A stretch of 44,944 bases of DNA from Bacteroidales bacterium (GTDB taxonomy: Bacteria > Bacteroidota > Bacteroidia > Bacteroidales > UBA12077). The stretch covers positions 1 through 44,944 of the forward strand of contig JAUWQL010000009.1 of assembly GCA_030611105.1 (NCBI GenBank), read 5' to 3'. Within the stretch, counting starts at the first letter, position 1, and every line of letters starts with the position of its first letter. Shown one piece after another: positions 1 to 44,944 of the stretch. The position numbers and the translations under genes are program-made. Under the pieces are notes generated by a model. It did not search any database and had not been told where the DNA came from. It saw only the letters and a program-made list of their open reading frames with translations.

Positions 1-19
1 TCCCCTCCGAAAGCGGCTG

Positions 20-52
20 CAAATATAAAAACTTTAATTACTATTTTCCAAA
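20..52 (-). promoter_or_regulatory. Leftward promoter, proximal of a tandem pair
   Basis: Read on the minus strand, TATATTTG (20-27) matches the Bacteroidota -7 consensus TAnnTTTG. A TTTG (49-52) lies 21 bp upstream as a -33 candidate. Transcription would leave the window at its left edge, beginning with a GC-richer leader (about positions 1-19). The target gene is outside the window. Confidence 0.55.
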
Positions 53-131
53 TCTTTTCTGAAAAAATTTGCCGTAGTTATATTCAGCGTTTCTTCTATA
101 CTATCTAAGAACTTTTTCCCGTTTGGGAGTG

Positions 132-161
132 CAAATATAAAGACTGTTTTCAATTCTGCAA
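132..161 (-). promoter_or_regulatory. Leftward promoter, distal of a tandem pair
   Basis: On the minus strand, TTG (159-161), a 19-bp spacer and TATATTTG (132-139) fit the Bacteroidota promoter consensus very well. The first transcribed bases (TGCACTCCC) resemble those of the second promoter about 110 bp further on. Tandem strong promoters with a long untranslated leader suggest a stable-RNA operon beyond the left edge, but no such gene is visible here. Confidence 0.6.
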
Positions 162-275
162 CCTCTTTATTATATTTTTTTTATCTATTTAATCTAAACT
201 ATTAAAACACAACAAAATAATTTTTTATTTTTATCGTTATAGGCTCTTAAATAAATCAAATTGAAATAAAAGTTT

Positions 276-283
276 TATCTTCG
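276..283 (+). promoter_or_regulatory. Putative -7 element of the mannosyltransferase-pyrC genes
   Basis: TATCTTCG matches the Bacteroidota -7 consensus TAnnTTYG and lies 31 bp before the ATG at 315, giving a short leader. No convincing -33 element is visible at 19-21 bp. The rest of 162-314 is AT-rich and shows no gene. Confidence 0.4.
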
Positions 284-314
284 CTCAACAAAATCTATCA
301 ATTTAAATGCAATA

Positions 315-1058
315 ATGGAAATATCAAAAATACTTGTTATAATCCCTACTTATAATGAAATAGAGAACATAGAAAAAATGATTAGAAAGGTATTTTCTCT
401 GACATCACCCTTCGATTTACTTATTATTGATGATAATTCGCCTGATGGAACAGCTGATATTATAAAATCCCTACAAAATGAATATCCTGAAAAACTACAT
501 TTATTAGAACGAGAAGGGAAACTTGGACTTGGTACTGCCTATATTACAGGTTTCAAATGGGCTCTTGATAATAAATATGATTATATATGTGAAATGGATG
601 CTGATTTTTCACACAATCCCGATGACTTAATAAAACTTTATGATGCTTGTGAAAATCAGGGAGCAGACTTAGCCATTGGATCGAGATATATATCAGGAGT
701 TAATGTAGTAAATTGGCCTATGGGAAGAATCTTGATGTCGTACTTTGCATCAATCTATGTAAGAATGATTACAAGAATGGATGTTCAGGATACAACCGCA
801 GGATTTAAATGTTATAAACGAAAAGTTCTTGAGACTATTAATCTTGATAAAATAAAACTTAAAGGTTATGCTTTCCAGATTGAAATGAAATTTACCACAT
901 GGAAATTTGGATTTAAAATAGTTGAAGTTCCTATTATTTTTACAGAAAGACAAGAAGGTATTTCAAAAATGAGCGGAGGCATTTTCAATGAAGCTATTTG
1001 GGGAGTTATAAAAATGAAATTCAGAAGTTTTTTTAGAAAATACGAAATGGTAAAATAA
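315..1058 (+). CDS. Polyprenol-phosphate mannosyltransferase (DPM1-like GT2)
   Basis: A 247-residue family 2 glycosyltransferase of the dolichyl/polyprenol-phosphate mannose synthase type. These enzymes move a sugar from a nucleotide sugar to a polyprenyl phosphate carrier at the inner face of the cytoplasmic membrane. The GT-A fold signature is clear: PTYNE (11-15), DDNSPDGT (39-46) and the metal-binding DAD (95-97). There is no C-terminal membrane segment, so this is the compact soluble or peripheral form. The ATG at 315 starts immediately before the conserved first beta strand and follows a -7 element. pyrC begins 14 bp downstream, so the two are probably co-transcribed. The exact donor sugar cannot be read from the sequence. 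Confidence 0.88.
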   Translation: MEISKILVIIPTYNEIENIEKMIRKVFSLTSPFDLLIIDDNSPDGTADIIKSLQNEYPEKLHLLEREGKLGLGTAYITGFKWALDNKYDYICEMDADFSHNPDDLIKLYDACENQGADLAIGSRYISGVNVVNWPMGRILMSYFASIYVRMITRMDVQDTTAGFKCYKRKVLETINLDKIKLKGYAFQIEMKFTTWKFGFKIVEVPIIFTERQEGISKMSGGIFNEAIWGVIKMKFRSFFRKYEMVK

Positions 1059-1072
1059 ACACCTATAATATA

Positions 1073-2416
1073 ATGTATAGTTTGCTGATCAGAAATGTAA
1101 TTATTGTTAATGCAGGGAATCAATTTCAGGGAAGTGTATTAATTGAAGAAGGCAAGATTAAGAAAGTGTTTAAGACTGACAAGCTTCCTGAATTAAAGGT
1201 TCAAACAATCATTGATGGAAAAGGGAAATACCTTTTACCTGGCATTATTGATGATCATGTACACTTTAGAGAACCGGGGCTAACACATAAAGCTGAAATT
1301 TATACGGAATCAAAAGCCGCTGTGGCAGGAGGTATAACTTCATTCATGGAAATGCCCAATACTATTCCACAAGCAACTACACAAGAATTATTGGAAGAAA
1401 AGTATAAAACAGCATCTGCAAAATCATTAGCCAATTACTCTTTTTATATTGGTGCCACAAATGATAATATTGAAGAAATAAAAAAGACCGACCCTGAAAA
1501 AGTATGTGGAGTTAAAGTATTCATAGGCTCATCAACAGGGAATATGATTGTTGATAATAAAGATGCTTTATCCAGAATTTTTTCTGAATCGCCAGTATTA
1601 ATAGCAACACATTGCGAGGATGAAGAAACCATCAAAAAAAATACTATTAAATATAAAGAAGAATTTGGAGAAGATTTACCCTTAAAGTATCATCCTTTAA
1701 TCCGCAGTGAAGAAGCCTGTTACAAGTCATCAGCCTTAGCGGTTAAATTGGCTAAGAAATATAATTCGAGGTTACATATATTACATTTAAGTACTGGCAA
1801 AGAATTAAAGCTTTTAGATAATACGATGCCTTCGGAAGAAAAAAGAATTACTGCAGAAGTTTGTGTTCATCATTTATGGTTTTCAGATGCTGATTATGAT
1901 AAATATAGTACGAAAATAAAATGGAACCCTGCAATTAAAACAACAAAAGACAGAGAAGCTTTAATTAATGGATTGAAAAATAATAAAATCGATGTTGTTG
2001 CTACGGATCATGCACCTCATACAATCGACGAAAAATCAAACACCTACTTTAAAGCACCATCGGGCGGACCATTAGTTCAACATTCATTAACAGCTATGCT
2101 TGAATTATATCACCAGAATAAATTATCGTTAAATGATATTGTAAATAAAATGTGTCATACTCCGGCTGATATATTTCAAATAAAAGAAAGAGGATATATA
2201 AGAGAGGGATATTGGGCCGATTTAGTTTTAGTTGATCTGGATTCTTCCTGGACCGTAAATAAAAACAATACCTTATATAAATGTAAATGGTCGCCATTCG
2301 AAAATCAAACATTTAAATCTAAAGTGACTCACACAATTGTAAATGGCATTTTGGTATATAACAATGGCATTTTCAATGAATCCGTAAAAGGAAAAAGATT
2401 ATTATTTAAAAGGTAA
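1073..2416 (+). CDS. pyrC: Dihydroorotase
   Basis: A 447-residue dihydroorotase of the amidohydrolase superfamily, which interconverts N-carbamoyl-L-aspartate and dihydroorotate in pyrimidine synthesis. The zinc-binding HVH (62-64) lies within DDHVHFREPGLT. Further metal or active-site residues fit H180 (ATHCED), H235/H238 (LHILHLS) and D312-H313 (TDHAPHT). VKVFIGSSTG (147-156) is the conserved internal strand of this subfamily. The length is normal for the roughly 445-residue bacterial type. The gene lies directly behind the mannosyltransferase gene, a pairing known in Bacteroidota. No other pyr genes are nearby. All key residues are present, so it should be active. Confidence 0.93.
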   Translation: MYSLLIRNVIIVNAGNQFQGSVLIEEGKIKKVFKTDKLPELKVQTIIDGKGKYLLPGIIDDHVHFREPGLTHKAEIYTESKAAVAGGITSFMEMPNTIPQATTQELLEEKYKTASAKSLANYSFYIGATNDNIEEIKKTDPEKVCGVKVFIGSSTGNMIVDNKDALSRIFSESPVLIATHCEDEETIKKNTIKYKEEFGEDLPLKYHPLIRSEEACYKSSALAVKLAKKYNSRLHILHLSTGKELKLLDNTMPSEEKRITAEVCVHHLWFSDADYDKYSTKIKWNPAIKTTKDREALINGLKNNKIDVVATDHAPHTIDEKSNTYFKAPSGGPLVQHSLTAMLELYHQNKLSLNDIVNKMCHTPADIFQIKERGYIREGYWADLVLVDLDSSWTVNKNNTLYKCKWSPFENQTFKSKVTHTIVNGILVYNNGIFNESVKGKRLLFKR

Positions 2417-2450
2417 TTAATTACAAATACTCCATAATATATAGTTATGG

Positions 2451-2474
2451 CCTATGGACGAAAACCGTAGGACG
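2451..2474 (+). repeat. Small hairpin upstream of the HARE-HTH gene
   Basis: CCTATGG (2451-2457) and CCGTAGG (2465-2471) form a 7-bp inverted repeat with one G-T pair around a 7-nt loop. Each arm is followed by ACG, so GGACG also occurs as a direct repeat (2456-2460 and 2470-2474). It lies between pyrC and the start of the accessory gene at 2494 and could mark the upstream edge of an inserted cassette. Confidence 0.4.
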
Positions 2475-2493
2475 CAAAAATAAAATTAAGAAA

Positions 2494-3453
2494 ATGACAA
2501 TAAAAGAAGCAGTATTAAAGAGTTTGGAAGAAATTAATGGACTAACAAATTATAATGAAATTTATGCCTACATTGTAAAAAACAATTTTTATGATTTTGG
2601 AAAAAGCAAAACTCCTGCTCTAACAATTTCAGGACAACTAACTTCATTTATTCAAAAAGGAGACAACCGAGTTAAACGTATTAAAAATTCAAAAGGCTCT
2701 TATTCATATTATTTAGCAAAAAATGAAAGCAATATAAATTTTGAAAATAATACTACTCAAACAGAAATCAAAAAAAATACTTCAAAAGAAAAAACATTTG
2801 GAGAAAGAGATTTACATAAATTATTAAGTAGTTATTTGAAAAATACTGGAATATATTCAAAAACTATTTTTCACGAACATTCAAAGAATAGTAAAGATAG
2901 CCATCAAAAGTGGATACATCCAGATATGGTCGGAATTAAATTTTTACATCTCAAAACTAAAACAAGTCAGACGTTTTTAAAATCTGTTAATCGAGCAGAT
3001 ACCTTTAAAATAACTTCTTATGAATTAAAAAAAGAAATTAACACTGATTACGAGTTGAAAAAATCATTTTTTCAAACAGTTTCCAATTCTAGCTGGGCGA
3101 ATTATGGTTATTTGGTTGCTTTTGAAATTAGTGACAGTTTAGATGAAGAAATGGAAAGACTAAATCAATCATTTGGAATAGGAATAATTGAATTGAAACC
3201 AAACCCATACGAAAGTAAAATACTTTATCAATCGAAATACAAAGAACTTGATTTTAAAACATTAGACAAACTTTGTAAAATTAACAAGGACTTTGAAATG
3301 TTTATTGAGCAAACTGAAAAGCTTTTAACGGCAAGCGAAAGATACGTTCCTTCAACAGAAAAAGAATTGGATGAATTTTGTGATGACTATTTTGAAAATG
3401 ATACGGAAATTGAAAATTATTGTAAAGATAAAAATATACCAATAGAAGAATAA
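2494..3453 (+). CDS. HARE-HTH protein with PD-(D/E)XK nuclease-like domain
   Basis: A 319-residue protein with two visible parts. Residues 1-76 match a HARE-type winged helix (YNEIYAYI, then a basic strand VKRIKNSKGSYSYYL). Such domains are known in chromatin proteins and in bacterial restriction-type proteins. Residues about 100-275 look like a PD-(D/E)XK fold: a helix with E104, P143-D144 (WIHPDMVG) and E177-L-K179 (SYELKK), with plausible order and spacing. The architecture resembles the COG2958-type group. A DNA-binding nuclease role, perhaps defensive, is inferred. No methyltransferase or specificity subunit is adjacent. It interrupts an otherwise core gene row and is flanked by small hairpins, which suggests acquisition. 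The product is cytoplasmic, with no signal or membrane segment. Confidence 0.7.
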   Translation: MTIKEAVLKSLEEINGLTNYNEIYAYIVKNNFYDFGKSKTPALTISGQLTSFIQKGDNRVKRIKNSKGSYSYYLAKNESNINFENNTTQTEIKKNTSKEKTFGERDLHKLLSSYLKNTGIYSKTIFHEHSKNSKDSHQKWIHPDMVGIKFLHLKTKTSQTFLKSVNRADTFKITSYELKKEINTDYELKKSFFQTVSNSSWANYGYLVAFEISDSLDEEMERLNQSFGIGIIELKPNPYESKILYQSKYKELDFKTLDKLCKINKDFEMFIEQTEKLLTASERYVPSTEKELDEFCDDYFENDTEIENYCKDKNIPIEE

Positions 3454-3502
3454 AGCCACAGGCTATAACAGCGGCTCATAGTGCATGCCGCAGGTAGTGC
3501 AT
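3454..3502 (+). repeat. Hairpin and direct-repeat element behind the HARE gene
   Basis: Immediately after the stop codon come AGCC/GGCT (3454-3457 and 3461-3464), GCGGC/GCCGC (3471-3475 and 3487-3491, 11-nt loop) and an 8-bp direct repeat TAGTGCAT (3479-3486 and 3495-3502). The segment is GC-richer than its surroundings. The folded, GC-rich tail recalls recombination sites of gene cassettes. No integrase is nearby, so this is an inference only. Confidence 0.45.
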
Positions 3503-3581
3503 ATTAAGAAAGATAATTGCAAATTTGAAGATAGTACAAATTAAGAAACATATTAGTAATAATGCGGCGGCGCAAACCATT

Positions 3582-4082
3582 ATGAAAAATAAAACTAAAA
3601 TTATTCAATGGGTATTCATAATATCTATTATAACAGCAGGTTGTAATTTAAAGCAAAACGAACCTCAAGTTATAAACCTGGGAGGCGATGAAAACTTCAT
3701 AGTCATTGCAGATACTATAATTAACAATGTTGTTATAATGAATCCCGACAATGATGAGTGGACGGAATATTGTCTAAGGAATCTGGATAAAAAAACATTG
3801 GTTAATGAAATTTTCAAATCGGTTTATGCAGGAGAACTTATTCCATATGAGTTTTTTAATAATGAAGTTTTAAGCATTGAAGACATAAAAGCATTGGAAA
3901 ATGATTCAACATTCAGCAGGGATAAAATTGCAAAAGTTCAGTTTGAAGAAGCCTGGTATTATGATTCTGTTAATCAGAAAATGGTAAAAAAAGTACATTC
4001 AATCATGCTTGCTTATGAGATTTACAACTCACTTGGAGAAATAAAAGGCTACAAACCTGCATTTAAAGTATATCTGAAATAA
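3582..4082 (+). CDS. GldN/PorN-like lipoprotein
   Basis: A 166-residue lipoprotein counted from the ATG at 3582, with basic MKNKTK, a hydrophobic stretch and lipobox ITAGC ending at Cys21. An in-frame ATG at 3525 would place 19 polar residues before the signal peptide and is less likely. The mature part resembles GldN/PorN of the type IX secretion and gliding machinery: a segment LVNEIFKSVYAGEL, then FEEAWYYD, a KxM run and GYKPAF near the C-terminus, close to the GldN pattern KEDWFFD ... GYxPxF. This is recalled family knowledge, not an alignment. GldN is normally longer and sits beside gldKLM, which are absent here. It may be a diverged paralog or an unrelated lipoprotein. Confidence 0.55.
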   Translation: MKNKTKIIQWVFIISIITAGCNLKQNEPQVINLGGDENFIVIADTIINNVVIMNPDNDEWTEYCLRNLDKKTLVNEIFKSVYAGELIPYEFFNNEVLSIEDIKALENDSTFSRDKIAKVQFEEAWYYDSVNQKMVKKVHSIMLAYEIYNSLGEIKGYKPAFKVYLK

Positions 4083-4094
4083 CTAAACAAATTG

Positions 4095-5048
4095 ATGAAT
4101 AAAGGAATGAACGTTCTGTTTATAGACTCGACTCATGATAAACTTCCCGAAAAACTGACACAATCGGGATTTATTTGTGATTATCAACCTGATATAAAGC
4201 CTGAAGAAATAATCAATATAATTCCTAAATATAATGGTGTAATTATAAGGAGTAAACTTAAAATTGATAAAAGAATTATTGATGCTGCCAAAAACTTGAA
4301 ATTTATTGGAAGAGTTGGTGCCGGATTGGAAAATATTGATGTTGAGTATGCAGAACAAAAAGGAATAAAATGTTTTAATTCGCCGGAAGGAAATAGGGAT
4401 GCAGTTGGGGAACATACCTTGGGAATGTTACTTACATTATTTAATAATATCTTAAAAGCTGACATTGAGGTTCGCAGCGGAAAATGGGTTCGTGAAGGAA
4501 ACCGTGGATTAGAAATTAAAGGAAAAACAATAGGCATTATTGGATACGGAAATATGGGTAGTGCTTTTGCTCAAAGATTAAGAGGTTTTGAGGCAAATGT
4601 TATTGCCTATGATAAATACAAATTCAATTATTCAAACGAATTTGTAACAGAGAAAAGCTTGGAAGATATTTTTGAGCAAACAGATATTCTTAGCATACAC
4701 GTTCCATTAACTGATGAAACACAATTCATGATAAATCATGAATTTATAAACCAGTTTAAAAAAGATATATATATATTAAATACGGCACGTGGAAAAATTT
4801 TAAAAACCGACGATCTTGTTAAAAATATAAAATCTGGTAAGGTTTTAGGAGTTGCACTTGATGTACTTGAATACGAACAAACTTCTTTCGAACACTTACA
4901 CTCAGGCAATGATTTACCTGAAACATTCCAATACCTGATTGATAGTAACAAGGTAGTTCTAACACCTCATATAGCAGGCTGGACTCATGAATCTAGTATA
5001 AAACTTTCGGAATTTTTAGCTGATAAAATAATCAAGGCTTTTACCTGA
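4095..5048 (+). CDS. D-2-hydroxyacid dehydrogenase, SerA-like without ACT domain
   Basis: A 317-residue NAD-dependent D-isomer-specific 2-hydroxyacid dehydrogenase. The nucleotide-binding loop is GYGNMG (150-155). The catalytic set fits R232 (NTARGK), a Glu in LDVLEYE (E259 or E261) and H292 (PHIAGW). PEGNRDAVGEH (97-107) is typical of the Bacteroidota group usually annotated as phosphoglycerate dehydrogenase. No C-terminal ACT domain is present. Oxidation of 3-phosphoglycerate for serine synthesis is the likely job, but another 2-hydroxyacid substrate is possible, and no serB or serC is adjacent. ATG codons at 4095 and 4107 are both usable; a TTG at 4092 is also in frame. The 3' end overlaps the convergent aspartate kinase gene by 8 bp. 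Confidence 0.8.
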   Translation: MNKGMNVLFIDSTHDKLPEKLTQSGFICDYQPDIKPEEIINIIPKYNGVIIRSKLKIDKRIIDAAKNLKFIGRVGAGLENIDVEYAEQKGIKCFNSPEGNRDAVGEHTLGMLLTLFNNILKADIEVRSGKWVREGNRGLEIKGKTIGIIGYGNMGSAFAQRLRGFEANVIAYDKYKFNYSNEFVTEKSLEDIFEQTDILSIHVPLTDETQFMINHEFINQFKKDIYILNTARGKILKTDDLVKNIKSGKVLGVALDVLEYEQTSFEHLHSGNDLPETFQYLIDSNKVVLTPHIAGWTHESSIKLSEFLADKIIKAFT

Positions 5049-6294
5049 TCACAAAATGGGCAGTATGCCTGCTTCTCTGCTCAATATAAATTTTTCGGCC
5101 TTTTGTTACTTTATTTATTGCGTCATCGGAATAATGCCTTATTGTAAGCAATTCAAGTTGATCGTTGTATAATACTTTGTAATCCTCCTTAAATCGCTCA
5201 ATTAATTGTTTTGCTTTGCTGTTAGCATTATCAATACATAATGAAAAACTAATAGCCGAATTCTGAATCAGGTTTACCTTTATTCTATGTTCCGATAAAT
5301 ATTTAAATATTTTACTAAGTTCATCTTCCATAACAAAAGAAAGATCTTTAGGAAACAAACTAATAAGCATTTGATCTTTCTTTAAAATAAATATAGGTAA
5401 GTCCTGATCATATTGTTTAAAACAATCTATTTCTGTTCCCGCCCCATCAGGATTAATAAATGAACGAACATAGAGAGGGATATTCTTATTATGTAATGGT
5501 TTTAACATTTTAGGATGAATAACCTTTGCTCCAAAATAAGCCAATTCAACAGCTTCCTGGTATGAAATTTTATTCAGTTTCTCTGTTTCGATAAAGTATT
5601 GTGGATCTGCATTTAAAACACCATCAACATCTTTCCAAACTATAACTTTTTCTGCATTTAATAAATTTGCTAATACCGCAGCAGTGTAGTCTGAACCTTC
5701 CCTACCCAAGGTAGTCGCAAATCCTTTTTTCGATCCGCCAATAAAACCTTGTGTTAAATAAATTTTATCTTTTTTAAAACTTAAAAAATCTTCAGCCTTG
5801 ACTTTGGTCAATGCCATATCAATTTTTGCCTCTCGGTAAGTATCGTCAGTTATCAAAACCTTTCTAATATCAATCCATTTATTTGATAATTGCTGCGAAT
5901 TTAAAAATGCACTTACAATCGTTGTTGAAAATATTTCTCCAAAGGAAACAAGCTGATCGTATTTTAAATCAAAAGAATCATATTTTTCTTCGAATAGTAC
6001 GTTATAAAGCTTTTTGAATTCATTCTCAATTTCCGAATAGATAGTATTGCTTTTTTTCGGAAATAAATCTTTTATAATATCAAAATGATAAGTTTTTAAA
6101 ACTTCGAATTTATTAATACACTTATCGGTTTCCTCAAAAGACAGTTTTAAGATTTCTTCAAGAGCATTTGTCGTTTTTCCTAATGCTGAAACAACAATAA
6201 TAAGGTTATCAGAAAACTTTCTTACAATATTTAAAAGATTTTCAACTCCTTTAGAATCTTTAACTGAAGCACCACCAAATTTTAAAACAAGCAT
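5041..6294 (-). CDS. Aspartate kinase (monofunctional)
   Basis: A 417-residue aspartokinase, which phosphorylates L-aspartate as the first step to lysine, diaminopimelate, methionine and threonine. The N-terminal kinase motif MLVLKFGGASVKDSKG follows the ATG at 6294; an in-frame TTG at 6303 would add only three residues. TTLGREGSDYTAAVLA and VWKDVDGV are the substrate and ATP-binding segments. The last roughly 120 residues form a regulatory region of ACT type. There is no homoserine dehydrogenase domain. The gene is divergent from fbp across a 214-bp promoter-bearing gap and converges on the dehydrogenase gene with an 8-bp overlap. MurE in this window carries the meso-DAP motif, so this enzyme also feeds cell wall synthesis. 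Confidence 0.9.
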   Translation of the reverse strand: MLVLKFGGASVKDSKGVENLLNIVRKFSDNLIIVVSALGKTTNALEEILKLSFEETDKCINKFEVLKTYHFDIIKDLFPKKSNTIYSEIENEFKKLYNVLFEEKYDSFDLKYDQLVSFGEIFSTTIVSAFLNSQQLSNKWIDIRKVLITDDTYREAKIDMALTKVKAEDFLSFKKDKIYLTQGFIGGSKKGFATTLGREGSDYTAAVLANLLNAEKVIVWKDVDGVLNADPQYFIETEKLNKISYQEAVELAYFGAKVIHPKMLKPLHNKNIPLYVRSFINPDGAGTEIDCFKQYDQDLPIFILKKDQMLISLFPKDLSFVMEDELSKIFKYLSEHRIKVNLIQNSAISFSLCIDNANSKAKQLIERFKEDYKVLYNDQLELLTIRHYSDDAINKVTKGRKIYIEQRSRHTAHFVIR

Positions 6295-6428
6295 ACTAAA
6301 CAATTCATTTTAAAATGATAAAAGCTTACAAATTTAACATTTCTTATTTTTTAACCCTTATAAAGATGAATAAACTTTGTATTGGGAGGTTTTTTTCAAT
6401 ATTTTATTCTTATTCATAAAATTAAATC

Positions 6429-6436
6429 TATTTTTG
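6429..6436 (+). promoter_or_regulatory. Putative -7 element of fbp
   Basis: TATTTTTG matches TAnnTTTG and lies about 70 bp before the fbp ATG at 6509. No clear -33 TTG is found at the usual 19-21 bp. The gap 6295-6508 is otherwise very AT-rich with no gene seen. Confidence 0.35.
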
Positions 6437-6508
6437 TATTAAATAATATGATAAATTCAATTTAACTTGTTGGATTTTATACATTTTTAACTCTTTAATT
6501 CTTGCTTA

Positions 6509-7525
6509 ATGAAAGGCTATAGTATTACTACCTTAAACGAATTTATAATTCGTCGTCAGGCCAATATCCCATACGCAAAAGGAGAACTTTCGAATTTACT
6601 TCATCACGTTGGCATTGCTGCTAAAGTGGTTCACAAAAAAGTAAATAAAGCCGGGTTAGTTGATGTATTGGGAGAAGCAGGAGCAATAAATGTTCAAGGC
6701 GAAAGTCAACAAAAACTTGATGTTTTTGCTGACATGCAGTTTACTGCAGCTTTAGGTAACAGTAGTGAATGTTGTGGGATTGCCTCAGAAGAAAATCAGG
6801 AAATAATAACATTCGATGATGAGTTATCTATGGACGGGAAATATATCGTTTGCATGGATCCTTTAGACGGATCATCCAATATTGATGTTAACGTTTCAAT
6901 TGGCACCATTTTTTCTGTTTACCGAAGAATTTCTCCAAGAGGCGAAAAAGCACAATTAATAGACTTTTTACAAGAAGGAAATAAACAAATTGCTGCGGGA
7001 TACATTATTTATGGTTCGTCAACCATGATGGTTTATACTACCGGATTGGGAGTTAATGGATTTACACTTGATACCGGAATTGGAGAATTTTGCCTTTCGC
7101 ATCCTGATATTAAAACTCCTGAAAATGGTAAAATATACTCATTAAATGAAGGAAATTACAATAAATTTCCCGAAGGCGTTAAAAAATACATTAAATATTG
7201 CCAGGAAAAAGATAGTAAAACTAATCGGCCATATTCGGCACGATACATTGGATCTCTTGTTGCAGATTTTCATAGAAACTTATTAAAAGGAGGAATATTT
7301 ATTTACCCCGAAACAGCAAGTGCTCCAAATGGAAAACTGAGATTATTGTACGAATGTAATCCTATGGCGTTTATTGCTGAACAAGCCGGAGGAAAAGCAA
7401 CAAACGGAGATATTAGAATACTCGACATTAAACCCGAAACTTTACATCAACGCGTTCCTTTATATACAGGGTCAAAAAATATGGTTGAAAAAGCTGAGCA
7501 TTTTTTAACTAAAACTGTGAAATAA
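6509..7525 (+). CDS. fbp: Fructose-1,6-bisphosphatase, class I
   Basis: A 338-residue class I fructose-1,6-bisphosphatase, which hydrolyses fructose 1,6-bisphosphate to fructose 6-phosphate in gluconeogenesis. The metal and phosphate site [11 protein letters not shown] (116-126) is complete, preceded by the acidic SEEN (93-96). [13 protein letters not shown] followed by AEQAGG is the family's C-terminal signature. The length is typical (330-340). The ATG at 6509 begins just before the conserved LNEFI helix. It stands alone in its transcript: a promoter-like element lies upstream and an intrinsic terminator follows 23 bp after the stop. Class I enzymes are often regulated by AMP, but that cannot be judged from the sequence here. 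Confidence 0.94.
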
Positions 7526-7547
7526 ACTAATTTTTAGAAATACGTTC

Positions 7548-7586
7548 AAAAAAGGTGGTTGAATTACAACTACCTTTTTTATTTTT
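7548..7586 (+). terminator. Intrinsic terminator after fbp
   Basis: A-tract plus GGTGGTTG (7548-7561), a 5-nt loop, then CAACTACC plus T-tract (7567-7580) form a 14-bp stem with one G-T pair, followed by more T. It ends the fbp transcript and lies directly before the mfd promoter. Confidence 0.8.
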
Positions 7587-7593
7587 AACTTTG
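7586..7593 (+). promoter_or_regulatory. Putative -7 element of mfd
   Basis: TAACTTTG is a full match to TAnnTTTG. It begins 15 bp before the only plausible start codon of mfd (TTG at 7601), so the predicted transcript would start within a few bases of the start codon. No good -33 element is seen at the standard spacing; TTG at 7559-7561 is 24 bp away. Confidence 0.45.
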
Positions 7594-7600
7594 TCAGGTT

Positions 7601-10600
7601 TTGGAAATAAAATTATTAAATAAAGTTATTAAGGAACATTCAAAAATTATTGAATGTACAAATACTATTAGCAAAGCAAAAAGATTATTTTTAAGCAATC
7701 TTACCGGCTCTGCCCGGAGTCTTTATATTTCCAATATCATAAATAATCTTAGTTGTAATCATTTAATAATACTTCCCGATAAAGAAGAAGCTGCCTATTT
7801 TCAAAATGACATATCAATTATTTCAGATCAAAAAACAATATTTTTCCCGACTTCATTTAAAAGATCGATTGTTTATGGGCAAGAAGATAGTTCAAACCTG
7901 TTATTAAGAGCAGAAACATTACAACTACTTGCAAACAATGAAAAATTAATTGTTGTTACTTACCCTGAAGCAATTATCGAAAAAGTTATTAATAAAGATA
8001 ATTTATTAAACTCTACTCTAAAACTGAGTGTTGGCGAACAGCTTTCAATTGATTTTATACAAGAGCTTTTGCAGGAATATCATTTTCAGTATGTCGATTT
8101 TGTTTACGAACCTGGTCAATATTCAATACGAGGAAGTATTATAGATATTTTCTCATTTGCATCAGATTTGCCTTACAGAGTTGATTTTTTCGGTGATGAA
8201 GTTGAATCGATAAGATCATTTGATATAGAAAACCAGTTATCTAAAGAAAATTTTTCTCAAATTTCAATTGTTCCCAAAATTGTCAATCCCGATAAAGACA
8301 ATACAGATTTTAAACAAACAGAGTCTTTTTTTCATTTTCTTGCACAAGATTTTATTGTTTGGACTGAGAATCTTACTTTCATCTTAGATAAAATAGCTGA
8401 AATTCAGAAAAAACTGAATGAACCAACAAAAGAAAACCAAATAATCTCTAAAGAAAATATACTTGAAGCTATCAGTAAGTCTAAATGTATTGAGTTTGGA
8501 CAGCACGGTTACTTTAAACAAAATGAAATTTTATTTAAAACATCGCACCAACCGGCATTTAATAAAAACTTTGAATTATTAGCTGATAACATTCTACAAA
8601 ACACGGAAAAGAATTACACAACTTATATTTTATCAGATAATGAAAAGCAAATTGAGCGACTCGACGCTATTTTTAATGATATAAACCCGGAAATAAAATT
8701 TGAACCAATATTAAAAACTATCCACGAAGGATTTATTGATCATGACCTAAAAATTTGTCTTTATACTGATCATCAAATTTTTGGACGATATCATAAGTTT
8801 AAAATAAAAAACAGCCTGCAAAAGAAAGAACAAATAACCATTCGCGAGTTAACAGGACTTCATCCGGGCGATTATATAGTACATATTGATCATGGTATTG
8901 GAAAATTCGGTGGTTTAGAGAAAATTGATATTAATGGGAAAACACAAGAAGCTATAAAGCTGGTTTATAAAGATCAGGATACTTTATATATTAGTATTCA
9001 TGCACTACATAAAATCTCAAAATATAAAAGCAAAGATGCAGAACCGCCTAAAATTTATAAACTCGGAACGGGTGCATGGCAAAAGCTAAAACAAAATACT
9101 AAGTCAAAAATAAAAGACATAGCTAAAGAACTGATTCAATTGTACGCACAGCGTAAGGAACAAAAAGGATTTGCTTTTTCGCCCGACACATATCTACAAA
9201 AAGAATTAGAATCATCATTTATATATGAGGATACCCCAGATCAGCTAACATCAACGAACTCAGTAAAAAACGATATGGAATCTGATACTCCTATGGACCG
9301 GCTAATATGCGGTGATGTGGGGTTTGGAAAAACCGAAATAGCAATACGCGCTGCTTTTAAAGCTGTTACCGATAGTAAACAAGTAGCCATTTTGGTTCCA
9401 ACTACAATATTAGCATTACAGCATTATCAAACATTTAAAGAAAGACTTGCAGATTTTCCTTGTAATACTGAGTATTTAAGCAGACTAAGGACAAGAAAAC
9501 AACAAACAGAAACAATCAAAAACTTAGCTGAAGGAAAAACTGATATTATTATAGGCACTCACAAATTAGTTGGAAAAGAAATCCGGTTTAAAAATCTTGG
9601 ACTGCTAATTGTTGACGAAGAACAAAAATTCGGAGTATCGGTAAAAGAAAAATTGAAAAAAATAAAAATAAATGTTGATACTTTAACACTAACAGCTACA
9701 CCAATCCCTAGAACTTTACAATTCTCAATGATGGGTGCACGTGACCTTTCTATAATTAATACACCTCCTCCTAACAGGTATCCAATAATAACAGAACTAC
9801 ATACTTTTAATAAAGACATTATAAAAGAAGCTATTGATTACGAATTTCAACGTAACGGACAAGTATTTTTTATTCATAACCGGATTCAAAATATTCAGGA
9901 AATTGAGATTCTTATTAATAATCTTTGCCCCGATGTTAAAACGGTTGTTGTACACGGACAAATGGAAGGTAATAAACTTGAAAAAGTTATGCTCGATTTT
10001 ATCAATTACGATTATGATGTTTTAATTGCAACAACTATTGTTGAATCTGGCTTAGATATTCCGAATGCGAATACTATAATTATTAATAATGCTCAAAATT
10101 TTGGATTAAGCGATCTTCATCAGCTACGAGGCAGGGTTGGTCGTTCAAACAAAAAAGCTTTTTGTTATTTGATCGCCCCTCCGTTAACCTCTGTAACTCA
10201 AGAAGCAAGAAGAAGATTAAAAGCTATTGAAGAATTTTCAGAATTGGGTAGTGGATTTAATATTGCAATGCAGGATTTAGATATCAGAGGAGCAGGAAAT
10301 CTTCTGGGAGCTGAACAAAGCGGATTTATTACCGATATTGGCTTTGAAACTTATCATCGGATTTTAAATGAAGCCATCTTAGAACTCAAAGAATCGTCTT
10401 TCCAGGAACTTTATGAAAAAGAGCAAGAACAAGAAATAGAGAAACAAATTGCACAACAAAAGTTTATTACTGATTGTCAAATTGATACTGATCTCGAACT
10501 ACTTTTTCCTGATAATTATATTAATAATATTTCTGAGAGAATCAGATTATATCGAGAATTAGATAATATTGAAACTGAAGAAAAACTTCTAAATTTTGAA

Positions 10601-10918
10601 AGTCAATTAAAAGATAGATTTGGGGATTTACCTTCACAAACAGTTGAATTAATGAATGTAGTCCGATTACGGTGGCTGGCTGTTGAACTAGGTTTTGAAA
10701 AAATAATTTTAAAAAATAAGAAGATGGTTGCCTATTTTATCAGTAATCAGGAATCTCCTTATTACAAATCAACAATATTTTCTAAAATTTTAGGTTTTAT
10801 TCAACAAAACCCAAAAGATATAAAAATGAAAGAAACAAATAACAAACTGACCTTGAGTTTCGATCATACTAAGAATGTGCAAAATGCAATTGATAAAATT
10901 CAGAAAATATTAGTATAG
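7601..10918 (+). CDS. mfd: Transcription-repair coupling factor
   Basis: A 1105-residue Mfd, the ATP-driven translocase that removes RNA polymerase stalled at DNA damage and recruits UvrA. Domains in order: UvrB-homology modules (about 1-340), the CarD-like RNA polymerase interaction domain (about 420-490, from HPGDYIVHIDHGIG), a superfamily 2 helicase core (GDVGFGKTE near 570, DEEQKFG near 672, TATPIPRT, QLRGRVGRS near 840) and a C-terminal TRCF domain (about 935-1070). The length is normal. No ATG lies near the expected N-terminus. An in-frame stop at 7586-7588 limits extension, and conserved N-terminal sequence begins right after TTG at 7601, so TTG is the probable start. It is probably a monocistronic gene, between the fbp terminator and coaX. 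Confidence 0.95.
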   Translation: MEIKLLNKVIKEHSKIIECTNTISKAKRLFLSNLTGSARSLYISNIINNLSCNHLIILPDKEEAAYFQNDISIISDQKTIFFPTSFKRSIVYGQEDSSNLLLRAETLQLLANNEKLIVVTYPEAIIEKVINKDNLLNSTLKLSVGEQLSIDFIQELLQEYHFQYVDFVYEPGQYSIRGSIIDIFSFASDLPYRVDFFGDEVESIRSFDIENQLSKENFSQISIVPKIVNPDKDNTDFKQTESFFHFLAQDFIVWTENLTFILDKIAEIQKKLNEPTKENQIISKENILEAISKSKCIEFGQHGYFKQNEILFKTSHQPAFNKNFELLADNILQNTEKNYTTYILSDNEKQIERLDAIFNDINPEIKFEPILKTIHEGFIDHDLKICLYTDHQIFGRYHKFKIKNSLQKKEQITIRELTGLHPGDYIVHIDHGIGKFGGLEKIDINGKTQEAIKLVYKDQDTLYISIHALHKISKYKSKDAEPPKIYKLGTGAWQKLKQNTKSKIKDIAKELIQLYAQRKEQKGFAFSPDTYLQKELESSFIYEDTPDQLTSTNSVKNDMESDTPMDRLICGDVGFGKTEIAIRAAFKAVTDSKQVAILVPTTILALQHYQTFKERLADFPCNTEYLSRLRTRKQQTETIKNLAEGKTDIIIGTHKLVGKEIRFKNLGLLIVDEEQKFGVSVKEKLKKIKINVDTLTLTATPIPRTLQFSMMGARDLSIINTPPPNRYPIITELHTFNKDIIKEAIDYEFQRNGQVFFIHNRIQNIQEIEILINNLCPDVKTVVVHGQMEGNKLEKVMLDFINYDYDVLIATTIVESGLDIPNANTIIINNAQNFGLSDLHQLRGRVGRSNKKAFCYLIAPPLTSVTQEARRRLKAIEEFSELGSGFNIAMQDLDIRGAGNLLGAEQSGFITDIGFETYHRILNEAILELKESSFQELYEKEQEQEIEKQIAQQKFITDCQIDTDLELLFPDNYINNISERIRLYRELDNIETEEKLLNFESQLKDRFGDLPSQTVELMNVVRLRWLAVELGFEKIILKNKKMVAYFISNQESPYYKSTIFSKILGFIQQNPKDIKMKETNNKLTLSFDHTKNVQNAIDKIQKILV

Positions 10919-10998
10919 GGTAAAATTATTTATATTAATCTTTATTTACAGAATATTTTTATAATTTTACGAGCTGATTTTAAACACCTTAATGTTCA

Positions 10999-11733
10999 AT
11001 GAACCTAACCATCGATATTGGAAATACCAGAAATAAATTTGCTGTTTTTGATAAAAATAAAATTGTTGATATAATAACAGATAGCGAGTTATCTGTTTCT
11101 GTTATCCAAAATATATTAACGAAATATTCTAATATTGAAAACGCCATTCTTTCAACAGTAAAAAACATTGATTCTTCAATAAAATCATACTTGAGTTCTA
11201 GCCTAAACTATTTTATAGAGCTAGATGAAAAAAGCAAAATTCCTATCGGGAATTTTTATAAAACAAAAAGTACGCTGGGAAAAGATCGTTTAGCAGCAGT
11301 AATTGGAGCAAACAATATTTATCCTGACACGAGCGTTTTGGTCATTGACATGGGTACAGCAATAACTTTTGATCTTCTTAATAAAAATAATCAATACTTA
11401 GGTGGAGCAATTTCTCCAGGTTTAGAAATGAGATTTAAAGCTTTAAATCATTTCACTGGCAAATTACCATTACTTAATAAAAGCGAAAGTTATAATATTA
11501 TCGCTGACAACACTACAGATGCTATTATATCCGGAGTACAAAACGGAATTATTTTTGAAGTTGATAGCTATATATACTCTCTAAAAAACAAATATGATGA
11601 CTTGAAAATAATTTTAACCGGAGGTGATGCTATTTTTTTTGATACAAAGTTAAAAAATACCATCTTTGTAAATTTGAATTTAAATAACATAGGATTAAAC
11701 AGAATTTTAGAACATAATATAACACATGATTAA
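10999..11733 (+). CDS. coaX: Type III pantothenate kinase
   Basis: A 244-residue CoaX, which phosphorylates pantothenate, the first step of coenzyme A synthesis, in the ASKHA fold. The phosphate loop DIGNTRNKF (6-14), GKDRLAA (94-100) and DMGTAITFD (117-125) contain the expected residues, including D6 and D117. Type III enzymes need a monovalent cation and are not feedback-inhibited by CoA; this is family knowledge. The gene heads a row of envelope genes and its end overlaps the next gene by 8 bp, indicating translational coupling with the outer-membrane protein. This arrangement is familiar from Bacteroidota. Confidence 0.92.
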   Translation: MNLTIDIGNTRNKFAVFDKNKIVDIITDSELSVSVIQNILTKYSNIENAILSTVKNIDSSIKSYLSSSLNYFIELDEKSKIPIGNFYKTKSTLGKDRLAAVIGANNIYPDTSVLVIDMGTAITFDLLNKNNQYLGGAISPGLEMRFKALNHFTGKLPLLNKSESYNIIADNTTDAIISGVQNGIIFEVDSYIYSLKNKYDDLKIILTGGDAIFFDTKLKNTIFVNLNLNNIGLNRILEHNITHD

Positions 11734-13030
11734 AAAATATCTTTTTATAATAGGAATTATCGCATTAACCAATATATATTCATTCAGTCAAAGTGTAACT
11801 AATTCTCCATATTCAAGATTTGGAATTGGAGACATTGATCGCAACGGATTTAATAGTAGTAGAGCAATGGGAGGCCTTTCGACAGGACTTAGAGTAAACA
11901 ATCAAATCAATTACATGAATCCCGCTGCAATAAGTGCTCAAGACACTATGTCGTTTATTTTTGATTTAGGTGTAAATGGCATTTTTAAAAATATGGAATC
12001 AACGTCAACCAGCGCACAATATAATGACTTTTCGTTTGATCATTTAGCTATGTCATTTCCCATTAAAAAATGGTGGTTTGCAAGTTTTGGTGTAACTCCT
12101 TATTCAAAAATAGGATACAACATTCAACAAACAGAACCTTCTGAATATAATGACACCATTAATAAACATTTCGATTATTATGGAAATGGGGGCATTAACC
12201 AAATATTTTTAAGTAACTCTTTTATTCTATTTAAAAATCTTGCGGTTGGCTTTAACGTAAATTATTTATTCGGTACCGTGGAACAATATAACCAGGCTTA
12301 TCTTGATACACAGGATAGTTATGCTACTGTTGTTTCTAATAAGATTTCTTTGAGCAAAATAACATACGATATTGGCTTACAATATCATGATGAATTTGAA
12401 AACAAGTATTTTTATGTTTTTGGATTAACTTATTCCAACAAAATCAAATTTAACGGCACAAATGAAAGCGCTGTATTAATGACAGAAAACTATAACTTAT
12501 ACGGTGTTAATGTTGTTGATTATCTGGCATACTATTCCAGTAAATTTGACACAATCTCTTCTGTTACAAGCAATATTAAAGTAGAAATCCCTGCAAGATA
12601 CAGTGTTGGGTTTACGGCCGGTATTAAAAATAAATTAACTGTTGGTTTTGATTATACATATCAGGACTGGTCTAATATTGAATCATTCAATACTAGTGAT
12701 AATTTTGATGTTGATGAAAGTTTTAAATTTGGTTTTGAATATACCCATGATAAATATTCACTAAGAAATTATTATAAAAAAATAAGTTATAAGGCTGGTA
12801 TGTACTTAAACAACAGCTATCTTAAACTAAATAATGAACAAATAAAAAATTATGGCATAACATTTGGATTAGGTTTCCCGATAGCCAACCAAAAAACAAG
12901 TCTTAATTTATCTTGTACAATTGGGAAAAGAGGCACAACAGATAATGGTTTAATTGAAGAAAATTATACGGCGATTGGTATTAATATAACATTATATGAT
13001 TTCTGGTTCATAAAAAGAAAATTTCAATAA
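11726..13030 (+). CDS. Outer-membrane beta-barrel protein
   Basis: A 434-residue exported protein. Residues 1-21 are a signal peptide (MIKKYLFIIGIIALT ... FSQS). The mature start SPYSRFGIGDIDRNGF and the following asparagine/aromatic-rich strands match the Bacteroidota outer-membrane proteins that follow coaX and loosely resemble the OMPP1/FadL type. Alternating hydrophobic strands with aromatic girdles fill the whole length, and the chain ends in WFIKRKFQ. A transport role is possible, but no substrate can be named. It overlaps coaX by 8 bp and is followed 16 bp later by the TPR gene, so the row is probably one operon. Confidence 0.75.
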   Translation: MIKKYLFIIGIIALTNIYSFSQSVTNSPYSRFGIGDIDRNGFNSSRAMGGLSTGLRVNNQINYMNPAAISAQDTMSFIFDLGVNGIFKNMESTSTSAQYNDFSFDHLAMSFPIKKWWFASFGVTPYSKIGYNIQQTEPSEYNDTINKHFDYYGNGGINQIFLSNSFILFKNLAVGFNVNYLFGTVEQYNQAYLDTQDSYATVVSNKISLSKITYDIGLQYHDEFENKYFYVFGLTYSNKIKFNGTNESAVLMTENYNLYGVNVVDYLAYYSSKFDTISSVTSNIKVEIPARYSVGFTAGIKNKLTVGFDYTYQDWSNIESFNTSDNFDVDESFKFGFEYTHDKYSLRNYYKKISYKAGMYLNNSYLKLNNEQIKNYGITFGLGFPIANQKTSLNLSCTIGKRGTTDNGLIEENYTAIGINITLYDFWFIKRKFQ

Positions 13031-13046
13031 TTAAAAATTTATAAAA

Positions 13047-14390
13047 ATGAAAACAATAACAAAAGGGATTTTAACAACTTTGTTTTTAACGCTTACCATC
13101 GGTTTTGTTTATGGGCAAAAAGGTGTTGAAGATGGTTCAAAATATGGACATGGTGAGGATAGTATTCGTTGTATAAAGAATTTATCTTTATATAGAGAAT
13201 ATGTGAAACAGAAAAACTATGACATTGCATTAGATTTTTGGGTAATTGTTTATACTGAATGTCCAAAAGCAAGTATATATATATACATTGATGGTATTAA
13301 GATGATCGAAGAGGCTATAAAACAAGAAGAAGATGCTGCTCAAAAAGAAATTCTTCTTGATAGTATGATAAAAATTTATGATAAAAGAATAAAATACTAT
13401 GGTCAAAAAGGTTTTGTTTTAGGGAAAAAAGCAATTGATTTTATAAAATACTCTGAAAAGACAGTTGAGAATATGCAAAAGGGATATAATTGTTTAAAAG
13501 AATCAATTACTCTCCAAAAATATAAAAGCGGGGCTGCTCAGTTATTAACCTTTATGCAAGCATCAAATTCATTATTTCAGGCAAATGCAATTGAAGGAGG
13601 ACAAGTTGTAGAAGATTACGCTACAATATCAGAAATAGCCGATTACATTATTGCTAACAAGAAAAAAGGCTGGCAAAATGTAGAAAAAGCAAAACCTTCT
13701 GTCGATCAGGTTTTTGAAAATAGTGGAGCTGCTCAATGTGAAAATTTAATTCCTCTATATGCTAAAAAGTTTGAGGAAACGCCAGAAGATATTGAGGTTC
13801 TTACCAAATCAACAGATATGTTAAGAGCTACAAAATGTACAGAATCAGAGCTTTTCTTCGAAATGGCTGTTAAATTAAATTCTTTAGCACCAACTGCAAA
13901 ATTAGCTTATGAACTTGCTAAACTAACAAACATAAACGATAAGTTGGAAAATTCTACAAGGTATTATAAACAAGCTATTGATTTAGAAATAGAAGATGTT
14001 CAAAAAGCTAAATATTACTTAGAGTTAGGTGATGTAACACGTCGTTTAGGCAATTACTCACAAGCAAGAACTTATGCTTTAAATTCTATTGAATTAGATG
14101 TTACCAGTGGTTATCCGTACTTATTAATTGGTAATATTTATGCTGCAGCCAGCAAATCATGTAGTGAAGAAGAATATCATCAAAAAGCTGTTTATTGGGC
14201 TGCTGTTGATAAATTTATTAAAGCAAAATCTGTTGACCCTGAATTAACTGATGATGCCAATAGATTCATCGAAGCATACAAACCTCATTTCCCTGATAAC
14301 GAAACCATATTCTTCAATGGAGATAAAGAAGGTGGTTCTTATACAGTCAAATGTTGGATAAATGAAACAACTACAGTTAGAGCAAGATAA
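13047..14390 (+). CDS. Exported TPR-repeat protein
   Basis: A 447-residue secreted protein with a signal peptide (residues 1-23, MKTITKGILTTLFLTLTIG, cleavage after VYG). A conserved start (YGHGEDSIRC, NLSLYREYVKQKNYD) is followed by helical repeats. TPR-like pairs are clear at about 280-400 (YELAKL...YYKQAIDLE, YLELGDVTRRLGNYSQART). It ends with a short Thr/Arg-rich tail. The protein probably acts as a periplasmic or outer-membrane scaffold. The gene always seems to travel with coaX, the OMP and lptC in this phylum, which suggests an envelope-assembly role, but the partner is unknown. Its 3' end overlaps lptC by 29 bp. Confidence 0.78.
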   Translation: MKTITKGILTTLFLTLTIGFVYGQKGVEDGSKYGHGEDSIRCIKNLSLYREYVKQKNYDIALDFWVIVYTECPKASIYIYIDGIKMIEEAIKQEEDAAQKEILLDSMIKIYDKRIKYYGQKGFVLGKKAIDFIKYSEKTVENMQKGYNCLKESITLQKYKSGAAQLLTFMQASNSLFQANAIEGGQVVEDYATISEIADYIIANKKKGWQNVEKAKPSVDQVFENSGAAQCENLIPLYAKKFEETPEDIEVLTKSTDMLRATKCTESELFFEMAVKLNSLAPTAKLAYELAKLTNINDKLENSTRYYKQAIDLEIEDVQKAKYYLELGDVTRRLGNYSQARTYALNSIELDVTSGYPYLLIGNIYAAASKSCSEEEYHQKAVYWAAVDKFIKAKSVDPELTDDANRFIEAYKPHFPDNETIFFNGDKEGGSYTVKCWINETTTVRAR

Positions 14391-14961
14391 CGTTTTAAGT
14401 AAGACTTACTTAAAAAGCATAATTATTCCCGCAATTGCGGGAATAATTATGCTTTTTGCATCTTGTGAGCAAAGTAACATTGAAATAATCAATACAATTA
14501 CAAGCGAATCAAACGCCCCAACATTATCAGTTACAAATACTGAAATAATTTTTACTAAAAATGCGCTAATTGAAGTAAAAATAATATCAAAGCAAATAAA
14601 CAGGTATTTAAATGTTGAAGACCCTTATACCGAATTTCCACAAGGATTGTATGTAGAATTTTATGATTCTACACAAACTGTTACTTCATATATTAAAGCA
14701 AATTATTGCATTTACGATGAAACTGAAAAGTTATGGACTGCCGAAAATGATGTAGTATCGGTAAGTAATGAAGGAAATACTTTAAATACAGAATTTCTTA
14801 TTTGGGATGAGAGGAAAGGAAAAATATACTCCGATAGATATGTTCGAATTACTAATGAAGATGGAATTATTCATGGAAAAGGATTTGAAGCTAATCAGGA
14901 TCTATCAAACTGGACAATCAAAAAAACTTCAGGAACCATAAATATTGATAATGAAAAATAA
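14362..14961 (+). CDS. lptC: LptC-like lipopolysaccharide export lipoprotein
   Basis: A 199-residue LptC/YrbK-type protein, the periplasmic link that passes LPS from the LptBFG transporter to LptA. After the N-terminal segment it carries a lipobox ending FASC with Cys35, so it is a lipoprotein, as is usual in Bacteroidota. The beta-jellyroll core (about 50-190) shows the LptC-like pattern YxEFPQGLYVEFYD ... KLWTAENDVV ... ERKGKIYSDRYVRI. The ATG at 14362 lies inside the TPR gene (29-bp overlap). No later start leaves a usable signal peptide. Most of the hydrophobic signal segment is encoded by a perfect 46-bp DNA palindrome, which is very unusual. lptB, lptF and lptG are not nearby. Confidence 0.8.
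   Translation: MKQLQLEQDNVLSKTYLKSIIIPAIAGIIMLFASCEQSNIEIINTITSESNAPTLSVTNTEIIFTKNALIEVKIISKQINRYLNVEDPYTEFPQGLYVEFYDSTQTVTSYIKANYCIYDETEKLWTAENDVVSVSNEGNTLNTEFLIWDERKGKIYSDRYVRITNEDGIIHGKGFEANQDLSNWTIKKTSGTINIDNEK
14412..14457 (+). repeat. Perfect 46-bp palindrome inside lptC
   Basis: The left arm AAAAAGCATAATTATTCCCG plus CAA is followed directly by its exact reverse complement, giving 23 bp per arm with no spacer and the axis between 14434 and 14435. It lies 22 bp after the TPR stop codon. It has an intrinsic-terminator appearance in both directions (A-tract, stem, T-tract), yet it encodes the lptC signal peptide (SIIIPAIAGIIMLF). A transcript could form a very stable hairpin between the TPR and lptC coding parts. 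Confidence 0.9.
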
Positions 14962-15151
14962 ATTAGCACGTAGTCTCGAAGTTCTTTGGGTAGTTATTTC
15001 TGTTCTTTGCTTATTTACTGCAATACATCAAACATATTACGAAGGATTTTCAAAAAGTTATATCTTTTTTATATTCTCGTTTGTAGCTTTTATCATGTAT
15101 CTTTTAAGACGACAAATTAGAAAATCAAAGAAAGATAATTCCAATGTATAA
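14951..15151 (+). CDS. Small two-helix membrane protein
   Basis: A 66-residue protein with two predicted membrane helices (about 9-29, LEVLWVVISVLCLFTAIHQT, and 39-55, YIFFIFSFVAFIMYLL) and a strongly basic tail (RRQIRKSKKD). The ATG at 14951 lies within the last codons of lptC (11-bp overlap), so translation is likely coupled. The charge pattern suggests that both ends face the cytoplasm. I do not recognise a family with certainty; small proteins of this kind are common behind lptC in Bacteroidota. An LPS-export accessory role is only a guess from position. Confidence 0.65.
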   Translation: MKNKLARSLEVLWVVISVLCLFTAIHQTYYEGFSKSYIFFIFSFVAFIMYLLRRQIRKSKKDNSNV

Positions 15152-15303
15152 TCCGTTTATATATGGGTTATATAGATTTTTACTTTTTCATTTTAATTAT
15201 ATAACGTAACCATTCTAAACTTCAAAGTACCACATTATGCGACATTTTGAAGAAGAATTGGTATTATATACTTTAAAATTTCGAAAAGAAGATAATAAAA
15301 TAT

Positions 15304-15365
15304 TAAATTTGCGAGTTAATATTTTCGCCTTTTGGCACTAAAAATAATTTATATTAGTATATTCG
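15304..15365 (+). promoter_or_regulatory. Two candidate promoters of the ppiD-like gene
   Basis: TAAATTTG (15304-15311) is a full -7 match. TATATTCG (15358-15365) is a second, with TTTG at 15331-15334 about 23 bp upstream. Either would give a short leader to the ATG at 15399. The 247-bp gap 15152-15398 shows no gene, so the foldase gene probably has its own transcription. Confidence 0.4.
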
Positions 15366-15398
15366 AACCTTTAAAAATTTTGACAAAAACAATATTCA

Positions 15399-17519
15399 AT
15401 GGCAACATTAGAGAAAATTAGAAATCGCGCAGGAGCATTAGTTGCAGTAGTTATAGGTATGGCACTGCTGGCATTTATTTTAGGAGATTTTTTATCCGGA
15501 TCAGGAGGTGGTTTATTTTCAGAATCACAGTATGAAATCGCAGAAATCTCTGGAAAATCTATTGCATACCAGAAATATCAAAAAGAATTAAATGATATTA
15601 TAGAGATTAATAAATTTAGTACTGGTCAAACTACCCTGGATGAAGCTACTGTTCAAAGAATTCAATCACAGACATGGAGTCAACTGGTTAGAGAATATGT
15701 TTTGGAAGACGAATACGATGAAATTGGCTTAGATATTAGCAGTCAGGAATTATGGGATATGGTTCAGGGAGAAAATATACATCCTATAATTCAAAATCTA
15801 TTTACAGATCCAGAAACGGGTAGGTTAAATACAATGGCTGTAATCCGATTCTTAAAAACGTACGATCAGGATCCCACGGGTCAGCAAAAAGCTTACTGGT
15901 TATTTATTGAAGATCAAATGATCCAGGAAAGAATGTTTACCAAATATTCGTACTTAATAAGTAAAGGACTATATTCGACTAAAACAGAAGCTCAAAACGA
16001 ACTTAATAACATTAATAAAAAGGTTGATTTTGAGTTTGTTATACAAAATATAAATACAATCCCTGATAGTTTAATCACAATTAAAAATAGTGATTTAAAA
16101 AAATATTACGATAATCATCAAAATGAATTTAAGCAAGAAGCTTCCAGAAATATAGAATATATAACTTTTGATGTTGTTCCTTCAGAAGCTGATAAAAATA
16201 CTACAGAAGAATGGATTAACAATATCAGGGAAGATTTTGCAAATACAGAAAGCGATAAGGAATTTGTAAGTTTAAATAGTGATTTTTCTTTTGATAATAA
16301 CTATTATAAGAAGGATGAATTACCTGAAGGGTTAAGAGATATAATGTTTGATGCTGAAGAAGGATTTATGCATGGCCCTTATTTTGAAAACGAAACATTT
16401 CTTTTAGCTAAACTTTCAGAAACTAAATATTTGCCTGACTCTGTTAAAGCAAAGCATATTTTATTACAACCAACACAAAATCAAAGTTCTGAACAAATTT
16501 TTGCATTAGCAGATAGTATTAAAGATTTACTAAAAAACGGAAATAGCTTTGCTTCTTTATCTAATCAATTCTCAACTGATAAAGCTGCTAATGAAAAAGG
16601 TGGCGATTTAGGATGGTTCAGAGCAAATCAAATGGTTTCTCCGTTTAGCGACACTTGTTTTGCTGCTAAAGTTGGTGAATATAAACTTGTTGCAACTCAA
16701 TATGGATTACATATTGTTCAGGTAACAAATAAAGCCAGGAATGAGAAAAAAGTTAAACTTGCTATTTTGGGCCGTAAATTAGAGCCTAGTTCAGAAACTT
16801 ACCAACAAACATACGCTCAGGCAAGTAAATTTGCCGGTAACAATCACACATACGAAGAATTTCTACAGACTATTGAAGAGGAAGGATTAACTAAAAAGAT
16901 TGCTGTCAATATTAATGAAGCAGATCAACAACTTGCAGGTTTAGAAAATCCAAGAGAATTAATACGATCAGTGTATGATACCGATAAATACAATATTATT
17001 AAGTCACAAAATAATCCGATTTTTACATTAGGCGATCGTTATGTAATTGGATTTGTTAATGAAGTTAAAGAAGATGGTGTTGCTCCATTCGAACAAGTTA
17101 AAGCACAAATAACAGTGCAGACTAAGAAACAGAAAAAAGCTGAATATCTTGCAGAAAAATTCAATGAGGCTTTACAGGAAAATAATGATTTAGAATCTTT
17201 AGCTACTAAATTCAATACAGTAGTATACGAAGCTACTGATATTAGTTTCCGATCTTACTCTGTTCCTAATGCCGGCATTGAACCTAAACTTGTTGCAGTT
17301 GCAACATCAATTAAGGTTGATCAGATTTCCATGCCTGTAAAAGGAAATAACATTGTGTTTGTGTTAAAAGTTAATTCTGTAAGTATGGAAGAAAATGCTA
17401 ATATTGAACTTCAACAAATGCAAACCATGACACAGTTTCAAAACAGAGCAAATTACGAAGCTTTCGAAGCTTTAAAAGAAACTGCAAATATTATAGACAA
17501 AAGAGCTAAATTTTATTAG
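15399..17519 (+). CDS. PpiD-like periplasmic peptidyl-prolyl isomerase
   Basis: A 706-residue SurA/PpiD-type foldase anchored by one N-terminal membrane helix (about 11-30, AGALVAVVIGMALLAFILG). The SurA_N-type chaperone region follows (about 40-330), then a parvulin rotamase domain (about 348-446: KAKHILLQP, FASLSNQFSTDKA, GGDLGWF, YGLHIVQV) and a C-terminal chaperone part to residue 706. It should help outer-membrane and exported proteins fold in the periplasm. Some candidate clients, such as the beta-barrel protein, are encoded just upstream. The length is normal for the Bacteroidota form. A shared bidirectional terminator follows 24 bp after the stop. Confidence 0.88.
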   Translation: MATLEKIRNRAGALVAVVIGMALLAFILGDFLSGSGGGLFSESQYEIAEISGKSIAYQKYQKELNDIIEINKFSTGQTTLDEATVQRIQSQTWSQLVREYVLEDEYDEIGLDISSQELWDMVQGENIHPIIQNLFTDPETGRLNTMAVIRFLKTYDQDPTGQQKAYWLFIEDQMIQERMFTKYSYLISKGLYSTKTEAQNELNNINKKVDFEFVIQNINTIPDSLITIKNSDLKKYYDNHQNEFKQEASRNIEYITFDVVPSEADKNTTEEWINNIREDFANTESDKEFVSLNSDFSFDNNYYKKDELPEGLRDIMFDAEEGFMHGPYFENETFLLAKLSETKYLPDSVKAKHILLQPTQNQSSEQIFALADSIKDLLKNGNSFASLSNQFSTDKAANEKGGDLGWFRANQMVSPFSDTCFAAKVGEYKLVATQYGLHIVQVTNKARNEKKVKLAILGRKLEPSSETYQQTYAQASKFAGNNHTYEEFLQTIEEEGLTKKIAVNINEADQQLAGLENPRELIRSVYDTDKYNIIKSQNNPIFTLGDRYVIGFVNEVKEDGVAPFEQVKAQITVQTKKQKKAEYLAEKFNEALQENNDLESLATKFNTVVYEATDISFRSYSVPNAGIEPKLVAVATSIKVDQISMPVKGNNIVFVLKVNSVSMEENANIELQQMQTMTQFQNRANYEAFEALKETANIIDKRAKFY

Positions 17520-17538
17520 AAAATACATTCTCATAAAT

Positions 17539-17571
17539 AAAAACGGAGTGAAAAATTCACTCCGTTTTTTT
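17539..17571. terminator. Bidirectional intrinsic terminator
   Basis: CGGAGTGAA (17544-17552), loop AAA and TTCACTCCG (17556-17564) form a perfect 9-bp stem, flanked by an A-tract on the left and six T on the right. It can terminate both the ppiD-like gene (+) and the radical SAM gene (-). The stop codon of the latter (17570-17572) touches the T-tract. Confidence 0.85.
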
Positions 17572-18973
17572 ATTTCATTTTATTCTGAACTCTCAACAAA
17601 GTTCTGAACATTGGTTCATCAATAATATTTTCCTTTCGATATTTCATAGCTGCCTGCATTAATTCCTGCGATGGCTCAGTATCAATAGAGTTCATCACAT
17701 TGTTTCTTTTTCCAATTTCACTGTCCAAAATATGTGTGAGGTTTTCTTTCCCTATTGTTTGACTTACATAAAACATCGGATTTATAACGTTCATCTCTTT
17801 TGAAATTATTCCTTCGTCAATAGCTATGTCGTATAATTCTGTATTTGGAATAATTCTTATTCCCTCGGTAATATGAACCATATCATCTTCAGAAATATAA
17901 TTATCAATAAATTTAAACGTTTCCAAAATAGTATCTTCAGTTTCACCAGGTCCGCCTAACATAAAGAACCACATGGTAGGCATATCATATTTACGGATTA
18001 TTTCTGCACACTGAATTAATTTATTCTTACTAAAATTTTTTCTGTATTTTTTTATCATCAACTCAGAAGCAGAATCAGGAGTACAATCTATCTGTGTAAA
18101 ACCAGCCTGTTTCATTAATAAAATTAATTTATCTGTTACTTCCCCCGGGTTAACTCCCATGGTACGAATCTTTATTTTCAACTTTCTTTTAATAATCTCT
18201 TTACAAATATTTATTGCATGTTTAAGTGGAGAATTAAATGTTGAATCAACAAACTCAAAAGTAACACCAGGTATTCGGTTTTGCACATCTTCAATTTCAT
18301 CAACAATACTGGAAACAGGTCTTAATCTGTATTTTTCCCCTTCTATGTTTGGATATGAACAGTATATACACTTATGAGTACATCCACGTTTTGTTTGAAC
18401 AGGGTAACTCCCTTTCTTATTATATGGTTCAAAATTTATAAATTGATCGATATTTGCTCTTGGTATTAGCAAAGGTTTACTAGTTTGTTCTTTTATCTTA
18501 ATGTATTTATTATGTTTAGAAATAACATTTTCCAGCTCTATATCATAATTTCCATTTTCCAAATAAGAAAGTAACTTTGGAAATAATTCCTCGGCTTCGC
18601 CTATTATACCATAATCAACATTAAAATATTCAAATATTTGTTCAGGAGCTATACTAAATCCACTACCACCAATAATTAAAGGAACATTGAAATTATCTTT
18701 TACAGGATTGATAATTATATTTTTAATTTCGTCGATATACCATTTGCATTTTCGCATGGTAACATTATCAATATTCCGTAACCCCACACCTATATAATCC
18801 GGATTAAATTCCCTGATAAAACTTAACAAAACGCTTGTTGAGCTAAAAGCTGAATCAAAAACTTTAACTTCATATTTATCTTTTAAAGACGATGCTACAA
18901 GAGATATTCCCAATGGGGCCACCGGGTAAGGTAGAATTTCAATATTTGAATTTATAAGTAAAACTTTTTTCAT
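17570..18973 (-). CDS. B12-binding-type radical SAM protein
   Basis: A 467-residue radical SAM enzyme. Residues 1-135 form a Rossmann-like cobalamin-binding-type domain (PYPVAPLGISLVASSL, GVGLRNIDN, IIGGSGFSIAPEQ, GEAEELFPKLL). The usual DxHxxG cobalt-ligand motif is not seen, so cobalamin may be bound without the His ligand or not at all. The [4Fe-4S] site is C198-x3-C202-x2-C205 (RGCTHKCIYCSYP), followed by the TIM-barrel core with FMLGGPGETEDT near 335. The N-terminal PYP-x-PLG pattern recalls lipid-modifying members of the group, but substrate and reaction are unknown. No methyltransferase or lipid gene is adjacent. It is probably transcribed alone, as a terminator separates it from yqeY. 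Confidence 0.8.
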   Translation of the reverse strand: MKKVLLINSNIEILPYPVAPLGISLVASSLKDKYEVKVFDSAFSSTSVLLSFIREFNPDYIGVGLRNIDNVTMRKCKWYIDEIKNIIINPVKDNFNVPLIIGGSGFSIAPEQIFEYFNVDYGIIGEAEELFPKLLSYLENGNYDIELENVISKHNKYIKIKEQTSKPLLIPRANIDQFINFEPYNKKGSYPVQTKRGCTHKCIYCSYPNIEGEKYRLRPVSSIVDEIEDVQNRIPGVTFEFVDSTFNSPLKHAINICKEIIKRKLKIKIRTMGVNPGEVTDKLILLMKQAGFTQIDCTPDSASELMIKKYRKNFSKNKLIQCAEIIRKYDMPTMWFFMLGGPGETEDTILETFKFIDNYISEDDMVHITEGIRIIPNTELYDIAIDEGIISKEMNVINPMFYVSQTIGKENLTHILDSEIGKRNNVMNSIDTEPSQELMQAAMKYRKENIIDEPMFRTLLRVQNKMK

Positions 18974-19007
18974 TAAAATGTCGCATCAATTGATAGTCGA
19001 TAAAGAT

Positions 19008-19037
19008 AAAAAAAAGCTCACATTACCGCGAGCTTTT
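19008..19037 (-). terminator. Intrinsic terminator after yqeY (end of the dcw transcript)
   Basis: On the minus strand AAAAGCTC (19030-19037), a 10-nt loop and GAGCTTTT (19012-19019) continue into a longer T-run. It lies 60 bp after the yqeY stop and would end the long division/cell-wall operon before the radical SAM gene. Confidence 0.75.
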
Positions 19038-19096
19038 CTAAGTAAGCCTCAATTAATACTTAAAATGACTAAAATCAAAAACTTGCAATTAATCAT

Positions 19097-19549
19097 TTAT
19101 AATTTTAGAAGTGATTTTACTTTATCGGCAATTGCTTTACCTTCAGCTTTACCTGCAAGTTCTTTCGAAGCTCTTCCCATAACTTTTCCCATATCGGCCA
19201 TACTTTTTGCACCAACTTCTTCAATAATATTTTTAATAATAGAAGTTAACTCCTCATCACTCATTTGTTCCGGTAAATAAGCCTCAATAATTTTTGCTTC
19301 TGACAGTTCTTTTTCTGCCAGATCGGTTCTACTTTGTTCTGTATAAATTTGAGCAGAATCTTTTCTTTGCTTCACCAATTTTTGAAGGATTTTCATCTCA
19401 GCCTCTCCTGAAATTTCATCAGCTCCTCCTTTTTGAGTTTTTTCCAGTAATAATGCTGCTTTAATTGCTCTTAAAGATTCAAGCTTTTCCTTATTTTTTG
19501 CACGCATTGCATCCTTAATATCCTGATTAATTTTGTTTTCTAAACTCAT
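19097..19549 (-). CDS. GatB/YqeY domain protein
   Basis: A 150-residue YqeY-type protein, the stand-alone helical domain related to the C-terminus of the GatB amidotransferase subunit. The typical helical start (LENKINQDIKDAMRAKNKEK), KLVKQRKDSA, YLPEQMSDEEL and the C-terminal GKVMGRASKELAGKAEGK are all present. GatB tails bind tRNA, so a tRNA-related role is often supposed, but the function of YqeY is not settled. It begins 12 bp after the ftsZ stop and forms the end of the dcw row, an order known in other Bacteroidota. Confidence 0.88.
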   Translation of the reverse strand: MSLENKINQDIKDAMRAKNKEKLESLRAIKAALLLEKTQKGGADEISGEAEMKILQKLVKQRKDSAQIYTEQSRTDLAEKELSEAKIIEAYLPEQMSDEELTSIIKNIIEEVGAKSMADMGKVMGRASKELAGKAEGKAIADKVKSLLKL

Positions 19550-19561
19550 AATATCTATTTT

Positions 19562-21040
19562 TTAATCAACATTGTCATGTAAATAAGAATTGTTCGGATT
19601 TAAAGTAGCTCCATCATTATCCTCATCATCCTTTAGTGAGTAACGTGAAACTTTTGAATCATCAGAATGATCAGGTTGTTCTATTTTTAGATTTTTTCGT
19701 TTATATGCAGGTTCACTTTCAAACTCGTCGATATTATCTTTAATTTTTGATGAATCCATTCGTCTTTCTTTCATTCTTTCACGAGATTCATTCAATTTTT
19801 TCAAAATCTCCGATTTTTTAGTTTCAACCGCTACTTCAGTATCTGATTCAGATTCCTGAAGAACAATAAATTTATCAGAATCTGTATTTCTGCTTTTCTT
19901 TATATCAAAATCTAAAGTACGTTGAGTTAAATCCAGACTTTTATCTTCTTCATCTGTAATTTCATCATCCAGTATTAATGTTGGAGCTTCTCTCTTAACT
20001 ACATCTTCACTTTCTGATAAGGTTATAGTCTTTTTAGTAATTTTCTTAGCATAAAGTTCAGGAATACTATTACTCTCGAAACCTGTAGCAATTATAGTAA
20101 TGCCAATACTTTCCCCTAGTTTTTCGTCAACACCTGTTCCCCAAATAATGTTAGGACTTGAACCCACTTCACTATTAACATAATCGGCTATTTCGCCAAT
20201 TTCATCCATAGTAATTTCGTTTGTTCCGGATGTAATATTTAACAATATATTTTCTGTTCCATTAATATCGTTATCATTTAATAATGGAGACGTTAATGCT
20301 TGCTGAACTGCTTTTACGGCTCGGTCTTCGCCTTCGGCAATACCTGTACCCATTAAAGCAACACCACTATTCGAAAGAACTGTTTCTACATCAGCAAAAT
20401 CAACATTTATATAACCGGAAACAGTTATTATTTCTGCAATGCCTTTTGCTGCAGTTGCTAAAACATTATCAGCATACGAAAAAGCTTCTGAAAATTTCAA
20501 ATTACCACAAACTTCACGTAACTTCTCATTATTAATAACAAGTAATGAATCAACATATTTTTCAATCTCGCTAATCCCTTCCACAGCTTGACTAATTCGG
20601 CGGTCTCCTTCGAAACGAAAAGGGATTGTAACAATCGCAATCGTCAATAAGCCCATTTCTTTAGCAGCCTTAGCTATTATCGGCGCTGCACCGGTTCCTG
20701 TTCCTCCACCCATTCCTGCAGTAATGAAAACCATTTTGGTGTTACCTCCCAAAATATCAACAATATCGTCAAGGTTTTCAATTGCAGCCTGACGACCAAT
20801 TTCAGGTTTATTTCCTGCTCCACGACCCTCGGTTAGAGATTCGCCTAATTGAACTTTTACTGTTACAGGACTATTTGCAAGCGCCTGTGCATCAGCATTA
20901 CAAACCACAAAATTAACATCTTTGATACCCTGTCTGAACATGTGATTGACTGCATTACCACCTCCTCCACCAACTCCAATAACTTTAATTATTGAAGACC
21001 TGTCGACAGGTAAATCGAAATTCATTAAATCATCAGTCAT
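19562..21040 (-). CDS. ftsZ: Cell division GTPase FtsZ
   Basis: A 492-residue FtsZ, the tubulin-like GTPase that forms the division ring. The tubulin signature GGGTGTGAAP (111-120), the N-terminal VGGGGGNAVNHM and the conserved core to about residue 320 are complete. A long charged linker follows (about 340-475), then the short tail NSYLHDNVD, which should bind FtsA. The extended linker is common in Bacteroidota. It lies behind ftsA across an unusually long 187-bp spacer, which may contain its own promoter or processing site. Confidence 0.97.
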   Translation of the reverse strand: MTDDLMNFDLPVDRSSIIKVIGVGGGGGNAVNHMFRQGIKDVNFVVCNADAQALANSPVTVKVQLGESLTEGRGAGNKPEIGRQAAIENLDDIVDILGGNTKMVFITAGMGGGTGTGAAPIIAKAAKEMGLLTIAIVTIPFRFEGDRRISQAVEGISEIEKYVDSLLVINNEKLREVCGNLKFSEAFSYADNVLATAAKGIAEIITVSGYINVDFADVETVLSNSGVALMGTGIAEGEDRAVKAVQQALTSPLLNDNDINGTENILLNITSGTNEITMDEIGEIADYVNSEVGSSPNIIWGTGVDEKLGESIGITIIATGFESNSIPELYAKKITKKTITLSESEDVVKREAPTLILDDEITDEEDKSLDLTQRTLDFDIKKSRNTDSDKFIVLQESESDTEVAVETKKSEILKKLNESRERMKERRMDSSKIKDNIDEFESEPAYKRKNLKIEQPDHSDDSKVSRYSLKDDEDNDGATLNPNNSYLHDNVD

Positions 21041-21204
21041 AATTTTTTATTTATTATTTTTTAACAAAACATGTAACTGTAACTATTCAATTTTACTTCA
21101 TTCAGTCCTTTAGCTATTAGCCATCAGCTTTCAGCAATTTAACAATAACAACTGCAAAGTGTAAACCGTTTACTGTCTGCTGCTGCTTTCTCCCCATCTC
21201 TTTG

Positions 21205-21228
21205 TCTCATTTTCTCATTTTCTCATTT
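21205..21228 (+). repeat. Three 8-bp tandem repeats in the ftsA-ftsZ spacer
   Basis: TCTCATTT occurs three times without interruption, immediately before the ftsA stop codon. It is part of a longer pyrimidine-rich stretch (about 21180-21236) that is purine-rich in the operon transcript. Confidence 0.7.
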
Positions 21229-22550
21229 TACATTTCCGCATCATTCTCATCGAAAATATCTGTAAATACCTTCTTTAAATTACCCATAAATCCTGATTTG
21301 CTTTCACTTCTCACATCATCCTGCTCTTCTGCAACATTATCTTCAAGTTCAATTTCCGATTCATTAAGCTTAACAGCACTTTTATTCTTATCATTTTGCT
21401 CAAAGCCTTTTAGAATAAGCCCTACACCTGTTGCATGCATAGGATGATTAACCTCAGGAATAGCATCTGAAGCCAAATGTTCGGTAGGATAGCCAATTCG
21501 AACATCCATTCCTGTTTTGAATTTAAACAATGCCGGAAGATGTTTTAACAAAGCTCCACCACCTGTTAAAACAATGCCTGCACTTAATTTATCGAAATAT
21601 CCTGAATTCTCGATTTCATATATTACGGCATCAAGGATTTCTTCCATTCGGGATTGAATTATGTAAGCTAAACTTTTAAAAGATATTTCTTTTGGCTCAC
21701 GTCCGCTAATTCCGGGAATAGAAACAACTTCTGTATCTTTTGCCAAATCGCCTAAGGCCGAACCATATTGTATTTTTAATAATTCGGCCTGGCGCTGTAA
21801 AATCGAACATCCTTCTTTAATATCTTTTGTAATCACATCGCCACCAAAAGGAATAACTGCTGTATGCCTTATTATATCATCGTAATATACTGCAATGTCA
21901 GTAGTTCCACCACCTATATCAACCAAAGCCACACCCGCTTCTTTTTCATCAGCGGTAAGTACTGCCTCCGATGAAGCCAATGGCTCCAATATCAGTTGGT
22001 TAAGTTTTAATCCGGCTTTAGCAATACATTTTCCAATATTCTTTGCAGATGCAATTTGTCCAATTACAATGTGAAAATTCGCTTCAACACGCTTCCCTGA
22101 CATTCCAACAGGGTTTTTTACCCCCGTTTCATTATCGACAATATAATTTTGAGGAAGAACATGAATAATTTCCTCACCAATATCAATAGGAATTTTATAC
22201 ATGTCCTGAATAAGAGCATTAATATCATCCTTAGTTATTTCATCATCGTAAGAATCACGATTAATGTAACCACGATTTTTTATACTCTTAATGTGTTGAC
22301 CGGCAATACCAACATAAACATCCGAAATTTGCTTCCCAATGGTGAACTGAACATCTTCAACAGTTTTCTGAATAGAATTCACTGCTTCTTCGATGTTTAA
22401 AATAACACCACGCTTAATTCCTTTCGAAACTGTTTTGCTAATTCCAAGAATTTCGATCTTGCCATTTTCTTTTCTTTTACCGACAATGGCAACAATCTTC
22501 GTTGTTCCTATGTCTATTGCTGCAACAAAATCTTCTTTTTGACTCATCAT
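21228..22550 (-). CDS. ftsA: Cell division protein FtsA
   Basis: A 440-residue actin-like FtsA, which tethers FtsZ to the membrane and recruits late division proteins. The phosphate-1 motif AAIDIGTTKIVAIVG starts near residue 9. The SHS2/1C domain follows, then the phosphate-2 region VDIGGGTTDIAVY and the adenosine motif IVLTGGGALLKHLP. The C-terminal end (GFMGNLKKVFTDIFDEN) looks like an amphipathic membrane-targeting helix. ATG codons at 22550 and 22547 are both possible. The start follows the ftsQ stop by one base, so the genes are translationally coupled. Confidence 0.95.
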   Translation of the reverse strand: MMSQKEDFVAAIDIGTTKIVAIVGKRKENGKIEILGISKTVSKGIKRGVILNIEEAVNSIQKTVEDVQFTIGKQISDVYVGIAGQHIKSIKNRGYINRDSYDDEITKDDINALIQDMYKIPIDIGEEIIHVLPQNYIVDNETGVKNPVGMSGKRVEANFHIVIGQIASAKNIGKCIAKAGLKLNQLILEPLASSEAVLTADEKEAGVALVDIGGGTTDIAVYYDDIIRHTAVIPFGGDVITKDIKEGCSILQRQAELLKIQYGSALGDLAKDTEVVSIPGISGREPKEISFKSLAYIIQSRMEEILDAVIYEIENSGYFDKLSAGIVLTGGGALLKHLPALFKFKTGMDVRIGYPTEHLASDAIPEVNHPMHATGVGLILKGFEQNDKNKSAVKLNESEIELEDNVAEEQDDVRSESKSGFMGNLKKVFTDIFDENDAEM

Positions 22551-22551
22551 A

Positions 22552-23358
22552 TTATCGTTTTGTACAAATTACTTGATTTTCAAATTTTAAACTTATTTTA
22601 TCGTATTTATTCCAACCAACATTATTTAATCCTTGCAGATAAAATGCTCGCAGATTTCTAAATTTTATTTCATAATTCTCGATGCTTCCGAAGTAAATGA
22701 GATGTGCTCCAACACGTGGAATTAACTCAAACTCATATTCATCATTTACATAAATTTGCTCTATTTGTGCTCTCCAAAAATCATCTTCGTAAATAAATTT
22801 ACTCAACTCGTATAAATCACATACTAAATGATTTCTTTTCCAATTTTCATTCCGATAGTTATCGGGATTATCGCAATATATTTCACGCGTTCTGTTTACT
22901 TCAAAATGCTCAACAATATTCCCGTTAGCAATTAATACATGCGATGAGTATTTGCTCGATAACGGCATTATTGTTCCTTCCTGATCGATATAATAACTTT
23001 GTTTGCGTTTATTTATAACCCTTACAATTGGATTTCGCTGATCAATTTCAACCCTGATATCGCCTTCAAGCGTAACATAAACTTCCGAGTTTTTTACGGA
23101 AGCATGTTGTTTTAACTTTCTTTCCAGTTCTTTTGTATTAATTGACATTACCGGTGTTCCGATAACATTCATATCAGTTTCATGAAAAAAGTCTTTAATA
23201 TCGCTTACCGTAATAAAACCGTTTTGTAAACTATCTAAAATTACCACCTTAATATCATGACAAAGAATCTTGTTTCTTCGTTCTTTAACAAAACTCATTG
23301 CAACTGCGAAATACACAATTATAAAAACCCAAATCAATATGTTTTTTAAAATTTTCAC
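22552..23358 (-). CDS. ftsQ: Cell division protein FtsQ/DivIB
   Basis: A 268-residue FtsQ-type bitopic protein. It has a short cytoplasmic head, a membrane helix at about 6-23 (ILIWVFIIVYFAVAMSF) and a periplasmic POTRA-like segment (LDSLQNGFITVSDIKDFF ... ERKLKQHASVKNSEVYV). A beta domain with QRNPIVRV and YYIDQEGTIMPLS follows. It links the early and late divisome with FtsL and FtsB-type partners. The start codon is GTG at 23358, directly adjoining the murC stop codon with no gap. Its length and position between murC and ftsA are as expected. Confidence 0.92.
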   Translation of the reverse strand: MKILKNILIWVFIIVYFAVAMSFVKERRNKILCHDIKVVILDSLQNGFITVSDIKDFFHETDMNVIGTPVMSINTKELERKLKQHASVKNSEVYVTLEGDIRVEIDQRNPIVRVINKRKQSYYIDQEGTIMPLSSKYSSHVLIANGNIVEHFEVNRTREIYCDNPDNYRNENWKRNHLVCDLYELSKFIYEDDFWRAQIEQIYVNDEYEFELIPRVGAHLIYFGSIENYEIKFRNLRAFYLQGLNNVGWNKYDKISLKFENQVICTKR

Positions 23359-24735
23359 CTAAATTTTATCATATAGTTTTTTAATTGGCTCAATAAATTC
23401 ATCTATATCACCGGCTCCTAAAGTCATCAGAACTTCAGGTTTTTTATTCTTTAATATTTCCAATAGTTCAGCTTTTGTACATAAAGTTTTATTTTGATTT
23501 TTAATTTTATTAAAAATTAATTCTGAACTTACTCCCGGGATTGGCTTTTCTCGTGCCGGATATATATCCAACAAGATTATTTCATCAAGTAATTCCAGGC
23601 TTTCTGCAAATCCACTCACAAAATCTCTTGTGCGAGTATATAAATGTGGTTGAAAAATTCCTGTTATTCTTTTTCCCTTAAATAATTCTTTTGCTGATCC
23701 GATGGATGCTCTCAGCTCTTCAGGATGATGTGCATAATCATCAATATACACAAAATCATCACGTTGGATTTGATAATCAAACCGGCGTTGAATTCCTTTA
23801 AATTTCTTTAAAGAATTAAAAATCTCATCGTTATGAACACCAGACATTGTTGCTATTCCGATTGCTGCTATTGCATTTTCAAGATTCATTAAGCCAGGTA
23901 AACCTAGTTTTAAATTATTGATCCTACCTTTTATTCCAATAAAATCGAAAACATACAGTCCGTTCTCAATTCTAATATTTTCTGCTCTGAAATCAGATTC
24001 CTTGTCTAAAGAGTAAGTGTAAATTTCAATATCATCTCTTTCTGGGACATTAAAATCTAATCCAGCTTTTACTAATAATTTCCCTCCCGGATTAATCTGG
24101 TTTACAAACTGTTTAAATGCGTTTCTCAAATCATTTTCATCAGAATAAATATCTAAATGATCAGCATCAACAGCAGATATTATTGCTTTTTGTGGATTAA
24201 GATGTAAGAATGATCTGTCAAATTCATCCGCTTCAACAACTACATATTTACTATCCTTATCGGCTAAAAAATTGGTTTTGTAATTTTTTGAAATCCCACC
24301 TAAAAAAGCATTGCACCCCATTCTCGATTTTCTCATTAAATGAGCAATCATAGTTGTAATGGTAGTTTTGCCATGTGTTCCGGCTACAGCAATACATTTC
24401 TTTTCGCGTGAAAGTATTCCTAAAACTTCCGAACGCTTCTTAATCTCAAAACCTTCTTCAATAAAATAATTTAACTCCTTATGATTCTTTGGCATAGCAG
24501 GAGTGTAAACTACCAGTGTATTGTGTTTGTTTTTAAACTCTTTAGGAATATTTAAAATATCATCGCTAAAATGAATATAAATACCTTCATTTATTAAATC
24601 ATCGGTTAATGGTTTTGAAACTTTATCGTAACCCGCCACATTTTTACCAATAGTATTAAAATACCTGGCTATGGCGCTCATTCCAATTCCGCCAATACCT
24701 AAAAAATAAACATTATGTAATGTCTTAATATCCAT
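23359..24735 (-). CDS. murC: UDP-N-acetylmuramate--L-alanine ligase
   Basis: A 458-residue MurC, which adds the first amino acid, L-alanine, to UDP-MurNAc. The UDP-binding start is FLGIGGIGMSAIARYF (11-26). The ATP loop is AGTHGKTT (118-125), and DDYAHHPEE and QPHLYTRT mark the later domains. All three Mur ligase domains are intact. Its first 15 codons (24692-24735) are duplicated at 25357-25400 with 5 differences in 44 bp. murG, normally the direct neighbour, is separated from it by an ORF6N-domain gene whose stop lies 15 bp before this ATG. Transcription must pass through or start within the inserted unit, as no terminator is seen there. Confidence 0.96.
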   Translation of the reverse strand: MDIKTLHNVYFLGIGGIGMSAIARYFNTIGKNVAGYDKVSKPLTDDLINEGIYIHFSDDILNIPKEFKNKHNTLVVYTPAMPKNHKELNYFIEEGFEIKKRSEVLGILSREKKCIAVAGTHGKTTITTMIAHLMRKSRMGCNAFLGGISKNYKTNFLADKDSKYVVVEADEFDRSFLHLNPQKAIISAVDADHLDIYSDENDLRNAFKQFVNQINPGGKLLVKAGLDFNVPERDDIEIYTYSLDKESDFRAENIRIENGLYVFDFIGIKGRINNLKLGLPGLMNLENAIAAIGIATMSGVHNDEIFNSLKKFKGIQRRFDYQIQRDDFVYIDDYAHHPEELRASIGSAKELFKGKRITGIFQPHLYTRTRDFVSGFAESLELLDEIILLDIYPAREKPIPGVSSELIFNKIKNQNKTLCTKAELLEILKNKKPEVLMTLGAGDIDEFIEPIKKLYDKI

Positions 24736-24750
24736 TTTTGTTTTAAGCTA

Positions 24751-25296
24751 TTATTCGTCTTCGTTGCGTTTATATCCTATTTTCTTGCGTTTTGATTGTT
24801 CTAATTTTTCATGTTTCACCTGTTCTAATTGTTTTAAATATTCAAAAATCAACATAATCTTGTCATCTTGCTCTATTTCTTTCTTTTGCAATTGATCAAG
24901 CTTTTGTAAAATCTCTTTATGTGTTTCGAGTATTTCACGCATTTTGGTAAATACCCTTATTATTTGAATATTCACTATAATTGCCCGATCACTGTTTAAC
25001 ACGCTTGATAACATTGCAACACCTTGCTCTGTAAATGCCATAGGCATATATCGGATGCCTCCCCAACTTGAGGTGCCAATTTGGCGCCTCAAGTTATCAA
25101 ATTCTGATTGTATCATTTCAAACATAAAGTCTTCAGGAAAACGTTTTATGTTACGCCTCACCGCTCTCTTTAATTGCTTTGTTTCAACACCATATAATTC
25201 AGCTAAATCCTTATCTAACATTACCTTCCTGCCACGTATAACATAAATCTTGTTTGCTATGGCTTCATCAGGTAATATCGTGCTTAATTCACTCAT
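24751..25296 (-). CDS. ORF6N-domain protein inserted between murG and murC
   Basis: A 181-residue protein from the ATG at 25296 (a GTG at 25317 would add seven unrelated residues). Residues about 13-98 form an ORF6N domain: NKIYVIRGRKVMLDKDLAEL, VETKQLKRAVRRNIKRFPED, then RYMPMAFTEQGVAMLSSVL. ORF6N is a DNA-binding-type domain known from phage antirepressors and very common on Bacteroidota mobile elements. The C-terminal part (about 110-175) is a charged coiled coil ending in a Lys/Arg-rich tail, suggesting oligomerisation. It is foreign to the dcw cluster. A truncated second murC start lies upstream and the intact murC follows 15 bp downstream. An inverted repeat overlaps its likely promoter, suggesting autoregulation. 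The target is unknown. Confidence 0.85.
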   Translation of the reverse strand: MSELSTILPDEAIANKIYVIRGRKVMLDKDLAELYGVETKQLKRAVRRNIKRFPEDFMFEMIQSEFDNLRRQIGTSSWGGIRYMPMAFTEQGVAMLSSVLNSDRAIIVNIQIIRVFTKMREILETHKEILQKLDQLQKKEIEQDDKIMLIFEYLKQLEQVKHEKLEQSKRKKIGYKRNEDE

Positions 25297-25312
25297 AAAT
25301 AAAATATTTAAT

Positions 25313-25354
25313 ATCACAAAATACTATCTTAAATTTGAAGTCACATTTTGTGAT
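25313..25354 (-). promoter_or_regulatory. Inverted repeat, probable operator of the ORF6N gene
   Basis: ATCACAAAAT (25313-25322) and ATTTTGTGAT (25345-25354) are perfect 10-bp inverted arms separated by 22 bp. A nested TCACA-TTT-TGTGA occupies 25341-25353. On the minus strand the downstream arm merges with a -7-like TATTTTG just before the ORF6N ATG. The arrangement suits a dimeric repressor site; it could also be an element end. Confidence 0.45.
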
Positions 25355-25400
25355 TTCCAATCCCTATAAAATAAATATTATGTACTGTTTTAATATCCAT
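25341..25400 (-). pseudogene. murC': Truncated duplicate of the murC start
   Basis: From an ATG at 25400, 8 bp after the murG stop, the frame reads MDIKTVHNIYFIGIG followed by NHKM and a stop. The intact murC starts MDIKTLHNVYFLGIG. Over 44 bp (25357-25400 against 24692-24735), 39 positions agree. The five differences are two silent changes and three conservative ones (L/V, V/I, L/I). Identity ends abruptly within codon 15, at position 25357. The fragment occupies the place where murC would normally begin after murG. It is too short to be functional. Confidence 0.9.
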
Positions 25401-25408
25401 TCTCGATT

Positions 25409-26512
25409 TCAACTTAATTTTAAAACTTCCTCAGCAATAATTTTTGCGGAATCGCGTAAAGCCATTCCTTTAATATTTTCTGATAATTTTTTAATCTGTC
25501 CTTCATTATTAATCAAATCCAATGCAGAGTCAATTAATTTTTCACGTGCTTCTGCATCTTTAATCATAATTGCTGCATTTTGATTTACCAGTGCCATCGT
25601 ATTCATTGTCTGATGATCTTCAGCAACATTTGGCGACGGGACCAAAATAACTGGTTTCCCAACCAAACATAGTTCTGATATAGTTCCAGCACCTGCTCTC
25701 GAAATAATAACATCTGCAGAAGCATAAGCCATATCCATCCTAGTAATAAAATCGAGCACTTTTATGTTCTTATATCCCGATTCATCAGCTACTTTTTTTG
25801 CGTCATGGAAATAATATTTTCCTGTTTGCCATAAAAGCTGAAATTCAGACTTCCCTATTTTATTAATATCTCCTATTATACTCTGATTTACTGTTCGCGC
25901 TCCCAAACTTCCACCTATAACTAAAATTATTTTTTTGCCTTGCTCTAAATCAAAATGCTTAATTGCTTCTTCTTTGCTTTCAATTTTATCCAACAAATTC
26001 TGACGAACAGGATTGCCCGTTAAAATAATTTTGTCTTTCGGGAAATATTTTTCCATTCCTTCATAAGCCACACAAATTTTCTTAGCCTTCTTTGCCAATA
26101 ATTTATTTGTAATTCCAGCATATGAATTTTGCTCCTGAATTAATGTTGGTATTCCTATTTTATTAGCTATCCGTAAAACAGGCCCACTGGCATAACCCCC
26201 AACACCGACCACTACATCAGGTTTAAAATTTTTAATTATTATTTTCGATTTTCGTAAACTACTTATCAATTTAAAAATGAAACTAATATTTTTTACAGTT
26301 AATCGTCGCTGTAATCCGGCAACAGGTAAACCAATAATTTTATATCCAGCGGCAGGAACTTTTTCCATTTCTATTTTACCCAATGCTCCAACAAAAAGAA
26401 TATTAGTTTCAGGTTCAATTTCCTTTATAGCATTAGCAATAGAGATTGCAGGAAAAACGTGTCCTCCTGTTCCTCCTCCACTGATAATGATATTTTTATT
26501 CTTCTGTCTCAC
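25409..26512 (-). CDS. murG: UDP-GlcNAc transferase MurG
   Basis: A 367-residue MurG, which adds GlcNAc to lipid I to make lipid II on the inner face of the cytoplasmic membrane. The N-terminal glycine-rich loop ISGGGTGGHVFPAISIA, the middle GVGGYASGP and the C-terminal ILVIGGSLGARTVNQ and SRAGAGTISEL of the GT28 fold are intact. The start overlaps the ftsW 3' end by 17 bp. Normally murC would follow; here a truncated murC start (8 bp away) and the ORF6N gene intervene. Confidence 0.96.
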   Translation of the reverse strand: MRQKNKNIIISGGGTGGHVFPAISIANAIKEIEPETNILFVGALGKIEMEKVPAAGYKIIGLPVAGLQRRLTVKNISFIFKLISSLRKSKIIIKNFKPDVVVGVGGYASGPVLRIANKIGIPTLIQEQNSYAGITNKLLAKKAKKICVAYEGMEKYFPKDKIILTGNPVRQNLLDKIESKEEAIKHFDLEQGKKIILVIGGSLGARTVNQSIIGDINKIGKSEFQLLWQTGKYYFHDAKKVADESGYKNIKVLDFITRMDMAYASADVIISRAGAGTISELCLVGKPVILVPSPNVAEDHQTMNTMALVNQNAAIMIKDAEAREKLIDSALDLINNEGQIKKLSENIKGMALRDSAKIIAEEVLKLS

Positions 26513-27680
26513 TTTCCGTTTCAGGTTCCGTAATTAACTCATCATTCTTTTCAACGCTTCGGCTTACACTTAAAATAATTCCGAATGCCACTCCTGTAAA
26601 CAAGATTGACGAACCTCCCATACTAACTAATGGAAGTGTTTGCCCTGTTACAGGAAAGAGATGAACTGCTACACCCATATTTATCATAGCCTGAAAAACC
26701 AGGCTTATTGTTAATCCTATTGCCAGAAAAGCAGCAAATGTCCGTCTGCTTTTCCGGACTATTACTCCTGCCCTGTACAAAAGGAACAAGTACAAAAACA
26801 ATACAATAACTCCACCAAAAAATCCGTATTCTTCAATTATTATTGAATAAATAAAATCTGAATATGGATGAGGTAAAAAATTTCGTTGCGTGCTGTTCCC
26901 CGGTCCTTTTCCAAATATTCCTCCTGTTGCAATAGCAATTTTACTTTGTTCTATCTGGTAATTATCTTCACTTTCGCCACCTGTAAAACTCTCAATTCGA
27001 TGTTGCCAGGTTCCAACACGCCCCTGGTTTCCTGATATTACAACACCTGCAATAATAAGTGCTATCACTAAAACACCAACAAACCCAACTCCAACAAGGT
27101 ATTTCACTTTTACACGACCAATAAACATTAATAAGAACGATGTTGAAAACAAAATAACCGCTGTTGATAAATTTGCAGGCATAATTAAACCACAAACTAT
27201 TACAATCGGTAAAATCAAGGAAACAAATGCACCATTAAAGTCATTCAGTTTTTTATCATCCTGGCGCAATGATAATACACGAGCTATATACATTATCAAA
27301 GCTAATTTTGCAAAATCGGATGTTTGAATTGTGAATCCTAAGCCCGGCAAAGTTAACCATCGTGATGCCTGATTCAGGCTTGTTCCCATTACTAAAGTAA
27401 TTGCCAACAAGAAAATCGATAAGTATAAGAACACCTGCGATAAACGCGAATAATATTTATAAGGAATAAGGTGAGTAATAAATATTATACCCAATCCGGT
27501 AGCTAACAAAACAAAATGTTTAATAATATAATATGCTGTATTTCCTTCCTGGTATTTATAAGCAAGAGTTCCTGTCGAACTATAAACAGCTAACAATGAG
27601 AAAATTGAAAGTGCAAAAATCACTCCCCAGATTACTTTGTCGCCCTTAAAGTATTTAGACAGTATCTCCTTTAATCTCAT
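26496..27680 (-). CDS. ftsW: Septal peptidoglycan polymerase FtsW
   Basis: A 394-residue SEDS-family protein with about ten membrane helices. FtsW polymerises lipid II at the septum together with FtsI. Family landmarks are GLGFTIQTSDFAKLALI near 105, the loop with GGIFGKGPGNSTQRNFLPHPYSDFIYSI (an aspartate-containing segment split here across about 250-280), and PLVSMGGSSILFTGVAFG near the C-terminus. The acidic C-terminal tail (ETESETEE) lies in the cytoplasm and its codons overlap murG. The gene follows murD by 41 bp. Confidence 0.95.
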   Translation of the reverse strand: MRLKEILSKYFKGDKVIWGVIFALSIFSLLAVYSSTGTLAYKYQEGNTAYYIIKHFVLLATGLGIIFITHLIPYKYYSRLSQVFLYLSIFLLAITLVMGTSLNQASRWLTLPGLGFTIQTSDFAKLALIMYIARVLSLRQDDKKLNDFNGAFVSLILPIVIVCGLIMPANLSTAVILFSTSFLLMFIGRVKVKYLVGVGFVGVLVIALIIAGVVISGNQGRVGTWQHRIESFTGGESEDNYQIEQSKIAIATGGIFGKGPGNSTQRNFLPHPYSDFIYSIIIEEYGFFGGVIVLFLYLFLLYRAGVIVRKSRRTFAAFLAIGLTISLVFQAMINMGVAVHLFPVTGQTLPLVSMGGSSILFTGVAFGIILSVSRSVEKNDELITEPETESETEE

Positions 27681-27721
27681 ATTCTTATCAGATTTCTATA
27701 TTTAAAATTTCGTTTTAATTA

Positions 27722-29056
27722 CTACAATTCTCTTACCGCTTGCTTAAACTGGTTTCCACGATCTTCATAATTATCAAAAAGATCGAAACTTGCACAAGCA
27801 GGCGATAATAAAACCGAATCACCTTTTCTAGCAAGGTAATACGCTGTTTTAACCGCTTCCGATGCAGATTGTACATCTATTATAGTTTCAACAATTTCAC
27901 CAAAAGCTTTGTGAATTTTCTTATTGTCTTTTCCAAGACAAATAATTGCTTTTACCTTTTTTCGCACTAATTCTTCCAAAATCGAATAATCATTTCCTTT
28001 ATCGATTCCACTGGCGATCCAAATTAAATTATTCGAAACACTTTCAAGTGCGTACCAGGTTGAATTAACATTTGTTGCCTTTGAGTCGTTAATAAACTCT
28101 ATACCATGTACTTTTAGTACCGGTTCAAGTCGATGCTCAACACCTTGAAAATTACTCAGACTTTCGCGAATATCTTCCTTACGGATTTTTAGCACCTGTG
28201 AGGCAATACCGGCAGCCATTGAATTATACGTATTGTGCTGCCCTTTTAAAACTAGATCTTGTATTGACATAGTTAGCTCGTTTGATTTATATTTTATTTT
28301 AAAGATTTCATTTTCTTTATATGCTCCCTCAGCAAATTTTTGATTTAATGAAAAAGGAAGCTGTTTTGCTTTTATATCTCGTTTTGCAAGTTCTGAGATT
28401 GTTACTTCATCATCGGCACAGTAAATAAAAATGTCTTTTTCAGTTTGATTCTGTATAATCCTGAATTTTGAATCGGTATACTCCTGCATTCCATCGTACC
28501 TGTCCAGGTGATCAGGTGTAATATTCATTAAAATGGCAATATCCGCTTTGAAATCATACATTCCATCTAATTGAAAACTGCTCAATTCAATTACATAATA
28601 ATCAAAGTTTTCATCTGCAACCTGCTGTGCCCAACTCTGACCAACATTTCCTGCTAATCCAACATTTAATCCTGCATTTTTCAGGATATGATAAATCAAT
28701 GTTGCTGTTGTTGTTTTTCCATTACTTCCGGTAATACATATTTTAAAAGCATCTGTATATCGCGAAGCATATTCTATTTCAGATATAACAGGAATTCCTT
28801 TGTCAATAGCTGATTTAACTATAGCAACTTTTTCCGGTATTCCCGGGCTTTTAATTATTTCAGCAGCATTCAGAATTAATTCTTTTGTATGTTTACCTTC
28901 TTCCCAGGAAATTTTATACTCATCAAGTTTTTTCCTATACTTTTCCTTTATCTGCCCAAAATCAGAAACAAAAACATCAGCGCCATTCTTATGAGCAAGA
29001 ATAGCAGAACCTACTCCACTTTCGCCGGCACCTAATATGACAATTCGTTTGTTCAT
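27722..29056 (-). CDS. murD: UDP-N-acetylmuramoylalanine--D-glutamate ligase
   Basis: A 444-residue MurD, which adds D-glutamate to UDP-MurNAc-L-alanine in the cytoplasm. The N-terminal nucleotide-fold start VILGAGESGVGSAILA, the ATP loop ITGSNGKTTTATLI, NITPDHLDRY, the INDSKATN motif and the C-terminal LLSPACASFDLFDNYEDRG are all intact. Its length is typical. It lies 8 bp behind mraY and continues the operon into ftsW. Confidence 0.96.
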   Translation of the reverse strand: MNKRIVILGAGESGVGSAILAHKNGADVFVSDFGQIKEKYRKKLDEYKISWEEGKHTKELILNAAEIIKSPGIPEKVAIVKSAIDKGIPVISEIEYASRYTDAFKICITGSNGKTTTATLIYHILKNAGLNVGLAGNVGQSWAQQVADENFDYYVIELSSFQLDGMYDFKADIAILMNITPDHLDRYDGMQEYTDSKFRIIQNQTEKDIFIYCADDEVTISELAKRDIKAKQLPFSLNQKFAEGAYKENEIFKIKYKSNELTMSIQDLVLKGQHNTYNSMAAGIASQVLKIRKEDIRESLSNFQGVEHRLEPVLKVHGIEFINDSKATNVNSTWYALESVSNNLIWIASGIDKGNDYSILEELVRKKVKAIICLGKDNKKIHKAFGEIVETIIDVQSASEAVKTAYYLARKGDSVLLSPACASFDLFDNYEDRGNQFKQAVREL

Positions 29057-29064
29057 CTTTGTTT

Positions 29065-30312
29065 CTATCTTATTTTAAGAGTTATTATTGAAATAACGGC
29101 CAGAATTATCCCAATTATCATAAATCGCATTACAATTTTTGGCTCAGGGTATCCTTTCATCTGGTAATGATGATGTAAAGGAGACATCTTAAAAATCCTT
29201 CGACCTTCGCCAAATTTGCGTTTTGTGTATTTAAAATATCCTACCTGCATTACTACCGATAAATTCTCCATAAGAAAAATACCACACAAAATCGGAATCA
29301 ATAGTTCTTTTCGAATGATAATTGCAAATACTGCTATGATACCACCTAAGGCTAAGCTTCCTGTATCGCCCATAAAAACCTGTGCCGGATATGAATTGTA
29401 CCATAAGAAACCAATGGTTGCACCAATAAATGCGCTCATAAACACTACCAGTTCACCGGTATACGGGATATACATAATATTCAGGTAATCGGCATAAATT
29501 ACATTTCCGCCTACATAAGCCAGTATTCCTAATGTTGCTCCGATAATTGCGGATGTGCCTGTTGCTAATCCATCCAAACCATCGGTTAGGTTTGCGCCAT
29601 TGGAAACTGCTGTAACAATTAATATTACCACAATTACAAATACCAGCCAGGCAGCCTTTTGACTGTGTTTTCCCAGGAATTTAACAAGGTATTCGTAATC
29701 AAATTCATTATTTTTGAAAAATGGAATCGTCGTTTTTGTTGATTTTATATCATGAGAAAATTTTTGTGTGTTTTTTTCAGTTTTATTTTCCTTTATTATT
29801 TGTTCTGTCGTAATACTTTTACTTTCAATATTTTTTTCACGAACTACAACATCATTGTTCAGAAAAAGAGTTAAACCAACAATTAGTCCTAAACCAACCT
29901 GTCCTACAATTTTAAATTTACCTGCAAGGCCTTCTTTATTCTTTTTAAATATTTTAATGTAATCATCTAAAAATCCAATAAATCCGAGCCATACAGTAGT
30001 TATAAGCATTAAGATCACATAGATATTTAATATATCAGCAAATAATAAAGTTGGAATAATTATAGATCCCAGGATGATAATTCCTCCCATTGTCGGAGTT
30101 CCTTTTTTGCTCATTTGCCCCTCCAGACCAAGATCCCGAATTTCTTCTCTTATTTGTTGTTTTCGCAAAAAATTAATAACCCGTTTACCAAAAATCATAG
30201 AAATAATAAGAGAAGTAATCACGGTCATCGCCGAACGAAACGAAATGTATTGAAACATTCCTGCGCCCGGAAAATCAAACTGATCTAAATATGCAAAAAG
30301 ATAATAAAGCAT
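29065..30312 (-). CDS. mraY: Phospho-MurNAc-pentapeptide translocase MraY
   Basis: A 415-residue integral membrane enzyme that transfers phospho-MurNAc-pentapeptide to undecaprenyl phosphate, forming lipid I. The active-site acidic motifs are visible: [20 protein letters not shown] and [12 protein letters not shown], with the histidine-rich [16 protein letters not shown] near the C-terminus. About 60 residues of charged, poorly conserved sequence (around 160-225) are inserted between membrane segments. The enzyme is about 360 residues in Escherichia coli and the longer form is usual in Bacteroidota. The gene is 8 bp from both murE and murD. Confidence 0.96.
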
Positions 30313-30320
30313 AATGCTTG

Positions 30321-31796
30321 CTAGTTATATAGTTCGTTAAAAATTTGTTTTATCACTTCGCGATCATCAAAATGCTGTTTTACTCCCTTAATTTCCTGGT
30401 ATGTTTCATGACCTTTCCCTGCTACCAGAATTATATCTCCTTTTTTTGCAAGTAAACATGCTGTTCGGATTCCTTCCTTTCTATCAGCAATTGCCAATAC
30501 TTTCTTTTTGTTTTCTGTATCGACCCCTGCTTTCATATCTTCGATAATAGTATTTGGATCTTCAGATCGCGGGTTATCGGAAGTAAGTATTACCTTATCG
30601 CTATGAACTGACACAATCCTTGCCATTTCAGGGCGTTTTGTTTTATCGCGATCGCCCCCGGCACCAACAACAGTAATTAATTCCTGATTATCGTTACGGA
30701 TTTGATTAATAGCATTTAAAACATTTAACAAAGCATCCGGAGTATGAGCGTAATCAACAATTGCTGTAATTCCATTTTCCGACCTTAGTGTTTCGAATCT
30801 ACCTTCGACAGGTTTTATTTCACTCAAAGTTGTAAGAACTTCGTCTTTATCAAACCCAAGCATTGTAGCACATGCGTAAACCAATAATACATTGTAAGCA
30901 TTAAACCTTCCCACAAAATATGTCCAAACATCAGTATTATCAATATTCAACATAGAACCCTCGAAATGGCTTTCGATAATCTTAGCCTTAAAATCTGCGA
31001 CTGATCGAACAGCATAATTCTTTACTTTCGCTTTGCAGTTTTGCACCATTACATTTCCGTTCTTATCGTCAGTATTTATCAATGCAAAACTTTCAGGTTT
31101 TAAATCATCAAAAAATTTCTTTTTGGTTTTAATATATTCGGCAAAAGTTTTATGATAATCTAAATGATCGTGTGAAATATTTGTAAATAATGCTCCTGCA
31201 AAATCAAGTCCCGCAATTCTATCCTGATCAATGGCATGCGAGCTCACTTCCATAAAGCAATATTCGCAACCATAATCGGCCATTTGCCTCATAAGCTTAT
31301 TTATTTGAACAGCATCTGGCGTTGTGTGTGTTGCGTTGATAATCTGATCATCGATATAATTCCTTACAGTAGAAAGCAATCCAACTTTACATCCCAGCTT
31401 TCGAACCAGATTATATAATAATGTTACTGTTGTTGTTTTACCATTTGTTCCTGTAACACCAACCAGTTTTAATTTTGAAGATGGATTTTCATAATAAGCC
31501 GATGCTAATTTGCCCAGTGCCTGTGATGAATTTTCAACTTGTATAAAAACAACATCTTTTGATTGCTCGGCAGGAATAGTTTCACAAACAATAGCTTTTG
31601 CTCCTTTTTCTATAGCTGTTTCAATAAATTTATGCCCGTCAACTTGAGTTCCTTTAACAGCAACAAACAAACACCCTAAATTCACTTTTCGGGAATCGAA
31701 AATAATTGCTGTAACAGGTATTTCGGCATTACCTATTAACTGAGTAACTTTTACAGATTTTAATATGTCGCTTAAAACTTTCACTTCAATTTTCAA
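30321..31796 (-). CDS. murE: UDP-MurNAc-tripeptide synthetase (meso-DAP adding)
   Basis: A 491-residue MurE, which adds the third amino acid to UDP-MurNAc-L-Ala-D-Glu. The ATP loop [36 protein letters not shown] and the specificity motif DNPRSEDP are present. DNPR is the signature of enzymes that use meso-diaminopimelate, so the wall should be of that type. No ATG starts the frame. TTG at 31796, directly adjoining the ftsI stop, or GTG at 31784 are the candidates; the first gives [12 protein letters not shown]. Confidence 0.95.
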
Positions 31797-33926
31797 TTAA
31801 TTAAATGACATTTCGAGAACAACCAAATCGCCTTTTGAAATTCTGGAACCCGAAGCAACTGATTGGTTTAAAATCGTTCCACGACCTTGTAATTCAACAC
31901 TTAATCCTAAATTTTCAAGAATAAAAACAGCATCTTTAACTCCCATTCCTTTTACGTTAGGCATTAAATTTTCTGTAATATTTCGATTACTTAATTTCAC
32001 ACAAGAATCCAACTTGGTAGTTAACACCCAATCAGAAACTACATCTTCGTCATTTACATTTATTCCTAAATCAGCAAGAGCATATTTCAGTTCATCTTTG
32101 TAACTGTTCTTTGTGTAAGGAATTTTTACTTCGCTGGTTGTTTCATCTGTTGCAAGATTTAATCTATCGTGCATTTCAAAGTTTGTAGCATAAACCTTAT
32201 CGGCAATTTCTCTAAATACCGGGCCCGCAACTAAGTTCCCGTAATAAACATTTCGTGATGGCGCACTTACTACTACAATGCATGAATACTTTGGATTATC
32301 GGCCGGGAAATATCCTACGAAAGATGCCTGGTAACTAATCCTGGACTTATCGCTATATCCTGATTCCTTATTTGCTATTTGTGCTGTTCCCGTTTTTCCG
32401 GCAATTTTATAGTTATTATTTCTGATATTTTTTGCAGTACCACGTTCCACAACTCCTTCAAGCATTATTTTCACTTTTCGCAAAGTAGACCTTGAGCAAA
32501 TCGACTGTTTTAATACTTTCGTATCGAATGTTTTAACTAAATCACCATGATACATTAATCCTTTTACAAACTTTGGTTTCACCATCTTACCATTATTAGC
32601 AATTGCATTATAAAGTGTTAGTATTTGCAAAGGAGTTAATCTAACCTCATAACCAATCGACATTTGTGGCAATGAAATTCCTGACCAGAGTTTATCGCCC
32701 GGATATTTAATCTCAGGTTCACCTTCGCCTTTAATTACAATTCCTAAACGATTATTCAGGTTCATACTATAAAGTCGATTAATAAACTTTTCTTCTTTAC
32801 CTGTATAGTAATCCGTAACTAATTTTGATATACCCACATTCGATGAAACTTCGAAAATCTCCTGTACTGTCAAAACTCCATGCCCCCCTTTTTTTGTATC
32901 CGTAATTTTTTTATCGTAGTAAAGTATTTCACCATCACCTGTATCTAAAGTATCTTCTAAATCGACATAGCCATCTTCCAACAAAGCAATTACAGACACC
33001 AACTTAAAGGTTGAACCCGGGGCTCTGCTTTCGCCAATTGCATAATTGTATAATTCTTTATATTGACCTTTACTATTCCTCTCGAGATTTACTATTGCCT
33101 TTATTTCTCCTGTTGAAACTTCCATTAAAACAGCCGTCCCATGTTGTGCTTCGTGACGAACTAGTTGTTTTAACAAAGCATTTTCGGCAACATCCTGAAT
33201 ATCGACATCAATTGTTGTAATCACATCCATACCATCTTTAGGCTCCACTTCATCACCATCATGAACAGGCATCCATACGTTCCCGTTTAATCGTTGCATA
33301 AGCCTGACACCATCAACGCCTTTCAACTCTTTATCAAAAGCACCTTCAATTCCCACTATATTTCCGCCTTCCCCCTTTGTTGTATAACCGATTGTTCTTG
33401 AAGCCAAACTAACATGGGGCTGAATTCTAAGGTTTGTCTGTAAAGCAATAAATCCGCCTTTATACTGACCCAATCTAAAAATCGGAAAAGTCTTTATTTT
33501 TTTAAGTTGATTATAGTTAACCCTGCGTTTTATTAAATGAAATCGCTCGCCATTTCTGCGAGCTTTTACTAATTCATTTTTATATTGTGTCGCAGATTTA
33601 TCTCGGAAAAGTTCAGATAACTTATAAGCCAGAGAATCAATATTTGAGTTAAAAGTGGCTTCATCCATTCCTGTACTCCGAGTATCCATACGTATTTCAT
33701 AGTATGGCACAGAGCTCGCAAGCAACCTTCCATCTGTTGCCAATATATCCCCCCGATTCGATTCAATTGTAATATCCTTTAGAGTAAGTGTTTGTGCCTT
33801 TTCTTTCCATTTACCACCTTCAATTAACTGCAGATAGAGAATCTTACCAACAATAAGAATAGCAAAAGCAAGCATGAATATATATATCACACCAACTCTC
33901 CATACTATTTCTTTTTTTAATGGCAT
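31797..33926 (-). CDS. ftsI: Septal transpeptidase FtsI (PBP3-type, PASTA tail)
   Basis: A 709-residue class B penicillin-binding protein that cross-links septal peptidoglycan. It has an N-terminal membrane helix (about 11-32), a dimerisation or pedestal region (about 50-230) and a transpeptidase domain with S305-TFK (APGSTFKL), the VSSNVG motif and AGKTGTAQ. A C-terminal PASTA domain (about 650-709) follows, starting LMPNVKGMGVKDAVFILENL. PASTA tails bind peptidoglycan or muropeptides in other proteins; on FtsI they are typical of Bacteroidota and Gram-positives. The stop adjoins the murE start and the gene follows the FtsL-like gene by 8 bp. Confidence 0.95.
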   Translation of the reverse strand: MPLKKEIVWRVGVIYIFMLAFAILIVGKILYLQLIEGGKWKEKAQTLTLKDITIESNRGDILATDGRLLASSVPYYEIRMDTRSTGMDEATFNSNIDSLAYKLSELFRDKSATQYKNELVKARRNGERFHLIKRRVNYNQLKKIKTFPIFRLGQYKGGFIALQTNLRIQPHVSLASRTIGYTTKGEGGNIVGIEGAFDKELKGVDGVRLMQRLNGNVWMPVHDGDEVEPKDGMDVITTIDVDIQDVAENALLKQLVRHEAQHGTAVLMEVSTGEIKAIVNLERNSKGQYKELYNYAIGESRAPGSTFKLVSVIALLEDGYVDLEDTLDTGDGEILYYDKKITDTKKGGHGVLTVQEIFEVSSNVGISKLVTDYYTGKEEKFINRLYSMNLNNRLGIVIKGEGEPEIKYPGDKLWSGISLPQMSIGYEVRLTPLQILTLYNAIANNGKMVKPKFVKGLMYHGDLVKTFDTKVLKQSICSRSTLRKVKIMLEGVVERGTAKNIRNNNYKIAGKTGTAQIANKESGYSDKSRISYQASFVGYFPADNPKYSCIVVVSAPSRNVYYGNLVAGPVFREIADKVYATNFEMHDRLNLATDETTSEVKIPYTKNSYKDELKYALADLGINVNDEDVVSDWVLTTKLDSCVKLSNRNITENLMPNVKGMGVKDAVFILENLGLSVELQGRGTILNQSVASGSRISKGDLVVLEMSFN

Positions 33927-33934
33927 AAATTCAT

Positions 33935-34315
33935 TTATTTTTCAATAATTATTTTTTTAGGTGGCACCACCGATTCAATTAAACCCAACCCTCTGCTTTC
34001 AACTAATTTTATAACTTCCGATTGTTTGCTACTAAACATCAACTCGGATGATGTTGTAATAGCTTCTGCACGTAATTCGTTTATTTCTTTTGTTAGTTCG
34101 ATACTGACACGAACAACTTTTTCAGCATGATATCTGTTAGCGATATATATAAATGCCAGAATAACAAGAAAGACAATGTAAGGAAGCTGTTTCAAAACAA
34201 AATCATTGGCAATTAGAGAGCCGTCGAGCAGGTCTTTAATAGAACCAAATTTGTGTTCTTTGCGTTCTATCTTTTCTTCTATAAACTCGATATTTCCTTT
34301 TTTATCGCCAATCAT
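33935..34315 (-). CDS. FtsL-like cell division protein
   Basis: A 126-residue bitopic protein with a charged cytoplasmic head, one membrane helix at about 43-60 (LPYIVFLVILAFIYIANRY) and a periplasmic coiled coil (VSIELTKEINELRAEAITTS). FtsL proteins join FtsB and FtsQ and activate FtsWI. Sequence conservation is weak, as usual, but the size, topology and position between rsmH and ftsI fit. The ATG overlaps the rsmH stop region by 4 bp, indicating coupled translation. Confidence 0.85.
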   Translation of the reverse strand: MIGDKKGNIEFIEEKIERKEHKFGSIKDLLDGSLIANDFVLKQLPYIVFLVILAFIYIANRYHAEKVVRVSIELTKEINELRAEAITTSSELMFSSKQSEVIKLVESRGLGLIESVVPPKKIIIEK

Positions 34316-35208
34316 ATTCTTTCTGCTATTCGTAATTTTGCACTTCGTGCTCTATTGTTTTCCTTAATTTCATCTTCGCCAGGTACAATTATTTTTCTGT
34401 TTACTGCCTTAAATGGAACTTCCACATTTCCAAAAAAATCTTTTTCGACTTCGCCTTCAAACAGACCGTTTTTAATAAAATTCTTAACAATCCTGTCTTC
34501 TAACGAATGATATGTAATAACCACCAACCGTCCGCCCGGCTTTATTACCTCAATCGTTTGAAAAAGCATATCTTTTAAAAACTCCATTTCGCGATTTACT
34601 TCAATTCGTAATGCCTGAAATACTTTTGCCAAAAACTTATATTCTGCATGTTTTGGTAAATAAGGCATTAAAACATCGGTAAACTCTTTTATTGTTTCTA
34701 TTTTCTTGTTTCCCCTTTGATCAACAATTGCCTTTGCCAGCTTTCGGCTATTTTTTAACTCGCCATATTCCCAAAAAATTTTAGCCAAATATCCTTCTTC
34801 ATATTCATTCACCACATTCTTAGCCGAAATCTTTGCGCTTTGATTCATTCGCATATCAAGCTCACCATCAAAACGGAATGAAAATCCACGCTCAGGATCA
34901 TCGAAATGATGCGATGAAACACCTAAGTCTGCTAATAAACCATCAACCTTGTCTATTTTATGATACTTCAAAAAATTCTTTAAGAACCTGAAATTGTGAT
35001 TTACAAAAACAAATCGTTTATCATCAATTAAATTTGGCAAAGCATCATCATCCTGGTCGAATGCAACCAGTTTGCCTTTATTTATATGTTTTATGATTTC
35101 TCGTGAATGACCTCCACCACCGAAAGTTACATCAACATAAATCCCGTCTGGCTTAATTTGCAAGCCATTAATACTCTCTTTAAGCAAAACCGGTGTATGA
35201 TACCCCAT
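34312..35208 (-). CDS. rsmH: 16S rRNA (cytosine(1402)-N(4))-methyltransferase
   Basis: A 298-residue RsmH (MraW), the SAM-dependent enzyme that methylates N4 of C1402 in 16S rRNA. The substrate and SAM-binding segments are intact: GYHTPVLLKE at the start, YVDVTFGGGGHSREI, GLLADLGVSSHHFDDPERGFSF (conserved as a whole), FQALRIEVN and GGRLVVITYHSLEDRIVK. The length is normal (about 300). Its start codon directly adjoins the mraZ stop and its end overlaps the ftsL-like start by 4 bp. Confidence 0.96.
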   Translation of the reverse strand: MGYHTPVLLKESINGLQIKPDGIYVDVTFGGGGHSREIIKHINKGKLVAFDQDDDALPNLIDDKRFVFVNHNFRFLKNFLKYHKIDKVDGLLADLGVSSHHFDDPERGFSFRFDGELDMRMNQSAKISAKNVVNEYEEGYLAKIFWEYGELKNSRKLAKAIVDQRGNKKIETIKEFTDVLMPYLPKHAEYKFLAKVFQALRIEVNREMEFLKDMLFQTIEVIKPGGRLVVITYHSLEDRIVKNFIKNGLFEGEVEKDFFGNVEVPFKAVNRKIIVPGEDEIKENNRARSAKLRIAERI

Positions 35209-35679
35209 TTATTTATCATTTTCCAGATTTAATTCACCTCCCATTATTTTTTCAGCCAAAACTGCAAAATCATCATAACCTTCTTCGGCCGAATCATACA
35301 ATTCTTTAGACCAAATCTCAATTTTTCCGTCTTGTCCCGTTAAGATTGCTTCTTTAGATATATTTGCAAGGTCCAGTAATCGCTTTGGAATTAACATCCT
35401 GTTGTTGCTATCAAGAATAATTTCTGCTGATCCTCGATAAAAATTTCTTAGAAATTTATTGTGTTCCTTGTTGTAAGGATTAATTTTACTTCGAATTATA
35501 GAATTTTGTCTTTCCCATTCTTCAATTGGAAAGAGAATTAAGCACTTTTCAAAAATATCTTTTTTGACAACAAATCGGCCCTGAGAAACAGACCCCATCT
35601 GCTTCTTGAGTGTTGAAGGGAAAGTCACCCTCCCTTTTTCATCAACCTTACAATTATAATCACCGATGAATGTTATCAT
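35209..35679 (-). CDS. mraZ: Transcriptional regulator MraZ
   Basis: A 156-residue MraZ with two AbrB-like swapped-hairpin domains, each marked by a DxxxR motif: DEKGRVTFPSTLKKQM near 13-28 and DSNNRMLIPKRLLDLA near 92-107. MraZ forms ring-shaped oligomers that bind direct repeats in their own promoter and usually repress the dcw operon. Exactly such repeats, at a 10-bp period, lie 42-75 bp before this ATG. It is the first gene of the 16.5-kb dcw row. Confidence 0.95.
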   Translation of the reverse strand: MITFIGDYNCKVDEKGRVTFPSTLKKQMGSVSQGRFVVKKDIFEKCLILFPIEEWERQNSIIRSKINPYNKEHNKFLRNFYRGSAEIILDSNNRMLIPKRLLDLANISKEAILTGQDGKIEIWSKELYDSAEEGYDDFAVLAEKIMGGELNLENDK

Positions 35680-35700
35680 GTATATTGCCTATTTAACTCG

Positions 35701-35756
35701 TAAAAATATACAAAAATTTACCACAATTTACCACTTTCCTCCATTTATTACCACCA
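35701..35756 (-). promoter_or_regulatory. MraZ operator and promoter of the dcw operon
   Basis: On the minus strand TGG boxes recur at exact 10-bp spacing (plus-strand CCA at 35721, 35731, 35741 and 35751). Three of the four have the fuller form GTGGTAA and one is degenerate (ATGGAGG). This is the MraZ-binding arrangement of short boxes with about 5-bp spacers. A -7-like TATTTTTA (35701-35708) lies just downstream, so bound MraZ would cover the -33 region. Confidence 0.75.
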
Positions 35757-36013
35757 TGTTGATAACTTTTAACTTTTATTAAATGCTAAAATTCAAAATA
35801 TATTTAAATTAGATTGATTAAAACTCAATAAACACAGGGGTTATAAGGAATTTTATCGGAATAATAAAATACTTAAAAGGCATACAAAATAAATTTTAAC
35901 CTGATTAATTTAAAAATTCCAAAATTTCGGACTAAAGTCCTGGTATTCTGCATTATTGCTTAATCCCAAAATATGAATAACTCAGAATGAGATTTATTAA
36001 AAAATAAATGTTT
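35757..36013. other. Intergenic region between mraZ and the glsA-like gene
   Basis: No gene is seen in this AT-rich stretch between two divergent transcripts. The only distinct structure is GGACTAAAGTCC (35929-35940), a short perfect inverted repeat with a 2-nt centre in a TTTC-rich context. It resembles small palindromic repeats scattered in Bacteroidota genomes. Confidence 0.6.
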
Positions 36014-36021
36014 TATTTTTG
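36014..36021 (+). promoter_or_regulatory. Putative -7 element of the acyltransferase pair
   Basis: TATTTTTG is a full TAnnTTTG match 22 bp before the ATG at 36043. It overlaps an upstream in-frame TTG (36019), which argues that translation begins at the ATG and not at that TTG. Confidence 0.5.
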
Positions 36022-36042
36022 CAGAATAAATTTGTTATAAAC

Positions 36043-36870
36043 ATGGATAAAATAAACATTAGAAAAGTTTTTAAAGAAAAGAGCCCAAAGATTGCTAAAA
36101 TGCTACCCGGTTTTGTATACAAATACATTGAACGTATTGTTCATCAGAAAGAAATAAACGATGCAATTCCTATTATTGGCGACAAATATGGTCTTGATTA
36201 TGTAAAAGCTGTTATTGATTTTTTTCAAATAAAAATACATGTAAATAGCAAAGAAAATATTCCTACAGAAGGACGAAATATTTTTGTGGCAAATCACCCT
36301 CTTGGCGGACTAGACGGAAGCGTTCTAACACATACAATCGGACAAATTTATCCGGAGCTTCATTTCCTGGTTAACGATTTATTAATGAGTTTTGAAAATG
36401 TTGATACTATATTTGTTCCTATTAACAAACATGGGAGGCAATCTGTTGAGTATGTAAAAAGAATTGAAGAAATTTACAAGTCAGACAAGCAAGTGCTCAG
36501 TTTTCCGGCCGGTTTATGCTCCAGAAAGATTAAAGGAGAAATTATTGATCTTGAATGGAAAAAAAGTTTTATTTCAAAAGCCATACAGCATAAAAGAGAT
36601 ATAGTTCCGGTTCATATTAACGGGAGAAATTCAAATTTCTTTTATAATCTTTCGAATTTTAGAATAAACTTAGGTATTAAAACTAATTTCGAAATGTTTT
36701 ACCTCGCAGACGAGATGTTCAAGCAAAGAGGTAAAACCATAACATTAACATTCGGGAAGCCTATTCCATATACAACTTTTGATAAATCCATGAACGCAAA
36801 AGAATGGGCAAAAAAAGTTAAAGATTATATTTACCAGTTAGCAGAGGGTAACACAGAAATTTTCAAATAA
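36043..36870 (+). CDS. PlsC-type O-acyltransferase (GlsA-like)
   Basis: A 275-residue acyltransferase of the lysophospholipid/hemolysin type. The catalytic motif appears as NHPLGGLDG (a His-Asp pair with one more residue between them than in classical HX4D), and the second motif is FPAGLCSRK instead of FPEG. Both variants are recalled as normal for the Bacteroidota amino-acid-lipid branch. In Bacteroides thetaiotaomicron a PlsC-like GlsA adds the second acyl chain to N-acylglycine. The GNAT-type partner follows 50 bp downstream, as in glsB/glsA, so synthesis of glycine or related amino-acid lipids at the inner membrane is the best guess. No membrane helix is obvious. A role in ordinary phosphatidate synthesis cannot be excluded. 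Confidence 0.75.
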   Translation: MDKINIRKVFKEKSPKIAKMLPGFVYKYIERIVHQKEINDAIPIIGDKYGLDYVKAVIDFFQIKIHVNSKENIPTEGRNIFVANHPLGGLDGSVLTHTIGQIYPELHFLVNDLLMSFENVDTIFVPINKHGRQSVEYVKRIEEIYKSDKQVLSFPAGLCSRKIKGEIIDLEWKKSFISKAIQHKRDIVPVHINGRNSNFFYNLSNFRINLGIKTNFEMFYLADEMFKQRGKTITLTFGKPIPYTTFDKSMNAKEWAKKVKDYIYQLAEGNTEIFK

Positions 36871-36920
36871 ATTTTAAAATATTTTATAAATTTACAATCC
36901 CAAATCACTACAATAAGAAA

Positions 36921-37844
36921 ATGAAAGAAGTAATTGAAGCTGTTAATAAAAATTTAATTGAAAAAGAATTAACTTCTAAAAGATTTTTAAGAAAAACTAA
37001 TAATGGAGGGAATGAATTATATATTATAAATCATCACAACTCTCCAAATATTATGCGCGAAGTTGGACGGCTACGTGAATTAACTTTTCGAAATGCCGGA
37101 GGCGGAACAGGAAAAGAAGTTGACATTGACAAATTTGATATACAAGAAGAACCTTACGAACAATTAATTACCTGGGATCCTGAAGAAAAAGAAATTATTG
37201 GCGGTTATAGATTTCATATCTGCGATAAAGATTGTAATCCTGAGAATTTAGCCACAGCAAAATTATTAAACTTTTCTAAAGAGTTTTGTGAAGATTATTT
37301 ACCATACACAATTGAACTTGGCAGATCATTCGTTCAAACTAAATATCAATCAGCAGCTGCAGGGCGCAAAGCATTATTTGCTTTAGATAATTTATGGGAT
37401 GGTTTAGGTGCTTTAATGGTTGACAATCCACAAATAAAATACTTTTTTGGGAAAGTAACCATGTATGATCACTTTAGCAAGGAAGCTCGAAATTTGCTTT
37501 TATATTTTCTGAATACTCAATTCCCCGACCCACAAAAATTGGTTACTCCAAAAGTACCTCTACAACTGGGTATTGATTATGATAAAATGAAATCTATTTT
37601 TACCGGAGAAAATTATAACGAGAATTATAAAATTCTACAAAAAAATATTCGTGAATTTGACTTAAATATACCTCCTCTCATTAATACATATATGAATATT
37701 TCGCCAACGATGAAATTTTTTGGAACATCCATAAACAATGCATTTGGAGGAGTTGAAGAATCAGGAATTCTGATTATTATTAAAGATATATATGAAAAAA
37801 AGCAAAAACGTTTTGTCGAATCTTATATAAAACAAAAGAAATAA
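36921..37844 (+). CDS. GNAT-type N-acyltransferase (GlsB/OlsB-like)
   Basis: A 307-residue GNAT-fold protein of the OlsB or 'putative hemolysin' type. OlsB and GlsB transfer a 3-hydroxyacyl chain from ACP to the amino group of ornithine or glycine. Conserved segments are MREVGRLRELTFRNAGGGTG near 45-65, EEKEIIGGYRFHIC near 90, and IELGRSFVQTKYQ with AAAGRKALFALDNLWDGLGAL near 130-170. It pairs with the PlsC-like gene directly upstream, which would supply the second acyl step. Which amino acid is used cannot be decided from sequence alone. Confidence 0.75.
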   Translation: MKEVIEAVNKNLIEKELTSKRFLRKTNNGGNELYIINHHNSPNIMREVGRLRELTFRNAGGGTGKEVDIDKFDIQEEPYEQLITWDPEEKEIIGGYRFHICDKDCNPENLATAKLLNFSKEFCEDYLPYTIELGRSFVQTKYQSAAAGRKALFALDNLWDGLGALMVDNPQIKYFFGKVTMYDHFSKEARNLLLYFLNTQFPDPQKLVTPKVPLQLGIDYDKMKSIFTGENYNENYKILQKNIREFDLNIPPLINTYMNISPTMKFFGTSINNAFGGVEESGILIIIKDIYEKKQKRFVESYIKQKK

Positions 37845-37858
37845 TTATACGATTAACG

Positions 37859-37885
37859 AAAAACGCCTTAATAAGTGTCTTTTTA
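37859..37885. terminator. Weak terminator between convergent glsB-like gene and purF
   Basis: An A-tract, CGCCTTAATAAGTGTC and a T-tract form an imperfect hairpin that looks like a decayed form of a symmetrical A-stem-T terminator. It lies between two convergent genes and could serve both. Confidence 0.4.
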
Positions 37886-37902
37886 TTTCACATAATTAAT
37901 TT

Positions 37903-39804
37903 TTAATACGCTCTTTGATTTTTACCCTCAATAAAATTAATAAATGATTTATTAACGACCTTGTTCCCTCCCGGGGTTGGATACTTTCCTGTAAAATACC
38001 AGTCTCCTGTATCATTAGGGCAGGCAGCATGAAGATTCTCAATGGTTTGAAAAATAATCTCCACTTCAGCTTTTACTTCTTTTGATTTTAACAATTCCGA
38101 GATTTTAGCAGAAATTTCTTCAGGTGTAAATGGCTTATAAATCTCTTTTACATAATTAACAATTTGCTCTTTTGGCAAGTTTTCCTGTGATTTTGATTTC
38201 TTGTAAACATCGTTAATCACGGTTTCTTTTCCCGTTTCTTTTAATAATTCCACTGCCGCTCTAAATGCAACAAAATCTCCAAGTTTGGCCATATCAATAC
38301 CATAACAATCGGGATATCGAATTTGAGGTGACGAAGATATAACAACTATTTTCTTAGGTTTTAAACGATCAATAATCCTCAAGATACTTTCACGCAATGT
38401 TGTACCACGAACTATAGAATCATCAATAATAACTAAGTTATCAATACCTTCACGCACTGTTCCATAAGTTATGTCATAAACATGTCCTACTAAATCGTTT
38501 CTTCCTTTGTCCTGAGCAATAAATGTTCTGAGTTTAATATCTTTTATGGCAATCTTTTCAACACGAATCTTTTTCATCATAATTCGGTCAATTTCCTTTT
38601 CAGTTAATTTATCCCCAAAAGCTAAGATTTCCTTCTTCTGTTCATCAAGCAAATGCGATTTAAGCTCATCAATCATTCCGTAAAATGCTGTTTCTGAAGT
38701 GTTTGGAATGAAAGAAAAGACAGTATTTTCGACATCATTATCAATTGATTTCATAATTTGAGGAACCAGCAATCGCCCCAACTGTTTTCTTTCCTGGTAA
38801 ATATCTTTATCACTACCTCTCGAAAAATATATTCTCTCGAAAGAACATGAGCTTCGTTTTTGAGGTACCCTGATTTCCTCCGATATAACTATTCCATCTT
38901 TTTTAATTATCAAAGCCTCACCCGGATTTACTTCATTAACCTGATCGGAGTCAACATTCATTACAGTCTGTATTACAGGACGCTCAGATGCCACAACAAC
39001 AATTTCTTCATCTTTATAATAAAATGCAGGGCGAATCCCGTTTGGATCACGCATTACAAAAGAATCACCATGTCCAATCACACCGGCAATTGCATAGCCT
39101 CCATCCCAATCTTTACTTGCTTCTTGCAAAATTTTCTTAATATCAAGATCCTTAGCAATTAATGATGAAATTTCTTTATTATTAAATCCATCGTTTTTAT
39201 ACTGTCTGAAAAGCAATTGATTTTCTTCATCCAAAAAATATCCTACTTTTTCAAGTACAGTTACTGTATCAGAATATTCTTTTGGATGTTGACCTAAATC
39301 GATTAAAACCTTAAATAATTCGTCAACATTTGTCATGTTGAAATTTCCGGCTAACATCAGGCTTCTTGATTTCCAGTTGTTTTCGCGCATTAATGGTTGC
39401 ACAAATTCAATGTCATTACCTCCAAAAGTACCATAGCGTAAGTGTCCTAAATATATATCCGCTGCAGAAGGCAGATTTTCTTTTGCCCATACGGGATCAT
39501 TTAATAAATCCGGATTTTTTTCTTCAATTGCTGAGTGAAAGGAATTTACTTCAGCAAACACTTCCTTTATCGGAGACTCGCCATTGGATCTGAATCGATG
39601 AATATATTTTTTACCAGGAGCTAAATCAAATTTAAGTGTGGCTAAACCTGCACCATCCTGTCCACGATTATGTTGTTTTTCCATTAATAAGTATAACTTA
39701 TGCAAGCCGTACATCCATGATCCATATTTAGACTGATAGTATTCTAATGGTTTTAATAATCGTATTAAAGCTATCCCGCATTCGTGATTAATTTGATCGC
39801 TCAT
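37903..39804 (-). CDS. purF: Amidophosphoribosyltransferase, long Bacteroidota form
   Basis: A 633-residue PurF-type enzyme that makes phosphoribosylamine from PRPP and glutamine, the first step of purine synthesis. The N-terminal nucleophile is Cys9 (CGIALI) after an eight-residue propeptide, which should be removed. The glutaminase region contains RGQDGAGLA and GHLRYGTFG. The PRPP loop VIIDDSIVRGTT lies near residue 460, much later than the roughly 365 of the usual 470-500-residue enzyme, because of extra segments before and after it. This long form is a known Bacteroidota variant. Whether a standard PurF also exists in this genome cannot be seen, so a specialised function remains possible. 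A SPOR gene lies 5 bp upstream. Confidence 0.85.
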   Translation of the reverse strand: MSDQINHECGIALIRLLKPLEYYQSKYGSWMYGLHKLYLLMEKQHNRGQDGAGLATLKFDLAPGKKYIHRFRSNGESPIKEVFAEVNSFHSAIEEKNPDLLNDPVWAKENLPSAADIYLGHLRYGTFGGNDIEFVQPLMRENNWKSRSLMLAGNFNMTNVDELFKVLIDLGQHPKEYSDTVTVLEKVGYFLDEENQLLFRQYKNDGFNNKEISSLIAKDLDIKKILQEASKDWDGGYAIAGVIGHGDSFVMRDPNGIRPAFYYKDEEIVVVASERPVIQTVMNVDSDQVNEVNPGEALIIKKDGIVISEEIRVPQKRSSCSFERIYFSRGSDKDIYQERKQLGRLLVPQIMKSIDNDVENTVFSFIPNTSETAFYGMIDELKSHLLDEQKKEILAFGDKLTEKEIDRIMMKKIRVEKIAIKDIKLRTFIAQDKGRNDLVGHVYDITYGTVREGIDNLVIIDDSIVRGTTLRESILRIIDRLKPKKIVVISSSPQIRYPDCYGIDMAKLGDFVAFRAAVELLKETGKETVINDVYKKSKSQENLPKEQIVNYVKEIYKPFTPEEISAKISELLKSKEVKAEVEIIFQTIENLHAACPNDTGDWYFTGKYPTPGGNKVVNKSFINFIEGKNQRAY

Positions 39805-39809
39805 TATTT

Positions 39810-40283
39810 TTATTCTTTCAATTCAGGATAATTAATTCTACCCGGGACAATAAAAGCCGAAGGAAAATATCTTTTTATTCGATTGAAATCTTTCAGAGCA
39901 TCAATCCTTGTTCTGTAATCACCAACCAAAACTCTGAAGTATGGACTAACATATTCGCGGTGAATTGGAATCTCCGGGAAAAGTTCATAAAACCTCGTTT
40001 GTGCTGTTTGCATTTGATCCCTTGCACCACTTCCTAAATTTGAAAAAATATGTATTCTATAACCGGGAACGCCACCCCTTCGTTTGTTTTGCTCGATATG
40101 GTTATAAACCAGATTATTAATCCTCATGTCCTGGAAAATCATTACTTCGCCTTGCCCAACCTTATTTTCCTGTATTTTTGAGAAAATATCATTATTAAAA
40201 GATGATTCTGAGTTTAATTGCCCGAAAATATTTAAACTGAGAATAAGCAAAAAAATCAAACCCCAAACTTTAGCTTTTATCAT
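39810..40283 (-). CDS. Exported SPOR-domain protein
   Basis: A 157-residue protein with a signal peptide (1-22, MIKAKVWGLIFLLILSLN ... FG) and a C-terminal SPOR domain (about 73-150: GYRIHIFSNLG, AQTRFYELFPEIPIHREYV, YFRVLVGDYRTRIDAL). SPOR domains bind denuded peptidoglycan at the septum. The linker between signal and domain is short. It is the last gene before purF (5-bp gap), and a -7 element lies 22 bp before its ATG, so both may share a transcript. An envelope or division role is probable. Confidence 0.8.
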   Translation of the reverse strand: MIKAKVWGLIFLLILSLNIFGQLNSESSFNNDIFSKIQENKVGQGEVMIFQDMRINNLVYNHIEQNKRRGGVPGYRIHIFSNLGSGARDQMQTAQTRFYELFPEIPIHREYVSPYFRVLVGDYRTRIDALKDFNRIKRYFPSAFIVPGRINYPELKE

Positions 40284-40304
40284 AATTTTTCAAGATTACC
40301 GGAG

Positions 40305-40312
40305 CAAAATTA
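40305..40312 (-). promoter_or_regulatory. Putative -7 element of the SPOR-purF genes
   Basis: On the minus strand TAATTTTG fits TAnnTTTG and is followed by TCCGG. The expected transcript start is about 15 bp before the ATG at 40283. No TTG is seen at the ideal -33 distance. Confidence 0.4.
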
Positions 40313-40366
40313 ATCATTTTTTATCAGAATTAAGTAAGCAGTGTATAAATATTACAAGAACAGCAT

Positions 40367-40828
40367 CTATATGGTAACACTTTGTTTTTCTGACACTTTT
40401 ATCGTTTTGCTATTTAATAATGCCTTTACTTTTATTGTGCCCTCAATCTGCATTTCGAAGCTTTTAGATTTTCGGATTTTATATAATGAAGACATACTGG
40501 TCAATATATTTTTGACATGTATATCAACCGGAAAAATCTGTATGTCACTGGATTTAGCAGGAATAATAATTTCATCAGCATTTTTCATTTTTCCTAAATA
40601 TTTCCCGTTTATAGTAACATCCAAATCCATTTCTTTTATTTTAATTTTATATCCGTTTGGATTTGTTACGGGAACCTGTAACTCAAGGCTAATCTTATTA
40701 TCAACCATGCCTTTAAAATTCACATTTTCAATAGAACCTATATCAACTGATTTGTATACATTACAACTACTTAATATAATAAACAGTCCAATAAGTCCTG
40801 CGATATTCTTTATTTTATTTTTTTTCAT
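40367..40828 (-). CDS. LEA14-type lipoprotein
   Basis: A 153-residue lipoprotein. The signal MKKNKIKNIAGLIGLFI ends in lipobox LSSC with Cys22. The mature part is a single LEA type 2 (WHy-like) beta-sandwich: ISLELQVPVTNPNGYKIKIK, VTINGKYLGKMKNADEIIIP and SSDIQIFPVDIHV. Such domains appear in stress-linked and type II secretion-linked proteins, but the function of the bacterial lipoproteins is unknown. It stands between the SPOR gene and glpK with ordinary gaps and has no evident operon partner. Confidence 0.75.
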   Translation of the reverse strand: MKKNKIKNIAGLIGLFIILSSCNVYKSVDIGSIENVNFKGMVDNKISLELQVPVTNPNGYKIKIKEMDLDVTINGKYLGKMKNADEIIIPAKSSDIQIFPVDIHVKNILTSMSSLYKIRKSKSFEMQIEGTIKVKALLNSKTIKVSEKQSVTI

Positions 40829-40860
40829 CTTTTAAATATTACAAATTTTATTCCTAATTT

Positions 40861-42447
<1,587 letters not shown>

Positions 42448-42466
42448 ATATAATTCGTAGTATATT

Positions 42467-43210
42467 TTATTCCATCGCTTCTGCAACCTCATCTGTAAGT
42501 TCAAGACTATGATATACATTTTGCACATCGTCATCATCTTCGAATACATCAATCATTTTCAATACTTTTAACGCAGAATCAACATCCAGTGTTTTTGTAT
42601 CATTTGGGATACGTTGTAATCCGGCATTTTCCACCTCAATATTCAAAGAATCCAATTTTTTATGAACACTTCCAAAATCTTCTTTTGCTGTTGTAATCGT
42701 AACTAAACCTTCATCAATTTCAATATCCTCAGCACCGGCATCAATCATTTCAAGTTCGAATTCATCCATATCCATCTCTTCTGAAACAGGAAAGGTAAAC
42801 ACACCTTTAGTATCAAAAAGAAATGATAAAGAACCGTTAGTCCCCAAACTCCCATTATATTTTGTAAATATTGCTCTGATATTACTTACAGTTCTGTTTT
42901 TATTATCAGTTAAACAATCAACAAAGACGGCAATTCCATTTGGAGCATATCCTTCAAACGACATTTCCTCCAGATTATCACCCTCTTTATCAGCCTTATT
43001 AATTGCACGTTCAACATTATCTTTAGGCATATTAACACCTTTGGCATTATTCACTGCTAAACGTAATCGGGCATTAGTTTCCGGATCAGCACCACCTTCT
43101 TTAACAGCAATTATAATTTCTTTTACAATTTTTGAGAACATTTTAGACCGCTTAGCATCTGCAGCTCCCTTCTTTCTTTTAATGGTTGACCATTTACTGT
43201 GACCTGACAT
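42467..43210 (-). CDS. yebC: YebC/PmpR-family protein
   Basis: A 247-residue YebC/TACO1-family protein. The signature start MSGHSKWSTIKRKKGAADAK, NMPKDNVERAINKA, FEGYAPNGIAVFVDCLTDN and the C-terminal LKVLKMIDVFEDDDDVQNVY are complete. Family members have been described both as transcriptional regulators and as ribosome-associated factors that help translate difficult motifs; the sequence alone does not decide between these. It is divergent from miaB and separated from glpK by a terminator. Confidence 0.92.
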   Translation of the reverse strand: MSGHSKWSTIKRKKGAADAKRSKMFSKIVKEIIIAVKEGGADPETNARLRLAVNNAKGVNMPKDNVERAINKADKEGDNLEEMSFEGYAPNGIAVFVDCLTDNKNRTVSNIRAIFTKYNGSLGTNGSLSFLFDTKGVFTFPVSEEMDMDEFELEMIDAGAEDIEIDEGLVTITTAKEDFGSVHKKLDSLNIEVENAGLQRIPNDTKTLDVDSALKVLKMIDVFEDDDDVQNVYHSLELTDEVAEAME

Positions 43211-43345
43211 ATTAATATATTTATTAGGTGTTTTGTTTTAAAAATTGATAGCAGTAAAATTACTAAAATTTAGAAATATACATGAACCCGATAAGAAAAT
43301 AAATTCAGACAAAGAAGTCTTCTTTATTAACAAAAACTGATAATC

Positions 43346-43376
43346 TGACTTTTACTTTATATTTTTAATAAATTTG
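43346..43376 (+). promoter_or_regulatory. Promoter of miaB
   Basis: TAAATTTG (43369-43376) is a full -7 match, and TGAC (43346-43349) lies 19 bp upstream as a weak -33 element. An in-frame TTG at 43374 falls inside the -7 box, which supports the ATG at 43407 as the start. Confidence 0.55.
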
Positions 43377-43406
43377 CAGAGATATTTTCATGTAAAAATA
43401 TTAAAA

Positions 43407-44792
43407 ATGGATAGTTCAAAATCGGGAGAATCTCAAAAGCTATATATTGAAACCTACGGATGTCAAATGAACGTTGCAGACAGTGAGGTTGTTGTTTCTG
43501 TAATGGAAGATAAAGGTTATGTAGTTACAGAAGATATAAACGAAGCAGATATTATTCTGGTAAACACATGTTCTATCAGAGAAAATGCTGAACAACGTAT
43601 TTGGGGTCGTTTAGATGTTTTTAAACAAATTAAAAAGAAAAAACCTGAACTTACCATAGGTGTAATTGGCTGCATGGCAGAAAGACTTAAGGAAAAATTA
43701 ATTGAAGAAAAGAAAATTGTTGATCTGGTAGTAGGACCAGATGCTTATAGAAGTTTACCCGAATTACTGAAAACTGTAGAAACAGGACAAAAAGCAATAA
43801 ACGTGATCTTGTCGAAGGAAGAAACTTATGCAGATATAAGCCCTGTAAGACTGGATAAAAACGGCGTTTCAGCTTTTATTTCTATCATGCGAGGTTGTAA
43901 TAATATGTGTTCATATTGCATTGTTCCTTATGTTCGTGGGGCAGAACGCAGCAGAGATCCACAATCGATATTAAAAGAAGCTGAAGATCTATTTCAAAAA
44001 GGATATAAAGAAATTACTTTATTAGGACAAAATGTAGATTCGTATAGCTGGAAATCAGAAGATAATGACCTGCCTACCGGACAAGCAAGCGGCAGACAAG
44101 GTAAAATCATAAAATTTGCTCAATTACTTGAGATGGTTGCAAAAATTAGTTCTGCATTAAGAATAAGATTTTCAACATCGCATCCAAAGGACATGTCAGA
44201 TGATGTGCTTTTTACAATGGCAATGTACAGTAATATATGTAATCATATTCATTTACCGGCACAATCGGGAAGTACAAATGTTCTTGAAAAAATGAAACGT
44301 GGTTATACACGTGAATGGTATATGGACAGAATAATGGCAATAAAAAAGATCTTGCCTGATTGTTCTATTTCGACAGATATAATGACTGGATTTTCTGGTG
44401 AAACAGAAGAAGATCACCAAGACACATTAAACTTGATGACCTGGGTTAATTATGATTATTCTTTCATGTTTAAATATTCGGAGCGACCTAAAACTTATGC
44501 AGCAAGACATTTAAAAAATGATATAACTGAAGAAATTAAATCAAGAAGGTTAACTGAAATTATTGAATTACAAGGAAAATTATCGGAAATAAGCAAGAAA
44601 ATAGATCTGGGAAAAGTATTTGAAGTACTGGTTGAGGGAGTTTCAAAAAAATCAACGGATCATTTATTTGGCAGAAATTCACAAAATAAAGTAGTTGTTT
44701 TTCCTAAACAAAATTATAAAACCGGAGATTATGTTTTTGTAGAAATTACTGAGTGTACATCAGCTACGCTTATTGGAGAACCTATTAAATAA
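43407..44792 (+). CDS. miaB: tRNA-2-methylthio-N6-dimethylallyladenosine synthase
   Basis: A 461-residue MiaB, the radical SAM methylthiotransferase that acts on i6A37 of tRNAs reading codons that begin with U. The N-terminal UPF0004 domain carries cluster ligands C19 (YGCQMN), C55 (NTCSIRE) and C89 (GCMAER). The radical SAM cluster is C164-x3-C168-x2-C171 (RGCNNMCSYC). LPAQSGS, MKRGYTREWY and a C-terminal TRAM domain (about 395-455) follow. Between the LLGQNVDSYSW strand and the FAQLLEMV helix is an extra DLPTGQASGRQG (221-232), encoded by a degenerate palindromic repeat. The insertion lies in a loop, so the enzyme is probably active. Confidence 0.95.
   Translation: MDSSKSGESQKLYIETYGCQMNVADSEVVVSVMEDKGYVVTEDINEADIILVNTCSIRENAEQRIWGRLDVFKQIKKKKPELTIGVIGCMAERLKEKLIEEKKIVDLVVGPDAYRSLPELLKTVETGQKAINVILSKEETYADISPVRLDKNGVSAFISIMRGCNNMCSYCIVPYVRGAERSRDPQSILKEAEDLFQKGYKEITLLGQNVDSYSWKSEDNDLPTGQASGRQGKIIKFAQLLEMVAKISSALRIRFSTSHPKDMSDDVLFTMAMYSNICNHIHLPAQSGSTNVLEKMKRGYTREWYMDRIMAIKKILPDCSISTDIMTGFSGETEEDHQDTLNLMTWVNYDYSFMFKYSERPKTYAARHLKNDITEEIKSRRLTEIIELQGKLSEISKKIDLGKVFEVLVEGVSKKSTDHLFGRNSQNKVVVFPKQNYKTGDYVFVEITECTSATLIGEPIK
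44069..44101 (+). repeat. Palindromic-type repeat inserted in frame in miaB
   Basis: This 33-bp segment starts CCTGCCTACCGGACAAGCAA and is clearly GC-richer than the surrounding gene. It looks like a decayed copy of a CCTGCCT/AGGCAGG palindrome of the kind scattered through Bacteroidota genomes. It adds exactly 11 codons, so the miaB frame is kept. Confidence 0.55.
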
Positions 44793-44944
44793 TTAGAATA
44801 TTTGTAACGGATCAGTGCTAAAAATACAAAAATATATTCTGTCATTAACAAGTTTCGAACAGTATCTTGTGGCTTAAATATTTAGAATCAAAAAAAGCAA
44901 CCATTATCAACAAAAAACTTATGTTATTCTTGATAAATAATGCT
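44793..44944. other. Region after miaB with no recognised feature
   Basis: AT-rich sequence to the window end. I see no gene start, RNA gene or convincing terminator hairpin. Confidence 0.5.

Follow-up and report, generated by a model that had tools for sequence, protein, structure and literature searches.

The window, i.e., the whole 44,944-nt stretch of DNA analysed here, belongs to a Bacteroidales MAG (3.77 Mb in 217 contigs, 89.7% complete) and holds an ORF6N-domain gene between murG and murC, together with a second, truncated murC start. With middling confidence, we consider this ORF6N gene to be an accessory chromosomal single gene that has been traded between congeners by recombination, and the truncated murC start to be a scar left by that trade.

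An ORF6N Gene and a Second murC Start in the Cell-Wall Operon

Along the minus strand, murG is followed by the truncated murC start, the leader, the ORF6N gene, and the complete murC (Table 1); Pfam confirms the ORF6N, murG, and murC domains that a first-pass annotation of this DNA had named there. The ATG of the truncated copy lies 8 nt past the murG stop, at the distance that annotation had given, and its frame runs into a stop after 19 codons; murC begins with MDIKTLHNVYFLGIG, and the truncated copy reads MDIKTVHNIYFIGIGNHKM before that stop. The two copies share a 44-nt core that matches at 39 positions, and the 5 differences, described at first sight as silent or conservative only, are indeed 2 silent and 3 conservative ones. 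The weaker similarity noticed beyond this core extends the direct repeat to 58 nt at 83% identity (24692-24749 and 25357-25414).

Table 1. Positions of the features discussed in the text (window coordinates unless a locus or a contig of another genome is given).
Feature	Position	Strand	Remarks
murG, complete	25409..26512	-	Pfam domains; 3' part diverged from close relatives
Weaker repeat extension into the murC leader and murG stop	25401..25414	-	pairs with 24736-24749
Truncated murC start (codons 1-14 plus 2 nt)	25357..25400	-	5/44 differences to murC of G000/G005/G012
Leader between truncated murC and ORF6N	25297..25356	-	lacking in the compact G005 and G012 alleles
ORF6N-domain gene	24751..25296	-	181 aa from the ATG at 25296; GTG alternative at 25317
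Intact copy of the murC start (44 nt), resident type	24692..24735	-	2/44 differences to G005
murC, complete	23359..24735	-	Pfam Mur_ligase domains; 97% to G005
Excess-divergence stretch versus G005	24942..26264	-	murG 3' part, truncated murC, leader, ORF6N 5' part
Sites of DUF4268 pieces	L050; L063; G037:C92:52452-52724; G037:C204:6890-7193; G454:C146:57780-58135

An imperfect inverted repeat, ATCACAAAAT...ATTTTGTGAT (25306-25322 and 25345-25361), spans the ORF6N leader and 5 nt beyond, and is possibly an operator; the RNA fold of this leader is unremarkable (z -1.05). A terminator search over 24600-25600 found none. murC is presumably read through from murG. When positions 24600-25450 were searched against their own genome, the other matches fell only inside the ORF6N gene (40 of 78 candidates scored).

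The unit had been described as a single gene with no integrase remaining, and Pfam finds neither an integrase nor a transposase among the 25 of the 52 listed ORFs of the window that were scanned, a set that does not extend to the ORFs of the 19.5-22.5 kb and 27.7-35.7 kb regions. An integrase att site was considered and rejected, as no integrase was found among the scanned ORFs and the repeat, with 39 of 44 positions shared, is imperfect and not an identical att core.

Family and Distribution of the ORF6N Gene

The assignment to the ORF6N family is clear: the Pfam profile PF10543 is matched over its full length (positions 1-86 of 86) at 7.1e-36, with 122.8 bits for a cut-off of 27.8. Residues 6-176 also match the HMM of the PADLOC candidate PDC-S05 (E 1.8e-62), and a more distant match is to a PHROG anti-repressor (7.1e-31). 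Searching viral folds with the predicted model (pLDDT 78.6) leads to KilA-N/antirepressor DNA-binding models (best E 3.4e-6). The same model has no match in the PDB at E ≤ 0.001, and a sequence search of the PDB returns at best a de novo helical protein at E 0.022. No nuclease family was recognised in the protein by Pfam or NCBIfam, nor by a PDB fold match at E ≤ 0.001.

The gene had been called a phage-type regulator. The distant kinship with anti-repressor and KilA-N proteins agrees with this; the distribution does not, as the family is found in 154 of 395 Bacteroidia genomes (E ≤ 1e-20) and in only 5 of 50,697 phage records (E ≤ 1e-5). It is also rare in other collections, with 20 of 72,556 plasmid records (E ≤ 1e-15) and a single locus in viral contigs, where the scan finds close relatives only. 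Phage cargo was thus rejected as the main reading of this gene, given its rarity in phage, plasmid, and viral-contig collections.

Occupied and Empty murG-murC Junctions in the Genus

Our collection holds 20 genomes of the genus, and murC and its upstream region can be read in 19 of them, the window's own genome (G000) included; G002, which has a murC fragment only, was excluded from the count. An ORF6N gene sits at the murG-murC junction in 8 of the 19 (G000, G005, G012, G013, G014, G016, G017, and G018), always in the direction of the operon. The remaining 11 junctions are empty: murC starts 14-17 nt after the murG alignment ends in 8 of them and 52, 72, and 262 nt after it in the other 3, so that the ORF6N gene must have been either added or lost. 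Relatives without the gene, for which a search had been proposed at the outset, therefore exist. On the species tree, the gene is distributed patchily (present in G017 and absent from its sister G008; present in G013 and absent from G004), and a site that is occupied in some relatives and empty in others is what one looks for in a homing gene.

The truncated 44-nt murC copy is found in the window only among these 19 genomes. It had been reasoned that integration would fail as an idea if all relatives carried the ORF6N gene and the short copy alike, which is not the case here. The close relatives G005 and G012 have the ORF6N gene at the same place without any murC-start duplication, which is therefore no regular feature of ORF6N at this junction. 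No such duplication is visible in the 11 ORF6N-free junctions either, and in G018 at most 6-12 nt resemble the murC start, a weak vestige. The probable ORF6N start codon falls within the final murG codons in G005, G012, G013, G014, and G017. In G016 (L015 / L155), murG is separated from ORF6N, within the cell-wall operon, by a spacer that looks hairpin-like when read by eye.

The ORF6N gene at this site is intact and under purifying selection: none of the 8 copies has an internal stop, and dN/dS is 0.07-0.21 in 8 congener pairs. These values and the dS comparisons were computed for 9 of the 28 possible pairs, the ninth (G013-G016) having a saturated dS. ORF6N dS is below that of both neighbours in 4 of 6 distant pairs, clearly so in G014-G017 (ORF6N 0.39, murC 1.41, murG 1.05), G000-G017 (0.56, 1.51, and 1.12, respectively), and G000-G018 (0.87, 1.73, and 1.17), and narrowly in G000-G014 (0.66, 0.99, and 0.73). 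In G000-G013 it is not lower (1.65, with 1.55 for murC and 1.54 for murG), and in the sister pair G000-G005 ORF6N (0.42) and murG (0.32) both exceed murC (0.17). The lower dS in these four distant pairs points to horizontal exchange of the ORF6N gene.

Origin of the Two murC Starts

The first-pass annotation had the incoming element supply its own murC 5' end, which our comparison does not support. Against murC of the sister G005, the downstream copy has just 2 differences in 44 nt; the upstream copy has 5 against each of G000, G005, and G012, and 7 against G018. For comparison, ortholog pairs in the genus have 9.9 differences on average. The downstream copy is thus the resident murC.

The murG 3' part to which the upstream copy is joined has only 89.7% identity to G005 and 88.7% to G012, when 300-nt bins outside 26200-25001 are at 92-99% to G005. 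A scan statistic delimits the excess divergence from G005 (Table 1), at 11.7% compared with 3.8% elsewhere; with regard to co-conversion of flanks, what was observed is this tract on the murG side. For the end of the leader and the 5' end of ORF6N, the closest relative is G018 (83% over 140 nt). In each of the three pairs among G000, G005, and G012, a tract of excess divergence overlaps the 5' end of ORF6N; since this includes G000-G012 and G005-G012, the irregularity is not peculiar to the window. A locally higher mutation rate could account for part of the higher divergence.

Owing to this divergent murG-3'/ORF6N-5' stretch, the scar cannot be read as a single fresh insertion. From the gene-restoring integration first proposed, what stands is a single gene, a murC left whole, and no integrase found; a supplied murC end is not supported.

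One has to keep in mind that in a MAG of 217 contigs and 89.7% completeness, a divergence that shifts exactly around the feature could also come from the assembly, through the fusion of two co-occurring strains, with and without ORF6N, in one contig. We hold this to be very unlikely, as it needs two switches, one in murG and one inside ORF6N, and a similar divergence pattern exists between G005 and G012.

Exchange between congeners would account for the layout as follows. The ORF6N gene would be gained, lost, and exchanged between species of the genus at murG-murC by homologous (allelic) recombination. At the window, an occupied chromosome may have recombined with a resident one, homologously at one end and illegitimately at the other; the upstream parent would have left its native murC start, still attached to its own murG, where the ORF6N-bearing segment joined, and the downstream parent would have contributed the whole murC. 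The upstream join would accordingly be the non-homologous one. The donor of the ORF6N-bearing segment was not found among the 19 genus genomes.

Flanking Repeats at Other ORF6N Genes

A further suggestion had been to look for duplicated murC starts at other ORF6N genes; a duplicated gene end, with the gene kept whole, does recur there. In our flank test, the 500 nt upstream of a gene are compared with the 500 nt downstream for ungapped direct repeats, and a score of at least 20 is deemed positive. The input was 160 loci, one collection having been cut to the 80 best among 584 or more, with 154 ORF6N genes within the length limits and with 500 nt on both sides. Setting aside 14 genes with another ORF6N within 1.5 kb left 140 solitary ones with 20 positives, from which L076, array-like with ORF6N-like neighbours, was removed by hand.

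Flanking repeats are present at 19 of these 139 solitary ORF6N genes, at 1 of 158 random genes (110-320 aa), and at 1 of 29 solitary GNAT genes (Fisher P 5.0e-6 against the random genes and 3.6e-6 against random and GNAT genes together). The random controls come from 20 stretches of 18 genomes and from the second ORF6N sample only, the first having neighbourhood controls only. Among neighbourhood controls, 2/151 are positive versus 11/76 ORF6N genes in the first comparison and 4/57 versus 14/89 in the second, a modest contrast; with all controls pooled (8/395), Fisher P is 8.9e-7. Freestanding DUF559 genes (L414-L453) are positive in 11 of 37 solitary cases, so such repeats are not unique to ORF6N; many of the DUF559 repeats are palindromic motifs of the CCTTCTCC...GGAGAAGG type and differ in this from what flanks ORF6N.

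In the same test, the murC-start repeat of the window scores 30. None of the 158 random genes, from 18 other Bacteroidia genomes, reaches 25, though 1 of 30 GNAT control genes scores 38 and a few genes near other ORF6N genes also score higher (2/151; 3/57 at a score of at least 26). As the repeat is short and gene-internal, one could imagine that the murC start underwent a short tandem duplication and that, independently of this, an ORF6N gene landed between the copies. Such a coincidence of two rare events, given that ORF6N genes are enriched in flank duplications and that the murC start is duplicated in 0 of 11 ORF6N-free junctions, we regard as extremely improbable.

Among the ORF6N positives, repeat identity goes from 100% (L100 and L199, 22/22) down to about 83%, and leader lengths among the loci of the flank test range from 1 to 322 nt. 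At L233, the repeat covers about 147 nt of the ssb 3' end, and in the sister G254 the two flanks enclose a single copy and no ORF6N gene. At L213, it covers 226 nt of the 5' end and leader of a TonB-dependent receptor gene; the sister G281, which shares one flank only, has one copy and no ORF6N match. Neither repeat has a further match in its own genome. The L144 repeat covers the dgkA 3' end, and that of L265, a locus abutting a true tRNA-Ser, the 3' end of this tRNA; the L265 flanks lie apart in the relatives searched, so the empty site cannot be read there. In G189, a repeat of about 110 bp (query 1021-1134 of L265:1200-4600) has dozens of matches and lies beside the L265 ORF6N gene.

Dispersal was checked for 4 of the 19 positives and found for L268 and L050. 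L268 was dropped as a tRNA 3' end, no tRNA being found and part of the repeat being dispersed. L050/L063, with a DUF4268 5' end, was likewise discarded as a second murC-like case: its 5' and 3' pieces are joined without the middle elsewhere in the genus, and the L050 repeat belongs to a dispersed element. DUF4268 pieces joined in this way at several places (Table 1) look like a mobile element whose copies have lost their internal part. ORF6N genes also form tandem arrays at L222, L059, L047, and L110, where the leader is repeated in some, and several ORF6N copies in other genomes carry stops, which suggests turnover.

All matches of the L213 locus elsewhere in its genome, G125, lie within query 1481-2005, i.e., the ORF6N gene, and in this one genome the copies do not share the conserved terminal sequences of a transposon or IS. 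Such confinement to the coding region is also what a homing-like selfish gene could produce, where the ORF6N protein or a partner cuts the empty allele, repair from an occupied chromosome copies ORF6N in with its flanks, and aberrant repair leaves gene-end relics; patchy presence at the same site, dS below the neighbours in 4 of 6 distant pairs, and an exchange centred on the ORF6N 5' side go in the same direction. We find it decidedly unlikely, as no nuclease was recognised by Pfam, NCBIfam, or PDB fold (E ≤ 0.001) and the viral fold search leads to DNA-binding proteins of the KilA-N/antirepressor kind.

Coding Constraint in the Truncated Copies

An insertion that duplicates its target over tens to hundreds of bases, after which the gene-restoring copy is kept and the other decays, has in its favour the excess of flanking repeats (19/139 ORF6N genes versus 1/158 random and 1/29 GNAT genes), their range of identity from 100% (L100, L199) to about 83%, and sisters with one copy and no ORF6N for L233 (both flanks) and L213 (one flank). 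Decaying duplicates would be expected to show mostly nonsynonymous changes on the relic side.

When the window is pooled with L213, L233, and L144, nonsynonymous changes make up 12 of the 31 in coding sequence, versus 22.3 expected if the truncated copy were neutral (binomial P 0.0001 under full neutrality and 0.011-0.021 with the intact copy constrained). Taken singly, P is 0.0095 for L213, 0.0095 for L233, 0.12 for L144, and 0.25 for the window, where the comparison is too short. L050 was left out of the pooled count post hoc, once its dispersed element had been recognised; with it, the count is 28 nonsynonymous changes versus 46 expected, in the same direction. When changes are polarised by a sister genome, they divide 7:5 at L213 (5 unresolved) and 4:4 at L233 (2 unresolved), with P of 0.05-0.11; this balance, suggestive only, would speak against a decaying target duplicate. 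In the window itself, the 44 nt of the truncated copy contain no stop and, with the silent and conservative differences given above, read like another functional murC start.

As the data differ from the decay expected, joins of two functional alleles are favoured, and a simple neutral target duplication appears weakened. Relics that keep coding constraint and do not sit on clearly longer branches, leaders whose lengths imply no fixed end of the unit, and repeats that are partly dispersed (L268) or belong to a dispersed element (L050) make target duplication unlikely in our eyes. Exchange by recombination, our preferred reading, would extend to the other ORF6N genes with a duplicated gene end, which may have arisen likewise.

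Relation to Known Systems

The gene shares with the BRO-N-KilA-N network its full-profile ORF6N match, its PDC-S05 and anti-repressor matches, and its viral KilA-N-like predicted fold; it differs in being a solitary chromosomal gene in a cell-wall operon, rare in phage records and viral contigs. Free-standing homing genes are known from intronless homing in T4-like phages. The ORF6N gene is like them in its site-specific presence or absence and in being more similar than its flanks in several pairs, and unlike them in that no nuclease motif was found, in being cellular rather than of phage, and in its gene-end relics.

Homology-facilitated illegitimate recombination is described for incoming linear DNA in the laboratory (PMC3240628), and with one homologous and one illegitimate end it could place donor DNA next to a resident gene end that is left behind; at murG-murC, however, the process is deduced from sequence. 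Helper-embedded PICIs are integrase-borne satellites that target the inside of a gene and carry Bro-network proteins (PMC10111431). Here, in contrast, no integrase was found, and the repeats are imperfect, unlike a fixed att core.

Literature searches on ORF6N and PDC-S05, and on ORF6N with horizontal transfer in Bacteroidetes, gave no account of the family's spread. On these searches, ORF6N genes accompanied by gene-end relics appear to be a new combination of parts of known kinds, and one that is only partly explained. A bolder proposal, which we put forward tentatively and with more doubt than belief, is that ORF6N genes of Bacteroidota and other bacteria are single-gene mobile elements free of integrase, transposase, and known nuclease, which would enter genes or their edges in a homing-like manner and leave the target alive, with a whole gene end on one side and the resident end as a relic on the other; at murG-murC, one such gene would have settled in an essential operon.

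The ORF6N/PDC-S05 family has so far been treated as a phage-type regulator or a defence candidate. The enrichment of flanking repeats and the empty-site comparisons make its mobility testable, and the murG-murC site, with occupied and empty alleles within one genus, offers a ready test case.
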